64,000 nucleotides of DNA from Zopfochytrium polystomum (taxonomy: Eukaryota; Chytridiomycota; Chytridiomycetes; Chytridiales; Chytridiaceae). A program made the position numbers and the translations under genes. Shown one piece after another: positions 1-64,000 of this stretch (its first letter is position 1; each line of letters opens with the position of its first letter). The notes beneath the pieces are model-generated. The model was not told the DNA's origin. It worked only from the letters and a program-made list of their open reading frames with translations, and did no database searches. Location: assembly GCA_025765615.1 (NCBI GenBank), contig JAIVFJ010000069.1:62001-126000 (forward strand), given 5' to 3'.

Positions 1-714
1 ACGGCACTGGCGAAAGAAACGGCGGAGCACGCGCTGGTTTTCGGCCACGTCGCTGGGGGTGCTTCCGCCGACGTGCGGGAAATTGAAAACGATGCGATCG
101 TAAGGGGCGTTGGCGGCCACGACGGGGTCGGCGGACGCCATGGTTGTGGCGTCCACGCCGTGGCGCAGAGTGACGCGGGTCGCGAGGTCCAGCAACCGGC
201 GGGCGACGCCGGCTTTGCCGTACTTGAAGGAAAGATCGGAGCGGCGGTCGAGGGAGGTGGCGATGATGTTTAGGCGCGTCGGTGGGGCGGGGGGCTCTGG
301 GTCGCGGTGGTTGAGGCCGAGGAGCGACGTTACAAGGGCGGCGGCGAAGGAAAAGTCGCCCTCGCCGACGAGGAGGATGCTGTGTCGTCGGGCGTACAGC
401 GACGATCGGTCCAGCTTCTGCGACGACGGCCCGCCAGAGCGGGGACGATCGGATGCCGCTGCCGCCGTCCTTGGGGCGAGGGCGGCGGCGGCGCCTGGGG
501 CTTGGCTGTGTTTCTTGCTTTCGTGCGCCCAAAGGGAGCCATTTGGCGAGGCCGCCGCGGCGGCCGACGACGCTGTGGGGTTGAGAAGGGTGAATTGGAC
601 CAGGTCGAGGGCGTTCGGGGTAAAGAACCCGCCGCTTGCTCGGCCTGCTCGACCGGCGGCATGACCGGCGGCATGACCGGCGGCGGCGGCGGGTCGGCCC
701 TTCTTGTGCTTCAT
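1..714 (-). CDS. BMT5: 25S rRNA uridine-N3 methyltransferase, BMT5-like (3' end beyond window)
   Basis: This is an open frame of 238 codons from an ATG at 714 to the window edge with no stop. After about 100 residues of basic, Ala/Gly-rich sequence it shows the BMT5-like (DUF2431) Rossmann signature: ILLVGEGDFSF (SAM-binding loop), then ATSLD, then FKYGKAG, then VDATT and FNFPHVGG near the edge. In yeast Bmt5 methylates a uridine of 25S rRNA in the nucleolus, and the basic N-terminus (MKHKKGRP) fits nucleolar targeting. The Ala-rich N-terminal part is longer and of lower complexity than in yeast. The start is the first ATG in frame and no intron is needed. The gene is transcribed away from CPA1 across a microsatellite-rich gap. 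The family assignment is firm; the exact substrate is inferred from the family. Confidence 0.85.
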   Translation of the reverse strand, partial: MKHKKGRPAAAAGHAAGHAAGRAGRASGGFFTPNALDLVQFTLLNPTASSAAAAASPNGSLWAHESKKHSQAPGAAAALAPRTAAAASDRPRSGGPSSQKLDRSSLYARRHSILLVGEGDFSFAAALVTSLLGLNHRDPEPPAPPTRLNIIATSLDRRSDLSFKYGKAGVARRLLDLATRVTLRHGVDATTMASADPVVAANAPYDRIVFNFPHVGGSTPSDVAENQRVLRRFFRQCR

Positions 715-1650
715 TCGGAACGATTCTTTGCTTTCCGGCTCTTCTCTCACAGCAAACTTGTCAGCGAAGGCGGGCCGCACACACACACGCAACACGCACA
801 CACGGACACGGACGGACACACACCCAAACACAAGCAGACAGCCTTACTAGTAACACCACCTGCAGACGGGCGGGGCCAAGGGCGCGCGCTCTCCCTCACA
901 CACACACACACACAATGTGTCTTTCTCTGGAGCGGGCACTGCCGTGCGGTGAACAATGCGACGCGAAAACGCCCTGAGCGCAGCTGGCGCCCGCGTCTTT
1001 ATTTTGCAGAATATGCATGTTTTGGGTTGTGTGTGTGTGTGTGTGGGGGGGTTTCTTCCTTCTTTTTTTTTTTTTTTTCTTGGATTGCTTGGCAGCGGTG
1101 GCAAGCGAAAGCCCTCGTTTCCTTCTTTCTTTCTTTCTTTTTTTCTTTCTTTTCGACTGCGTGCGTGTCACGCACATGGTGCCCGCGTCGTCATCCCCCA
1201 ATCATCAACCACCATCGGCGATTGGATAGATACAGTACAATAGGGCGAGAGAGAGACAGAGAGAGAGAGCGAGTGAGAGTGAAAGAGAGAGAGAGATTAA
1301 ACCTTGCAATGAGTGAAAGGCTGTGCCAAACCTGATTGATTGCGTGGGAGACAGACAGACAACACAGGAAACTGGGGCAAGACCGGCAGACAGACAGACA
1401 AACAAACAAACATCCTTACCGCCAACTTGATCTGATGATAAGGGGTTGCTTGTTTGTTTCTCCTTTCCCCCTTCTTCTCTTCCGAAAGATAAAAAGGGCC
1501 CCCAGTCCCAGTCTCGGTGAGAAAGAGTCACCCACCCACCCAATCACCCCCAAATCACACACCACACATAACACACACCGCTTCGCAGCTGCAAAGTTCG
1601 TAAGCCCCTTCCACCACCACCACCACCCCGCTCCGCCTGAGTGTGTGTGC
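715..1650. promoter_or_regulatory. Divergent BMT5/CPA1 upstream region, microsatellite-rich
   Basis: No gene is seen here. The stretch holds (CA)n at about 778-830 and 895-915, (GT)n at 1027-1044, a T16 tract near 1062-1078, CTTT repeats at 1123-1152, GA/CAGA repeats at 1228-1295 and 1347-1412, and a CACCAC run just before the AAP uORF. It must contain both promoters and the start of the CPA1 leader. No convincing TATA box can be assigned. The open frames that cross it are low-complexity. Confidence 0.6.
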
Positions 1651-1751
1651 ATGTATCGCCACGCGCACGAAAAGACCTCGCAAGACTACATTTCGGAACA
1701 GGTGAGAACTGGGCGCTTGCTAGCGCCTGATGGAAGGATGGAAAGGACTGC

Positions 1752-1822
<71 letters not shown>

Positions 1823-1962
1823 AATGGCGAGAGAGATGGAGCGAGCACACGAACTCGAGAGATGTGATTGGTTTGCAGCAACATATTCAGTACATTGACT
1901 TAAAAGAATTCGTTCGTGTCTTGTCTCCACCACGGCAGATTTTCAAGGCTATCTCGGCCTAA
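1651..1962 (+). CDS. Arginine attenuator peptide (AAP) uORF of CPA1, split by an intron
   Basis: This is a 24-codon uORF in the CPA1 leader. Exon 1 (1651-1701) encodes MYRHAHEKTSQDYISEQ; a GTGAGA donor follows at 1702; exon 2 (1939-1962, after CGGCAG) encodes IFKAISA and TAA. The spliced peptide has the same length as the 24-residue Neurospora AAP. It keeps the core T9-S10-Q11-D12-Y13, including Asp12, which is essential in known AAPs, and has an aromatic Phe at position 19 where Trp is usual. In known fungi the nascent AAP stalls the terminating ribosome when arginine is high, blocking initiation at the CPA1 start and triggering decay. Here the uORF stop lies 108 nt before the CPA1 ATG with no ATG between them in the spliced leader. 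The intron is 237 nt, a multiple of three, with no in-frame stop, so retention gives a 103-codon uORF ending at the same stop. Peptide similarity and exact length are observed; function is inferred. Confidence 0.9.
1754..1819 (+). repeat. (GA)n microsatellite inside the AAP-uORF intron
   Basis: An almost pure GA dinucleotide run of about 65 bp lies in the uORF intron. If the intron is retained the run is read as alternating Arg-Glu. It accounts for the apparent long open frames on both strands here. Confidence 0.9.
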
Positions 1963-2070
1963 ACTTTCGAACGAACGACCTCAGCGCCCTATCCTTTTCT
2001 TCAGCTTATTCTATCAGAGCCTTCATTGTTACCCCAGCCGGGAAAGAGCAAAAAACAAAACTGTATCCAA

Positions 2071-3492
2071 ATGTTCGTCAACTCGGCCGTCAAAAGCTTC
2101 GCCTCGGCCAGCCGCCGTATCGTCCCACATGCCCAGCGCTCGCTTGCAACCATTGCCAAGGACCCCATCCCTTCCTCGTCCAGTCAGTTCCCAAAAAGCA
2201 CCGCCAGCAAATCGCCAGAACCCCCAATTCTTCCGGCAAAGCTCCAACTGGCCACGGGCCACGAATTTAAGGGAATATCTTTCGGTGCCCCCATCACCAA
2301 ACCGGTCGCTGGCGAAGTCGTCTTCACCACCTCCCTTGTAGGTTACCCAGAAAGTATGACCGACCCTTCCTACCGGGGCCAGATCCTCGTTTTCACGCAA
2401 CCGTTGGTCGGCAACTACGGGGTTCCCTCCGAGACCGCCCGCGACTCGTTCGGCCTCCTCCGTCATTTTGAGGCCGAGGGCATTCAGGTGAAGGGCATCG
2501 TTGTCAACGACTACGCAGCCAAATACTCGCACTGGGAGGCGGTCGAGTCGCTCGGAAAATGGTGCGAACGCTATGGTGTCCCAGCCATCAGTGGTGTGGA
2601 CTCCCGTGCAGTCGTGTCGCTCCTTCGCGATCGCGGGTCTACCTTGGGAGAAATTGTCGTTGGCGACGTGGACCCGTCCACGGTTATTCCAGAGGACCCC
2701 AACGCGCGGAATCTTTGCTCTGAAGTGTCCACAAAGCAGAAGCAGGTGTTCAACCCGGCGGGCGACGTCCACGTCGCCCTCGTCGACTGCGGCGTCAAGC
2801 AAAACATCATCCGGTGTCTGGCATCGCAAGGCGCCAAAGTCACCGTCGTGCCGTGGGACCACGACCTCGCCAACGACGCGACCGACTACGACGGCGTCTT
2901 CATCTCGAACGGACCAGGCGACCCGCGCCACCTCGGAAAGACCGTCGAGAGCATCAAAGCGTTCATTGACGTGGATCGAACCCGCGCCGTGCCCACGCCC
3001 ATCTTTGGCATCTGCATGGGCAACCTTGTGCTTGGCATGGCGGCCGGCCTGTCCGTGTACAAGCTGCCCTTTGGAAACCGCGGCCACAACCAGCCGGCCG
3101 TTGACCTCACCACCGGGCGCTGCATCATCACCTCGCAAAATCACGGATACGCGCTCGACGACTCGGCCCTGCCGGACGCTGCCGCAAACTCGGTCGAAGC
3201 ATCGTCGGCGGGACAGAGCGGCAGCGACGGCTCGTGGACGGTGTACTTTAGGAACGCAAACGATCGCTCGAACGAGGGCATCCGGCACAGCGTTCTGCCG
3301 TACTCGTCGGTGCAGTTCCACCCAGAGGCGATGGGTGGGCCGGAGGACTCGGCATACCTGTTCAGCAAGTTTGTGTCTGATGTGCGTGCGTTCAAACGCG
3401 AGCGGAAGCGGGAAGCATTGACAGCAAAGGCTGCATCCCTGCTCGCCAGGCCCACGCTGGCGGCGAGCGCTTCTGCCACCACCAGTTTGTGA
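2071..3492 (+). CDS. CPA1: Carbamoyl-phosphate synthase, arginine-specific, small (glutaminase) subunit
   Basis: This intronless ORF of 473 residues encodes the glutamine amidotransferase subunit that supplies ammonia to the large subunit for carbamoyl phosphate in arginine synthesis. The N-terminus (MFVNSAVKSFASASRRIV) is rich in Arg/Ser and lacks acidic residues, like a mitochondrial presequence. The CPSase small-chain domain follows (about 55-210), then a class I amidotransferase domain with ISNGPGDP, the nucleophile motif GICMGN (Cys315), FGNRGHNQP, ITSQNHGYA and QFHPEA (His417, Glu419). Oddity: the family motif is GxCxGHQ; here Asn and Leu319 replace His and Gln, although Cys-His-Glu is intact. 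The start is the first ATG after the AAP uORF, and upstream in-frame codons contain no ATG. Control by arginine through the uORF is expected. The gene ends 170 bp from the converging helicase gene. Confidence 0.95.
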   Translation: MFVNSAVKSFASASRRIVPHAQRSLATIAKDPIPSSSSQFPKSTASKSPEPPILPAKLQLATGHEFKGISFGAPITKPVAGEVVFTTSLVGYPESMTDPSYRGQILVFTQPLVGNYGVPSETARDSFGLLRHFEAEGIQVKGIVVNDYAAKYSHWEAVESLGKWCERYGVPAISGVDSRAVVSLLRDRGSTLGEIVVGDVDPSTVIPEDPNARNLCSEVSTKQKQVFNPAGDVHVALVDCGVKQNIIRCLASQGAKVTVVPWDHDLANDATDYDGVFISNGPGDPRHLGKTVESIKAFIDVDRTRAVPTPIFGICMGNLVLGMAAGLSVYKLPFGNRGHNQPAVDLTTGRCIITSQNHGYALDDSALPDAAANSVEASSAGQSGSDGSWTVYFRNANDRSNEGIRHSVLPYSSVQFHPEAMGGPEDSAYLFSKFVSDVRAFKRERKREALTAKAASLLARPTLAASASATTSL

Positions 3493-3662
3493 TTCACGAC
3501 GAAGTGCAAAAAAAATACCACTGTGCTTTCTTCTGTTTCGAATGCCCCCTCTTTTTTCTCATGTTGATCGGATCGAAACGCCGACAGATGCTTGCCAAAA
3601 TATTACAAAACATTATCGTTTTCATTCATTTCGTATATTTCTGGAGCTCCCATCGGGCTGGG

Positions 3663-6600
3663 CTAGCTCGAAGTGGTGGTCACCGAATTGAGCCCAAAGT
3701 AGTGCGATCCAGCCTGCTCCATCCACAGCGGCGAGATCGCAGATACATTTCGCATGTACTGTCGGGAAGTTTGCACCTGAAAAGCAAGCCAAACATGTGT
3801 TCAGTCAGAAAAGTTTGCCCCCCCCTTCTGAAATGATTCTATCTCACCATTTCGTGGTACATTATCAGCGGCAATTTCTTGCCAAAGAGCACCGAGGACG
3901 GGTGGATGTGGCACACCTGGTCAAAAATCCAAAAGTTGAATGGTTGAAACAAACCGCACACAGCCCAAAAAAAAAAAAAAAAAAAAAAAGAAAGAAAGGA
4001 ATGAAAAGAAAAGAAATATCTGAGGGTACAAACCTGCTTATTGCCGATCGTTCGGTAAGACCCGTCCGCTTGCAGCACGGCAGCGTGTTGGAAAAACCCA
4101 TGCACAAAACACCGCAATATTGGCTCGGTTTCGTTGCCCGCGCTGAGGGTCGGAGAAATGCCCTGGGCCTCGCAAAATTCCGAAAGCTGCTTGCGAATGT
4201 CCTGCCATATGCAGGGAAAGAAAGGTAGGGGGAGAGGGAAGAAGAAAAAAAAATAAAAAAGAAGTACAAAGGGGTGTCAAGAAGAATTCACAGCGGTTTG
4301 TTCTGCATAAAGTCAAGCAAAAATAGTTGCAAACCAATGCGTTCTTCATGGCTCGAGTGCTGACAAAGTGCGCCGAGCACCACTCACGATCAGCGTGCAC
4401 GGCTTCGTACCCACGCAACACGTTCCACAGTGTCAAGTGATCACCTTTGCGCGGTCAGATAGGCGCGGGAAGCATCAGGACGATGTTTGATTTAAAGAAT
4501 CATTTTTACCTTCATGGTTAACGAACATCTGCTTTGCCTCGGTTGCCTCTTCCCTCTTGTCTTGTGGGGTGAAAAAGACAGACTCGACCGAGAGCATGGA
4601 AATAATGGCAATGACCTCTAGAGTACAGCCAAGATCCTGTTCCACAAATGTTATTTAAAAAAAAACGGGCCGGAAGCAATATCAAACCTTTGCGTGGAGT
4701 AGAGCTTTTGCTAAGCTTGGATCAACCGGGAACTCAGCCATTTTACGACCTGTACACTCCGCGCATCAGAGCTCCGGTTGGAATCGATTTTATTTCGTTA
4801 CCGTTCGCGGTTATCTTGCCATCGTTGCCAAGTGCCTTCAATGCGTACAAGTGTTCGAGCGCTCTTATTACTGCAACAGCCGCAGTGAAAAACGTAAGTA
4901 GGGACAAGTTGGGGAAGTACGGGAAACCCAACTCGCTGCGCGCGGGGGGGGATCGAGAAAGTCGAAATTCAGCACATCTTCAACGCCCGACGCCTTCAAC
5001 GTCAGAAGAACGTTCGCAAGGTTCACCCTATCCGCAAAGCGCTGCGAATCAGAAGAATCCGCACAACTTGTTACAAATTACCTCAAAATCTCCGGCTCGG
5101 TGTTCTCCGACAGGCTTCGAAAACCTTCTTCCGTGTAGAGTCTGTAGCAAACTCCCGGGGCCTGCAGGCAGTTAAACAAGCTGGTTTGGATACAACCTTT
5201 GGATTCCTACCTCCCGCCCAGCACGGCCGGTTCGCTGACGCGCTGCAGCTTTCGAAATAGGAATGACCGAGAGAGATTCGATACCTTTGTTCAAATATCG
5301 GATCGAGCAAAAGTTGATGTTATCACTCACAACGAGACTCCCAAAAAAGGATTAAAAAACACAAAGCCTCGTGCACGTACCCAGCTTTGCATTAAACGCT
5401 CGGACTTTAACCATGCCCGTGTCGATAACGTAGCGTATACCGCTAATGGTGATGGAGGTTTCGGCCACATTTGTTGCGAGGATGATCTTTCGTGTTTGCG
5501 GTGGTGCCGGTGCAAACACTTTCATCTGTTGGGCTGCCGGCAGTGACGCAAAGAGAGGACAAATGAGCATCTGAGAAGGGTGCGCACGAATAAGATCGAT
5601 TGGTACATCGGCGTCGGCCTCAACAGTGGACTAACCTGCTGACCATCTTTCGGTATCTCCCACATGTGATCCCGGAGCATTTTTTCCACCGATTCAATCT
5701 CTTCCTGGCCCGTCAAAAACACCAAGACGTCACCTGGAGGTTGGTCAACGTGAACCTGAAGTGTAGCGACCAAAGCAGCGTCTAAATAGTCCTCCTGCTG
5801 GGAAGCTGTTTGGAATATTCGAACGGGGAACTGTCTTCCCGGAACGTTTAAAATGTCCGCGCTGGAGTTTTTGAGATCAGAAATCATCGAAGCAGGCGAC
5901 CGCCTCAACTTATTGAAGTATTCGGAGAATCGTTCGGCATCCAAAGTTGCAGACATGACAATGACTTTCAAATCCGTTCTGGTCTGCAATATCGACTTTG
6001 TCATTCCAAAGAGGATATCCGTCCGAAGCGTACGTTCATGAGCTTCGTCGAGAATGATGACAGAGTATCGCGATAGGAGCTTGTCATTGAGAAGCTCCCG
6101 CAAAAGCATACCATCAGTCATATATTTGACTCTTGTGGCGCTTGACGTGCAGTCGTCGAAACGGACCGAGTATCCGACCTAACCGGTGTAGCGTTAGGGG
6201 AGCTGCACTTCGGAAACAAAGGGGTGGGACGAACCGTGCCGCCAAGCTCAACCCCCATTTCCTCCGAAACGCGTCTTGCGATAGACGAAGCAGCAACACG
6301 ACGAGGCTATTGAGGGTTATAAGTCCTTTCGTTACTGTCGGACGGAAAGATGAATCTCTCGGAACCTGGGTGATCGCAATAATGCCATTTTTTCCATAGC
6401 CCGCTTGATATAGAAATTGGGGGGATTTCTGCGGCGCTGTTACGAGTCTGCAAGGAGTCCAAGCCAATGGCGATTTACGTACGCGTCGTCTTTCCGGAGC
6501 CAGTCTCGCCAACAAGCACAATGACGCTTGACGATGCCACGGCCTCTACAATGCGTTGCTTCTCTGTCGAAACACTTGTGAGAAATGCCCCAGCCAACGC

Positions 6601-6974
6601 GCGCCGCACGCGACGTAGGTAAACCAACCAGCGGAAACGGGCAACAACGCCGTTGCACCCTTTAGGGCTCGGGCGCGAGACAATAGACGCTGCTGCGCCG
6701 CGTTTCGCGCATGGCCAGGGGAGATCATCTCGCCGTTCGCTCCGCTCGCGCTTGCAGAGTCCAAGCCGCCGCCCCCATTTACCACCGCTGGAGCCGGCGG
6801 CGGCCGGGCCGTGGGCTGGTGGGTGGCCCCGCCGCCGTCAACCCCGTAGACGCCATTCCGGCTGCGACCCCTCCGCCGCCGCTTCCTGGCAGCCTCCCCG
6901 CTTCCCCTAGATTCGCCGTTCTCGCGGACGGCTGTGCTGGGCTCGCCGCTGCTTCCGGCGCCGTCAAATGCCAT
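3663..6974 (-). CDS. DHX33: DEAH-box RNA helicase, DHX33-like (16 exons)
   Basis: Exons by phase: 6974-6629, 6563-6483, 6428-6366, 6306-6235, 6178-5636, 5570-5381, 5284-5211, 5161-5082, 5027-4933, 4870-4802, 4749-4688, 4636-4510, 4444-4335, 4201-4034, 3916-3848, 3776-3663; about 753 aa (human DHX33 is 707). After a disordered basic N-terminus come Walker [10 protein letters not shown] (134-142), DEAH (231-234), [24 protein letters not shown] and QRTGRAGR (448-455), then winged-helix, ratchet and OB-fold regions ending in HIHPSSVLF and YHEM. The C-terminal half resembles DHX33 more than DHX8 or DHX35. DHX33-type helicases act in rRNA synthesis and in translation. One oddity: exon 3 has six C (6419-6424) where five would give the universal TTQIPQF reading, so a one-base surplus interrupts the frame. 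Every other junction keeps phase. The first intron is the least certain. Confidence 0.88.
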
Positions 6975-7464
6975 TGATCGTCCCTAGTCGGCCAGTTGAG
7001 GTAGCCAGTCAGCCAGTCAGTCCGCCGAACTCCGCGCACACGAAGCGAGAGAAAGTTGGGGTCGCTGACATGGCAAGGGCGTGCCTTGTCACGAGTAGAC
7101 CGACCAATCATCATTCTTACAGCATCTATAATTGTGACAAGGTCGTCCTCAGACAGTTGCGACAATCGAGGATGGACCGCACCTGTTTTTGCAGTGCAAA
7201 GCCAGTGCGAATGGAGTGTGATTGCACTGCAAACTCAGTTACTTTTACAAAAGAATTAGAAAAACAAGACAAGAAGTTTTATTGAAACAGATAAAAATAA
7301 GAAAGGAGAACCAAAGGTTTTGGGGTATTGCTGTAATTATCATCCTACATGGCGCCAATGAAACAAGCAAGCCATAACTCACTTAGACCCTGGTGCTGCC
7401 TTGTGTTGTTGACAGATACTCTGGAGATAGTTCGTCCCCCCGGTGTTACAGTTTCTGTTGTTAG
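6975..7464. other. Intergenic region upstream of the helicase
   Basis: No gene is seen. It contains the helicase promoter, and from about 7380 sequence related to the adjoining LTR-B copies begins. Confidence 0.5.
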
Positions 7465-7713
7465 TGTAAACAGTCAACTCTGAGTGGGTGAGTGGAAGGA
7501 GTAAATGAAAGAATATGTGTGTTTGTGGGTGGTCCTTCTCCCCAACTTGGAGAGAAAGAGAAAACTCTGTCATGAATAATTGATACATAATTATTGTTTG
7601 CAGGCTATAATAGTTGCTAGGCGAGTGTGACCACACAGGTTAAAAACCTCTCCAATATTATCTGCTTGAGCAGAGGAGCAGGAAAACTGTTTACACCAGG
7701 TTTCCGTTCCACC
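7465..7713 (-). mobile_element. Truncated LTR-B copy, inverted
   Basis: It begins with TGTAAACAGTC, the terminal sequence of LTR-B in reverse orientation, and follows the family through the GTGGGTGGTCCTTCTCC and AATATTATCTGCTTGAGC blocks before similarity stops after GTTTCCGTTCCAC. It faces the full copy at 7752, forming an inverted pair. Confidence 0.75.
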
Positions 7714-7751
7714 TGTCTCCACAGTCTCTGTCGCCCACATGGTATCCCCTT

Positions 7752-8161
7752 TGTTTGGCAGAAGTGACTGGTTAGCAGCAAGAGGCGCAAGACAGACCCA
7801 AACCTATTGTGACTGTCAGTTATCGTTCTCACAATGCCCATGGGAGAGCAAGCCACCGCCAATGCAGACCTGGGCGCTGGCTTGCGCTATTGACAAATAC
7901 TCTGAGTATTAAGTGGAACGGAAACCCAGTGTAAACAGTTTTCCTCTTCCTCTGCCCAAGCAGATAATATAGGAGAGGTTTTTACCCTGTGCCAGTCAGC
8001 ATAGCAACTATTGTAGTGTGCATAAGATCATTATGTATCAATAATTCATGACAGTGTTTTTTTTTTCTTTCTCTCCAAGTTGTGGAGAAGGACCACCCAC
8101 AAACACACATGCCCACTTCATTCACTCCTTCCACTCACTCACTTAGAGTAGACAGTTTACA
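7752..8161 (+). mobile_element. Solo LTR, family LTR-B
   Basis: This is a 410-bp LTR with TG...CA ends: it starts TGTTTGGCAGAAGTGACTGG and ends GACAGTTTACA. It is flanked by the 5-bp target duplication CCCTT (7747-7751 and 8162-8166). LTR-B recurs at 12780, 15603, 31516 and 42885. No internal region of the family is seen in the window, so the parent element type is unknown. Confidence 0.85.
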
Positions 8162-9431
8162 CCCTTCATAAGACCAGCAGTACAGCAAATGGGTGAGAGA
8201 CAGACGCTTTGCGCCCGTCCCCTGCAGTCACTTTCGCAGCGCCCAGGCACCTTCGTGGGACCACGTCAACCACAGCCCTGTCTGCAGCCCAGTTGCACAA
8301 GTCGCAACAGTTGCCGTCATTAGGAACAACCCTTCAGATGTAAATAGCCTGACTCAATAGTCAGTGTAGTCAGTTACCTGCTTGCAGTTCACTCTACGCA
8401 CCGTACCCCTGTGCACTCAAGTTACTCGTTGCCTCTCCTCACATTCCAAACTGAAATCAGAACAGTTTCCACCTCCGGGATCTCTTTTTCAATGTTGGTC
8501 AGTTAAGGCTTTGCAAAAGTGGGGGTTGGAAACCCATACCAATTCCTTAATAAGCCAAAAAGCAAGCATTGAGACAGAAGCTGCAATTTCAATTTGTGAT
8601 AATATGGAATTGTAACGTTTTCGTCCTTAGTTGTCGGGGTTTCTCCCGATCCGCTTCTGCAAAGTGACAAGAACAGCACAATGGCTCAAAGTCTGCAGAA
8701 ACGGATCGACAACAGGGTGCAGACTGACAATGCGATTTTATTCCCATTGCTGTGCTTCATCGTGAAACGACATAATTTAGCTACATATCATCTGAAAGTA
8801 TCAATAATTCATAACAGAGTTTTCCTTCCTCTCCAAGTTCAGGAGAAGAACCACCCACAAACATTTCGTTCACTCTCGACTTTTATCAGCTTCACTGAAT
8901 TTTAGAGAGTTGAGCCCAGAGACAGCGAACAAGATCATAAGTTTGCTGATGCTTTCCCACTAGTCAGACAGAGCCAATTGCAATGATGACTGATGTTTTC
9001 TTCCCAAACACTGAACCAAAGAAAAAAAGAAAGAAAAAAAAAGAAAGAAAAGGAAAGTGGCAGCAGACAGGCTTCGTCTGGGGAAGGGGAACCAAGAGAA
9101 AGAAAACAAGGAAAAGAATAAAGGGTGAGCCAGAGAGTTAGTATGGACGACAGAAGACGGAAAAAAGTTGACGAAAGTTTGGTTTGAGTGAGAAAGTACA
9201 AACAGTGCGAAGAAAATCTGGTGTTGTTTGCGAACTGAAGGTGCATTGGTCTCCTCGAAAAAAAGGAGTCGCTTATGAACAAACTTGATACCAACTGGTG
9301 CAAAAAATGGGTTGCTGTCAGATGCCAATATGGGCTTTGAAGGAGAGGAGGTGAGTGGCGAACTGTGCTATAAATGTACGGGGAAGATTCTATCGAGGCG
9401 ACGTCACCAAGTCAATTAATACAAATTAAGC
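8162..9431. other. Intergenic stretch with an LTR-B remnant
   Basis: No gene is seen. An eroded LTR-B fragment lies at about 8798-8870 (ATCAATAATTCATAACAGAG and the GAAGAACCACCCACAAACA block). A/G-rich low-complexity sequence occupies 9010-9200. Confidence 0.5.
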
Positions 9432-11208
9432 TCAGAAACTGAACACGAGGCGACCACTGTCGTCCGAATTGGTTTGAAATGCTGCGACCTGCTGCGTCGA
9501 GGGCTGGACCACCTGGGTTCCCGGAGATGACGTTTGGGGAACGGGAGTCAGAGACATTTGTCTCACACCAAGCGGGTTTTTCGAAAAGCTGAGGCGGATA
9601 CCACCCTTCATAGAGTTGGAAAGGGGGTACCCGTGAAGTTCGTTCAGCGCGGTTTGGGCGTACTGTACATCATCAAACTAAGAAATGGGTTGGTGTTAAG
9701 CTTGCTTCTCGTTCTACAATTAGCACCCTCCATACCTCGACGAAGCACATCGGCCCGTTTGGGCGAACTCGGAAAGATAAGCGCTTGTAACCAATGCAGC
9801 GAGTAAAGAGGTCCCGCAACTCAGTCTCGGACGCGTTTGGCGGCAGGTTCCCCACGTAAAGTGTGTTACAAGGGGGATTCTGGTCAGCGAGTGAGCGATA
9901 TCCAGGGCCGAAGGCGGTGGATGGCGAGGCTTCGGCAAGAAGCGGCGAAGAAGCTCCATTGTCGGATCCAGCGAGCGAAGATGTTTGGAAGTTTGCGGTG
10001 CCCGCGTTACTTGGCCCTAGAGTCACAGGGACCGTGCCGGAGGCAGAAGGTTGCGAGCCCTCTCGGGTTGCTGCTAGGGATGCCAGTTTGGTATTTATGG
10101 AAAGAGTTGGGAATCGGTGGTGATGGCTTGAGAGTAAAGACTCGGAGCTGAATAGAGCGCTGTTGAAGCCGCGTAGCTCTGTGTTCACAAGCGAGGACGA
10201 TCTTGATCGCTGAGGAAATAGTGCCGAACTGAATGGAGAGGCACTTTCATTGATGTCAGGGTAAGGACGGTCGAAGCGCGGAGAATCTAGAATGGACCGA
10301 GCCGAGATGACAGACGGTGGAGGGCGAAACTCAAGCTCAGAGGGTTGACGAGAAGAAGCCGAGTCTGCAGGGCCGGAATCGGCGGTGGCCGGACTGAAGG
10401 CGCTGCGAAGCAAAGTTGGTGTGGCCAGGTCGGATTCTGCGTCAAGTGCCAAAAAGTCTAGCCCTTGAAGGCCGCTTTGGCGTCCAGCAAGTTGCGAGCC
10501 GTTCAGTATCTCTCTTGATAGAATCTGCGGGTATTGCAAAGTGCTCTGCTTGTTGGCTGGTTGATTCTGAAAATCAGAGAGGCTCATTTGTCGCCTTGTC
10601 AAAACGTTATGGGGTGCCATCATGGAGCTGGCTACGGCACTCGAATTCATAGAAAGGTTGGGGTTGGGACTTATGATGTTGTTGCTTAAAAGGCCGCTAT
10701 TGAGGGTCATAGGACTCATGGGGGCCGCTCCGCTCATTGCAGTGAAGTGTTGGGAACTTCCGATCATTGAGCTGTATTCGACAGAGATCCCCCGCTTTGT
10801 GTGCAAATTCTTTTTCGCGATTTCGGCCTTTAGAATGCAGCCCCTCTCGGCGTCAACTCTGCGACCACTCAAGTGATCTCTAGCCTGAAGCGCCTCGAGC
10901 CGAGTTCTGAACTTGGCAAAGCCAATCTGAACGGGAGATCGAGCGTAAGAAGTAAGCAGTTGCTCCGTTGTTAGAAGAGGCCTCACGATTTGCTTCTTGT
11001 ACTGGGGCACACCATCATCCGCATCAAAGTTCGCCGGGAACTTCAATGTGGCTGCCTCAAAACCCGCAGCAAATGTAAACTTTGAAGAAAGATTAGTTAC
11101 TCAGGAGAGGTGAAACAGACTGAGCACCATATTTTGAAACTCGCGCTCGTGGATATCTTCTGGGAACCCGACAACGAAAATAGTCGTGATCTCTTCCTGC
11201 GGCAGGTG
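9432..11208 (-). CDS. WHI3: Whi3-like RNA-binding protein with two RRMs (5' exon unresolved)
   Basis: Three exons join in phase: 11208-11128, 11079-9736 and 9677-9432, giving at least 556 residues. RRM1 starts [20 protein letters not shown] and runs through [21 protein letters not shown] long Ser/Asn/Pro-rich disordered linker of about 300 residues follows. RRM2 has [21 protein letters not shown] (RNP2 region) and MCFVEFDDV (RNP1 region) and ends [14 protein letters not shown], the diagnostic Whi3-family tail. In yeasts Whi3 proteins bind mRNAs such as G1-cyclin transcripts in the cytoplasm and form condensates. The first coding exon with the ATG must lie upstream of 11208; an acceptor (AATATAG) with a CTAAC branch site is visible at 11209-11235, but the partner donor is ambiguous between 11260 and 11300. 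Family identity is well supported; the target mRNAs are unknown. Confidence 0.82.
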
Positions 11209-12352
11209 CTATATTCACGTTGTTAGCTGGTCGAACGGAAGCGCGATTCCCAACCACTTGCCAAGTGTGTCGGCGTCTGGACCGAAATCGGGGCTCCCCC
11301 GAGCTGGTCCATTCGAATGTTCATGGTCATCATAGTTCTCAAGACTGGGACCAAGCAATGAAGGGTGGTGTATTGTCGATATTGATGCCTTTGAATGGGA
11401 AGCGGAGTAGATTGGTTCAAACAGAGGCCTTTGGTGCAGGGTTTGAAGCGGGAACAAGAAGGCACACGAACACAATCCAACTCCCACTACTGACTGATCA
11501 GCGGCTCACGACGGAGGTCAAGCGGTTTATGCGATGACAGAGAAACCAGTCGAAGCCGGATTCGGGGGGGGGGGGGGGGGGGGGGGTGTGTGGAGCAGAT
11601 GCGGGAAGTGAGAGGCAGGAAAGGGCAGCGAGCGAATGTGGGAGGGTGCGTGGTTGACGACGATGATGACGATGCACCACCACAGGGCGCGGGACTCACC
11701 TGGCACAGCGATTGGTGGAGTGGGAGGGCCGATTTCGTTCCTTCGCGGACGACGAAACAAAACGGCAAGGCAGCGAGTGAGCGAGTGAGCGAGTGAGTGA
11801 GTGAGTGAGTGGGTGAGTGGGAGAGTGGGAGGCAAGAGAGCCGGCAGTGACAGGGTTGGTTCGTCCCTTTTTATTGGCCTTTCTCCATTTTGTCTTCACC
11901 CAGAAAAATTTTAATATTATAAATAATATTATATATAATTTCTTTTCGGGATATCCATTTTTTGTTTTGTTTTTTGGCATCAACACGACGGTTCCCATTA
12001 TTTTTTTTGTCCAATGACAAGGCGGCGCGCAGCAAAGACAGACGAATCCCATTTTGGAGAAGGAGAGCAAAAAAAAAGAAAAAAACGTTTGTGCACCAAG
12101 AAGCCAAACAAAATCGTGCATAGATGCAATTTTCCAAAAATTTTGCCCAGAAAGACCGATCACGATGCCAGTGCAGACACAGGATGCATGCATGCTGGTT
12201 GTTTTTCCTTTTTGGTAAAACACGCCCCCTGCACCCAAATGCGGCAAGAATTTATGGTGGCGAAGACAAGGAAAAACCTTGCACCTCCGGCCAAGCGAAG
12301 GAAAAACAAAACACAACAAAAACAAACAAACAAAACCAGACGTCGTGAAGGC

Positions 12353-12386
<34 letters not shown>

Positions 12387-12779
12387 AGAATAAAAAAAAA
12401 AGGAAAGGGAGGGGCAGCGACAAGTGATAAGGGACAAGGTCAGGACAGACTTTCGGGCACAGCGCGCGACGGTCTCCGCCTCCCCGTTTCCCATTTCAGG
12501 CGTTGCATGCCCAAGAGCCAAAAACCCCACCTTCACTCCGAACTGCAAATTTGTTTCCTTTTTCTCGTCTTATTTACACAATTTTCAGGAACTTTGGATA
12601 TTTACCGTCTCTCTGCTGAAGAGCTCACTGACGCTGGTTTTTTTTTTTTTTTTCAAAGTACTCCTCATAATATCAAGGCAGATGAACTCAATGCTGATTC
12701 TGTTTGTTGGAGGTGGTAGAGAGTGTTTTTCAGAGCTAGAATCTGTGGTTGATGCAGCCAGATAGCTGGCACACTGATG
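11209..12779. other. Promoter and gene-poor region with simple repeats
   Basis: It contains the unresolved 5' exon of the Whi3-like gene (about 11230-11490), a G23 tract at 11564-11586, (GAGT)n at 11775-11817, an AT-rich block at 11905-11945, an A-tract at 12355-12383 and T-tracts near 12640. No other coding sequence is recognised. Confidence 0.5.
11564..11586. repeat. Poly-G tract (G23)
   Basis: An uninterrupted run of 23 G lies in the 5' region of the Whi3-like gene. It could form a quadruplex on this strand, and its length is probably unreliable in the assembly. Confidence 0.9.
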
Positions 12780-13190
12780 TGTAAACAGTCTACTCTGAGT
12801 GAGTGGAAGGAGTGAATGAAGTGGAGATGTGTATTTGTGGGTGATCCTTCTCCCCAACTTGGAGAGAAAGGAAAAAAAAACTCTGTTATGAATTATTGAT
12901 ACATGATGATGATATACACACTGTAATAGTTGCTAGGCAAGTGTGGCCGGCACAGGGTAAAAACCTCTCCTATATTATCTGCTTGAGCAGAGGAGGAGGA
13001 AAACTGTTGACACTGGGTTTCTGTTCCACTATATACTTGGAGTATTTGTCAATAGCGCAAGCCAGCACCCAGGTCTGCATTGGCGGTGGCTTGCTCTCCC
13101 ATGGGCATCGTGAGAACGATAACTGACAGTCACAATAGGTTCAGGTCCGTCTTGTGCCTCTTGCTGCTAACCATTCAGTTCCGCCTAACA
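12780..13190 (-). mobile_element. LTR-B copy inserted in a gypsy LTR
   Basis: This is a full-length reversed LTR-B, from TGTAAACAGTC to GTTCCGCCTAACA. Its right flank is the middle of the gypsy LTR, but the left flank is unrelated and no target duplication is present (TGATG versus GTATT). An insertion followed by deletion or recombination on the left fits best. Confidence 0.8.
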
Positions 13191-13366
13191 GTATTACTAA
13201 TTGCTCTTTCTGGAACTTTCTTTGAGTCTTGACAAGGAAGACTCTCAAAAGGTATAAAGGGGGATGGGGACCTGTCCCATCCCTCAAGTGAATTATTGTT
13301 TCCAATACAATCATCACTCCTCTCAGTTCCTTGTCTGCCTTGTCCTGTCCTGTCATGTTCCTGACA
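13191..13366 (+). repeat. Gypsy 5' LTR, 3' part only
   Basis: It matches the second half of the 24239-24545 LTR, including the TATAAAGGGGGATGG promoter block, and ends in CCTGACA. The upstream half with the heat-shock-like array is missing. Confidence 0.85.
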
Positions 13367-13456
13367 GTTAGCTGACTGGTGAAGACGATCGATTGTTCAA
13401 AGCAGTGGACAGCTTCAGTTTGATCCTGTGAAGGACAATCACATGCTCAACTGCTT

Positions 13457-14118
13457 GTGAGGACGCCTTCGCATGTGGGGAAGTCAGGCTCGTGCAATCT
13501 GAGGCTGTCTTCCTTCACCATTTTTGTATTTGTGTTGTTTTGTAGCACACTGCTGGTTCCGTTTGCAAAACAGATTCTTGGCAGAAAAACTATTCTTTAT
13601 TTTCATTTGATCAAAGTATTTAAAAGAGAAAGAGAAGCTCTGTCCTTTGTCCAGTGCCTGTCCAAATAGTGGCCAGCCAGATAGACAAACAACCAGAATT
13701 GAAAGGTTGAACCAATCCATATCTGACTGCACAAGAACACTGCATTCCAAATTCTATGCAAATACAAAATGTTGGAGAATGCTTTACCAATTTAGTAGCA
13801 TGACTAGCCAACCTTCCGTATTTGCATAGAATTTATGCAGTATTCTTGTGCAGTCATATTGACTGGTTCAATCTTTCAATTCTGGTTGTTTGTCTGTCTG
13901 ACTGGCCACCATTTGGACAAGCACTGGACTACAGACAGAGCTTCTCATTCCCTTTTAAATAATTTGATCAAATGAAAATAAAGAATAATTTTTCTGCCAA
14001 GAATCTGTTTTGCAAATGGAACCAGCAGTGCTACAAGACAACACAAATATGTAAAAAGGCAACAAAGTCAGCCTCGTCTGAGGCGAAGCCAGCTTCTCCA
14101 CACAAGACGACATCCTCG
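13457..14118. repeat. Large imperfect inverted repeat (foldback) in the gypsy leader
   Basis: The left arm (about 13457-13765) and right arm (about 13818-14118) are reverse complements with scattered mismatches, separated by 52 bp. Matching blocks include GCACACTGCTGGTTCC with its complement near 14020, TTTTCATTTGATCAAA near 13600 with TTTGATCAAATGAAAA near 13964, and CTATGCAAATAC with GTATTTGCATAG flanking the loop. Confidence 0.85.
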
Positions 14119-14785
14119 AAAACGAGAAACCAATCCATCATCGCATGCAAGCGATCAAGCGATTGATCAATTGAGTGATAGTATGTTGATGAATCAAAAC
14201 ACCATCCACCATGTTGAGAGCGATCATTTGTCTTCACCAGTCATCTATACAGCCACTGTTTTCAATTGAGACCTGCCCTATCAAGATTGTGTTTTGATTG
14301 AACCAGCACCACCAATCAGTTGGATCTACTGGTCATCTTCACCCATCAAGATATTGTTCATCAATCAATTCAAGTCAAGAACTTGCTTTTCGATTTGATT
14401 AACGACTTTTCTTTTGTTGATTTCAAGAAATGGGGATCCAAATTTTGTTTGTCAAGTCATCAAACAACAAACAAGATGTTGAAACTTGGTGTCACTCTGG
14501 CTGAACATCCACTTACAGTCTTCGCTTCTGGCAATCGACAGCAGTTCAACAACAAGCTTGCCAAGGAAGAGCTGTACTACTTGATCGAGCTGAACTACAA
14601 GCAAGAGTAGAAACCAGTTATACCTCCTCCAGTTGCCATGGCGAACCCAGACATTGATCTGGCTTTCAACATCAACACCCAAGAATATCATCAAGCTTCT
14701 GAAGATGAGTGACAGCTCATCGACTGTTGTTTTCAACGTGTGAACAGTCGTTTACACCAACTTCAAGTGCAAACACAACACTGCA

Positions 14786-15602
14786 TTGAACATTTACCTC
14801 AAGAAGCTTGAGGTAAATGTTCATTGCGCTACTTTTGGTGACCCCTACGCATCTTGGACAGCAAGATCCAAGCTCAAGCAAGGAAAGCAAGGAAAGCAAT
14901 CTTGTGTGGCCTACACCAACCAATTCAAGCAACTAGCCAGAGACTCTGGATACAATGATGCAGCTCTGATGGAGCTGTACCATGATGGTCTCCATGAGTC
15001 TATCCAAGATATGCTTTCCCAGTCTCTGCACATCCCAGAGACCATGGAAGAGTACACTCTCCTTGCCATCAAGATTGACAACAGACTCAACTCCAAGAGG
15101 CTGAAGCAAAGACAAGTAGAAACTACATCAAGACCTACCCCAGTCCCTCAAGCTCTTACAGTTCCTGAACCCATGCAAGTGGATGCAGTTGAGACACTTC
15201 CTAAGGGTCCTCTGAGCCAAGGGGAGAAAACAAGGAGTGCCCAGCAGGGACTGTGTTTTTACTGTGGCTCCAAGGACTCACCTAAGTCAACCTTCACAAC
15301 CAAGGCTCTTATCGACTCTGGATCATCCTGCAACATCATTGATGCCACCCTTGTCAAGTCTTGTGCCATTCCCACCACGAAGAAATTCACACCACTCAAG
15401 GTCCACTTTGCCAATCATGCTCTGTTCAAGGAAATCAGCCATGAAACCAAGCTAAACCTCCACATTCAAGACTTTCCACCATCCATGGTCAACCTGGAAG
15501 TATTGGATCGTGGCTCACCCACATACTCTGTCATCCTGGGATTACCATGGCTGCAAGCCCAGAACCCTGCCATTGATTGGGTCACTGGTCAAGTCCAACC
15601 TC
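14786..15602 (+). pseudogene. Gypsy gag and aspartic protease (relic)
   Basis: The frame carries a gag-like helical region (CVAYTNQFKQLARDSG... ELYHDGL), a truncated zinc knuckle (CFYCG with no His-Cys half) and a retropepsin-like domain with DSGSSCN and VILGLPWL. It begins beside a 35-bp palindrome. It continues in frame into the sequence after the LTR-B insertion, so the break at 15602 is insertional. Confidence 0.8.
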
Positions 15603-16016
15603 TGTTAGGCAGAACTGAATAGTTAGCAGCAAGAGGCACAAGACAGACCCAAACCTATTGTGACTGTCAGTTATTGTTCTCATGATGCCCATGGGAGAGC
15701 GAACCACTGCCAATGCAGACCTGGGCACTGGCTTGCGCTGATGACAAATACTCCAAGTATTAAGTGGAATGGAAACCTGGTGTCAACAGTTTTCCTCCTC
15801 CTCTGCTCAAGCAGATAATATAGGAGAGGTTTTTACCCTGTGCTGGTCACACTTGCCTAGCAACTATTACAGCGTGTATATCATCATCATGTATCAATAA
15901 TTCATAACAGAGTTTTTTTCTCTTTCTCTCCAAGTTAGGGAGAAGGACCACCCACAAACACACATCTCCACTTCATTCACTCCTTCCACTCACTCACTCA
16001 GAGTGGACTGTTTACA
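15603..16016 (+). mobile_element. Solo LTR-B inserted in the gypsy polyprotein
   Basis: A 414-bp copy starting TGTTAGGCAGAACTG and ending GACTGTTTACA, flanked by the duplication ACCTC (15598-15602 and 16017-16021). Confidence 0.9.
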
Positions 16017-17396
16017 ACCTCCACCAATTGAAACAGTCACCCAAAACTCAAGTGAAGCCTCCAAGTCTCATGTTCGCAAGTCCTTGATTCAAGGTTCACA
16101 GCCAGGTATTAAAGGTCAACCACCAAAGACAACTCCAGTGTCACCCTGCAGTTCACAAATCCCAGCCAAGACTCAAGGTCCACAGTTCACAGTTCACAGT
16201 CAAGATTCAAGTAGAGCTCAGAGAGCTCACAGTCATGGCCAAGACTCTAGTTCACAGAACCCACAGTCAAAGATTCAAGTACCACAGTTCACAGTCCACA
16301 TTCAAGATTCAAGTTCCACAGCTCACAGTCTTTGCCAAGAACAGAACTCTCAGTCAAAGATTCAAGAATCACAGTTCCCAGTCAAGATTTCATGCCCCAC
16401 TGCTGATGAGCGCAGAAGGACAGACCTTGCACCTGAAGGGGGAGATGGTTTCACCCCACCATCCAAGACACAACTTTCATTGCTTCCTGACAGTGTGTCG
16501 GCCCATGCTATTTCCAAGGACCCCAAGCCTCACAAGATTCAAATCAGCCAAGAAGAGGAAAAACTTGAGATACTCAAGACAAGGCATGATGCAGCAACAG
16601 CTGGACACCCAGGAGAGCACAAGACATATGAGCTTGTTTCCAGAGACTTCTACTGGCCAGGCATGAGGAAGTACAGCAAGAACTATGTCAGCAGCTGTGA
16701 AACTTGTCAAAGAAACAAATCCAGCAGACACAAGCCCTATGGACTTCTGGAGCCCCTCCCAATTGCCATCAGCCCTTGGTCATTAATATCCATGGACTTC
16801 ATTGTGAAACTGCCCCCATCCCATGGATTTGACTCTATCCTTGTTGTCATCTGCAGAAGGACAAAGTTGGCCCATTTCATCCCCTGCACTGAGAATATAG
16901 ATGCACAAGGAACAGCAGACCTGTTTTTGCAGCACATATTCAGGCTCCATGGGCTGCCTCAGTCAATCATCAGTGACAGCAGTTCAGATCTCAATTTTGG
17001 AAAGCACTCACAGCAGCCCTTGGAATCAAGTCTCAACTGTCAACTGCTTATCACCCTCAGACTGATGGACAAACAGAAAGAACAAACCAGACTCTGGAGC
17101 AGTATTTGAGGTGCTATGTCAGCTATCAACAGGATGATTGGCCCACCCTCCTTCCCCTGGCAGAATTTGCTCTCAACAATTCTCTCCACTCAAGCACCCA
17201 GCTATCTCCTTTCTTTGCAACCTATGGCTTCAATCCAAGAGGAGATCTTCTGGGACAAGAGACCCTATCCAATGTCCAAGCTCCTGCTGTGGCTTCACAC
17301 TTGCATAAGCTCAAGATCATCAGCACCTTCCTGGACTCCACCCTGAAGCAACCCAAGAAGATGCCTCAAGATTCGCCAACACTCACAGAATGGACC
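16017..17396 (+). pseudogene. Gypsy linker and integrase (relic)
   Basis: A Ser/Gln-rich linker with repeated QSKIQ and FTVH motifs (16017-16500) precedes the integrase: H2C2 zinc finger (HPGEHKTYE ... CETC), core with SMDFI and IISD, then the DGQTER region in another frame and an integrase C-terminal part ([18 protein letters not shown]). Frame breaks lie near 16978, where a few bases after IISD are lost, and near 17341. There is no reverse transcriptase. Confidence 0.8.
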
Positions 17397-17674
17397 TGAA
17401 AGAATTTGCTATGGTGGCTGATTGATGGGTTGGGCTGCTGTGGTGTACACTACTGAAGGTGGTGGTGGTGGGAGGTTGATCTTGGATTCTGTCAGTCTTG
17501 TGTTTGTCTTTATACAAAACTGTTACAAGGACCATCACTTGCAAAATGCTGCAAGTCATCCTTGCAGAGCAGTATCAGGTCAAAGCTCCTGCACACTGCT
17601 TACACCAAAAGACCCAAAACTAACACTCCCCCCTAAGCTGTGGGCAGGAGCAAAGGCTGGCACGGAGGAAAACC

Positions 17675-18692
17675 TTAAGCCATAGTCAACTTAAGGAAAC
17701 CGTACACCAGAGAAAGAAGAATCACAAACAGGTATGACTGGCCATCGGATGGCAGAACAGAAAGGACAGACCACACTAACAAAAATGGATGGGGGCACAT
17801 ATTGAACTTCAGAGGTAAAAGAATATGAGTCAAAGTAATGAAAAAGAACAAAGAAGAAAACAGCTTCACAGATAAGAAAAAATGAATCAGAGGAAACAGA
17901 CCAGTGCGACTCAGATGGTATTCACTGAGAGCAGCTGAGAGAGATTTTGTCATATAGTCTGCAGGCTGTTCTCCTCCAGCAATCCATTCAAGCCGTACTA
18001 CCTTTTGTTCCACAAGTTCTTGAATATAATGATACTTTACCATGATATGTTTTGACCGATTGGTGTGAAGATCATTTGAACTGAGGTTGATCACACTGCT
18101 GTTGTCAGTGTAGATGACAAGTGGAGTTGGAGACAGAAGTTGAAGTGCTGAGTAGAGTTGGGATAGTGCCTGAGGTTCTCGTCCCAGTTCAGACACAGCT
18201 ACATATTCAGCTTCCTGCGGTGACAGCATGACAGTACTGCTCTGAAGAGATGTCCAACTAATAGCTGTTCCTCCAAATAGAACATAGTAGCCAGGCTGTG
18301 ATTTCCCATCTGAGTGGACACCATGGGCAGCGTTGGAGTAACATTGAGATATTAGAGAACCAGAATAAGGATCTTCATGTGTTGCTCGCTAGGATCCTTG
18401 CTGAAGGCACCAAGATATGAAACTGCTGGGTCAAGGTCTGGTCGCCTGTGTGTTGCAAGGTAGTTGATGCCGTCATGTATTGCCTGGTACAGTCTCTGAT
18501 CTGCAGTTGCTTTGTCGATCCTGCGTGGCTGAAGATTGAGAGACGACTGGGAAGGCCAGTTACTGCAGTGTGGTTGTTGATAGTGTTTGCATGGCACTGA
18601 ATTAACTCCTTGCTACAGACTTTCTTGTGTAAGAAGATTCTGTCATGTTGATGTTCCAGCTGCATATTGAGGATGGTTTTCATTGCTCCCAT
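17675..18692 (-). pseudogene. Copia RT C-terminus and RNase H (relic)
   Basis: Reading leftwards, YQAIHDGINYLATHRRPDLD with AVSYLGAFSKDPSEQHM is the end of copia RT. MLSPQEAEYVAVSELGREPQ, IYTDNSS, HTNRSKHIMVKYHYI and QPADYMTKSL follow, the typical copia RNase H with its active-site acidic residues. The two parts are in different frames with a stop between them, so the polyprotein is broken. Confidence 0.8.
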
Positions 18693-18896
18693 TTCGCAGA
18701 GTATGTAAAAAGATTAGGCAAGGCAATGGCAGAAGGAGTTTTTGCCAGAATCACCAAAAACAAATATTGTTAACTTAGCTTGCGTTGTGGATGATGAGTT
18801 AATCTGACAAAGGAGGATGCAGTAGTCCCAGAAGATTGCATGACTTTCCTGACAACTGTTTGATATTGGTGGCTGTTCAACTCCAGCAGTCAGTGC

Positions 18897-19118
18897 TGTC
18901 AGGAACAGGGCAGGACAGGACAAGGCAGAGAAGGAACTTTTGAGAGTCTTCCTTGTCAAGACTCAAAGGAAGTTCCAGAAAGAGCAATTAGTAATACAAT
19001 GATACCAATGATAACACGACAAGTCAGGAAAGCAAAGAAGGTTCCAGAAGGTTCCACAAGGTTCCATGAAGGAATGTTCTAGAAGGTTCTGGAGGTTTCC
19101 AGAGGGTGATTCATAACA
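18897..19118 (-). mobile_element. Solo gypsy LTR with an internal deletion
   Basis: A reversed copy of the gypsy LTR, TGTCAGGAACAGG to TTCATAACA, flanked by the duplication AGTGC (18892-18896 and 19119-19123). It is 222 bp against 307 bp for the full LTR; the lost part carries TATAAAG and the transcript-start region, while the heat-shock-like array is kept. Confidence 0.85.
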
Positions 19119-21554
19119 AGTGCGGCGGTAATGAACTGCTCGATGCAGATTTGGCATATATAAAATATGCTGTTGAGGTATGTGTTGCTGATATCCACTG
19201 TGCCAGTGTCCCAGTTGATTCAGGCAGCCATTTCAGTGAGTTAACAAAGACTATTGATTAGGACAAGAGGTGGGTGAGTATTCTGAATATAAATGCAATG
19301 ACACTAAGTGGGGCCCTTAGCCATGAGCTGTGCATAGAAGCACTCAATGCTGCTGTCTTCACAAAGTTTGACCTTGTAGGCCCATTTGTTCCAGGTTTTG
19401 TTGACATTCGTGGGTTGTTCAATAACTTCAAAAGCTGTCTGCACATATACATGGATCTGGGCAAGGTGTGCTTGTCAAACACAGTTGGCCTGAATGTGTA
19501 CACTGAAGGTAAGAAGTTTGTGGTGGATTCCAAACTTTAAAGTGCTATGTTTGTTTTGTGGTTGTAGAGAAATAGAATCTACTTGTGATGGTTTTAACTT
19601 TAAGAAACTTTAGGGAAAATTAGTTCAGATTTTCTAAGATACCCTACACACAAAAGAAAGCACAAGAGAAAAAACTCTGCACAGGTGAGCCTTCCGCACG
19701 ATGCTGGTCTGGGCTCCCCCCAGTACCCTATGAGGAGAGGTGACCACTCCCCCATACACAGCTTGCCCTCAACGCTTTCCCCTGCGTCTCGCCTGGGCAC
19801 ATCAGGAGAATAACTGTCTCCTGGTTGGTACTCCTTGCAGAATGGGCTCCCTGCTCAGGACTCCACCTCCTCTGACACAGGTCCAGGCCACACTAGCCTA
19901 CAAGCTGGGACTTCGGTGTTCGTGGGCCTTCGGTTGATTTCACATTGCCGGTCTGCCACATCAGTCCGGCCTTCCACAGTCATGCCTATAGTGCTCCCAG
20001 TAAGGCCCACTGGGGGTGACGTTAATTGCAGTAGCACGGAATCCAACCCGTCGTGCCGTCACCTCCAACACCAGAGCTGTACACCGTTATCCGATTCACT
20101 TTCGCTGTGGATTACCATGTGGTTGATACGTTTTACCAATTCCAGTTTGACTTCTTCCAATTCTGATTGCTGAAGTTGAATGCTGACTGAATGGAGGAAG
20201 TTGTTGTTTTCTGGAGTGACTCTGCTGTGGGGAATGGTTGATACTTTGTCTGACTTTGTTGAGACTGCAGAAAACTGAAAGCAATTCCAATTCAACTTGT
20301 TCAACTGGCAAAATTCAAGTTCAAAGATGGTTCAAGGTGACTGGTGACTGAATGGAGCAAAGTGGTGATGTTGGTGTTGTTTCTGAAGCTGATCTGCAGG
20401 TATGAATAGTTGAAGGTTTCCTGAATTTTGCTGATACTGCTGAGGTTTGAATAGTTTGATGATATGGTAATTGTAACTGTATGTGAGGTGGTTGATTTTT
20501 GCTTTTGTTGGTCTAGAGTGGAGAATAAAGATAGAGGCAAAGTTAGTGGTAGAAAGCATTAGTGAGAGTTAGTATATCCAGATGTTTCCACAGAGTTTGA
20601 TTGCTTGATGCCTTTAGTCTCCAAGTGATGTTGTGGAATTTATGCTGGTAGAAGAGTGCTAGTGCAAGCAAAGGGAACAAAGACTTCGCCTGATGTCTTC
20701 TACTCTGCCTCGTTAAAGAATCAGCAGAATGTTTTTGTCAAGTCTAACATCCAAGCCAAAACCACAAAGTTTCTGGTCAGATTACAAAAGTTGAGGGCAA
20801 TCTCTGAAGCTTCCAGATCCTGGTTATGCTGCATGAATGCATGCTGGATGAATGCATGAGGCATTCAAAGAACATAGCTGTTCTGGAGTGACTCTATTAA
20901 GAGCAGTTTGAAATCTAGAGTCAGTTAGATTTGGTTCGGCTAAGGAAGAATCTCAGATGAGAATGGAACTTCAGCAATCTTGCAAGGTTGAGCTTGTTTA
21001 TAGTTTGCTCTGAAAAGTGTTAGTGTTGAGTGTCCAATAAAGATAAACGTTGATACTCCTCGGAATGAGGCAAAAGTTATTTCAAGGAACATTGTGTTTT
21101 GTCACAGAAGTTGGTTAGGATAATTCATCAGAGTGATGCAATTGAGGTGAGGACTCAGGTATGGCTGTTGAATTTCCTGTGATGTGGGACCTGGAGTAGT
21201 GTGTTAGTATGTCTGTGTATAAAAGCTGAAGCAGTCAATATGTGTGAGTTGAGGTCCCTAGCCAGGGTCAAGTAAGCCCAGCAATAATAGTGTATTCCAT
21301 AGTTCGAATCCTGAGTCCAGATTCATTTGGCTAAAATAGATAGAGTGTTTTCCTAGGCAGCAGCCTGGCACCAAGAAGACCATGCCAAGTTGGTGCCAAT
21401 CCATGCTGAGACCACTTTGCAACTCTGCGCTGATGATCATCGTTCACTTATTCCAAGCATTCTCCATCTAATTGGCAATACAGTGCCGGTGATCATCTTT
21501 CACTTATCCCTAGAATCCTCCCCCCTAAGTGGAAGATGATGTTTGATGTTGTAC

Positions 21555-21719
21555 TGGGCGCTGGCTTGTGCTGATGACAAATACTCTGAGTATTAAGTGG
21601 AACGGAAACCCAGTGTCAACAGTTTTCCTCCTCCTCTGCTCAAGCAGATAATATATGAGAGGTTTTGACCCTGTGCCGGTCACGCTTGCCTAGCAACCAC
21701 TCAGAATAGACTGTTTACA
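21555..21719 (+). mobile_element. LTR-B fragment with internal deletion
   Basis: It matches LTR-B from GGGCGCTGGCTTG through the CTCAAGCAGATAATAT block, then jumps to the terminal AGAATAGACTGTTTACA. It lies inside the copia element. Confidence 0.7.
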
Positions 21720-22429
21720 AAATGGTTAGAGGATTGTTAAACTACTCAACCAGTCCTTGTTCTATCAATGAATGGACTGCAAATTGTCTTTGGCTGAAGT
21801 GCTGAAGTTATGTGAGAAAAGATAAGGAGAGGCTTAGCTTGATGTAACAGAGTCCAAAGTTATGAGGAAATTGCACAAGGTTGCCGTGGTCGTGAGAGTT
21901 GGCACTTGCACAACTATTGGTCATCCCAATCACTAATATGTTTGATGGTGAGAGTTTCAGTGTGGTTGAAAACACTCTATCAGGGAATCCAGAAATTGAA
22001 CTGCCAACTCCATGGGTTGATAGACAAGGAAAACACCATATCATTAATTCCTAATTTGTTATGCCCTGTTGAAAATGAGTAAGTAATATTGAGAGGGCAC
22101 AGGGACAGTTGTTAGAGGTGCAGGTCTCCAAAAACTAAAATGCCTGTGTTGATGTTCATGGAATGATGAATCATTACTGACAGGAGACTGCATGGCTGAA
22201 TGTTGAGAGGATAAAGGCAGTTACTTTGATGCATATCAAAAGCGAAGAGCAAAACACTTAGCAGATTGATTATTAGTTGATGGAGCTGGTTGGTTTTTGA
22301 GGACCTCTGCTGTTTGTTGTTCAATCAATATGAAGGCAGATAACCAGGATAGTAATAGTTGGTGTGGTGATTTCTGGTGCAGCAGTAGCCGAGTGATTGT
22401 TGCTTGATCAGCCAGCTCATGTGTTGCTT

Positions 22430-23530
22430 ATCATAGTTGTTTTGTCAAACAGGTTTTGAAGAGTGAGATTAGTTTGGCTAAACTTGTTATCTGAGGAGCT
22501 GGGTTGCTGACAACAAGAAAAACTTTTCCTTTTCCCATATCCAACAGGCTTTGGCCCAGTGAGCCAACAAAGATTCGAACAACTTGTTGGAAAGGGCGAA
22601 TATGATGGAGAAGTTCTCCAGCTGCTGACTTTGCAAAGCTGTCGACTCGATGGTACGCTTCAGTGAATCGGGTAATGAAGGCATCTGAGGCTTCAGTTGG
22701 TTCCATTTTAATGCATTCAAAGTCGTCAATGATCTCCTTTGCAAGTTCGACCAGGTGTGATTTGGGTGAGGGCTCGATAGATGTGGCAAGGAATGATTAG
22801 ACAGCAATGTGCATTCTGGTTCTGTGCACCAGGAAACCAAGTTACTTTCTCTGGTCCACAAGACGGAGGCACCAGTTGGAATCTCTGTCCTTGGAATGGT
22901 CCATCTCTGATGAGACAGGTTCCAGTGTCCCAGAGGTCTAGTGGATCAACTGCATCGTTCTGCTCTGCGTTGATGTGATTGGTTGAGTCAGTAGTCATGT
23001 TGTTTTCTCAGGACGATTATGTGTGCCAAGTTTGAAGGGATTTCGTTGGATTTTGGGTGTGTGGTGAAGGTGGTGTTGCAGCAGATGAAAAGTTGGTTTG
23101 TTAGCTTGGTGTGTGTCAGGTAGGGGGGTGGTCGTTGTCTCCAATTGGGGACAAAAAATCAAAAATTAATGGTGAGGGTTGGAGGTAATCTGGTGACCCT
23201 GAATGGAAAAAGGCGTCGCTTATCACGAAGGAGAGTGATTTTGGGGTGCCGTTGGTGGCAGTCGTGTAGTCCCGAAGCAGGCCTTTCCAATGATAGCTTG
23301 GGATCGGCTGGGGGAGGTCTGGAAGGCGAGCAAATTGAGGTTGAAGTTGGAAAAGTGGGCGACGACTTTGGAGGCAGTGGATACGACGTAGGAGCGTCCG
23401 ATCCGAGATCAGGTGGGTTCGTTGGAAAGAGGAGATCAAGAGCTTTCCGATGGTAGTAACGAAATTGCTGTACAATGTCTGTAGCGCCCGTGATCGCTCC
23501 ACGAAGTTGGCAGATCTGAAAAGCGTACAA
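22430..23530 (-). pseudogene. Copia gag-like region (relic)
   Basis: Minus-strand frames read KMEPTEASDAFITRFTEAYH and FQQVVRIFVGSLG, which resemble retrotransposon gag, and an upstream Pro/Ser-rich part (RRPLFQLQPQF). The reading frame is broken several times. The assignment rests on position behind the 5' LTR and weak similarity. Confidence 0.5.
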
Positions 23531-23826
23531 CCCCTTCTACTGATTGGATTTTGTTGAAACCAAGGGGGAAGTGATTGGGATGGGTAACAGTTTTGTATGA
23601 AAGAATTTGCTATGGTGGCCGATTGATGGGTTGGGCTGCTGTGGTGTACACTACTGAAGGTGGTGGTGGTGGGAGGTTGATCTTGGATTCTGTCAGTCTT
23701 GTGTTTGTCTTTATACAAAACTGTTACAAGGACCATCACTTGCAAAATGCTGCAAGTCATCCTTGCAGAGCAGTATCAGGTCAAAGCTCCTGCACACTGC
23801 TTACACCAAAAGACCCAAAACTAACA

Positions 23827-24238
23827 GGACCATGACCTTGCTGTGGGTCAGCAAGTTTGGCTTCTGAGGAAGGGACCTTTCAAGATCTTGGAGCAAATCA
23901 ATCCAGTCACCTTCAGCTGCCCTGCATCCATGAAGATCCACCCAGTTTTCCATGTCAGCCTTTTGGAGAAGTTTGTGGCCAATTCCATTCCAGGCAGAGT
24001 TGTTCCTCCTCCTCCTCCAGTTGAGGTAGAAGATGAAGAGGAATTTGAGGTTGAACAAATCTTGGATGCCAAGTGGTTTGGAAGGACACTCAAGTTCCTT
24101 GTCAAGTGGAAAGGTTACTCAGATGCTGACAACACCTGGGAACCTGAGTCAAACCTCACTCACTGCCAAGACCTTGTGCTCAAGTTCAAGGCCAGGTACC
24201 CCACCAAGTTGCAGAAGATGTCTAAAAGGGGGAGATGA
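23827..24238 (+). pseudogene. Gypsy integrase tail with chromodomain
   Basis: After the copia insertion the frame resumes as DLAVGQQVWLL and HPVFHVSLLEKF (GPY/F-type module), then a chromodomain: EVEQILDAKW, LKFLVKWKGYSDADNTWEPE and LVLKFKARYP. The aromatic and acidic chromodomain residues are intact. It ends at a TGA adjoining the 3' LTR. In chromoviruses this domain directs integration to heterochromatin. Confidence 0.85.
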
Positions 24239-24545
24239 TGTTATGAATCACCCTCTGGAAACCTCTGGAACCTTCTAGAACATTCCTTCATGGAACCTTG
24301 TGGAACCTTCTGGAACCTTCTTTGCTTTCCTGACTTGTCTTGTTGTCATTGGTATCATTGGTATCATTGTATTACTAATTGCTCTTTCTGGAACTTTCTT
24401 TGAGTCTTGACAAGGAAGACTCTCAAAAGGTATAAAGGGGGATGGGGGACCTGTCCCATCCCTCAAGTGAATTATTGTTTCCAATACAATCATCACTCCT
24501 CGCAGTTCCTTGTCGGCCTTGTCCTGTCCTGCCCTGTTCCTGACA
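24239..24545 (+). repeat. Gypsy 3' LTR with heat-shock-element array
   Basis: A 307-bp LTR, TGTTATGAATCACC to GTTCCTGACA. U3 begins with GGAACC/TTC repeats at 10-bp spacing that include GAAccTTCtaGAAcaTTC at 24268-24285, a perfect four-unit heat-shock element. TATAAAGG lies at 24431. The tandem GGTATCATT at 24348-24372 is also present. Confidence 0.88.
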
Positions 24546-24740
24546 CTGAGAAAAGCTCGAGTGTTAAGGCTGGCAGTTATAACCCCTTTAAGCAAAAGTT
24601 ATTGGGATGGACAACAAAAAACTTTGCGAAAAAACCCACATTTGGGACCGCGGTACTAAAAGGGTTAAATCGACAAAGGCCCTGTAATTGGGGAAGTCAA
24701 GATCGCTTTTTGCGTGTCTGCTTGCCTCTGGGGGATCGTG

Positions 24741-24870
24741 AGCGTTGCCCTTGTGTACAAGAACAAGGGGGTGAACACAGATGTGGCAAACTACAGGCCA
24801 ATCTCTCTGTGCTCAAGGCTGAGGCTGGTGTATGAGCAGGTGTTGGCCCCACAGGTGGAAAGAGTGGTTG
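24741..24870 (+). pseudogene. LINE-type reverse transcriptase fragment
   Basis: The frame reads VALVYKNKG then NYRPISLCSRLRLVYEQVL, the conserved N-terminal RT block of non-LTR retrotransposons (usual NYRPISLLS). Nothing else of the element is recognisable, so this is a short relic beside the gypsy 3' LTR. The rest of 24546-25251 holds no recognised gene and includes the 3' UTR of the next gene. Confidence 0.7.
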
Positions 24871-25251
24871 AAGGAACGCGCAGGTCGACGGTGCCTTCGC
24901 CCAACCTTCCACTGTCACCGCTTGCCGCCGTCGCTGGAAAGCACAGTTACTGCCAGCGCCAACAAACGCCATTCCTGCGCGCAAAAGAGCGGCTGGCTCG
25001 GTGAGTTCCAAATTTTTTAAAAAAAAGAATACTGTAGCCCTTTGATCCCTCTTTCGGAATATTTTTGGTGGCGCGCGCTGAGAGTTTAAACAGCTCCTGA
25101 GGATGCTTTCACTCTGAGGTTGCCGCCGCAGTTCCGCAAATCGCGAAAGTTTTATTCCACACGAAGAAAAATATGGAGAAAGCACCGATAGAGAAGGATA
25201 CAAAAAAGGGTACAAACAGCGTATGTCTGATGAGGGAGAAAAGCCACGATG

Positions 25252-28200
25252 TCACACTTGATTAAGATAGGAGGGATCCATGCCTTGGCGTCTTCCAAAC
25301 CTGGCATAGCCAGCAAGGGCTGCCAACTCCGCCTCCAACTCTGAACTATCAGAAACACGGCTCCGCCGCGATCGGAGCCGCTTCAAACCGAAGAGCCCCC
25401 TCTTGGGAGAGGAGAGATCTTTGGGGCTTGAGCTCATGGAGGCGGAAGTCGCACCACCATCCAGCAATACGCTTCCCGTTTTGTAAGATCGGGAGGTCGC
25501 GCTATTGCTTATATCCATTGTTCCAACACCGAAGCTCTTCGACGGGCTCGTGGACAGTGTGAATCCGTCGTCGAGGGATGTTCTCGAATCAAGCATGCTG
25601 CGCCGGGTCCGACGGTTTTGTAGAGGGTGCTTCTCAGAAGGGGAGTCTTCCGGATTGAACGGTTTTGTTGAGGATTCCGCGGACGATGACAAAGACGAGC
25701 CAGAGGTAGAGCTTGAACGGATCCGCATGCCATGCAGTTTCATCCTTAGTTTGCTGACAACGGAAGGTACTGTTGAAGTCGTTCCTACATCATCGCAAAC
25801 CCCGCCGTTCAAGGCTGTGGCTACACGGCAGTAGTAGTCCGCCGTCTCAGTGGAACGTGCGACGCCGCGCCCGATTTCGTAGCATTCTGCAAGCCGCATT
25901 GTTGCAAGCCTCACTGTCCTTGCACTCTGTTCTGCACTTCGAGAGACCTCGGGGACAGCGGCATGGCGGGGGTCTGACAATTGTGAGGGAGGCAACAAGT
26001 CTGCACTGAAATATAATTGAACTTCGTTCCAAGCGCTGGACACGAGAACGTAGGAAGGGGAGGCGCCTGATTTGCTGGATGAAAGGTTCGTTATCGACCC
26101 ACCATTCTTCCGGCGGAGAGACTTTCGTCGACTCTGGACTGAGCACGCTGGAGACGGGCTACCGACTCCACTCCCGACAGCTCCGTCCAACGAAGCTTGA
26201 CGTGTGAGAGGATTTGACGAACCAGGCGAGTACACTGCGGAGACACTTTGCCGCGTTCCTCCAGGTCGACTTCGCTTCAGGCGCGAACCGTCGCCCATGT
26301 TGGAGCTAACGATCATCTCCAACACCTCAACAGCAAGACGCTCATCTTGTTTGCACCCGGCGCCTTCAAACAGGGCGTGCGCCAGAACGTACATAGCGAG
26401 TGACGGAACTGCATCGTCCGCCCTGCCGGCTGAATAGGCAACTCTCTCTTCCGACCAATACGGCTCGCAAGCGTAAAAGCAGGCCTGAGTCGCCGTAAAA
26501 ACATCGTGGTCCACAATCCAAGCCTTCAGCCCCAGCAAGAGAATACTTGAAAAGTCCATGTGCAGAAGGTGAGCCTGTGCAGGTGCAAGTGGTGGCATAT
26601 GAGTCTTGGACATCGCTCTGACATGCGCTTTCACAAGCGGGGACGCCGCCGCCGACGAGAACGTTGTTGAGCTTGATGGAGGTGGTCCTGGTGATGCTAA
26701 TACTGCGGAGTCTAGCCTTTCTCTATTTGTTTGAATACTAGGCAATCTGGTTGCAGGCTTTTTCCCTGTGACGTCTCTGTTGTTTGCAGGATACGACAGA
26801 GGCCGAGACTTTTCATTTCGCGGAGCCGTTTCTTCCGTACGAGAGAGCACAGGCGCAGAACCTGGAGGATTACTTTGAACCGACGATGGAATGGCTGGAG
26901 GATAGTGGTAATGATCGTCCTCGTCATCCGTGTCATCAAATGACTGAACGACTTCATTCGGCCCAACGATGGGTGTAGGACTCACGGAAGGGGCACGTAG
27001 CTCTCCAACGTCGTCGAAGTCGCCGTCCAGCTCCCGCTCGAAAAGTTCCAGCTCTTCATCAATGTCCTCTTCAAATTCATTTGAGTCGTCTTCCTCCTCC
27101 AGTGGCCCAAGTGCTCCCTCTTCATCGAGTTCAAAGGGAGTTTCGCTCTCAATTTCAGGATAGAATACGGGCTGAACGCTGCTGAGAGACTGATTTTGCA
27201 TATTAGAAAATGAGACGTGCTTGTGGTGCGGCCTCAGACCTAGAAGCAGTTAGAAGGTTCGGAAACTAAGGAACACGGTCACTCACCGGTTCTTGCAATT
27301 GGAAGCAACGGAGCGGAGAATGCCTTCACTTGCTCCTGGGGGCTCCGAGTATCAATGGGTGTATCCGACTCGTTATCAGACAAAGGCTTCCCATCCGTGG
27401 ACGCAACAGACGGTGCCATTCCCCGTAACGCTTCAATCGCTGCTGCTCGGGCGCTTTCAAGCGCAGCTGGTGTGTACCCAATCGATCGACTGTCTGGAGG
27501 AGATACAGGACCAAACACAGTACTTGGACTGGATGACCGAAGCGAGATTTGTTGAAGAGACTGAACGTGACGGGCACTCCTCACACTTTCCCGATCAGCG
27601 GAGATGGTCCGAGACGATGCTGGACCCATAGAAAATGGACGCGCTCGATTCTGCGATAGGTTTCGCACAGGCTGGTGCAATGGGCGGAAGGGGTTGAAGT
27701 CATCCGCAATCGACCCAGGTCCTCTGTCGCGACTTAGAGGGTGATCTGCAGATAGTTCGGTCATTGAAGATGAATCGCTTCCGGCGGCTGCAATTGAGTC
27801 CGGATCGTCGCTGTCTGTCACTTCCCCGCTGGAGTCGCCTGTATCATCAGCTGACGCTTCTCCTTCGTCACTGCTAAGCGCTGCCAAAACGTCAGGGTGA
27901 GGAAATCGGTAGGTTTTTATGATGTGAGCGAGATCAAGCGACATAATGCCGGCTGGGAGCGGTTGCGGGGGTAAGCGGTGGGCGAAGGGCTTATGCTGGT
28001 CGTGCTGCGCAAGCAGTAACGGAGCGATGACTGGAGGCACTGCAGGAACGTGCAAAATGGCAGGGGCCGCAGGGGCGGCGGACGCGGGAGCTTGTTTGAA
28101 GGCATTCATTTCACCGCTGTCGTACGGATTGTCGTTAGCAACGGAGGGAGAGCTTGCCTCGGAGGGTACAGATCGAGAACCCGCGAAGAGCACATTTATG

Positions 28201-28697
28201 TTGAGTGTTGCGGGTGTCGGTGGTGGTGCTGGGTCGGAAAAGCCGGTGCTGATGGTGGGCCTGGCAAGGACAATGGAGGCATCACGTGGCGGGTCGTTTT
28301 GTAGGAGAGTGGTTGGGGAATGCAGCCGCCGTACGTCCCCACCAAGGTCGCCGCTCCCACCGCCGCCACCTTGATTGTAAACGTAATTAACACCAGGGCC
28401 GAAGTTAGGATTCATGACGCTTGGATGTGGATTTGGCCAAGGAATAGACCCAGATGGAAACGTGCGCGGCGGAGAAATCGAGGCCTGAGATTGTGGAGGT
28501 GCATGCGCTGAGCCAAACGGTGCGGTAGAGGGAATGCTTGAGGCGAAGGAAGAGAGGGGTAGCGGCTGCATGGGGATAAACGGTGGCGATGCTTTAGGCT
28601 GCTGCAGAGCCTTGATAAGCTGCTCGTGTTGCTGCTGCTGGTGCTCCGGAAGGACCCCCTGAGGCTCCATGGGAGGCATGGCTAAGTTTAGATCCAT
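25252..28697 (-). CDS. Sel1-repeat-like, largely disordered protein
   Basis: There are two exons: 28697-27287 and 27239-25252, with a 47-bp intron (GTGAGT...CTTCTAG) joined in phase, giving 1132 residues. The N-terminal 470 residues are Pro/Ser/Gln-rich and then acidic (SSDEGEASADDTGDSSGE). An acidic block (EEEDDSNEFEEDIDEELELFE) follows. The only ordered part is helical and Sel1-like: LAMYVLAHALFEGAGCKQDERLA and LATMRLAECYEIGRGVARS, ending in the conserved-looking LAALAGYARFGRRQGM. Sel1 repeats are adaptor modules, for example in chitin synthase activators such as Skt5/Chs4 and in ERAD factors. This protein has fewer repeats and no C-terminal CaaX box, so it is not a clear Skt5. The start is the first ATG that leaves a normal leader. 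No specific function can be assigned. Confidence 0.65.
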
Positions 28698-31515
28698 GTT
28701 CGGCGAAATCGGGAAGGCGTAAAAGGAGTGCGCGCGGCCCACTGCGCTAAGAGCAAGGCCCAGCCACCGCTGCTTGACTACCAGCGGAGAAGGATGCGTT
28801 GGGCAACGGAGAGCAAGGGCCTGCGACGTTGGTCGGGCAAAGCGTGGCGGCGGCGGAGGCGGCGACGGCTGGATGACGCACACGGCGCGCGAGATGAGAA
28901 AAAATTTTTGTTGATTTTATTTTTGTCTTGCCTGTTTGGGAACGATGGATGAGCAATTAAATTATTGCACAAGCAAGTAGCTTAGGTGCGTCGCGTTGGG
29001 CGAGGTGCAAAGCTATTAAGTGACTTGTGAGATCTTCTTTTTGGATCTGGTCATAGCGTCTAGTGTAGGGGGATCTACAACTGAACTCTACCTCACACAT
29101 TGTGACTACTACCTAACGATCTGGATGCGGTGCTCACTGGAGTAGAAGGAATGTGGCATCCATATCTACATCCATCCCTCAGGATAGGAAACTCATCCTT
29201 TCGTTCTATGAACGGACGACAGCACACAAGTTTATTTATCAGCATGTGGCGTTGTCCAGCTCTGAAGAGTAATCATACTGCCCTCACAGGTTTGTTTGCA
29301 GCGAGGTCTGGCGTAACGCCAGCACTTCATGACTGCAGAGAGTCCAACCTGATGAAGGGTGGCTCAGGCTTTGTTATAGGAGGTTCATATGGTTGGAGAA
29401 GGGTCAGAAGAAAAGAAATCTAATTTCTTATGAGGCTGCTTCTTCGGAGGGCAGCTATTTTTATGGAGTGTGGCATTAGGGAAGAAAGAAATAGAAAGAA
29501 GGAAGAAAGGAAGAAAAATGTTTGAAGAAAAATGAAAGGAAGGAAGAATAAAAAATTAACGACAAGGTAACACTGCAAAGGAAGGAAAGATAAAGATATG
29601 ATGCATTTACAAGATTAGGTTAACTGATAAACAAGAGGGCTCTCAAGATACTCAGTCCCTAATTGTAACTCAAGAGCCAAAGGGAGCTCTTTTCACTATC
29701 AAAGATAGGGAAAGGGAACTTGATGGTTAGTCTGAATAATTAGTCTACATAATAGAAAAATTTAGAAAAATTTTAGGAATGACTGAAATCGATCCCTCTT
29801 TCAGATAAGGTCACATGTCGTAAAAAAATGTATGACATGTTATATGTTGCATAGTAAAGGAAGAGCTTGTTGAGAACCTAAACTATGGCCAACACTTTAT
29901 GTGAGATACTTGAGAATCTCATAGACCATCCAGCTGGGCTATTTATATGTCTGGTGGATTGGTTTATGTACAGGGGTATCAAGTGTCATGCGAGTGCGAA
30001 GCAATTGACTGACATTCAAGTCGGGCAATTTATATCTGGAGAATTTGTCCCTTATGTCACCAACTGTGGTGACTTCTGTGACTAGGCTGTAAACAGAGCT
30101 GTCACCAGGACAAATGGAGTTGTGAGGAACAGACATAATAGTACACTAGTTAGTTCGCGCTGTGCGCACTTTGAGTGCCAGGGCTCAAGTCCCCACTGGT
30201 GTTCTGCGTTTGCTCAATGTTAAGCACACCTTTTTAGAAAGTTCGCGGAGGGGCCTTAGCTTCCTTGTTGTAACGACAACTTGACAACAAACTTCAGATC
30301 TGTCATCTAACACCCTTACCACGTTAAGACTGATCACCAGAATCATGGTACTTTTGTTGGAAGAGTAGATGCCTCTGTGAAATCGTCAGTGGGGCAAAGA
30401 AGGTGGCTGCCTGGGAAGAGTCAATCCATCCCCGAGCGCACAGTTCCGCAGCGAGTGTGGAATTGTTATGGCCAAACTTCCACATTCGACATGGTTCAGA
30501 ATTTGCAATAGAGGGCGCTGAGGAAGACTCCTGTTTACTGGAGCGTTGGGGTTCAAATCGATATGCCGATACCGACAATTATTGCGACATTCATGTCACG
30601 AAATGGTTTCCTATTTCCGACCAGCAACAGCGCAAAAAAGAGAATTTTCAGCATTATCACGACAAAAAAATACAATAACTGGTACCAAAAAAGTGTTTTA
30701 CTAACGGCATGGGTATTCCGTTGCCACTGCACAAAGCGACACGAAAACGATAGGAGGCCTGTTGTCAAGATATCATATCAATCTGACACCTTACTGGAGC
30801 TGCCACCAGGCAGTTCAGAACACGGAAAATAGGAGAAGCAGAATAACAGCCAATGGACCAAAATGATTGGTAAAAACGCCCTGCACACTACTCAATGTGT
30901 TTGAGGTTTCTGGGTTGAAAGCGATATGGACTAACGTTTCAAATTGATACGATGTCGCGATATTAGGGTGTCGATCCGGGTTCAATGTCGTACTGATTAG
31001 CGCAGCGGTAACCGCCAACAGTTATTGGGTCGAGGTCAATGCTCGCCGGTATATTATTAAACCACATCTGGTAACCAATTTTCTCGCGATACGCCACTGC
31101 AATATAGTCAAAAATAACGTGATTTGCCGGCATTATTTATCGGGCTTGGGTTTATGGCGATAGAATATCGTAGCAATATCGCGTATCGCCATATCGATTT
31201 GAAAACTTAATGTGGACCACACATTTAGCGCAGTGTAAGAGGAGAGCATAACTGGTTGGTGTAAGCTCAAATGAAGAAGAAGTAGATACAGACTGGTCCG
31301 GTCGCAGTATCATTGAACAAAAGCATGCTTGCATCAATATCCCTAGCTGCTCCTTTACGCTTGTAATAAAAGTCGAATCCACGAGAATTATCAAAGCTGC
31401 AAAGAAACTGGCCATACTCACTTGACCTGCAAAGATAATCGCGATTCTATAACGAGGCTATCTTACGGAGAAAGGTCCAACTCCAACATCCTTCGCATGG
31501 CAAATAAGTTACTAG
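28698..31515. other. Gene-free region
   Basis: No coding sequence is recognised in 2.8 kb. It includes the Sel1-gene promoter, A/G-rich sequence at 29420-29600, and a possible tRNA-derived piece at 30130-30190 with a B-box-like GGGCTCAAGTCCCC inside an inverted CCAG/CTGG stem. Frames present are short and lack family features. Confidence 0.5.
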
Positions 31516-31930
31516 TGTCAGGCGGAACTGACTGGTTAGCAGCAAGAGGCACAAGACGGACCCGAACCTATTGTGACTGTCAGTTATTGTTCTCATGATG
31601 CCCATGGGAGAGCAAGCCACTGCCAATGCAGACCTGGGTGCTGGCTTGTGCTGTTGACAAATTCTCCAAGTATTAAGTGAAACGGAAAACCCAGTGTCAA
31701 CAGTTTTCCTCCTCCTCTGCTCAAGCAGATAATATAGGAGAGGTTTTTACCCTGTGCCGGCCACGCTTGCCTAGCATCTATTACAGTGTGCATATCAGCA
31801 TTATGTATCAATTATTCATAACAGAGTTTTTTCCTCTTTCTCTTGAAGTTGGGGAGAAGGACCACCCACAAACACACATCTCCACTTCATTCACTCCTTC
31901 CACTCACTCACTCAGAGTAGACTGTTTACA
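31516..31930 (+). mobile_element. Solo LTR, family LTR-B
   Basis: A 415-bp copy, TGTCAGGCGGAACTG to GACTGTTTACA, very similar to the 42885 copy in reverse. Flanks ACTAG and GCCTC do not match, so the target duplication has been lost or the copy arose by recombination. Confidence 0.85.
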
Positions 31931-32547
31931 GCCTCTAAATCCTCACCCTGGGCTATGGGTGGCAAATAGAGCAATGACCTAAATACCAATCCTGAAAAGT
32001 GAAAAAGGGTAAAAAGGAGATGTCTAGGGGCCACTAGACAGGACAATGTATTTGGAGTCTTAAGAAGCCCAAGAAACACAAAGAAACTCTCTTACTACAC
32101 ACAAAGAGAAGACTCTCGCACTCAGACCAAAGGCAACTGTGAAAAGGAGGCACACTAACAAAGAATGTGCAGGGTTCTCTGGTCCATGACACAGAGTAGG
32201 CCCAATGGGAGGCAAAGCCAAAGCCAAAAGGGACTGGGAAATCCGGTAAGAATGCTGGAGGCACAAGAGGCAGCAAGCTCCAGGGAGCAGCGCTAATTGC
32301 AGCACTCCAATCCAACTGAAGAAGACAAGAGAGAGTGAGGAGGAAAGTGGCCAGATCCCAGTCTGTTGGAGCCACCACCATGGAGTAAGGCTCCCTCTTG
32401 GTCAGAGACAAGCCCTAAGTTGGAGGGGGTTCGACACAGAGGGCAAACACAAGGAACAGTTAGTGTGCAGAGGTGTCTGCGGAATTAAATCAGAAGTGTT
32501 TTTCCACTGAACAAAACCAGACACAGCTTGTCTCACTCCCAAGAGAG
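31931..32547. other. Gene-free spacer
   Basis: Between the LTR-B copy and the truncated gypsy LTR nothing recognisable is seen. Frames here are unrelated to known families by eye. Confidence 0.4.
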
Positions 32548-32743
32548 TGTTATGAATCACCCTCTGGAACCACTGGAACCTTCAAGAACCTTCCTTCATG
32601 GAACCTTGTGGAACCTAATGGAATCTTCTTTTCTTTCCTGACTTGTCTTGTTGTTGTCATTGGTATCATTGATATCATTGTATTACCAATTGTTCGTTCT
32701 GGAACTTTCTTTGAGTCTTGACAAGGAAGACTCTCAAAAGGTA
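32548..32743 (+). mobile_element. Truncated gypsy LTR (U3 part)
   Basis: It starts TGTTATGAATCACC like the full LTR and stops after CTCTCAAAAGGTA, just at the TATA region. It has diverged from the other copies but keeps a perfect heat-shock element, GAAccTTCaaGAAccTTC at 32576-32593. Confidence 0.8.
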
Positions 32744-32765
32744 CATAAGCAGCATGCAGAAATGG

Positions 32766-32858
32766 TGAGGTGCACTGGGGCTTGAACCCAGCACACTGCC
32801 ATGATGACCAAGGGGATATCAGATTCCTAATCTCATGGGCCATTGAGCTATTGAGGTC
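32766..32858 (-). repeat. tRNA-derived SINE-like sequence
   Basis: On the minus strand a box-A-like TAGCTCAATGG is followed after about 50 nt by a T-arm CTGGG-TTCAAGC-CCCAG with a perfect 5-bp stem and a box-B-like core. The 5' GACCTCA does not pair with the sequence after the T-arm, and the variable region is long, so it is not a working tRNA gene. It lies directly after the gypsy LTR break. Confidence 0.5.
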
Positions 32859-34552
32859 TCTTTAAAAGCTCTTCCTTGACTAGTTCATTGGTTTTACCTT
32901 TACGTATAGTGGCCCCCCCATCAATTACAAACAACCACTCTATTCCTATGTTTGAATACTTATTCTTACTTTCAAAAGTAACTCAGTGCTGATGCCCCGC
33001 ATCAAAAAGAGCATCTGGTGTTCCTTGTGCTGAATGGGCCTAAGCACAAGGCACACACCCTTTATTTCGTCTTATTTTTACTCATTTTCTCTTATTTTCC
33101 CTTTTTCCCACCTTTCAAGCCTCTGTCCCTGCACTGATGTGGCCTCCCAGCCCTCAATTTCAGCCCATCTCAAATATGAGGCAGGAGAGACACTGGGTGG
33201 AGGGGGGTGTGGCTGAAAGATGATTCATTCTTACAAATTGTTCTTTTCTTTCATTTTCTCCTTTTTACTATCTTTTGTCTTTTTCTTCTTTTTCTTCCTC
33301 CTTCTTTCTTTCTCCCTCTGATCCCCATAAATACTGCCCCTTTCCCCCCTTCTTCTCTTCAATAATAACTCTCAACTCAAAACAATCAATAAGACTCCCC
33401 CTTGGGCAGCCCCTGTTTGACTAGTTGCGTCCCTCATATCTCCTTTCAGGGTGTTGTAAGGTGAGTGCCTCCCCAAAAGACCATGTGTGTGGTGGATAGG
33501 AGATCCCCCTGGCAAGTGCAGAGTAGGCCAAGCAGGGTGGATTGGAAGTCCTCTTTGGCCAGAGCCCCCAGACCAAGCAAGTAGAGGTAGCATTCCCCCA
33601 GGCAAGTGCAGAGTAGGCCAAGCTGTGTGAGTGCCCCCTCCCCAAAGCAAGAGTGTGTGAAGACCAAGTTGGGTTGGGTCTACTGAGATGAGAACTTAGA
33701 GAGGCTAGTGCAGAGTGGGCCAAGCTTTCTTTGTTACTTACAGTAATCTGCCATTGCACCCCTCTTTTGAGCACAACTTCAACATCAGGTTCTTCCCTCT
33801 TCAAGTCAAGCCTGTCTCATCTTCCACATCAAGTTGGTATGTTGGATACCATCCCGTCCTGTATGGGCGCTCCAGGGCTTAACCCTGTCATCTCATGCCT
33901 ATGGCACCCATGATTCATTCATGTGGAGACTTGTCTCTGTATGTTTGTCCATGGCTGTTATGGCACTCATGAGTCAGCTATGACTCGTGACAGTTATTGA
34001 TTGGTATATCTGTGCTTTCAGAGAGTAGTATTAGCACCAACACCAGGGTACTGCCCTTAGAACCAGGAGTTCTCCATCTTTGATGACTTGTCCTTTCCCC
34101 ACATATCCACTAGACTATGGGATGAGCCTTCAGAGATGTAGAGGATCTCATAGGGACTCCAACCTCCTGTCACCAACCAGGGGACTGCCACCCTCAGCTC
34201 ATACACACAGTCAGGAAGAAAGAGGCACGCAAGGAAACTTTAGGCACAGGTGTGAGACTACACCAAGGTCTCAGTGATAAAGTCTAGGATTTTATTCGCA
34301 AAAACAAGCGTACCTGTCATAAAACTGCAAGGATCAGGACCCCTATTATTGCTCCTGGTTCTTTAGTTTCCAAGGCGTTATCAAAGTGTATTTGCGGCTA
34401 ACCCGTCTTTATTATTGGGTCTGCTTTTACTACTTTCGTCTTAACAGTTTCCGTTGCACCAGGGTTTTCTCAACATATTTTCTTTTTCGGTGACTAACGG
34501 AGACTGCCCGACTGCCTAGGGATGGGGTGCCTGACAGGCCGTACCCCAAGCC
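32859..34552. other. Gene-free region with a short degenerate tandem repeat
   Basis: No gene is seen. Around 33440-33725 the block GCAAGTGCAGAGTAGGCC recurs three times (33512, 33602, 33703 with changes) with spacing of about 90-100 bp. 33235-33320 is CTTT/TTC-rich. Confidence 0.5.
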
Positions 34553-35341
34553 TGTTGGAGTTTGCACACATTACCTACACCTTTTAAGATCCTCTGACCT
34601 GTCTTCAAGAGAAACGATAAGTTAAGATGGCATAGGGACTGATCCAAGTGTCATCTACACTTTCTCAATCTCTGACACTGTACGAGTGCTTAGAGGTGGT
34701 TTCAATCCCCAGTCTGGGTAGACCACATCAGTGTGCTTCACTCTTGCAATTTGATAGAAATGATTATAGGAGCTTGACAGGGAGCCTGACTTACTTCTTT
34801 GCACACATAACTCCATGGAAGTTCTGGCCAAATCAGCGTGATGCAACAATGATGTCATGCCTGCCTCCTGACTCCTCAAAGTCTAAACTCTATCTCTCAG
34901 AGCTAAAAGACTATCACCAAAGTCTGATTCCTGAGCCCACCTGCAGTATAAAAGGGGGAGCCCCAGCAGCTCCAGAGAAGCATCATCCCAGATCCCGATC
35001 ACATCTGCCTGCTCTCTCTCTACCCTCGAATACAACAAACAAAAACCATTATTCTTATCTGAGTCAACATACCCTCTACCTTGACCTGCGAAGCTCTTCA
35101 AGTTCTACCTCAGGTCGATACCTCGTTCGTATAAGGCGCTTCGCTCTTACAAGAAAAGGGTGTGCTCTGCACTCTAAACAAGACCAATCTGTCTGAGAGC
35201 ATCGGCTCTCCATCTACTTTGGCAACAAAGGGCGCTTCGCTCTTAACAAGAGAAGGGCTCACGCTCTAAACAAGCTTTATCGCTCCACGCCGACTCAAGT
35301 CTGTTGGTGCCCTTCTGACACGCCAGGCGCAATCACCAACA
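34553..35341 (+). repeat. Copia 5' LTR
   Basis: TGTTGGAGTTTGC to ATCACCAACA, with TATAAAAGG at 34947. Near its end an approximately 55-bp block (GCGCTTCGCTCTTA ... CTCTAAACAAG) occurs twice in tandem with changes. Gag starts only 8 nt after the LTR. Confidence 0.95.
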
Positions 35342-35349
35342 CAAAGAAG

Positions 35350-38300
35350 ATGGCAAGTGCAAACCCCATTCGTTTTTCCGGTGTGTCCTACACGGCGTGG
35401 ACGCGTCATCGCGACACTGTCATCCTCGAGCATCTTCGATCTCTCGGTGCAGATGAATTCTTGGCTGTGAACTCTCTTGCTCCAACCATTGCCATATTCA
35501 TGAGTCGCATCATGGGTTATCGAGCACCTGCAAAACCTGCTGTCCTCCCTGCTGAGGCAACAGACGCGCAGAAGGCAGCACACACTGCTGCTATGCAAAC
35601 CTTCAATGCCGCACTTGTGGACTATAATGGACTCGTTGCAAAGACTCGGCGAGACTACACTGCACACAAGCAACTACACTCCAAAGCACTTGCAGGCTTC
35701 AACGCCTGCTGCCGCCAGGAGGACGTTGACCACCTTGAGAGGGAAAAGATCAATACTGTCCATGAACGACTTGTGTGGCTGAATACATATTATGCTGCAA
35801 ACGACCACAACGGTGCTGAAGGTTTCAAATGGGTTTCTACACTCATGAGCCTGCAGAAGCCATCAGGTCATGTCGCAGAACGTAAATGGTTCTCCACAAT
35901 CCAGCTCATCTGCAGTGACTATGAGAAATACTTCACGTGCACAACAGCAGGATGCGAAGGAGCGAAAAACAGTTTCCTGTCACTCGTACCTTATGCAATC
36001 TACAAATCCTTGCCTAGTGCCGATGAGTTCAACTCTGTACGCCTGCGATTGCAACTTGGTCACCGAGCAGGAGGCTATGATTCAAAGGCTGCAGTTCTGG
36101 ACGATGTCCAAGCTGCTCACATTCTTTACCAGCAAGCTCACGACGGAAAGGAGAAAGCATCGTCTGCGCAAGCAACGAAGCGAAAGGCGCCAGCCGCTGA
36201 CACTCCAACCTCGAAGAAGGTTTCGCTGGAGAAAGATAAGCCTATTGGTCAAGGAGGGACATGCAAGATCCATGGTCGCTGGGTTGAGCACACACCAGAC
36301 AAATGCCTTACTGCAGCCAAACGCGCAGCTGCCGCAGCAGCAAAAACGGAAAAATTCTCCGACACAAAAGCACATGCTGCTAACGTGAAAGGAAAACAAC
36401 CAGATGAGGGGGGAGCCAAGGCCAAAACTGATAAAGCCAATCAGGCTAAGGTTTTAGACTTTGAAAGCTTATCTGATTTAAGCTCTGAAAGCTTATCAGT
36501 CAAAAGTTTAAAGTTTAATTCCAAAAGTCTAAAGGTTAATCAGCGAAAGCCTAAATCAAAAGTCAAAATCTTCAGAAGCACTTCAAACATAAATGAGGTG
36601 TTGGATGAGGAGATGACTGAGACTCCTTCTACAACTGTGCACATACTTGAGAGCCCTGCCCCAACCACTGCGCACACGGGCAAGCCTTCAAACCCTGACT
36701 CGGACACCACGTGGCTTACAAACCTTACTCTCGACTTTGGGAAGATGGATACAGGGGAGCAAGCAAACGAGGCCCTTGAGGACTCCGGCGCGCTTGACCA
36801 GTTTCTTTCCGATAGGGCACTCTCTGCCCGAGACATTTGGTGGGCTAGGCCAGAAACCCCGATTCTTATACACAGTCGCACACCGTCACCTCCAATCACC
36901 GTCACAACAACTCTCTCTGACTTCTCAGAGGATGAACTTTTCAGTGGCGACGAGGAGGAGATATATCAAGCACTTCCAAACAGTCCACACAGCGAACACT
37001 GTGGAATTGCCAACGACAACGCTGCTATTGCCTCAGAATGCATCTACGAAGCAATTCTTGATTCAGGTGCCACAACAACAATGTCACCTATTCTCGCACT
37101 TTTCAGCAATCTGCAACCTTGTAGTCGTCTAATACAAACGGCCGAAGGAGCATACACACCAGCCGCTGGTGTCGGGGATTTTTATCTTCGGGCTGGTGAC
37201 TTCACAACCGTCTTGCAGAACTCGTACTACGTACCCGACTTCTCAGACACCCTGGTTTCCATCAACCATCTCCTGGACACGACGGGGGGAAATCTGATCT
37301 TCCAGCCAGACTCTGCCATTCTCCTCTTGGGGAACTCAGAATACGTTCTTGGCGAAAAATTCAACAGAATGTACCACGTCACCCTGCAGCTCCCTGGCTC
37401 GAACGCCAATACATGGGAGGGGGATGCAGATACGGAATACGCCTATACGAGGGACGCCTCTGAAGGTAAACTTCCAAACTTCTCTTCACAACTCAGTAAG
37501 GGGCGACGCATTGCTTACCCCACTGTCTCTACTTCCACGCAGACTGACACGGCATCAAGTTCTGCGCAAAAATTGCATCGCCGCTATGGGCATCTTGCAT
37601 TGGGAATTATTGGCAATACTTTGCAGTTTGTGAATAAAGGGAAGAATATTATCATACCAAACGCACTTCGTTACCCCTGTATAACTTGTGATTTTGGGAA
37701 GATAAGGGCCAAGCCAATTTACTCGACAGACAATACGAGCACGGAAGTACTCTCTCGGTTACACACCGACCTTGTCCAGATGCCGGTCCAGGGCAGAAGG
37801 AGAGAGAAGTTCTGGCAGATAGTCGTCGATGAATTCTCTCGATGGATAGACATAGAATTCTTGACGTCGAAGAAGCAAGCACCTGAACGCTTCAAGAGAA
37901 CTGTGGAACGCTTTGAGCTACAACACAGTAAAAAGGTAGCTGCTATCCGCTGTGACGGTGGTGAACTTTACTCAGTGAACTCCTTCAAAGTTTGGGCATC
38001 CCAGCGAAGTCCACCCATCATGCTTGAACCCAGTCCTCCTTACACCAAGGAATTCAATGGACTGGTAGAACGGCAGATTGGAATAATAAAGGAGATGTCA
38101 GCGTGCATGTTACTGGAGTCGCGACTTCCGCACTCATTTCTACCCTATGCCCTGTGCTATGCGGCATACATCAAAAACAGAGTTCTTCACAAAACCACAA
38201 AAGCTATACCCTACCAACGCTGGTTTGGCTCATTTCCTACACTCAACCATCTACGCACATTTGGTTGTTTGGCGATATTCAAAACGCCTAAGGAAAAACG

Positions 38301-39165
38301 CCGTATGACCTCATGGAAGGGAACGCTGGGAATCTTTTTGGGTTTCAAAGGAAATAGACTTGCAGTCCTCTATGACCTTGCAGGGCGTATGATCACTGAG
38401 CAGTACCATGTGAAATTCCATGAAGATATCTTCCCAGGGTTAGACTGCAAAGTCAAAGACCTGTTTAAAGACTTGGGTTCCATCCGAGTAACTTCCGGTC
38501 CTCAACGCCCAACTCGGGCTCAACTCAACAAGTTTTGGGAAATCAACTCCAATGATGACTCCTCAGATCCTGAATCTGAGAGCGAGGAATCAAGCGAGAT
38601 AGAAATCCAACCTTCTCTCATTGTCGACTTAGATCTGAAACGAGATACTCTCTACTCAGACTCTGAATCTGAACCAGAGCAGGAGGAAAGAGATGACTAT
38701 AGCCTCACAGCTAAGATACCTGAAATTCAAATAAAAGTAGCGGACCATCCAAAGTCCTTTTATGCAAGAAGGTACTTGCGTGCAATGGTTGCCCATATTC
38801 GCAACAAGCGAGTATCAAGGCTTCAATTCCGCGAACTCTTCCATCGCATGAAGGCATTATTGGCAACCACCGATGAGGATTCAGTAACTGTGTTTCCCAC
38901 AGAGAAATTACATCTCCGAGATTTGCCGCCGCTTCCTTCAACATTTGGAGAAGCCATGAATTCCAAATACGCAAAGTTTTGGATGGCAGCAATGAACAGC
39001 GAGTTCAAATCTCTTATGGATAAGCAAACATGGGAGCTAATTCCAAAAGCGGATGGTATAAGGCCTATTAAGCCGAAATGGGTCTTCGCCTACAAACTTG
39101 ACAAAGACGGTTTCCTATTACGCTTCAAAGCAAGGAGACACGGCATTCCTCAATGCCACTGTTGA
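35350..39165 (+). CDS. Copia gag-protease-integrase with truncated RT
   Basis: The 1271-residue frame starts at the first ATG after the LTR. Gag occupies about 1-340, with a CCHC-like knuckle (CKIHG ... HTPDKC) instead of the standard form. A Ser/Lys-rich and acidic linker follows, then protease with DSGATTT (about 575), integrase zinc finger (RRYGHLA ... CITC), integrase core with TDLVQ, CDGGE and FNGLVERQ (the D, D, E residues), and the start of RT (KWVFAYKLDKDGF). At RFKAR the frame runs into a deletion and stops after nine unrelated codons. Integrase and protease look intact. Confidence 0.9.
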   Translation: MASANPIRFSGVSYTAWTRHRDTVILEHLRSLGADEFLAVNSLAPTIAIFMSRIMGYRAPAKPAVLPAEATDAQKAAHTAAMQTFNAALVDYNGLVAKTRRDYTAHKQLHSKALAGFNACCRQEDVDHLEREKINTVHERLVWLNTYYAANDHNGAEGFKWVSTLMSLQKPSGHVAERKWFSTIQLICSDYEKYFTCTTAGCEGAKNSFLSLVPYAIYKSLPSADEFNSVRLRLQLGHRAGGYDSKAAVLDDVQAAHILYQQAHDGKEKASSAQATKRKAPAADTPTSKKVSLEKDKPIGQGGTCKIHGRWVEHTPDKCLTAAKRAAAAAAKTEKFSDTKAHAANVKGKQPDEGGAKAKTDKANQAKVLDFESLSDLSSESLSVKSLKFNSKSLKVNQRKPKSKVKIFRSTSNINEVLDEEMTETPSTTVHILESPAPTTAHTGKPSNPDSDTTWLTNLTLDFGKMDTGEQANEALEDSGALDQFLSDRALSARDIWWARPETPILIHSRTPSPPITVTTTLSDFSEDELFSGDEEEIYQALPNSPHSEHCGIANDNAAIASECIYEAILDSGATTTMSPILALFSNLQPCSRLIQTAEGAYTPAAGVGDFYLRAGDFTTVLQNSYYVPDFSDTLVSINHLLDTTGGNLIFQPDSAILLLGNSEYVLGEKFNRMYHVTLQLPGSNANTWEGDADTEYAYTRDASEGKLPNFSSQLSKGRRIAYPTVSTSTQTDTASSSAQKLHRRYGHLALGIIGNTLQFVNKGKNIIIPNALRYPCITCDFGKIRAKPIYSTDNTSTEVLSRLHTDLVQMPVQGRRREKFWQIVVDEFSRWIDIEFLTSKKQAPERFKRTVERFELQHSKKVAAIRCDGGELYSVNSFKVWASQRSPPIMLEPSPPYTKEFNGLVERQIGIIKEMSACMLLESRLPHSFLPYALCYAAYIKNRVLHKTTKAIPYQRWFGSFPTLNHLRTFGCLAIFKTPKEKRRMTSWKGTLGIFLGFKGNRLAVLYDLAGRMITEQYHVKFHEDIFPGLDCKVKDLFKDLGSIRVTSGPQRPTRAQLNKFWEINSNDDSSDPESESEESSEIEIQPSLIVDLDLKRDTLYSDSESEPEQEERDDYSLTAKIPEIQIKVADHPKSFYARRYLRAMVAHIRNKRVSRLQFRELFHRMKALLATTDEDSVTVFPTEKLHLRDLPPLPSTFGEAMNSKYAKFWMAAMNSEFKSLMDKQTWELIPKADGIRPIKPKWVFAYKLDKDGFLLRFKARRHGIPQCHC

Positions 39166-40606
39166 TCGCGACATTTTCATGCTACAGCCCCCTGGTTTTG
39201 AGAAAACAGGAGCTGACCACATTCTTCTAGTATGCAAACTTCTCAAAAGTATTTATGGGCTGCACCAATCTGGTCGCCAATGGTACCAAATGCTTAGAGA
39301 TTTTCTACTTGAAATTGGCTTTGAACAACTCAAATCAGACAACTGCCTCTACACAAGAAAAAATCCAGACAGCACTATACTCTGCCTAGCAACAGTGCAT
39401 GTGGATGATGTAATTCTTGTGAGTAAATCCCAGGATGTCATCCAAGATGTCAAAGATAAGTTTCGCAGTCGCTACAGTATCAAAGAAAATCCTGACTTCA
39501 ACTACGCCCTTGGGCTCGAGGTCGAACGGATAAGTAATGGTATTTGGTTAGGCCAAAAGAACTATATTCTGCGCATTCTTGAAGAATGTAATCTTTGGGG
39601 AACAGGAATCATCCCAAAGGTTAAACAGACACCAATGTCCATATCATGGGTTCATGACGACGCATCTGGCTTTCTTGACAAGAGAGAACAGGATCAATTC
39701 CTTAGTACACTCATGAAAGTAGCCTATGTTGCTAATCAAACTCGTCCAGATATTGCACATGCTGTATATGCCTTGCAACAGTATCAAGGAAAAGCGACTT
39801 TCTCTGACCAAAAGGCACTTGAACACTTGCTTCGATACCTCTGCGGAACATACGACGTTGGCTTGTTCTACACGTCCAACTGTAATTCCGGACTTCAAAT
39901 AGTAACGAATGACTCGTTAGAGGCTGTTGAACATGCTGTTGGCATACCACAACCAGTAGGCTACGCTGATGCCAGCTATGCTGAAGAACCACGCCGAAAG
40001 TCGCGTTCCGGTCATGTATTCATACTTGCTGGAGCAGCAATCACCTGGTACAGCAAAAAGCAATCCTCAGTAGCCTTATCTTCAACTGAAGCTGAATATT
40101 ACTCCCTTGCAGAAGCCTTCAAAGAGGCAATTTGGCTCAGGAAGTTGATGAGCGAACTTGGGTTCGATATCTCTAAACCCACGATTGTGAATGAAGACAA
40201 CAAATCAACTATCGCTATAGCTAAAAACCCTATTCATCATGGGAATACTAAGCATATTGATGTTCGTCTCGAGTTCATGAGGGACCATTTGGAGAAGAAG
40301 CATATTGAGCTGCGATATTGTCCAACGGATCTAATGGTGGCAGATATTCTCACCAAACCACTTCCGGCAACGAGACATTCAAAGCTCATGTCACTTCTGG
40401 GGCTAGCAAGCTACGCTGATCTCACAGGGAACAGCTACCGCTTCAACACAGCCCTACACACTTTTAATTGTTCCGTGCTCACAGTCCAAGCGATATATCA
40501 GTGTTTTTGCAGGTTTTCTGGTATATTCGTCATGAGATATTGCGCTGGTTCAACTCCAGCTACGAGGTTGGTACTGCATATGCAGGCAATTTTCTCGCGT
40601 ACCTGA
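39154..40606 (+). pseudogene. Copia RT (5'-deleted) and RNase H
   Basis: The frame resumes at TAFLNATVDRDIFMLQPPGFE and continues through KLLKSIYGLHQSGRQWY, the active-site HVDDVILVS (usual YVDD), AYVANQTRPDIAHAVYAL, then RNase H (WYSKKQSSVALSSTEAEYY, NEDNKST, KHIDVR, VADILTKPLP). The sequence between RFKAR and TAFLN, which normally holds the LVVRG segment and the first catalytic Asp, is missing, and the two frames differ. The protein ends shortly before the purine tract. Confidence 0.85.
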
Positions 40607-40636
40607 GCAATCAATACCTCTCAAATTGAGGGGGAG

Positions 40637-41425
40637 TGTTGGAGTTTGCACACATTACCTACACCTTTTAAGATCCTCTGACCTGTCTTCAAGAGAAACG
40701 ATAAGTTAAGATGGCATAGGGACTGATCCAAGTGTCATCTACACTTTCTCAATCTCTGACACTGTACGAGTGCTTAGAGGTGGTTTCAATCCCCAGTCTG
40801 GGTAGACCACATCAGTGTGCTTCACTCTTGCAATTTGATAGGAATGATTATAGGAGCTTGACAGGGAGCCTGACTTACTTCTTTGCACACATAACTCCAT
40901 GGAAGTTCTGGCCAAATCAGCGTGATGCAACAATGATGTCATGCCTGCCTCCTGACTCCTCAAAGTCTAAACTCTATCTCTCAGAGCTAAAAGACTATCA
41001 CCAAAGTCTGATTCCTGAGCCCACCTGCAGTATAAAAGGGGGAGCCCCAGCAGCTCCAGAGAAGCATCATCCCAGATCCCGATCACATCTGCCTGCTCTC
41101 TCTCTACCCTCGAATACAACAAACAAAAACCATTATTCTTATCTGAGTCAACATACCCTCTACCTTGACCTGCGAAGCTCTTCAAGTTCTACCTCAGGTC
41201 GATACCTCGTTCGTATAAGGCGCTTCGCTCTTACAAGAAAAGGGTGTGCTCTGCACTCTAAACAAGACCAATCTGTCTGAGAGCATCGGCTCTCCATCTA
41301 CTTTGGCAACAAAGGGCGCTTCGCTCTTAACAAGAGAAGGGCTCATGCTCTAAACAAGCTTTATCGCTCCACGCCGACTCAAGTCTGTTGGTGCCCTTCT
41401 GACATGCCAGGCGCAATCACCAACA
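40637..41425 (+). repeat. Copia 3' LTR
   Basis: It is the partner of the 34553 LTR with the same length and ends. Differences noticed: A/G at the GATAGAAATG block, C/T in GGGCTCACGCTC and C/T in CTGACACGCC. Confidence 0.95.
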
Positions 41426-42884
41426 AAGCCCACCTAATTTATTATTTATTTTTGGCACTTGTACATACATGCATAGGGTTGGGGGGGACTTAGAGCATTT
41501 GTGGTGGATGCTCCAAGTCAGGGGGGTTGACTTGTCAATTTTCTCTCTCTCTGTTTTTGGGCCATTTCTCTTTTTCCTTTTTTCTTCAATCTGATTTCTG
41601 TCCATTGGCACCAATACAGAGTCCCTTCAAATCCATCTGGCTTGCAAGGTGAGGGTAGTGAGAGATGGTACACACCCGGGTGTGTACATGGTCCCTTCGT
41701 GGGGCTCCTCTTAAGGGGCCGTGGGTGGGGAATGCAGCTGGCCCCACCAGCGACTGTGTGACATTGCCAGCCCTGTGTTGGAGTGAGGATCCCTGGCGCT
41801 TGCCCACTGTGATGACGGTGGTGGTGGTGGTGGCGACGACGGCGTCGTTGTCCCCAACCTTCCCGTCCCCGCGAGGGTGTTGTTGGCCGCACTTGGTGCA
41901 GCCTGCGACACCTGAGAGTTCGATCTACAAGTGCCTGCCTCGGTCCTATTGCTGTGAGAGTGAGATGTGTGAGTATGAGTGCGATGCGATAAAGCCCGTT
42001 GGTCGAGTGATTGTGCTGACGCAGCCCGGCGGGGTGCGTGTACGATCGCAGGTGTTTCTGCGTGCGAGTTCCCTGCTGGCGACCTTCCGACCCCTACATA
42101 GTCGACTCCCTTCTCTCTCTCCCCCCCGTCGCTGGCGACGACGAGGGCTCCCGCAGCACCGTCTGCGACAAGGGGCCCTAGGTCGCGCCCTGTCCGTCCC
42201 ATCGCTATTAACCGCTCCTGTTGTATTTGAGATTAGGTTCCTGAGATAAAAACCCCTGTTTCCCTCTTCTCTCTCTTTATTCTGCGGTTGTGTTGCGCCC
42301 TTGGGAGTGCCCTTCCGTTTCCCCTCGCATCGGCCCGCAGCCACGCGAGTAATCGGTGCTCCAGCACCGATCCTTCAGAGGATTGTCCCTCTGAATGTTC
42401 ATTCTTTGTGTTTGAGACCCCTGTTAGACAGATCAGTTGGGATACTTCGTGGACTAGGCAAGTAGTAGGGTTGAAACACCCCCTAGACAACAGCCCAATA
42501 AAGTTAGTTTTAGCCTATTATTTGCTTTCCCTCGCTCTAGGGCCCAGATCCAGGGCCAAAGGAGTGAGTATAGTCTCACACAGGTTCACACACTCAACAA
42601 GATGGGGGCAGCAGCTTAAGTAGGAAAGGGTTGGAATCACCAAGGAGGAGGGAAAAAGGAGGGAAAACACATTCAAAACAGCAAAACAATCAGTAAATTA
42701 GTAAAGAAAAGAATGGGAGGACTCACAGCCACAGAAGAAAGGAAAGACACACACAGAGACAACAAAGAAGAAATAAAGGAGAAAGCAGGAAAAACAGGAA
42801 AAACAGGATAAAATACTTATTGAAAAATAAGTAAAAATCACCAATGAAAAGATAAGGAAAAACCCCGTGATCTCATACCCCTTT
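41426..42884. other. Gene-free region with a 20-bp palindrome
   Basis: No family-recognisable gene is seen. A perfect palindrome with arms GTACACACCC lies at 41668-41687. Frames of up to 194 codons cross 41665-42249 but look GC-rich and featureless. 42620-42870 is A/G-rich. Confidence 0.5.
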
Positions 42885-43295
42885 TGTAAACAGTCTACTC
42901 TGAGTGAGTGGAAGGAGTGAATGAAGTGGAGATGTGTGTTTGTGGGTGGTCCTTCTCCCCAACTTCAAGAGAAAGAGGAAAAAACTCTGTTATGAATAAT
43001 TGATACATAATGCTGATATGCACACTGTAATAGATGCTAGGCAAGCGTGGCCGGCACAGGGTAAAAACCTCTCCTATATTATCTGCTTGAGCAGAGGAGG
43101 AGGAAAACTGTTGACACTGGGTTTTCCGTTTCACTTAATACTTGGAGTATTTGTCAACAGCACAAGCCAGCACCCAGGTCTGCATTGGCAGTGGCTTGCT
43201 CTCCCATGGGCATCATGAGAACAATAACTGACAGTCACAATAGGTTCGGGTCCGTCTTGTGCCTCTTGCTGCTAACCAGTCAGTTCCGCCTAACA
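42885..43295 (-). mobile_element. Solo LTR, family LTR-B
   Basis: A 411-bp reversed copy, TGTAAACAGTC to TTCCGCCTAACA, with the target duplication CCTTT (42880-42884 and 43296-43300). Confidence 0.9.
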
Positions 43296-43483
43296 CCTTT
43301 TATGAGGCATTATATCTTGGCAGCAGGTGGTAGAGCTTGTTAGCTCTGCCATCAACTTGTTGGCTCTGTCCATCTGGGCCTTCTCCCCACAGAAGTGTTT
43401 GAGTCCCAAGTCATTTCCAAAAGTGAGGGGCCATCAGCCAGGCATAGTAGAACTTTGCATTTCTGCTCAGTCTGTCTACTAGC

Positions 43484-43550
43484 ATGTCTCAAACTTGGCA
43501 CCTTCCCAATTGAAGGGGCACTATAACCACTGAGCAAGGGAGCCTTGTAT
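43484..43550 (-). repeat. tRNA-derived SINE-like sequence
   Basis: On the minus strand TTGCTCAGTGGTTATAG resembles box A, and about 40 nt later AGTTTGAGACATG resembles box B. No cloverleaf closes. The surrounding 43300-43620 holds no gene. Confidence 0.4.
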
Positions 43551-43665
43551 CTGCAATTAGAATCAAGACTGAGTCTTTCTGTCTGCAACATCACCAATAA
43601 TAAATTAATAACCCAGTCATCGTCTCCCTTGTCAAACTGTTTCTATTCGTGTATGCATTTTCATT

Positions 43666-44563
43666 TCACTTCGAGTCCCTCGGCCGATCCAGGTCCGACG
43701 GCCCAAACGAGTCAGGGAGCAGCTCATGAAGGTAGTGCATGACAAAGGTTCCGTCGGTTTTGAAGAGGTAAACCTTGAGGTTCTTTCCGAACTCGACCAT
43801 GAACTGCCGGCACATTCCACACGGCGAAATCAAAGCGTCCACATCGCTGTGCAGAACAGAACGTATCAGAATCGCAAACGGGCTGTTCTCCTCCACCCCT
43901 ACGTGTTCACAGCAATTGCTGCAAATCTACGGTATCCTTCGCTAACAGCCTTCACAAAGGCCGTGCGCTCCGCGCAAATCGTGCCGCCTGCGAGTGAAAG
44001 GTGTCAGTGGCACAAAATAGGAGAATAACTAAAAATCAGTAAATCAAACCGTAAGAGGCATTTTCGACGTTAACACCGGTCCAAATCTTTCCAGTGTCGG
44101 AGATCAGCGAGGCGCCAACACGGAACTTTGAGTAAGGACTGTATGAATGCTCCTTGGCTGGGAGTTGGCATCAGATACGTGTACCAAATCCTTCGTCCGC
44201 TGCGCAGTACCTTGGGTGCACACTCTTCCGAGGAGCTGAACGGTCGCCTCCGATAAGGTGCCGTCTGAATGATGCGAGCATGAGGTGGATGTTGGGAACG
44301 GCGATGTGTCAGGGGGGCGAGATAAGATAAGACATGGCGGGTGGGGGACGGCGGCGGACGGCACAGGTGGATCGACCGCGGAGTGCGCCAATCTGGTAGC
44401 GTTGCTGGGAAGCCAGTTCCGCTGACGAGCGTCCGTCTTTTGGGGAGGGGGGGGGGGGGGTTTGGGCGACTTGCACAGGCAGCAGAGTTGTGCCGTGCAC
44501 AGGGCAGTTCAGGGGCACCAACCAACCTGCCGCGACCGAGCCTTCCTCGCTGATGGATGTCAT
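43666..44563 (-). CDS. CDD1: Cytidine deaminase
   Basis: Five exons join in phase: 44563-44527, 44264-44224, 44152-44050, 43987-43903 and 43846-43666, giving 148 residues, the normal size of tetrameric cytidine deaminases. The order of motifs is [14 protein letters not shown], then [19 protein letters not shown] with zinc ligand Cys65 and catalytic Glu67, then SPCGMCRQ with zinc ligands Cys98 and Cys101. The enzyme hydrolyses cytidine and deoxycytidine to uridines for pyrimidine salvage in the cytosol. Introns are 56 to 262 bp; the second coding exon is only 41 bp. The ATG gives the standard N-terminal helix ([12 protein letters not shown]). The start lies 140 bp from the divergent SDR gene. 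Identity is firm; exon 2 donor GTGTGC is the least canonical site. Confidence 0.92.
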
Positions 44564-44703
44564 TTATTAATATTTTTTTCTTTTTTTTTCTTTTCGTTTA
44601 GTCTTTTCGACTTTTTCTTGCAAATTTGTGATTGCAGCAGATAAAAAGGATGAGAGAAAAGAAAAACTTTTAAACGAAACAAAAGTTCACACCAAAGAAA
44701 AGC
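44564..44703. promoter_or_regulatory. Shared bidirectional promoter, CDD1/SDR
   Basis: 140 bp separate two divergent start codons. The sequence is T-rich on the left and A-rich on the right, with no obvious TATA box. Confidence 0.55.
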
Positions 44704-45280
44704 ATGGGTCGGCTCAGCGGGAAGGTTGCCATCATCACTGGAGCCGGCAGGTACGGCCCAAATTCCCCCCCCGCGCCTGCACCTCGCTCGCGCTCGCTCT
44801 CCTCGTGAAGCGCCCACCACTATTCTAATACCCCCTCCCCCCACGATCCGCGCGCCTGCTCTTCGTCCCCCCTTCATCCGCGTTTCTCCGTTTCGGATCT
44901 TCAGCGGCATTGGGCTCGAGACTGCCGTCCTTTTCGCCAGGGAGGGCGCCAAGGTAGTTTGCGCCGACATCAACGATGTCGGAGCGGCAGCCACGGTCGA
45001 CAAGATTCACACGCTCGTCCCCGCCGACGTCCCGCGCCCTGTCGCCGTCTCCATCAAGGTGGACGTCTCGAAGGAAGACCAGGTCAAGGCCGCCGTCGAC
45101 CTCGCCGAGTCGACGTTCGGTGCGTTGCACATCGTGTTCAACAACGCGGGCATCATGCACCCCAAGGACGACGATGCCCTGACCACGCCCGAGAACATCT
45201 GGGATCTCACCATGAACATCAACGTGAAGGGCGTGTGGTACGGCTGCAAACACGCGATCCCCGCAGTGAGTTTTGGCATA

Positions 45281-45316
<36 letters not shown>

Positions 45317-46265
45317 ACGCGAGAAAGTGCAATGTAATGCAGGTCGTCGTGAACCGAGGGGTTTGTTTGTGGGCAGCTGCGACCCCCCGACGGCCACTTG
45401 CCGCGTATCATGAGGCCGCCTCGGCAATGCAGCTGATAAGCACATGTCACCCCTTCACCTTGGTTCTCATCTCTCTCTGTCTCTCCCTCTTTCTCTGTCT
45501 CTGGGTCTGAATGACGGCCAAATATTTTTTCCGATTCTCCGCCGTCCAATCAACCAGCTCCGAAGGGCGGGCGGCGGCAGCATCATCAACACCGCTTCCT
45601 TCGTTGCACTTCTTGGTGCTGCGACTCCGCAGCTTGCCTGTAAGTGGATAAATCGGATCTGCCGACTCTCTGCTCCGCAATTTTTTATTTTCGTTTTTGC
45701 TTCGACTGAAAATTTTCACTTGATGCTTTCTTATCTTTTCCTCTTGCAGACACGGCTTCCAAGGGTGCCGTTCTCGCAATGACGTAAGTTGAATGCCATG
45801 TTTTTGCCCCACCGATCGAACTTTTTGTCTAACCGCGCACCCCGCATCAGCCGCGAGCTGGCGGTCATCCACGCGCGAGAAAACATCCGTTTCAACGCTC
45901 TCTGCCCGGGCCCCATCCGCACACCGCTGCTGATGGACTTCCTGAACACGGACGAAAAGAAGGAGCGCCGCCTCGTCCACAACCCCATGGGCCGATTCGG
46001 AGAGGCCATCGAGCAGGCCTACGCCGTGCTGTACCTCGCTAGCGACGAGTCGACCTACGTGACCGGAACCGACTTTATGGTCGACGGCGGCCTCTCGGCT
46101 GCTTGTAAGCGTTTGGCGTGGCTTTTCACTTTATTATCGCTTTGGATCCAAGTTTACTGACGGGACGGCTAAACTCTCTCCCCTCCCCTCCCAAACAAAA
46201 CAGACGTCACGCCTTTGGGGCCAACCACCACCAACTCGGTGTTCAAGAACTTTTCCGGTGTTTAA
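44704..46265 (+). CDS. Short-chain dehydrogenase/reductase (classical SDR)
   Basis: Six exons: 44704-44750, 44905-45265, 45558-45639, 45750-45783, 45851-46104, 46204-46265; 279 residues, typical for classical SDRs. The cofactor motif TGAGSGIG (12-19) is split by intron 1. CADIND, with Asp ending the second strand, favours NAD(H) over NADP(H). NNAGIM, the SIINTAS strand and Y164-TAS-K168 supply the catalytic residues. CPGPIRTPL and the C-terminal VTGTDFMVDGG are standard. The 34-bp exon 4 carries the YxxxK motif. Intron 2 contains a C32 tract. The substrate cannot be deduced; 3-oxoacyl reductase or secondary alcohol dehydrogenase types are all possible. It may share regulation with CDD1 through the common promoter. 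Confidence 0.9.
45283..45314. repeat. Poly-C tract (C32)
   Basis: An unbroken run of 32 C lies in SDR intron 2, just after the donor. The antisense strand could form quadruplexes. Confidence 0.95.
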
Positions 46266-46635
46266 TCCGTATTGTCAGATGTTCGGCGCCCTTTGACGGA
46301 CTCTGATACAGAGAATAGGAAATTAAATTACATTGCAGTTGAGATCAAAGCCAAGTACTTCTGGGTTCAGTACGATCAAAGTACGAAGAACAGTAGCCAG
46401 TTTATAGCAACAAATGTATTACAAGTTGGTCCGCCAGCCCAAAAACAATACTCCGATATGCCCCAACCCACGAAAAGAGGAAAGAAAAGGGACTACGAGA
46501 TCGAAAAGGCAGAAAGAGGTGACAAAAAAAAACAAAAAAATCTACTGCAAACATAGTTGGATCTGGAACACAAACAAGTCACACCAAACAAACCCAAAAA
46601 GCAACTCAAATAAGAAAGTCGGAGCGGTCCATTTC
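46266..46635. other. Convergent intergenic spacer
   Basis: 3' UTRs of the SDR gene and of the converging disordered-protein gene. Nothing else is seen. Confidence 0.5.
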
Positions 46636-49600
46636 TCACATCTGCCTCGGCAGCGTCGCAAACCCTCGCCCCTGCGTCCCGTCGAAGACTTCGGACGCCG
46701 AGCGCACGATCCCAATCTGTCCCGGCCGCGGCATCGTTGAGCCGGACTCGGATCCTCGTGAAGGCCGGCGCCGGCGCACGGCCGCGCTCGCGCTTCCGCT
46801 GCGCCGAAGGTTCGCGCCGCTCGCCGCGGCACCGACCGAAGCGGCCGAGCCGGTCGGCATCGCCAAGACGCCCGCGACGCCGCCGCCGCCGCCGCCACCC
46901 TGCAGCCGGTCCCGGATTGCGCTGAAAAACGACCGCTTTGGGCCCGCGCCGGAAGTGTTGGAGGCGTTGGAGTTGGAGGTCCTGGATGACGGTGAGGCTG
47001 AAGGCATCTGGCCTGAAGTAAACGGAGACCGGTACGGCACATCGTCCGGCGCTGATCGTGCGCTGGAGAGCGAAGCGGCTGCGCTGCTATGGGCGCTTGC
47101 CCTACTCCCGACCGACGGGGTTGCGTTGGATCCAATTCCCGAGTAGCCGCCTGCAGTCCTACTCAGGTGCCTTGATTCCTCAAGTGACATTGGCGTCGAA
47201 ACGCCTCCACCTCCGGAGAAGGGTTGACGAATAGAGGTGGAAAATGGTTGAAATTGTTGCGTGTTGGGTGGCGGCACCGATGGAGGGTGTTGAGATGGTG
47301 GACCAGACGAGGAAGTGGGGGCCACGCTCCCACGAGTTGAAGGCGGGGCGGCGCTGTCAGCAACGAGAATGGAAAGACGGACCACCGGCGGACGAGGTCC
47401 TCCGTTCGACGTCGAATCGTCGGTCAACACTGAACCGGGCACCGGCACGTCTCCGTCATCGGCATCTTCAGGAACAGCCTCGGGGACTTGAATGACCGCA
47501 TGACGCTTTGAGCCCCGCCGCGATCGACCACGCGATAGGCGAACCTCTCCGTCTTCTGATTCCTCTGTACCAGTATGCCATGAATCGCCGTTTGCTCCGG
47601 ACATATTGAGGATCTTAAATCGAGGCTCCGGAGATGGGCTAGGTTGACCCGGTGCGGACGCAGGAAAATAAGAAGACGACACTGTTGTCACAGAGGACTT
47701 TAAGAGGTCGGGGGAGACTACGGGTGGTGGTGGAGACCACTCAACGACAAGCTGTTGCAGAATTCTCAAGTCCGGAATCTTTCTCCGAGAAATACCGTCG
47801 TCAATATCCTCCCAGTCTTCATCCGCATCGCTTGCAACGAGCTCGTCAATGTGCTCAGGACCAAGGGGTGAATAAGCTGCTGAAGTCGGGGGGAAAACGT
47901 TGGGGACTGTGTCTAAGGCGGAATCTGTTGGAGTTGGTCCATTTCGGAAATTCTCTGTTTTGATTTCTTCTATAAGATCGTCCAAACGCGCATATGCACT
48001 TGCAGCGCGGCTTGCCGAGGCTCCTGGCGTAGGCGTGGACTGGGCAGACCCCTTGGCCTCTTCTGCGCTTGCCACAGACTCGGAAGCATAGTACTTCGCA
48101 AACTCCGATTCCGCAGTTCCAGTCTCTGATGGGGTTGTAGGCTCGATAGGTCCTTGGCGTGGAAGTGTTATGATCTCTCCGCGGATAAAGGCCTCAAGGA
48201 CTTTGGGGTCGAATGAAAGACGGGTGTCAGCACCCATTTCACTGAGGACTCCTTCTAGCAACGCCTGAGCAGCCGCGGACGTCGACATTTTGCCCTTTTC
48301 CTTTCCTGAAACGCTTGTTCTCCGCGGAGGTGATGAGGGCTGCATAGGAGGAGATACCACGCGCGTCACGACAGGTTCTGGGATTGACGAAGGCAGAGGA
48401 AGTGGCCATAGTGGGTGCAAGGGTATCGGCTGGGGATTTTGAGATCTCGGTTGGGTAGGCGGGGGGTAGCAGGTCGATTGTTTGCATGGACGGTACGACA
48501 AAGGGTGACACTATGCTGGGTAAGGCTATCTGTGGCGCTCCGCCTTTTCCAGCCTCCATTGCTGCAGCAGTCTCCCATGCCTTGTCAAGGCGGCCTATCA
48601 GATGCTCGATAGATTGAGATATCTTACGAGTGTTCCCAGAAAAGGGCGATGTTGTCAACGATCGAAGGGCCGAATTGCGCCTGGAGCTTTCAACACTCTG
48701 TGGGGGGTTCCAGTTCGTTGGTGAGTAATCATGGTAGTCATCCACGATTTCGTATTCGTCCGGAATGTCTTCTTCGTCCGCATCCTGCCAATCGCTGTAC
48801 ACAGACTCGTGACGGGCTCTCATCCGCTCAGCATTTGCGCCTGAACCAATGGAGGCTGTGGATTGAGTAGCCTGACTTTGTCTATAGCGGTTAAACCTAG
48901 GTTTCCGCTGTCGAATGGAAACATATCTTGAAGCACGGCGAGACGAGGATGCACGGCTGGTTCGACTCACGAGGCTCGGTGGACGTGGAACTTTAATGAT
49001 AAGAGTACCGTCGACATCAGTATGCGCTGGGGTCCAAGGATCATTTGGTATCGATGCAGAGGTACGCCTTCGCCGCTCAAGGCTGGTGGTCACAGGTTGG
49101 AATTGCGAATTACGCGATGGCGAGCTATGAGATGACGGGCCAGGCTTTGCAGCCCATCCGTGCTTCGCGACATTTGGATATACGCTGCTGTCCGGTTGCG
49201 ACGAAGATTGGGCCTCCGAGGACAGAGCGAGAGGGGTTGAAGATCGACTGCTGACTCGATTGTCGCTGCTCGATATCGTTCTGGGAAGGGAATCGTGTGC
49301 AGCTGTCTTCCCGGAAAGATTGCTGAAAGGGCGACCCGGTGATCCGCCCGGAGACCGAGGCCCACTTCCCAGCGACGAACGATACGAGGCCAAAGCGGTA
49401 GCTGCACTCCCAGAGGAAGCACTCGTTTCTCCCGCAGAAACTCTGGTGCGTTTTGGCATCATCATCGTCAATGGGTCCACTGCACCACTGCTGGCGTCCT
49501 TCGCATGCATCTCAGATAGAATCTGTCCCGGCGTTGGCTTCGCCATCCCTCCTGGTTTAAACTTGTAAATAGAAGACGCAGAAGACGGGAGGGGCGGTGG

Positions 49601-50218
49601 TTGGTACGGAAGGGCTGCTGAAGCAATGGGCGCAGAGTACGGAAGATCTGCAGCGGATGCAAACGATGCAGAAAGTGGGTTTGAAGTGGCCGGCGGAACC
49701 GAAGAAGCAGCGTCCAGTTGCTGCTCGATCTGGCGTGGTGCGGGATCGTTGTTGGAGTGCCCCTTAGAGGACGCATCTGAAGATGCGCGCGAGCGGAGGC
49801 CTTTGAAGAGAAGACGGGCGGCGCTGACATTGCTAGCGGGGGCCGGTGAGGACGAGGCTGTGACTGAGGCGGAAGTCGGAACGGGCGGAGGAGGGGGAGT
49901 GGCAAACGTGACGTGGCTGTTTGTTGTGTGGGAGGGCGTGATGGAACGAGCGCTGCCGCTGCGAGAAAGAAGTGGTCCGGCGAAGGACACGACGGAGGAT
50001 GAGGATGAGGATGAGGAGGGCGACGGGGCCACCAAGATCGGGGCGGGGCGATGGGATGGCGGCTGCGGCGGCTGCGGCGGCGAGGAGAACGAGGAGGACG
50101 ACAATGACTGAGGCGAGCTGTTGTTGTTGTTGTTGTGTGGGGATGATGACGACGATGAAGGCGATGACGACGAGGAAGAGGACGAGGGCGCCGGCGGCGC
50201 CGAACTCCACTTCAGCAT
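46636..50218 (-). CDS. Long disordered Ser/Pro-rich protein, unknown function
   Basis: From the ATG at 50218 (MLKWSSAPPAP) to the stop at 46636 there are 1194 codons plus one extra base. The frame changes once, around a C6 run at 48461-48466 (G6 on the plus strand); five C would make one frame of about 1193 residues. An intron there is an alternative, but no good donor and acceptor pair is visible. The protein is low-complexity (Ser, Asn and Pro runs). Islands that look conserved are QRKPRFNRYR, DEYEIVDDYHDYSPTNW, GNTRKISQSIEHLIGRLDKAWETA, LLEGVLSEMGADTRLSFDPKVLEAF, ARLDDLIEEIKTEN and DEDWEDIDDGISRRKIPDLRI. No known domain is recognised. Many RRxS/RxxS motifs suggest phosphorylation. Upstream there is a GA/CT microsatellite in the leader. 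Confidence 0.6.
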
Positions 50219-50304
50219 TTGTTTCCTTCTCTCTCCGAAAATTGCCAAAACGGAAGAAGAAGCCCAGGGCTCTCGCCACCACGGACGACAGCCACAGAGA
50301 GTGT

Positions 50305-50338
<34 letters not shown>

Positions 50339-50339
50339 C

Positions 50340-50388
<49 letters not shown>

Positions 50389-51643
50389 AAAAAATAATTG
50401 GACAAGTAAAAAAAAATCTCAACAAGTCAGGTGAGACCTTACCTGTGTTTTTTCTTTTCTCTTCCTTTTTGTTGTGTTCGGTAGAGTAGAAAGGACGTCG
50501 AAAGTGGTGCCTTGCAACCCCTACACTCATGCTCCCACCATCCAAACTGCACCAACGAATCGCGCGAATGCCCGTCTCCGCGCTTCCAACGCGCATGCTT
50601 GAGGCAAGAGGATATTTACTGTTGGAAACGGCTGGCAATACCTCCACTGTCAGGCTTTATGTGGGGACAAGGAATCATTTTCTCTACTCTTTCCTCTTAC
50701 TTTTTTTTTCCTCTTTGGCTCCACGCGCTTACCGCGTCATTGCAGCCACCACTGTGCCAATTGAGCCAACCGCCCTCAACAAGCGACAACCACTGTTTGC
50801 AGTCTGCGGCACGGATTTTGGACAACACATTGGGTGGCACCCGCATCGAACCTGGAGTTTGTCTGCGGATCCCCTACAGGCTCGAGGGAGAAAGAACCAA
50901 TCCGATGGTCGGTTGCGTTTCTTTTTTTTTTTTTTTTTTTCCAGGGGTACGGAATGTTCTTGACCAGCGGCCCAGCACTGCTGCCAAATGCCATCACTTT
51001 GCTGAAATATAAGCTGAAGCGAAAACCAGAAAAAAAGTAAGGAAAAAAATATGAGGAAAATCCTAAAATTTGGAACGAAGGATTTAATGGGGATTTAGTT
51101 AGACTGGCGGAAAAAATTGGGAAGATTAGGTGTGATGAATATTTGAATGCTATTCAGAGCCAGTAGGAAGGCAGTCATATCACAGCGTTTGCCTTCGCTG
51201 ACGCCTTAATGGGCAGCTTTTCTCCCGACCCAGTGAGGAATTTAAGGACAATAGCTGTTGCTTTCGTGTGCCGATGCCTTCCTCTTTTTCCGTTCCCAGT
51301 TTGGTTGGGGCCAACGATCGCACAGAAGAGAAGTCAAGTAAGTTTTGCCGTTGGTGCGCTTTTTGGCCTGTTGGCCCAACGGGAAAACTGCTCAATTTTG
51401 TTAGTGTGCCGCATTTTTCCAAGCACACACGTAGAAAAAGGACAAAAAAAAAACGAAGACAACCAACTCGACGAAGGAGTGAGATCTGTCTTCGCTCTGC
51501 TGTCTTCTTCTTCTTCTTTTTTTTTTTTTTCTTTTTTTTTTTTTTCTTCCTAATAAAACGAGAGAAAGAGCGTTTCCCTGTGTCCAGCAGCCCTTGTCAC
51601 ATTCCCGCTTCACCGTTTTTTTTTTTGTCAACTATCATCGATC
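50219..51643. other. Divergent upstream region with microsatellites
   Basis: No gene is recognised. It holds (GA)n at 50303-50391, which is (CT)n in the leader of the minus-strand gene, a T18 tract at 50920-50940, and T-rich tracts at 51510-51545. It includes both promoters. Confidence 0.5.
50303..50391. repeat. (GA)n microsatellite
   Basis: GA repeat with a few interruptions, immediately upstream of the start codon of the minus-strand gene. Confidence 0.9.
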
Positions 51644-53392
51644 ATGGCTCCCGCGGGAAGGTCTGGTGTAATGGCCATCGGCGCCGCAGCCGCCGTCGCC
51701 GCCGCTATTGCCGTCTGGTACTACTGGGAAAGGCCCGTGTTCCACAGCCCCACCCTCACAGAGAAGAAGAAGCTGCCACCCACCGTGACCGTGACGACAC
51801 CGCCGCGCCCCCTCCCACTGCTCGGCGACGTTTTGACGATTCTCCCAAACCTTCATCGCTTCCACGACTTCCTCACCGAGCAGCTGGCGAAAAACAGAAC
51901 CGACGGGGAGCGCGCCGGGCAGGCTGCCGGCGGGTTTGCGATACGTTTGCCGTTTACCCCGCTCATCCTGCACAACGCGGACCCCGCCGTCGTTGAACAC
52001 ATTCTGAAGAATAAGTTCCCCATCTACGACAAGGTAATGGCTTCTGCCCAAATGTATTGAGTCGCTCATGCGAAATGCAAAAAATGCTTTCTGGCAGGGG
52101 CCGTTTTTCTTTTCGCGCACAAAAGACGTTCTCGGGCACGGTATTTTTGCGGTGGATGGTGATCTCTGGAGGGTCCAAAGAAAATTCTTCTCCCACATAT
52201 TCAACACAAAGGTATTTGTGAATCATTCGAAGCCCATGAAATTCACCTAGTCCGCCAGAAATTCAAAGAATACGTGGGCGTAGTATTTGTCGAAGAAATG
52301 CGGGAACTGTCTGACCGTTTGGATGAAGCCGCAGATGCCCGTGAAACGGTTGACATCCAGGACCTGTTTTTCAGATTTACACTGGGTACCATCGGCCGCA
52401 TCGGGTTTGGTGTAAGTCATCCATATCGCTCGATATTACTCCTAACCAGAGGTGCTGGAAATTTCGACAGGACGCAATAGGCTCCATACGCGAGGCGCCT
52501 TCCTTCGCGACTGCTTTTGACAGCGCTCAGAACCGGATGGCGACTAGATTTCTCATGCCACTGTGGTGGCTGGTGGAGGCCATTACTCCAATCGGAATGC
52601 AACAGGCTCGCAACTCGCGGACAATCCGAACGATGGGGCGCAAAATAGTAGAAAAGCGGCTTGAGTACATCAAAGCGGGAGGGAATCCGGACGAATTCTC
52701 GGATGTGCTCAGTTTTATGATGGCCTCCGAGGACCCACTTACTCACAAGCCTGCAACCGCGGGCAAACTTGTGGAGTACATTGTCAATCTGCTACTTGCT
52801 GGTCGAGACAACCACTGCGCAAGCGCTTTCTTGGAGCGTGCTGATGCTTCACCGCAACCCTGCCGCGAAGGCAGCCCTCCTGTCGGAAATCGATCGAGTT
52901 CTTCCGGAGAAGGACCGGAACCCAACGTACGAGGAGGTCCGCACATCAATGCCATACGCAAACGCCGTGTTCCACGAAACATTGCGGCTCTATCCATCCG
53001 TCCCAATTGAGCTCAAAGAGGTGGCAGCAGACGACGTTCTGCCAACCGGAGTGCCAGTCAAGGAGGGGACGCTGGTGGGGTGGTCGCTGTACGCGATGGG
53101 CCGCAGCACGCACATCTGGGGGCCTGACGCGGCCGAGTTTCGACCGGAGCGATGGCTGGAAATGGAGGCCGTGCCGTCGCCCTTCGTTTATCCCGCCTTT
53201 AACGGCGGGCCGCGTGTGTGTCTGGGCAAAGGAGTGGCTGAGCTGGAGGGCGTCTTCGTGTTGATTTCGCTGATGAAGCGGTTCGACGTGGAGGTCCTGG
53301 ATGAGGAGAAAGTAACATATGGGTTTTCGCTAACGCTGCCGATGAAAGGCGGGATGAGGGTCAAATTGGCGCGGCGACAGGGTTGTTTTTAG
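51644..53392 (+). CDS. Cytochrome P450, possible fatty-acid hydroxylase type
   Basis: Four exons, 51644-52033, 52098-52211, 52259-52411 and 52471-53392, give about 525 residues. An N-terminal membrane anchor (AIGAAAAVAAAIAVWYYW) is followed by a Pro-rich hinge (PPRPLPLLGD), helix C WRVQRKFFS, the I-helix AGRDTTAQALSW, the K-helix ETLRL, the PERW meander and the haem motif FNGGPRVCLGKG with Cys about 469. The AGRDTTAQ and FNGGPR motifs resemble CYP4/CYP52/CYP86-type omega-hydroxylases. This is a monooxygenase expected at the ER and fed by P450 reductase. Oddity: one surplus A at 52810-52811 breaks the frame exactly within AGRDTTA; removing it restores the motif and exon 4 phase. The family is firm; substrate is inferred. 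Confidence 0.9.
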
Positions 53393-53886
53393 TGGTGAGC
53401 GTTGGGCACTGGCACACTTGCGTTTCCTTCCGACTTAATCGTCCCGTCTCCGATATTGAGCTTCATAAACTTCGCTCTTTCTGGTATTTTTTTCTCTCCC
53501 TTTCGCTCGGAAACGGGTGGAGCTTTCCCCAATTCATCAGAACGATCTCTCTGTGCTGGATTAGAGACGACCGATGACTGGCTGCACTTTAGTACCGTCG
53601 CTGCTGCTGCCGCCAAAAAACCAACGCCCCTCTTTGCTTCTTGCCTCGAGGTGTTTCGGTTCTTCGTGTTCGCCTACAGACCGCATTTCGGAAACTTCCT
53701 CATTAAAAACGACCCGAGACCGGTCCATCATTGCCGCCTGTCCTGGAACCGCTGGTGGAAGGCTTGTCTGTTCTATTCAAGCTTTGAGGAAAGCTTCGCC
53801 TCGATCGTATCATCACTCTGACTCCTGCTCGATCCCAGGCTCGATCTTGAGGAAAAACCTTTGCTGTGGCGCGCGCCAATTTCAGT
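53393..53886. other. Intergenic region between the P450 and secreted-protein genes
   Basis: It contains the P450 3' UTR and the next promoter. Open frames crossing it have no family features. Confidence 0.5.
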
Positions 53887-55393
<1,507 letters not shown>

Positions 55394-55570
55394 CATCTGT
55401 TTTTACCATTGCTACTGTAATAATAAAGACGCGCACAGGGCTGCCGATGCTCGTTTCAAGTTATTCAAACAAAAGAATCCCGCGAAAAGAGCCAAAAAAA
55501 AAAAAATAATAATAATAATAAAAATAATAAAATTAAATTAAAAAAGCAGTAAAGCGAAAGTGAACCAAAA

Positions 55571-57273
55571 ATGGCAGATGTCCACGCCACAAACGACGCT
55601 GTCATGGCTGACGGCGACAACGCGTCTGCACCGGCGTTTGCTGACTGGGACGGACGGTGGGCACACATTGATAAGTTCCTCTTACGGTCCGGCCCATTTG
55701 CTGCCGAAGGCTTCGACGCGGGCGAAGACGTGAGGAACATTCCTGAGACCCCGATCTGAACGATCTTTCGCTAATCCGAAATCGTGGCTGTCCGCCTTGA
55801 CTTTGCCTCCTCGCATCCATGGCTCCGCGTGCCAACGATCTGGTCCCCTGCATGTTCTGGAACTATTCTCATTCTTGATAGACTAAAAACTTCCTGCACG
55901 ACGATTGCAAGGTGCTGGTGATCGGAGCTGGCGGCCTCGGCTGTGAACTGCTCAAAGACCTTGCTTTGATGGGTTTCAAGGAGATTCACGTTATTGATAT
56001 GGACACCATTGACGTTTCCAACCTCAACCGCCAGTTTCTTTTCCGGTACGATTCACCATTCGACCATTTTCCGAAAGAGTTTGTTCGGCGCAGCTGAACT
56101 ATCGCTCATTTTTCCAGTTACAAGGACATTGGAAAATCCAAAGCAGTTGTTGCAGCTGAATTTGTCATGAAGCGCGTCCCTGGTGTCAAAGTGATTCCGT
56201 TTTTCGGCAAGATTCAGGATAAGGACGAAGAGTACTACTCCCAGTTCTCCATTATCATTTGTGGACTGGACTCAGTTGAGGCACGGCGTTGGATAAACGC
56301 AACTGTAGTTGGTATGTACGATCCAGAGGATCCGTCGACGATGAAGCCGATAGTTGATGGCGGGACAGAGGGTCGGTACATGCCGGGGTGAAGGTTGCCA
56401 AGGCTCACCACTCTGTTGCGGCAGGATTTAAGGGACAATCTCGTATTATTATCCCTCGTATGACTGCCTGCTACGAATGTTCCTTGGACATGCAGACAAA
56501 AGCGAAAACGTTCCCTGTAAGAAGCATGTTCTGACCGTTAGCGACCAGCTTATGCGTTGCCAGATTTGCACCATTGCAAACACTCCGCGGCTACCCGAAC
56601 ACTGCATAGAATGGGCATCAGTTTTGGAGTTTCCGAAAGCGTTTCCGTCAGTAAAAGTGGACGGAGATGACCCAGAACATCTTAAATGGATTCTTGATAC
56701 AGCTTCGAAACGGGCTGCTGAGTTCAATATTCCAGGCGTCACTTATACTTTGACACAAGGGGTGGTGAAAAATATCATTCCTGCCATCGCCTCTACGAAC
56801 GCTGTCGTTGCTGGTGAGACTGTTAATGAGGGAGTGTCGCCTACTGACCTTCGACCTTACAAGCGTCATGCGCTGCCGAAGCTTTCAAGTTGGCCACAAA
56901 TTGTGCAACAACTGTCAACAACTACATGATGTATGTCGGGAACGACGGTGTCTACACCTACACCTTTGAATTGCAAAAGAAGAACGAATGCCAAGTATGC
57001 GGTTCAGACTCACTCAAGCTCCGACTGCCGCGCACAGCGAAGCTCCACGAGCTGATCGGGCACCTTATGGAGAGGCAGGAGGTGCAGTTGAAGAAGCCCA
57101 GTTTGCGGACCGCCGAAAAGAGTCTTTATATGCAGGCGCCGAAGATGCTGGAGCAGGCGACCCGTCCAAACCTGGAGAAGGCGTTGCACGAGCTCATGCA
57201 AGATGGGCAGGATATTGTCGTTACGGATGAGGCACTCCCCATCAGCATGAAGCTAACTGTGCACTTCGAGTGA
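55571..57273 (+). CDS. UBA3: NEDD8-activating enzyme E1 catalytic subunit
   Basis: Six exons, 55571-55729, 55882-56045, 56118-56371, 56425-56516, 56564-56813 and 56864-57273, give 442 residues (human UBA3 463). The adenylation domain shows [30 protein letters not shown] and [14 protein letters not shown] and CQVCG supply the structural zinc cysteines. The catalytic Cys is in [14 protein letters not shown] (Cys225). The C-terminal ubiquitin-fold domain that recruits the E2 follows the CQVCG motif. With the NAE1/Ula1 partner it adenylates NEDD8 and passes it to the UBC12 E2 for cullin modification in nucleus and cytosol. All intron phases agree. An AATAAA follows the stop by 24 bp, and UBC6 starts 77 bp downstream. 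Confidence 0.95.
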
Positions 57274-57297
57274 GGGGCTGAGGGAAATGTCACCAGC

Positions 57298-57303
57298 AAT
57301 AAA
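57298..57303 (+). terminator. Likely UBA3 poly(A) signal
   Basis: AATAAA 25 bp after the UBA3 stop codon, in the 77-bp gap before UBC6. Confidence 0.5.
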
Positions 57304-57350
57304 CACGTGATCGATTTCATACGTTGTTCTTTTTTTTTCCCCCGGAGCCA

Positions 57351-58792
57351 ATGGCAAGTCACGCTGCATATCGCCGCCTGGCAAAGGAGTCGGCCACTAT
57401 CGCGGCCAACCCTCCTCCCTTCATCGTGGCGAGGCCCCTGGAATCGAACATCCTGGAATGGTATGGTGTCGCAGTATATCCCCTTGGAGAACATTCCCGA
57501 TGAGTGGAATAATGGATGCTGGTGGCGTGGTGGAGCTCGGTGTGAACCTGGAGATCTCTCGGCTTGGCATGTCGGCGTCAGCAAGTGGTGGTGCGGCACC
57601 GAAGCTGTCGGAAGAGGTTGCAGCGACTGGCTATGTACCTCCCCAGCAAGTACGGCACATATCGAAATGCGAACATCTGAAAGCCGCTAGACTCTCCCTG
57701 TGGTTCCCCCGCTGGATCTTCGATGCTCAGCCGCACTACAAAAGTGCTGCTTCACCCTCCCCTACTTCTCACCTCTTTTCAATCAGGCACTACATTGTCC
57801 GAGGACCCCCTGAGACGCCGTACGAGGGCGGCGAGTATCATGGCAAATTGATCTTCCCTGGTATGGTTAATCATTGACCCCTCAGCGAGGCTGATCTGCT
57901 TGTTTTGTAAGATAACTATCCCTTCAAACCGCCCGCCATTAAGATGCTGACGCCAAATGGTTTGTATCGTGTGTTCCAAGCTACTATATTTATTGCTGCG
58001 TCCAGGTCGATTCCAAATCGATTTTAGGCTCTGCCTAACGATGAGTGACTACCATCGTGAGTTATAAGCGTTGACGACCTTTGCACCCGCATTTCTGCTA
58101 ACTTGTGGATTAACCAGCCAACACATGGAATCCGGCATGGTCCGTTTCAACCATACTGACAGGCTTGCTGAGTTTTATGGTGAGAGCCGGCCTGCCGAAA
58201 CCTCTGATTGTTAAGTTATTGATTATTGCAGCTCGAGGAAACACCGACAACTGGAAGCATTAAAACGTCCCTAGCAGAGCGACGTCTCCTCGCCAAAAAG
58301 TCTCACGCTTTCAACCTCAATAATTCCAAATTCGCGGCTGTTTTTCCGGAGTACTGCACGCCGGAACCTCTCCCACTCCCAAATATGCCGGGGCTAAAGC
58401 CGGCAGTTGCCGTGTCCCCGGCAGCGCCACCGAACTCTTCAAGCACCTCTTTATCTTCTGCATTCACACTGCCTCCACCATCGCAAGCCACTCCTGCATC
58501 TTCTACATCAGCACCGCAGTCGTCACTACCAGAAATCATTTCATCAAATGCAACCGCCAGTACAGTTGGCGCCAAAAGCCAGCTTCGCCAACGCACGGAC
58601 GCTGCGCGCGGAGGAGACGCGGGAAGTTCGAGCACTTCCCTGGCACCTCCGCACGGTGCGCAAACTCGCCGTGCAGCCGTAGGACTCGTAGACCAAGCTT
58701 GGCAGTCTGTGCGTTCAAATGTCATTGTTCTATTGCTGCTTGCGTTGCTATCGTACCTCGTATTCTTAAAAGTTTTGAGCCGTTTGGAGTGA
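57351..58792 (+). CDS. UBC6: Tail-anchored ubiquitin-conjugating enzyme E2 (Ubc6/UBE2J type)
   Basis: Six exons, 57351-57460, 57787-57860, 57912-57959, 58006-58056, 58118-58179 and 58232-58792, give 301 residues. The UBC fold begins MASHAAYRRLAKE and includes [42 protein letters not shown] and RLCLTMSDYHPNTWNP. The catalytic residue is Cys87, the same number as in yeast Ubc6. TGSIKTS and a long Ser/Pro/Ala-rich linker lead to a C-terminal membrane anchor (NVIVLLLLALLSYLVFLKVL), so the domain faces the cytosol on the ER. It acts with Doa10-type E3 ligases in ER-associated degradation. Intron 1 is 326 bp, unusually long for this window. No frame problem is seen. Confidence 0.95.
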
Positions 58793-60890
58793 CGATTTTC
58801 GATATGAAACTGGCCGTGCCACGAGGGATGGCCTCCTCCCTCAAATGAACGGCGGGACTTGTGAGTGAACGGGTCGGACAAAAAGTATGTGGAAAAGGTT
58901 TCTAATGTCGGCGTATTGTGGACGACGAGGGCTGCCACCACTTGGCTGGTTATTTTAAAAGTGGGAAGAGAAACGGGAGGAGAAAAGGAAAGAGGGTCTG
59001 TGGTTTTCGTCGTCTTTCTCCTTTAAAGTGTCATGCATCACATTTCCGTCCAATACATCAACTCACTTCGTTGAGTGCCACCTGTTGCCCCGCAAACCTT
59101 GTTTCGCGTGAGCGGAACGTTTCCCTTTATGCCTATCAGCGCAAACCGCATTGAACCCACATTAGCCTTTGTTGTGGCACCCATCGAATTTCATATCTTC
59201 AACCCCAACACATTTCCAGCATCCCACTATCAAAGTGTCAGCCCATTGTATCTCAGAGGGTTTGTTCTTCATGCTGAGCAAAGCTTCTGCCGAGAAGGGG
59301 ATTGATTCTATGCAGTAGAACTCAATATAAAAGGACTTGACTTGAAACGTAACAATACTGACGTCTTTTTTCCCCCCCTAATCATGCCAAATTCTTGTCC
59401 AGCCATCGCAGCCTTGAACATGCAATGGAATATTCTCTTTGCAGATCGAATCAGCTTACACAAGTTTTGCTGTTAAGGGGTAGAGGATTTTGTTTTTCAA
59501 TTGGTCATCTCTGGGATTTGTCACAATGGGTCTGAAAACTCTTACTCAATGCTTTTTTTCGACCCAAACGACTCAAACAGGCCATGAAAACAGGTTTTTA
59601 AAATTGACACTGCAAAGAGAATATGAAAGAGCATGTAACTGCCCCAAGTTTTCCTGTGGTTGGGAGGTGGACGACTTGGCAGCAGGTGTACCTGCTTGAT
59701 GTCAAGCAGAGGCAGAGCTAGTGGAGGCAGCAACGGAAACAATACTTACAACAGTGGGAATAGTGGTGCTTGTAATTGCCTGCAATCGCCTTCTTGATAA
59801 AGTGCGTTAATGAAAGGACGAAGGGTCAAAGGTTCACAGCAAGACACAGGTTTGCAAAAAAAGTTTGTTCCTGGATTCAGCTCCAATTTAAAGAAAAATT
59901 GACTCGCAAAGGAGCTGCGATTGCCTCCCTAATTGCTTGATGACAAGCCATATTAGAGTTTCTCCAAGCAGCTTATTGAGGATTTGCATCTTTCTGTTTA
60001 TTGCTCATTTCTGCTGATCTTCTTCTTACCCCATGCGTGTCTGACCCCCCTAGCACTTTATTATGGCCAGGGCGATCATCAGGGTCGGTTTTTAAAAAGA
60101 AACGGACGGTTGTTCAAAATTACTGCCTGCCTCTAGGTTCCACCACCTCCACAATCAAGCAAATGGGAATTTCAGCATCAATTTTGGGTATCTGACACTC
60201 GACTTTCTGCTTTGTCCAAAATCAGATCCTATCAATATTTTCACTGCGCAGTTTTTCTTCCTCATTCCTCCTTCCATCTCCTCACTCAGAGTAGATCGTT
60301 CACATCCTCTATGCATTGTATCCTGTCAGTTTTGCGAACAAGGTAAACATTGCGAATTGCATTTTGTCATTCCGGGTGGCTGCACATGCCGAAACCCGGC
60401 AGCTTTCGCCGAACCTTGACAGAGCATAGTGAGCAACACGCCGAACTTTCCACCTCAATTTCCGAACAGAGGTGCACAAAGACTGTGGCCTTGTAACTCT
60501 TTTAAGCTCTATTTACTGAATCTTTCATTAACATTGGTCCAGATTTTCGGATGAAGTACTCCTTGCCCCGGTGCAAGTACCTTCTTGGCCGTGGCCCTGT
60601 GTCATACTTTTACCACGTTAGTTCAATCACTCTAATTTGACAACTATGCTGGATGGTCATGGGCGCACTTACGGTAGTACTCAAGGTCCTCTGCGCACAA
60701 AAAACATATATGTATACATATATATATTACAATGATTAGCGAGCGTTCTAGGTGATTGGCAACGGCGTTTTTGTCGACAACCCACCGTCTTCCTTGGCTT
60801 TCCCAGACTCCCCCGCAACGAACTTTTTCTTTTGCGGCGGGGCTGACCGAAAAACGACCGCCTTTCCGGTCTAGTTTTGGATAGGGCCTG
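58793..60890. other. Gene-free region between UBC6 and CFAP100
   Basis: No gene is recognised in 2.1 kb. A decayed LTR-B end (TCACTCAGAGTAGATCG) lies at about 60280-60300, and an AT dinucleotide palindrome (ATATATGTATACATATATAT) is at about 60706-60726. Confidence 0.5.
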
Positions 60891-60892
60891 TC

Positions 60893-60924
<32 letters not shown>

Positions 60925-63904
60925 CCCCAGTTTCTGCGAAACCACCGAGAGTTCACCTTTTTCTTTACTGGCGCGCGCGCCCGCTCGAGCGCTCGCTGGA
61001 CGCGCTCTTCCTGCTTCGCCCTCTCTGCCTCGAGTTTCTCCTCGCGCAAGTTTTGTCGCCGCTCCTTGTCCTTGGCCTGCGCATGGTTTTTTCCCACGGG
61101 ATTTTTCGATTGAAACAGTGAGGGAAGGTGCTAGGATAAAAAAGTACAGAAGGGGAGGACACTACCCACGCTCCTTTACCTTCTCAGCTTGCTCGACTTT
61201 CTCCACCGGCATCATCTCAATCGTCTCAAACAGCTGCTCCAGCTTGTTCTCGATGTTGGCCAGCATCTGGAGTGTTCCCAAGTTTGCGTCGCTGTCGCCG
61301 ATGCATTTTTTGTACACCTCTTTGACCTTGTGGTTCAGCTTCTCGAGGATCTCCTCTTGGGATTCTGCACCGACTAGGCCGGAGGTAAACATCCTGCGAG
61401 AAGCGGGACATTTGATTCGAGAGAGTTAGCTTTGTTTTCGAACATGGGCTGACTCTCCAACGCATTTGAAGGATCTCTTGTTCTACCGCACCTTCACGCG
61501 CGTCTCTCTCTTTTTCTTACTTTGATCGTTCTTCCAGCATGCGCGATTTTTCGTCTTCTCTTGCAATTGCGGCGTTGAGTAGCTCAATTTGTTGAGTAAG
61601 GCTCTGAGTTTCTTTTTCCCTTTGCGTGGAGGAAAAGACATTGGACGCGTAAGTTAGCGAAGGGCGGGGTTCTTGGCTCAATTCAGGTGCTCCAAAAGCG
61701 AAAAACTCGCAAAACCCACATCCGCGCCTCCGTCTCGACGATTTTCTGCTTAATCTCCTCCAGCGCCTCCTCCGTCTCCTGGCAATTCTGTATCAGCGCC
61801 AGGTTGTTCTCCTCCAGCTCCGAAAAGATGTCGAGCAGCTGCTGCGGCGACTTGAAATACAACGACGGATCTTCGACGTCGTTCCAGAGGTCATCGTCGC
61901 CGGCGTCTCCCGCTCCACCTCCACCTGTACCCGGTGTGCCGTCTGCCTCGAGGGCGTTTGCGGCGGCCGCTGCAGAGCCAGGAGGCCCTTCCCCATCGCC
62001 GTCGTCGTCGCCACGCGCGGCGCGTGCGGTGCGCGTCGGGCGACGGCCAGAGTTTTTCCATTTGCTTCGGCCTGTTGTTGGATGTTTTTCGTGCGTGTTT
62101 GAGGCATTAGAATGGGAAAATGGAAAGAGATTTGGCTGAGAATGCCACTGCGCAATCAGGAACAAAAGTCGGCCTACGTGGCGAGGATCCGGCAGAGTCC
62201 GCTGTCCCAGTGGCCTTTTTCTCTTTTTCCTTCTGGTGGTAAGTTTCAAACAAGGATTAATGAACTATTTTAGGGACGCCCTTACCCCCCGCCTCAAGCG
62301 GGAAACAGAACGAGAAGAATGGGAACAGGAACGACGCACACACCTCCTTTCGCAATTTCATCTGCTCCTCGAAAAACTCCTTTGGAGTGAGCTTGTCCAG
62401 AAAGTGCCGGTACCGCTGCAAGTCCTTCAGCTGGTCCTCGTTTTTGGACATATCGCTCCTTATGCTCATTATTTGCACGTTGACTTTTTTGATTTCCTGG
62501 ATTTTCTCAAGCTTGGCCTTCGTTTCCATTTCGGCCCTGAGTTTCGGTTTCAAAGAAAAAGCAAGAAGAGAAGCAGAGGTTGCGGGAGAGCCAGTTATTA
62601 TGTTGTTCTGTTCCTTCAAAAAATAGCCGACCTTTTGATTGCCTCTACCGAGTTTTTGTCGTTTTCCTTCAAAAAGGCGTCGAACTTGGCAGCATCTTCC
62701 TCAAGGGCCTTCTCGTCCTCCAACAACTTCTGCTCCTCCGCCTTTTAAATTCACCAAACACAGTTTGTAAATAAGCGGCGTGAGCCGCACACTGCTATTT
62801 CTTAAATGTTACAAAGCCTTACTTGAGCAATCTCCTCAAGCTTCCTCATCTCCTGTCTCTTCACACCGAGAGCGTACTGCACGAGGAACATTTCGCGCTT
62901 CTTTGCGATGAAGTCCTGCAGGTTTTCCTTGCCAAAGTGCCTGTCGGCTGGAAAGGTTTCAGGCAATCAATCAATGGCCCGCGCAAGTTGCAGGGAGGAG
63001 GAAAACGAAAGGATTAGTGAAGGTCACCTCGGCCCTGCTTGTTGATAAGAATTTTGTCGGAATCCCTCCGTCTCAGCTTGTCATAAAACTGGGCGTCGTC
63101 CTCCTCCTCTGCGAGCAGGTCCTTGAAATTTTTTCTCTTTACAAGGTTCTTTTCGTAAATGCTCAGTGTCTTGAGCTTCTCTTTCGCCTATTTGTTATTA
63201 CCCCCCGTGGTTTTTCGTAGCGGTTAGTTAGGGAACAGAGAGGAAAGAATTCAATTCGATCTGAATTTCGTCCTCTCGCTCGACGTTCCAGCTCCACGGA
63301 ATTTAAAAAAAAAAAAAAAAAAAGAAAAGAAATAGCACCAACCTCCTGCTTCAATCTTCGCTCTTCTTCCCGCAGATCGAAAATTTCAACGTCCGATGGC
63401 ATTCGGAACGGGTTGTGACCTGGGGGTGTCGGTTTCAGCAACTGCTTTTTACGAGATTTGCTACTTCGAGGCGGGGACGGAAAGCTCACCCTTGCCAGCA
63501 AAGGTATCTGCCACTTCGTTATCTGTCTCCGTCTTTGCTTTAATCTCTGGAAGTTTAAGGATCTTGCTTCGTGGAGACTCTGTTCAATGGGGTAGTGGTG
63601 GGGCGGGTGGTCAAGGAGGGGTAGGGGAACCGGGGTCGTAGGGGCGGATCCTGTTATTTCAGACCGAGGCGTGGGGCGTATGGGGCGAAAGACCAACCAG
63701 TGATCTTTGGCGGCGGCAGCCGCTTTTGCTTGTGCCTCTGGTGTTGGGTGGCAGGGGTGTTGGGGTTGCGAGTGGTTAAAAATCGAGTCGGTTCCGGGAG
63801 GATCGCCCACGCCGTAAGGGAACGTGCCCCGGTCGTCGATCTACCTGGTTCTCCTTGGCCAGGGCCGGATCCATGGACGCCGCAACGGATGCGCTCGCCG
63901 TCAT
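60891..63904 (-). CDS. CFAP100: Cilia- and flagella-associated protein 100 (CCDC37/MIA1 type)
   Basis: Twelve exons: 63904-63845, 63577-63490, 63419-63343, 63187-63028, 62947-62823, 62741-62632, 62536-62344, 62232-62178, 62071-61720, 61619-61521, 61393-61180, 61076-60891; about 572 residues (human 611). After HNPFRMPSDVEIFDLREEER come coiled-coil blocks with family motifs: DFIAKKREMFLVQYALGVKR, EEDAAKFDAFLKENDKNSV, KVNVQIMSIRSDMSKNEDQL, YRHFLDKLTPKEFFEE, FKSPQQLLDIFSELEENNL and LIQNCQETEEALEE. Exons 8-9 add an acidic, Gly-rich insert. In Chlamydomonas the MIA complex (CFAP100/CFAP73) regulates I1 inner-arm dynein. Its presence implies a flagellated zoospore. The C-terminus reads into a T30 tract (poly-Lys) and may really be spliced elsewhere; exon 1 placement is by phase. 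Confidence 0.88.
60895..60924. repeat. Poly-T tract (T30)
   Basis: It lies at the 3' end of the CFAP100 reading frame, where it would encode poly-Lys. Length is probably unreliable. Confidence 0.9.
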
Positions 63905-64000
63905 GGCTTGGTGTTGGGGACGGGGCTTGGCCTGAGATGATATCGGACAATTTCCGTCCCGAAAAAATTTTCGAACGGGAACCCCGCGCGGCGAGGGCTG

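Follow-up and report, generated by a model that had tools for sequence, protein, structure and literature searches.

The locus studied here raises the question of whether a short upstream open reading frame (uORF), divided in two by a predicted intron, encodes an arginine attenuator peptide (AAP), and of what the intron does in it. Unless another locus is named, positions refer to the window, that is, to the whole stretch of 64,000 nucleotides that was analysed. The uORF has a first exon at 1651–1701 of the plus strand (51 nt, MYRHAHEKTSQDYISEQ) and a second one at 1939–1962 (24 nt), which encodes IFKAISA and finishes with a TAA codon at 1960–1962. When both are spliced in silico, the joined reading (ATG...CAG | ATT...GCC TAA) gives the 24-residue peptide MYRHAHEKTSQDYISEQ|IFKAISA, in which the core TSQDY occupies residues 9–13 and Asp12 is present. 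On re-reading the sequence, the coordinates, the frame and the peptide of the original prediction were found to be exact, and its placing of TSQDY at 9–13, with Asp12, was borne out in the spliced peptide. The length of 24 residues, which it had equated with that of the classical AAP, was also found, and both of the gene copies described below have 24 codons.

The gene downstream, which had been taken for CPA1, was recognized as such by its domains (CPSase_sm_chain and GATase) at 2071–3489 of the plus strand, where a single uninterrupted ORF encodes 473 aa. The uORF lies in the leader of this carbamoyl-phosphate synthase (CPS) small-subunit gene, 108 nt upstream, and the same holds for its paralog. 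The nearest relatives of CPA1 with a solved structure are mitochondrial carbamoyl-phosphate synthases, and its N-terminus resembles by eye a mitochondrial presequence. A third match to the CPS small chain in the genome (contig C299, locus L005) runs into CPS large-chain-like sequence and, because the small chain continues in this way, L005 is probably the pyrimidine CPS. Since CPA1, unlike L005, stands alone as a small subunit and begins with what looks like a presequence, we infer that it would be the small subunit of the arginine-specific CPS. As regards gene structure, both CPA1 coding sequences are uninterrupted, whereas at least four introns break up the first 689 codons of the L005 CPS. 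In the CPA1 transcripts, an intron can be predicted in the uORF only.

A TATA-like ATAAAAA at 1489–1495 of the plus strand was picked by eye as a putative promoter element, and in the paralog the TATA-like TATAAATA (L004, minus strand, 2634–2627), also chosen by eye, falls near it in the alignment. The ATG of the uORF lies 162 nt from this site in the window and 155 nt from its counterpart in the paralog. In neither copy does another ATG come between the TATA-like site and that of the uORF, and the spliced leader has no further ATG between the uORF and CPA1; in the window, the listing of ATG codons gave none in the 108 nt of the intercistronic leader (1963–2070, plus strand). The base at −3 is T at the uORF ATG of both copies and C at the CPA1 AUG of the window. 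As the CPA1 AUG itself has C at −3, the contrast of a weak uORF start with a strong CPA1 start is not seen in the window.

Residues 8–24 of the peptide align without gaps with the Neurospora crassa AAP (PDB 2xl1), with 8 of these 17 positions identical. The C-terminus had been said to match that of Neurospora residue by residue, which stands as a gapless alignment but not as identity: between IFKAISA and LWRALNA only Ala21 and Ala24 are the same, and the other five residues differ, mostly conservatively. A search of the PDB (177,635 sequences) placed 2xl1 at rank 2 with an E-value of 0.29, which is not significant alone, behind a designed repeat protein (E-value 0.0097) with no stretch passing by itself. 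In Pfam, the sole match at an E-value of 10 or less for either spliced peptide was Leader_CPA1 (PF08252), with an E-value of 0.0023 and 17.7 bits for the window peptide and of 0.07 and 13.0 bits for that of the paralog, both under the gathering cut-off of the family (18.5 bits). The chance of such likeness was estimated by enumerating, on both strands, all ATG-started peptides of 17–40 residues encoded either without interruption or with a single GT-AG intron of 40–400 nt, and by scoring them with BLOSUM62 against residues 8–24 of 2xl1. The window peptide scored 48 and the next best of the 62,806 one- or two-exon candidates in the 64-kb window 22; on the strand of the paralog, its AAP-like peptide scored 43 and the next one 17. 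Dinucleotide shuffling of the leader (1480–2070), repeated 1000 times, gave no score as high as 43, the maximum being 25. No AAP-like peptide was found in 6 kb at L005, where the best score was 12. The likeness of the peptide to AAPs is more than chance.

The resemblance to the classical AAP is nevertheless not complete. The length of about 24 codons, the core (TSQDY in the window and TAQDY in the paralog, with Asp12 in both) and the gene context agree with it, but position 19, which is Trp in the N. crassa AAP, is Phe in the window and Tyr in the paralog, and the Pfam scores stay below the cut-off. Asp12 and Trp19 are reportedly (Spevak, 2010) the two critical residues of the AAP, Trp19 being critical in mutational work, and it is above all the replacement of Trp19 by Phe or Tyr that calls for caution. 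Because Trp19 is absent, the peptide cannot be counted as a confirmed standard AAP; it is probably homologous to the AAP and probably works like it.

The decisive new evidence for an intron-split uORF is the leader of a second CPA1 gene in the same genome. This gene, on contig C72 (locus L004), encodes a protein 76% identical to CPA1 of the window over residues 17–472, and its leader encodes MYRHAYETTAQDYISEQ|IYKGISA followed by a stop codon, again with 24 codons and with an intron after the same codon (17). Its residue 10 is Ala where the window has Ser, and its stop codon is TGA instead of TAA. The absence of a similar peptide in related species would have spoken against the original prediction; in the equivalent comparison, made within one genome, such a peptide is present in the paralogous CPA1 leader. 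A DNA pattern for MYRHA[HY][DE] had exactly two matches in 80 Mb, both in CPA1 leaders, and the reversed control had none. The possibility that L004 is the other haplotype of the window, rather than a paralog, was rejected, as the CPA1 proteins are only 76% identical with a pS of 0.76; moreover, a DNA search with the leader matched only itself. The upstream neighbours of the two CPA1 copies look different by eye, and a 199-aa fragment of a helicase downstream of CPA1 in the window had 19 matches in the genome, none of them on C72. In the window, the frame upstream of CPA1 lies on the minus strand at 1–720, and by its appearance we take it to resemble a BMT5-type 25S rRNA methyltransferase.

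Other candidate loci were discarded. A pattern for the core alone matched two sites, the window uORF and one on C111 (L008), and missed the TAQDY of the paralog; L008 showed by eye neither an AAP end nor CPA1 and was attributed to chance, and the single match of the reversed core-only control indicates that one stray match is to be expected. Leader_CPA1 was also run against the unspliced genome, where it recovered neither of the two CPA1 uORFs and gave one weak match, on C27 (L009). This match reached 16.9 bits, under the cut-off, and no CPA1 leader was seen by eye in the 3-kb locus, so it was also attributed to chance. One of the control genomes likewise gave a Leader_CPA1 match below the cut-off. 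Among viral contigs, three stretches matched a pattern and no relative of CPA1 was confirmed.

The comparison of both copies also indicates how the peptide has evolved. Its coding sequence has 18 differences in 72 nt, 13 of which are at third positions. The Nei-Gojobori method counts 12.5 of the 18 as synonymous (pS 0.87) and 5.5 as non-synonymous (pN 0.095), giving a pN/pS of 0.109 for the peptide versus 0.235 for CPA1. In a neutral simulation with this one pair of sequences (18 random changes, independent of each other, that left the start codon intact and created no stop), only 1 of 20,000 runs altered no more than 5 amino acids. Given the low pN/pS (0.11, with 0.24 for CPA1), the joined peptide is under purifying selection, a result that comes from one pair of copies.

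The predicted intron of the window (1702–1938, plus strand) has 237 nt and follows codon 17 in phase 0, with the borders cag|GTGAGA...CACGGCAG|att. The intron of the paralog (L004, minus strand, 2428–2364) has 65 nt. Both keep GT-AG at a conserved position of homologous genes, with cag|GTGAGA...GGCAG in the window and cag|GTTAGT...CTCAG in the paralog, and since both copies are split at the same place, the intron predates the duplication. Four introns of L005 were placed by eye and checked for continuity of the frame, which gave 689 codons with no stop; their donors are GTCAGT, GTAAGC, GTATTT and GTTAGT. The donors and acceptors of both uORF introns fit these four, and one of them has exactly the donor of the paralog (GTTAGT). 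The four introns checked measure 45–99 nt, less than the 237 nt of the window intron. The intron bodies align poorly between copies, with the exception of short runs such as ATGGAAG near the 5' end and the tract TCCACCAC just before the 3' splice site; because this tract is common to both, the alignment points to a single ancestral 3' acceptor. A GA microsatellite of 62 nt (1756–1817, plus strand) in the window intron is missing from that of the paralog.

Taken together, we consider it highly likely that this is an arginine-responsive AAP uORF in which an ancestral phase-0 intron separates codon 17 from codon 18. The intron would most likely be removed constitutively, and arrest would follow splicing. 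Splicing would join the two exons, so that ribosomes starting at the first AUG would make the 24-residue peptide. At high arginine, the ribosome would be stalled at the stop codon of the uORF by the nascent chain within its exit tunnel, and the stall would keep scanning ribosomes from reaching CPA1, in the manner known from Neurospora arg-2 and yeast CPA1. At low arginine, scanning past the uORF AUG would allow CPA1 to be made. We infer splicing, arginine sensing, stalling and leaky scanning by analogy with those systems. A proposed corollary is that no arrest peptide would come from the unspliced mRNA, since in it the TSQDY core would lie at the wrong distance from the stop codon.

The original prediction had added that assembling the peptide only after splicing would provide a further layer of control. 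Under this alternative, regulated retention of the intron, or use of another acceptor, would switch between an arresting uORF of 24 aa and a non-arresting one of 44 or 103 aa, which we regard as unlikely; that the switch would set the share of CPA1 mRNA responsive to arginine is improbable to the same degree. The candidate acceptor is a second in-frame AG of the plus strand (1877–1878), and splicing to it would yield a uORF of 44 residues that ends at the same stop codon. In fact, the spliced, the 1878-spliced and the unspliced leaders all share one stop codon, and TSQDY adjoins the last seven residues only when the intron is spliced out. The length of the window intron is divisible by three, and the intron has no stop in the frame of the uORF, which is open from 1651 to 1962 within an ORF that spans 1336–1962; only 22 of 2000 dinucleotide shuffles of the intron remain free of stops. 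The uninterrupted CPA1 ORF, which leaves this intron as the sole one predictable in the transcript, would also suit a regulatory role. However, the figure of 22 in 2000 is too low as an estimate of chance, because shuffling breaks up the GA tract, itself stop-free. Moreover, the open frame is not conserved, since the 65 nt of the paralog intron are not a multiple of three and its third codon is an in-frame TAG. As the paralog lacks it, we treat the open frame of the window intron as unexplained and probably fortuitous. The broader claim that processing of an in-frame intron couples the splicing state to metabolite control, and that the intron-split AAP may be ancestral in flagellated fungi, we hold to be doubtful. 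We give splicing as a control layer a low probability. Constitutive removal of an ancestral intron accounts for all the observations, save perhaps the open frame of one copy.

It was also considered whether the intron might be an ordinary 5'-leader intron, kept because it enhances expression or aids mRNA export, and the uORF a constitutive repressor of CPA1 that is blind to arginine, the function of the peptide having been lost with Trp19. The replacement of Trp19 in both copies and the Pfam scores below the cut-off would agree with such a loss, but both residues found at position 19 are aromatic, and Asp12, T-x-Q-D-Y and the length of 24 are kept in both copies. In addition, the amino-acid sequence is conserved (pN/pS 0.109) while the bodies of the introns and the greater part of the leader have diverged, and we therefore find this reading very unlikely. 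A convergent origin of the AAP-like peptide concerns its ancestry only and is compatible with the mechanism proposed above. The AAP-like uORF of Toxoplasma ApiAT1 is possibly convergent according to its authors (PMC8370653, in the part of the text available), and yet gene, position, exact length and gapless alignment all agree here with the fungal AAP, which makes convergence highly improbable. Finally, an unspliced uORF of 103 residues ending in IFKAISA, with the intron retained, can hardly be the functional product in spite of the frame open from 1651 to 1962, as in the paralog this frame stops after two intron codons, splicing alone restores I[FY]K[AG]ISA, and GT and AG stand at the ends of both introns although their bodies have diverged.

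The host genome (an 80-Mb assembly of 761 contigs) was examined as well. It contains an IFT57 domain over the cut-off and 14 matches over the cut-off to chitin synthase N-terminal domains. Five exon pieces on C8 jointly cover, with small gaps, positions 4–1376 of the 1390 of the alpha-aminoadipate reductase profile; none of them alone passes the whole-protein cut-off, and the family also matches weakly in 12 of the 14 prokaryote controls. Flagellated fungus is a sound description of this organism, and the presence in it of an AAP-type uORF with a predicted intron upstream of CPA1 is supported, as regards the host, by IFT57 and the fungal chitin synthase domains. Matches with equal or nearly equal scores were observed for chitin synthase, helicase and adenylation exons on the contig pairs C58/C256, C2/C427 and C2/C444, which suggests that the paired contigs are retained haplotigs or the result of a recent segmental duplication. 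Furthermore, C280 and C234 have tandem adenylation-domain-like matches that resemble genes of the non-ribosomal-peptide-synthetase type.

In fungi, the AAP stalls ribosomes at high arginine, and leaky scanning permits CPA1 synthesis when arginine is low (accessible text of PMC6492140 and PMC11550727); this stalling promotes NMD (PMC11550727, with evidence from Cryptococcus in PMC7049704, both in part). The closest comparison is with the AAP of N. crassa arg-2, with which the peptide has in common the 24 residues, TSQDY at 9–13, Asp12 and the gapless alignment over 8–24, as well as the kind of gene and the position in its leader (for the N. crassa gene, accessible text of PMC11550727). In contrast, Phe or Tyr replaces Trp19 here, no match over residues 1–7 was reported and the gene has two paralogous copies. 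The coding sequence of the uORF is, in addition, split by an intron in this genome. The leader peptide of Saccharomyces cerevisiae CPA1, a uORF on the same gene, is likened by description, and works through leaky scanning and arginine-dependent stalling (PMC6492140 and PMC11550727, in part) and NMD (PMC11550727, in part). The AAP uORF of Cryptococcus CPA1 (CND01050), likewise compared by description, has strong ribosome occupancy, and its mRNA increases 5-fold in the upf1 deletion, according to the available portion of PMC7049704. The uORF of Toxoplasma gondii ApiAT1 is arginine-responsive, peptide-dependent and AAP-like with a critical Asp, but it differs in having 33 residues and in belonging to a transporter gene of an apicomplexan (PMC8370653, in part).

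To our knowledge, the CPA1 uORF of yeast has no intron. A comparison of AAP gene structures is said to have been made by Hood, Spevak and Sachs in 2007. The AAP literature examined, which was available in part, names the AAP in Neurospora, Saccharomyces and Cryptococcus and as conserved "in many fungi" (PMC7049704, PMC11550727, PMC6492140), and its available text names no flagellated fungus with an AAP. The same portions describe no intron-split AAP uORF, the comparative work of 2007 lying outside that scope, and our search for literature on AAPs or uORFs in chytrids or early-diverging fungi found none. AAPs are well known, and what is new with respect to this partly available literature is the flagellated host, the duplication, the aromatic residues at position 19 and the conserved intron.

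The AAP is a textbook example of a metabolite-sensing arrest peptide. If the peptide is homologous to it, the presence of two copies under selection in a flagellated fungus would move this device back towards the root of the Fungi. Positions 19 (Phe, Tyr) and 10 (Ala) offer natural variants for structure-function work, and the conserved intron would allow a splicing switch of an arrest peptide to be tested.
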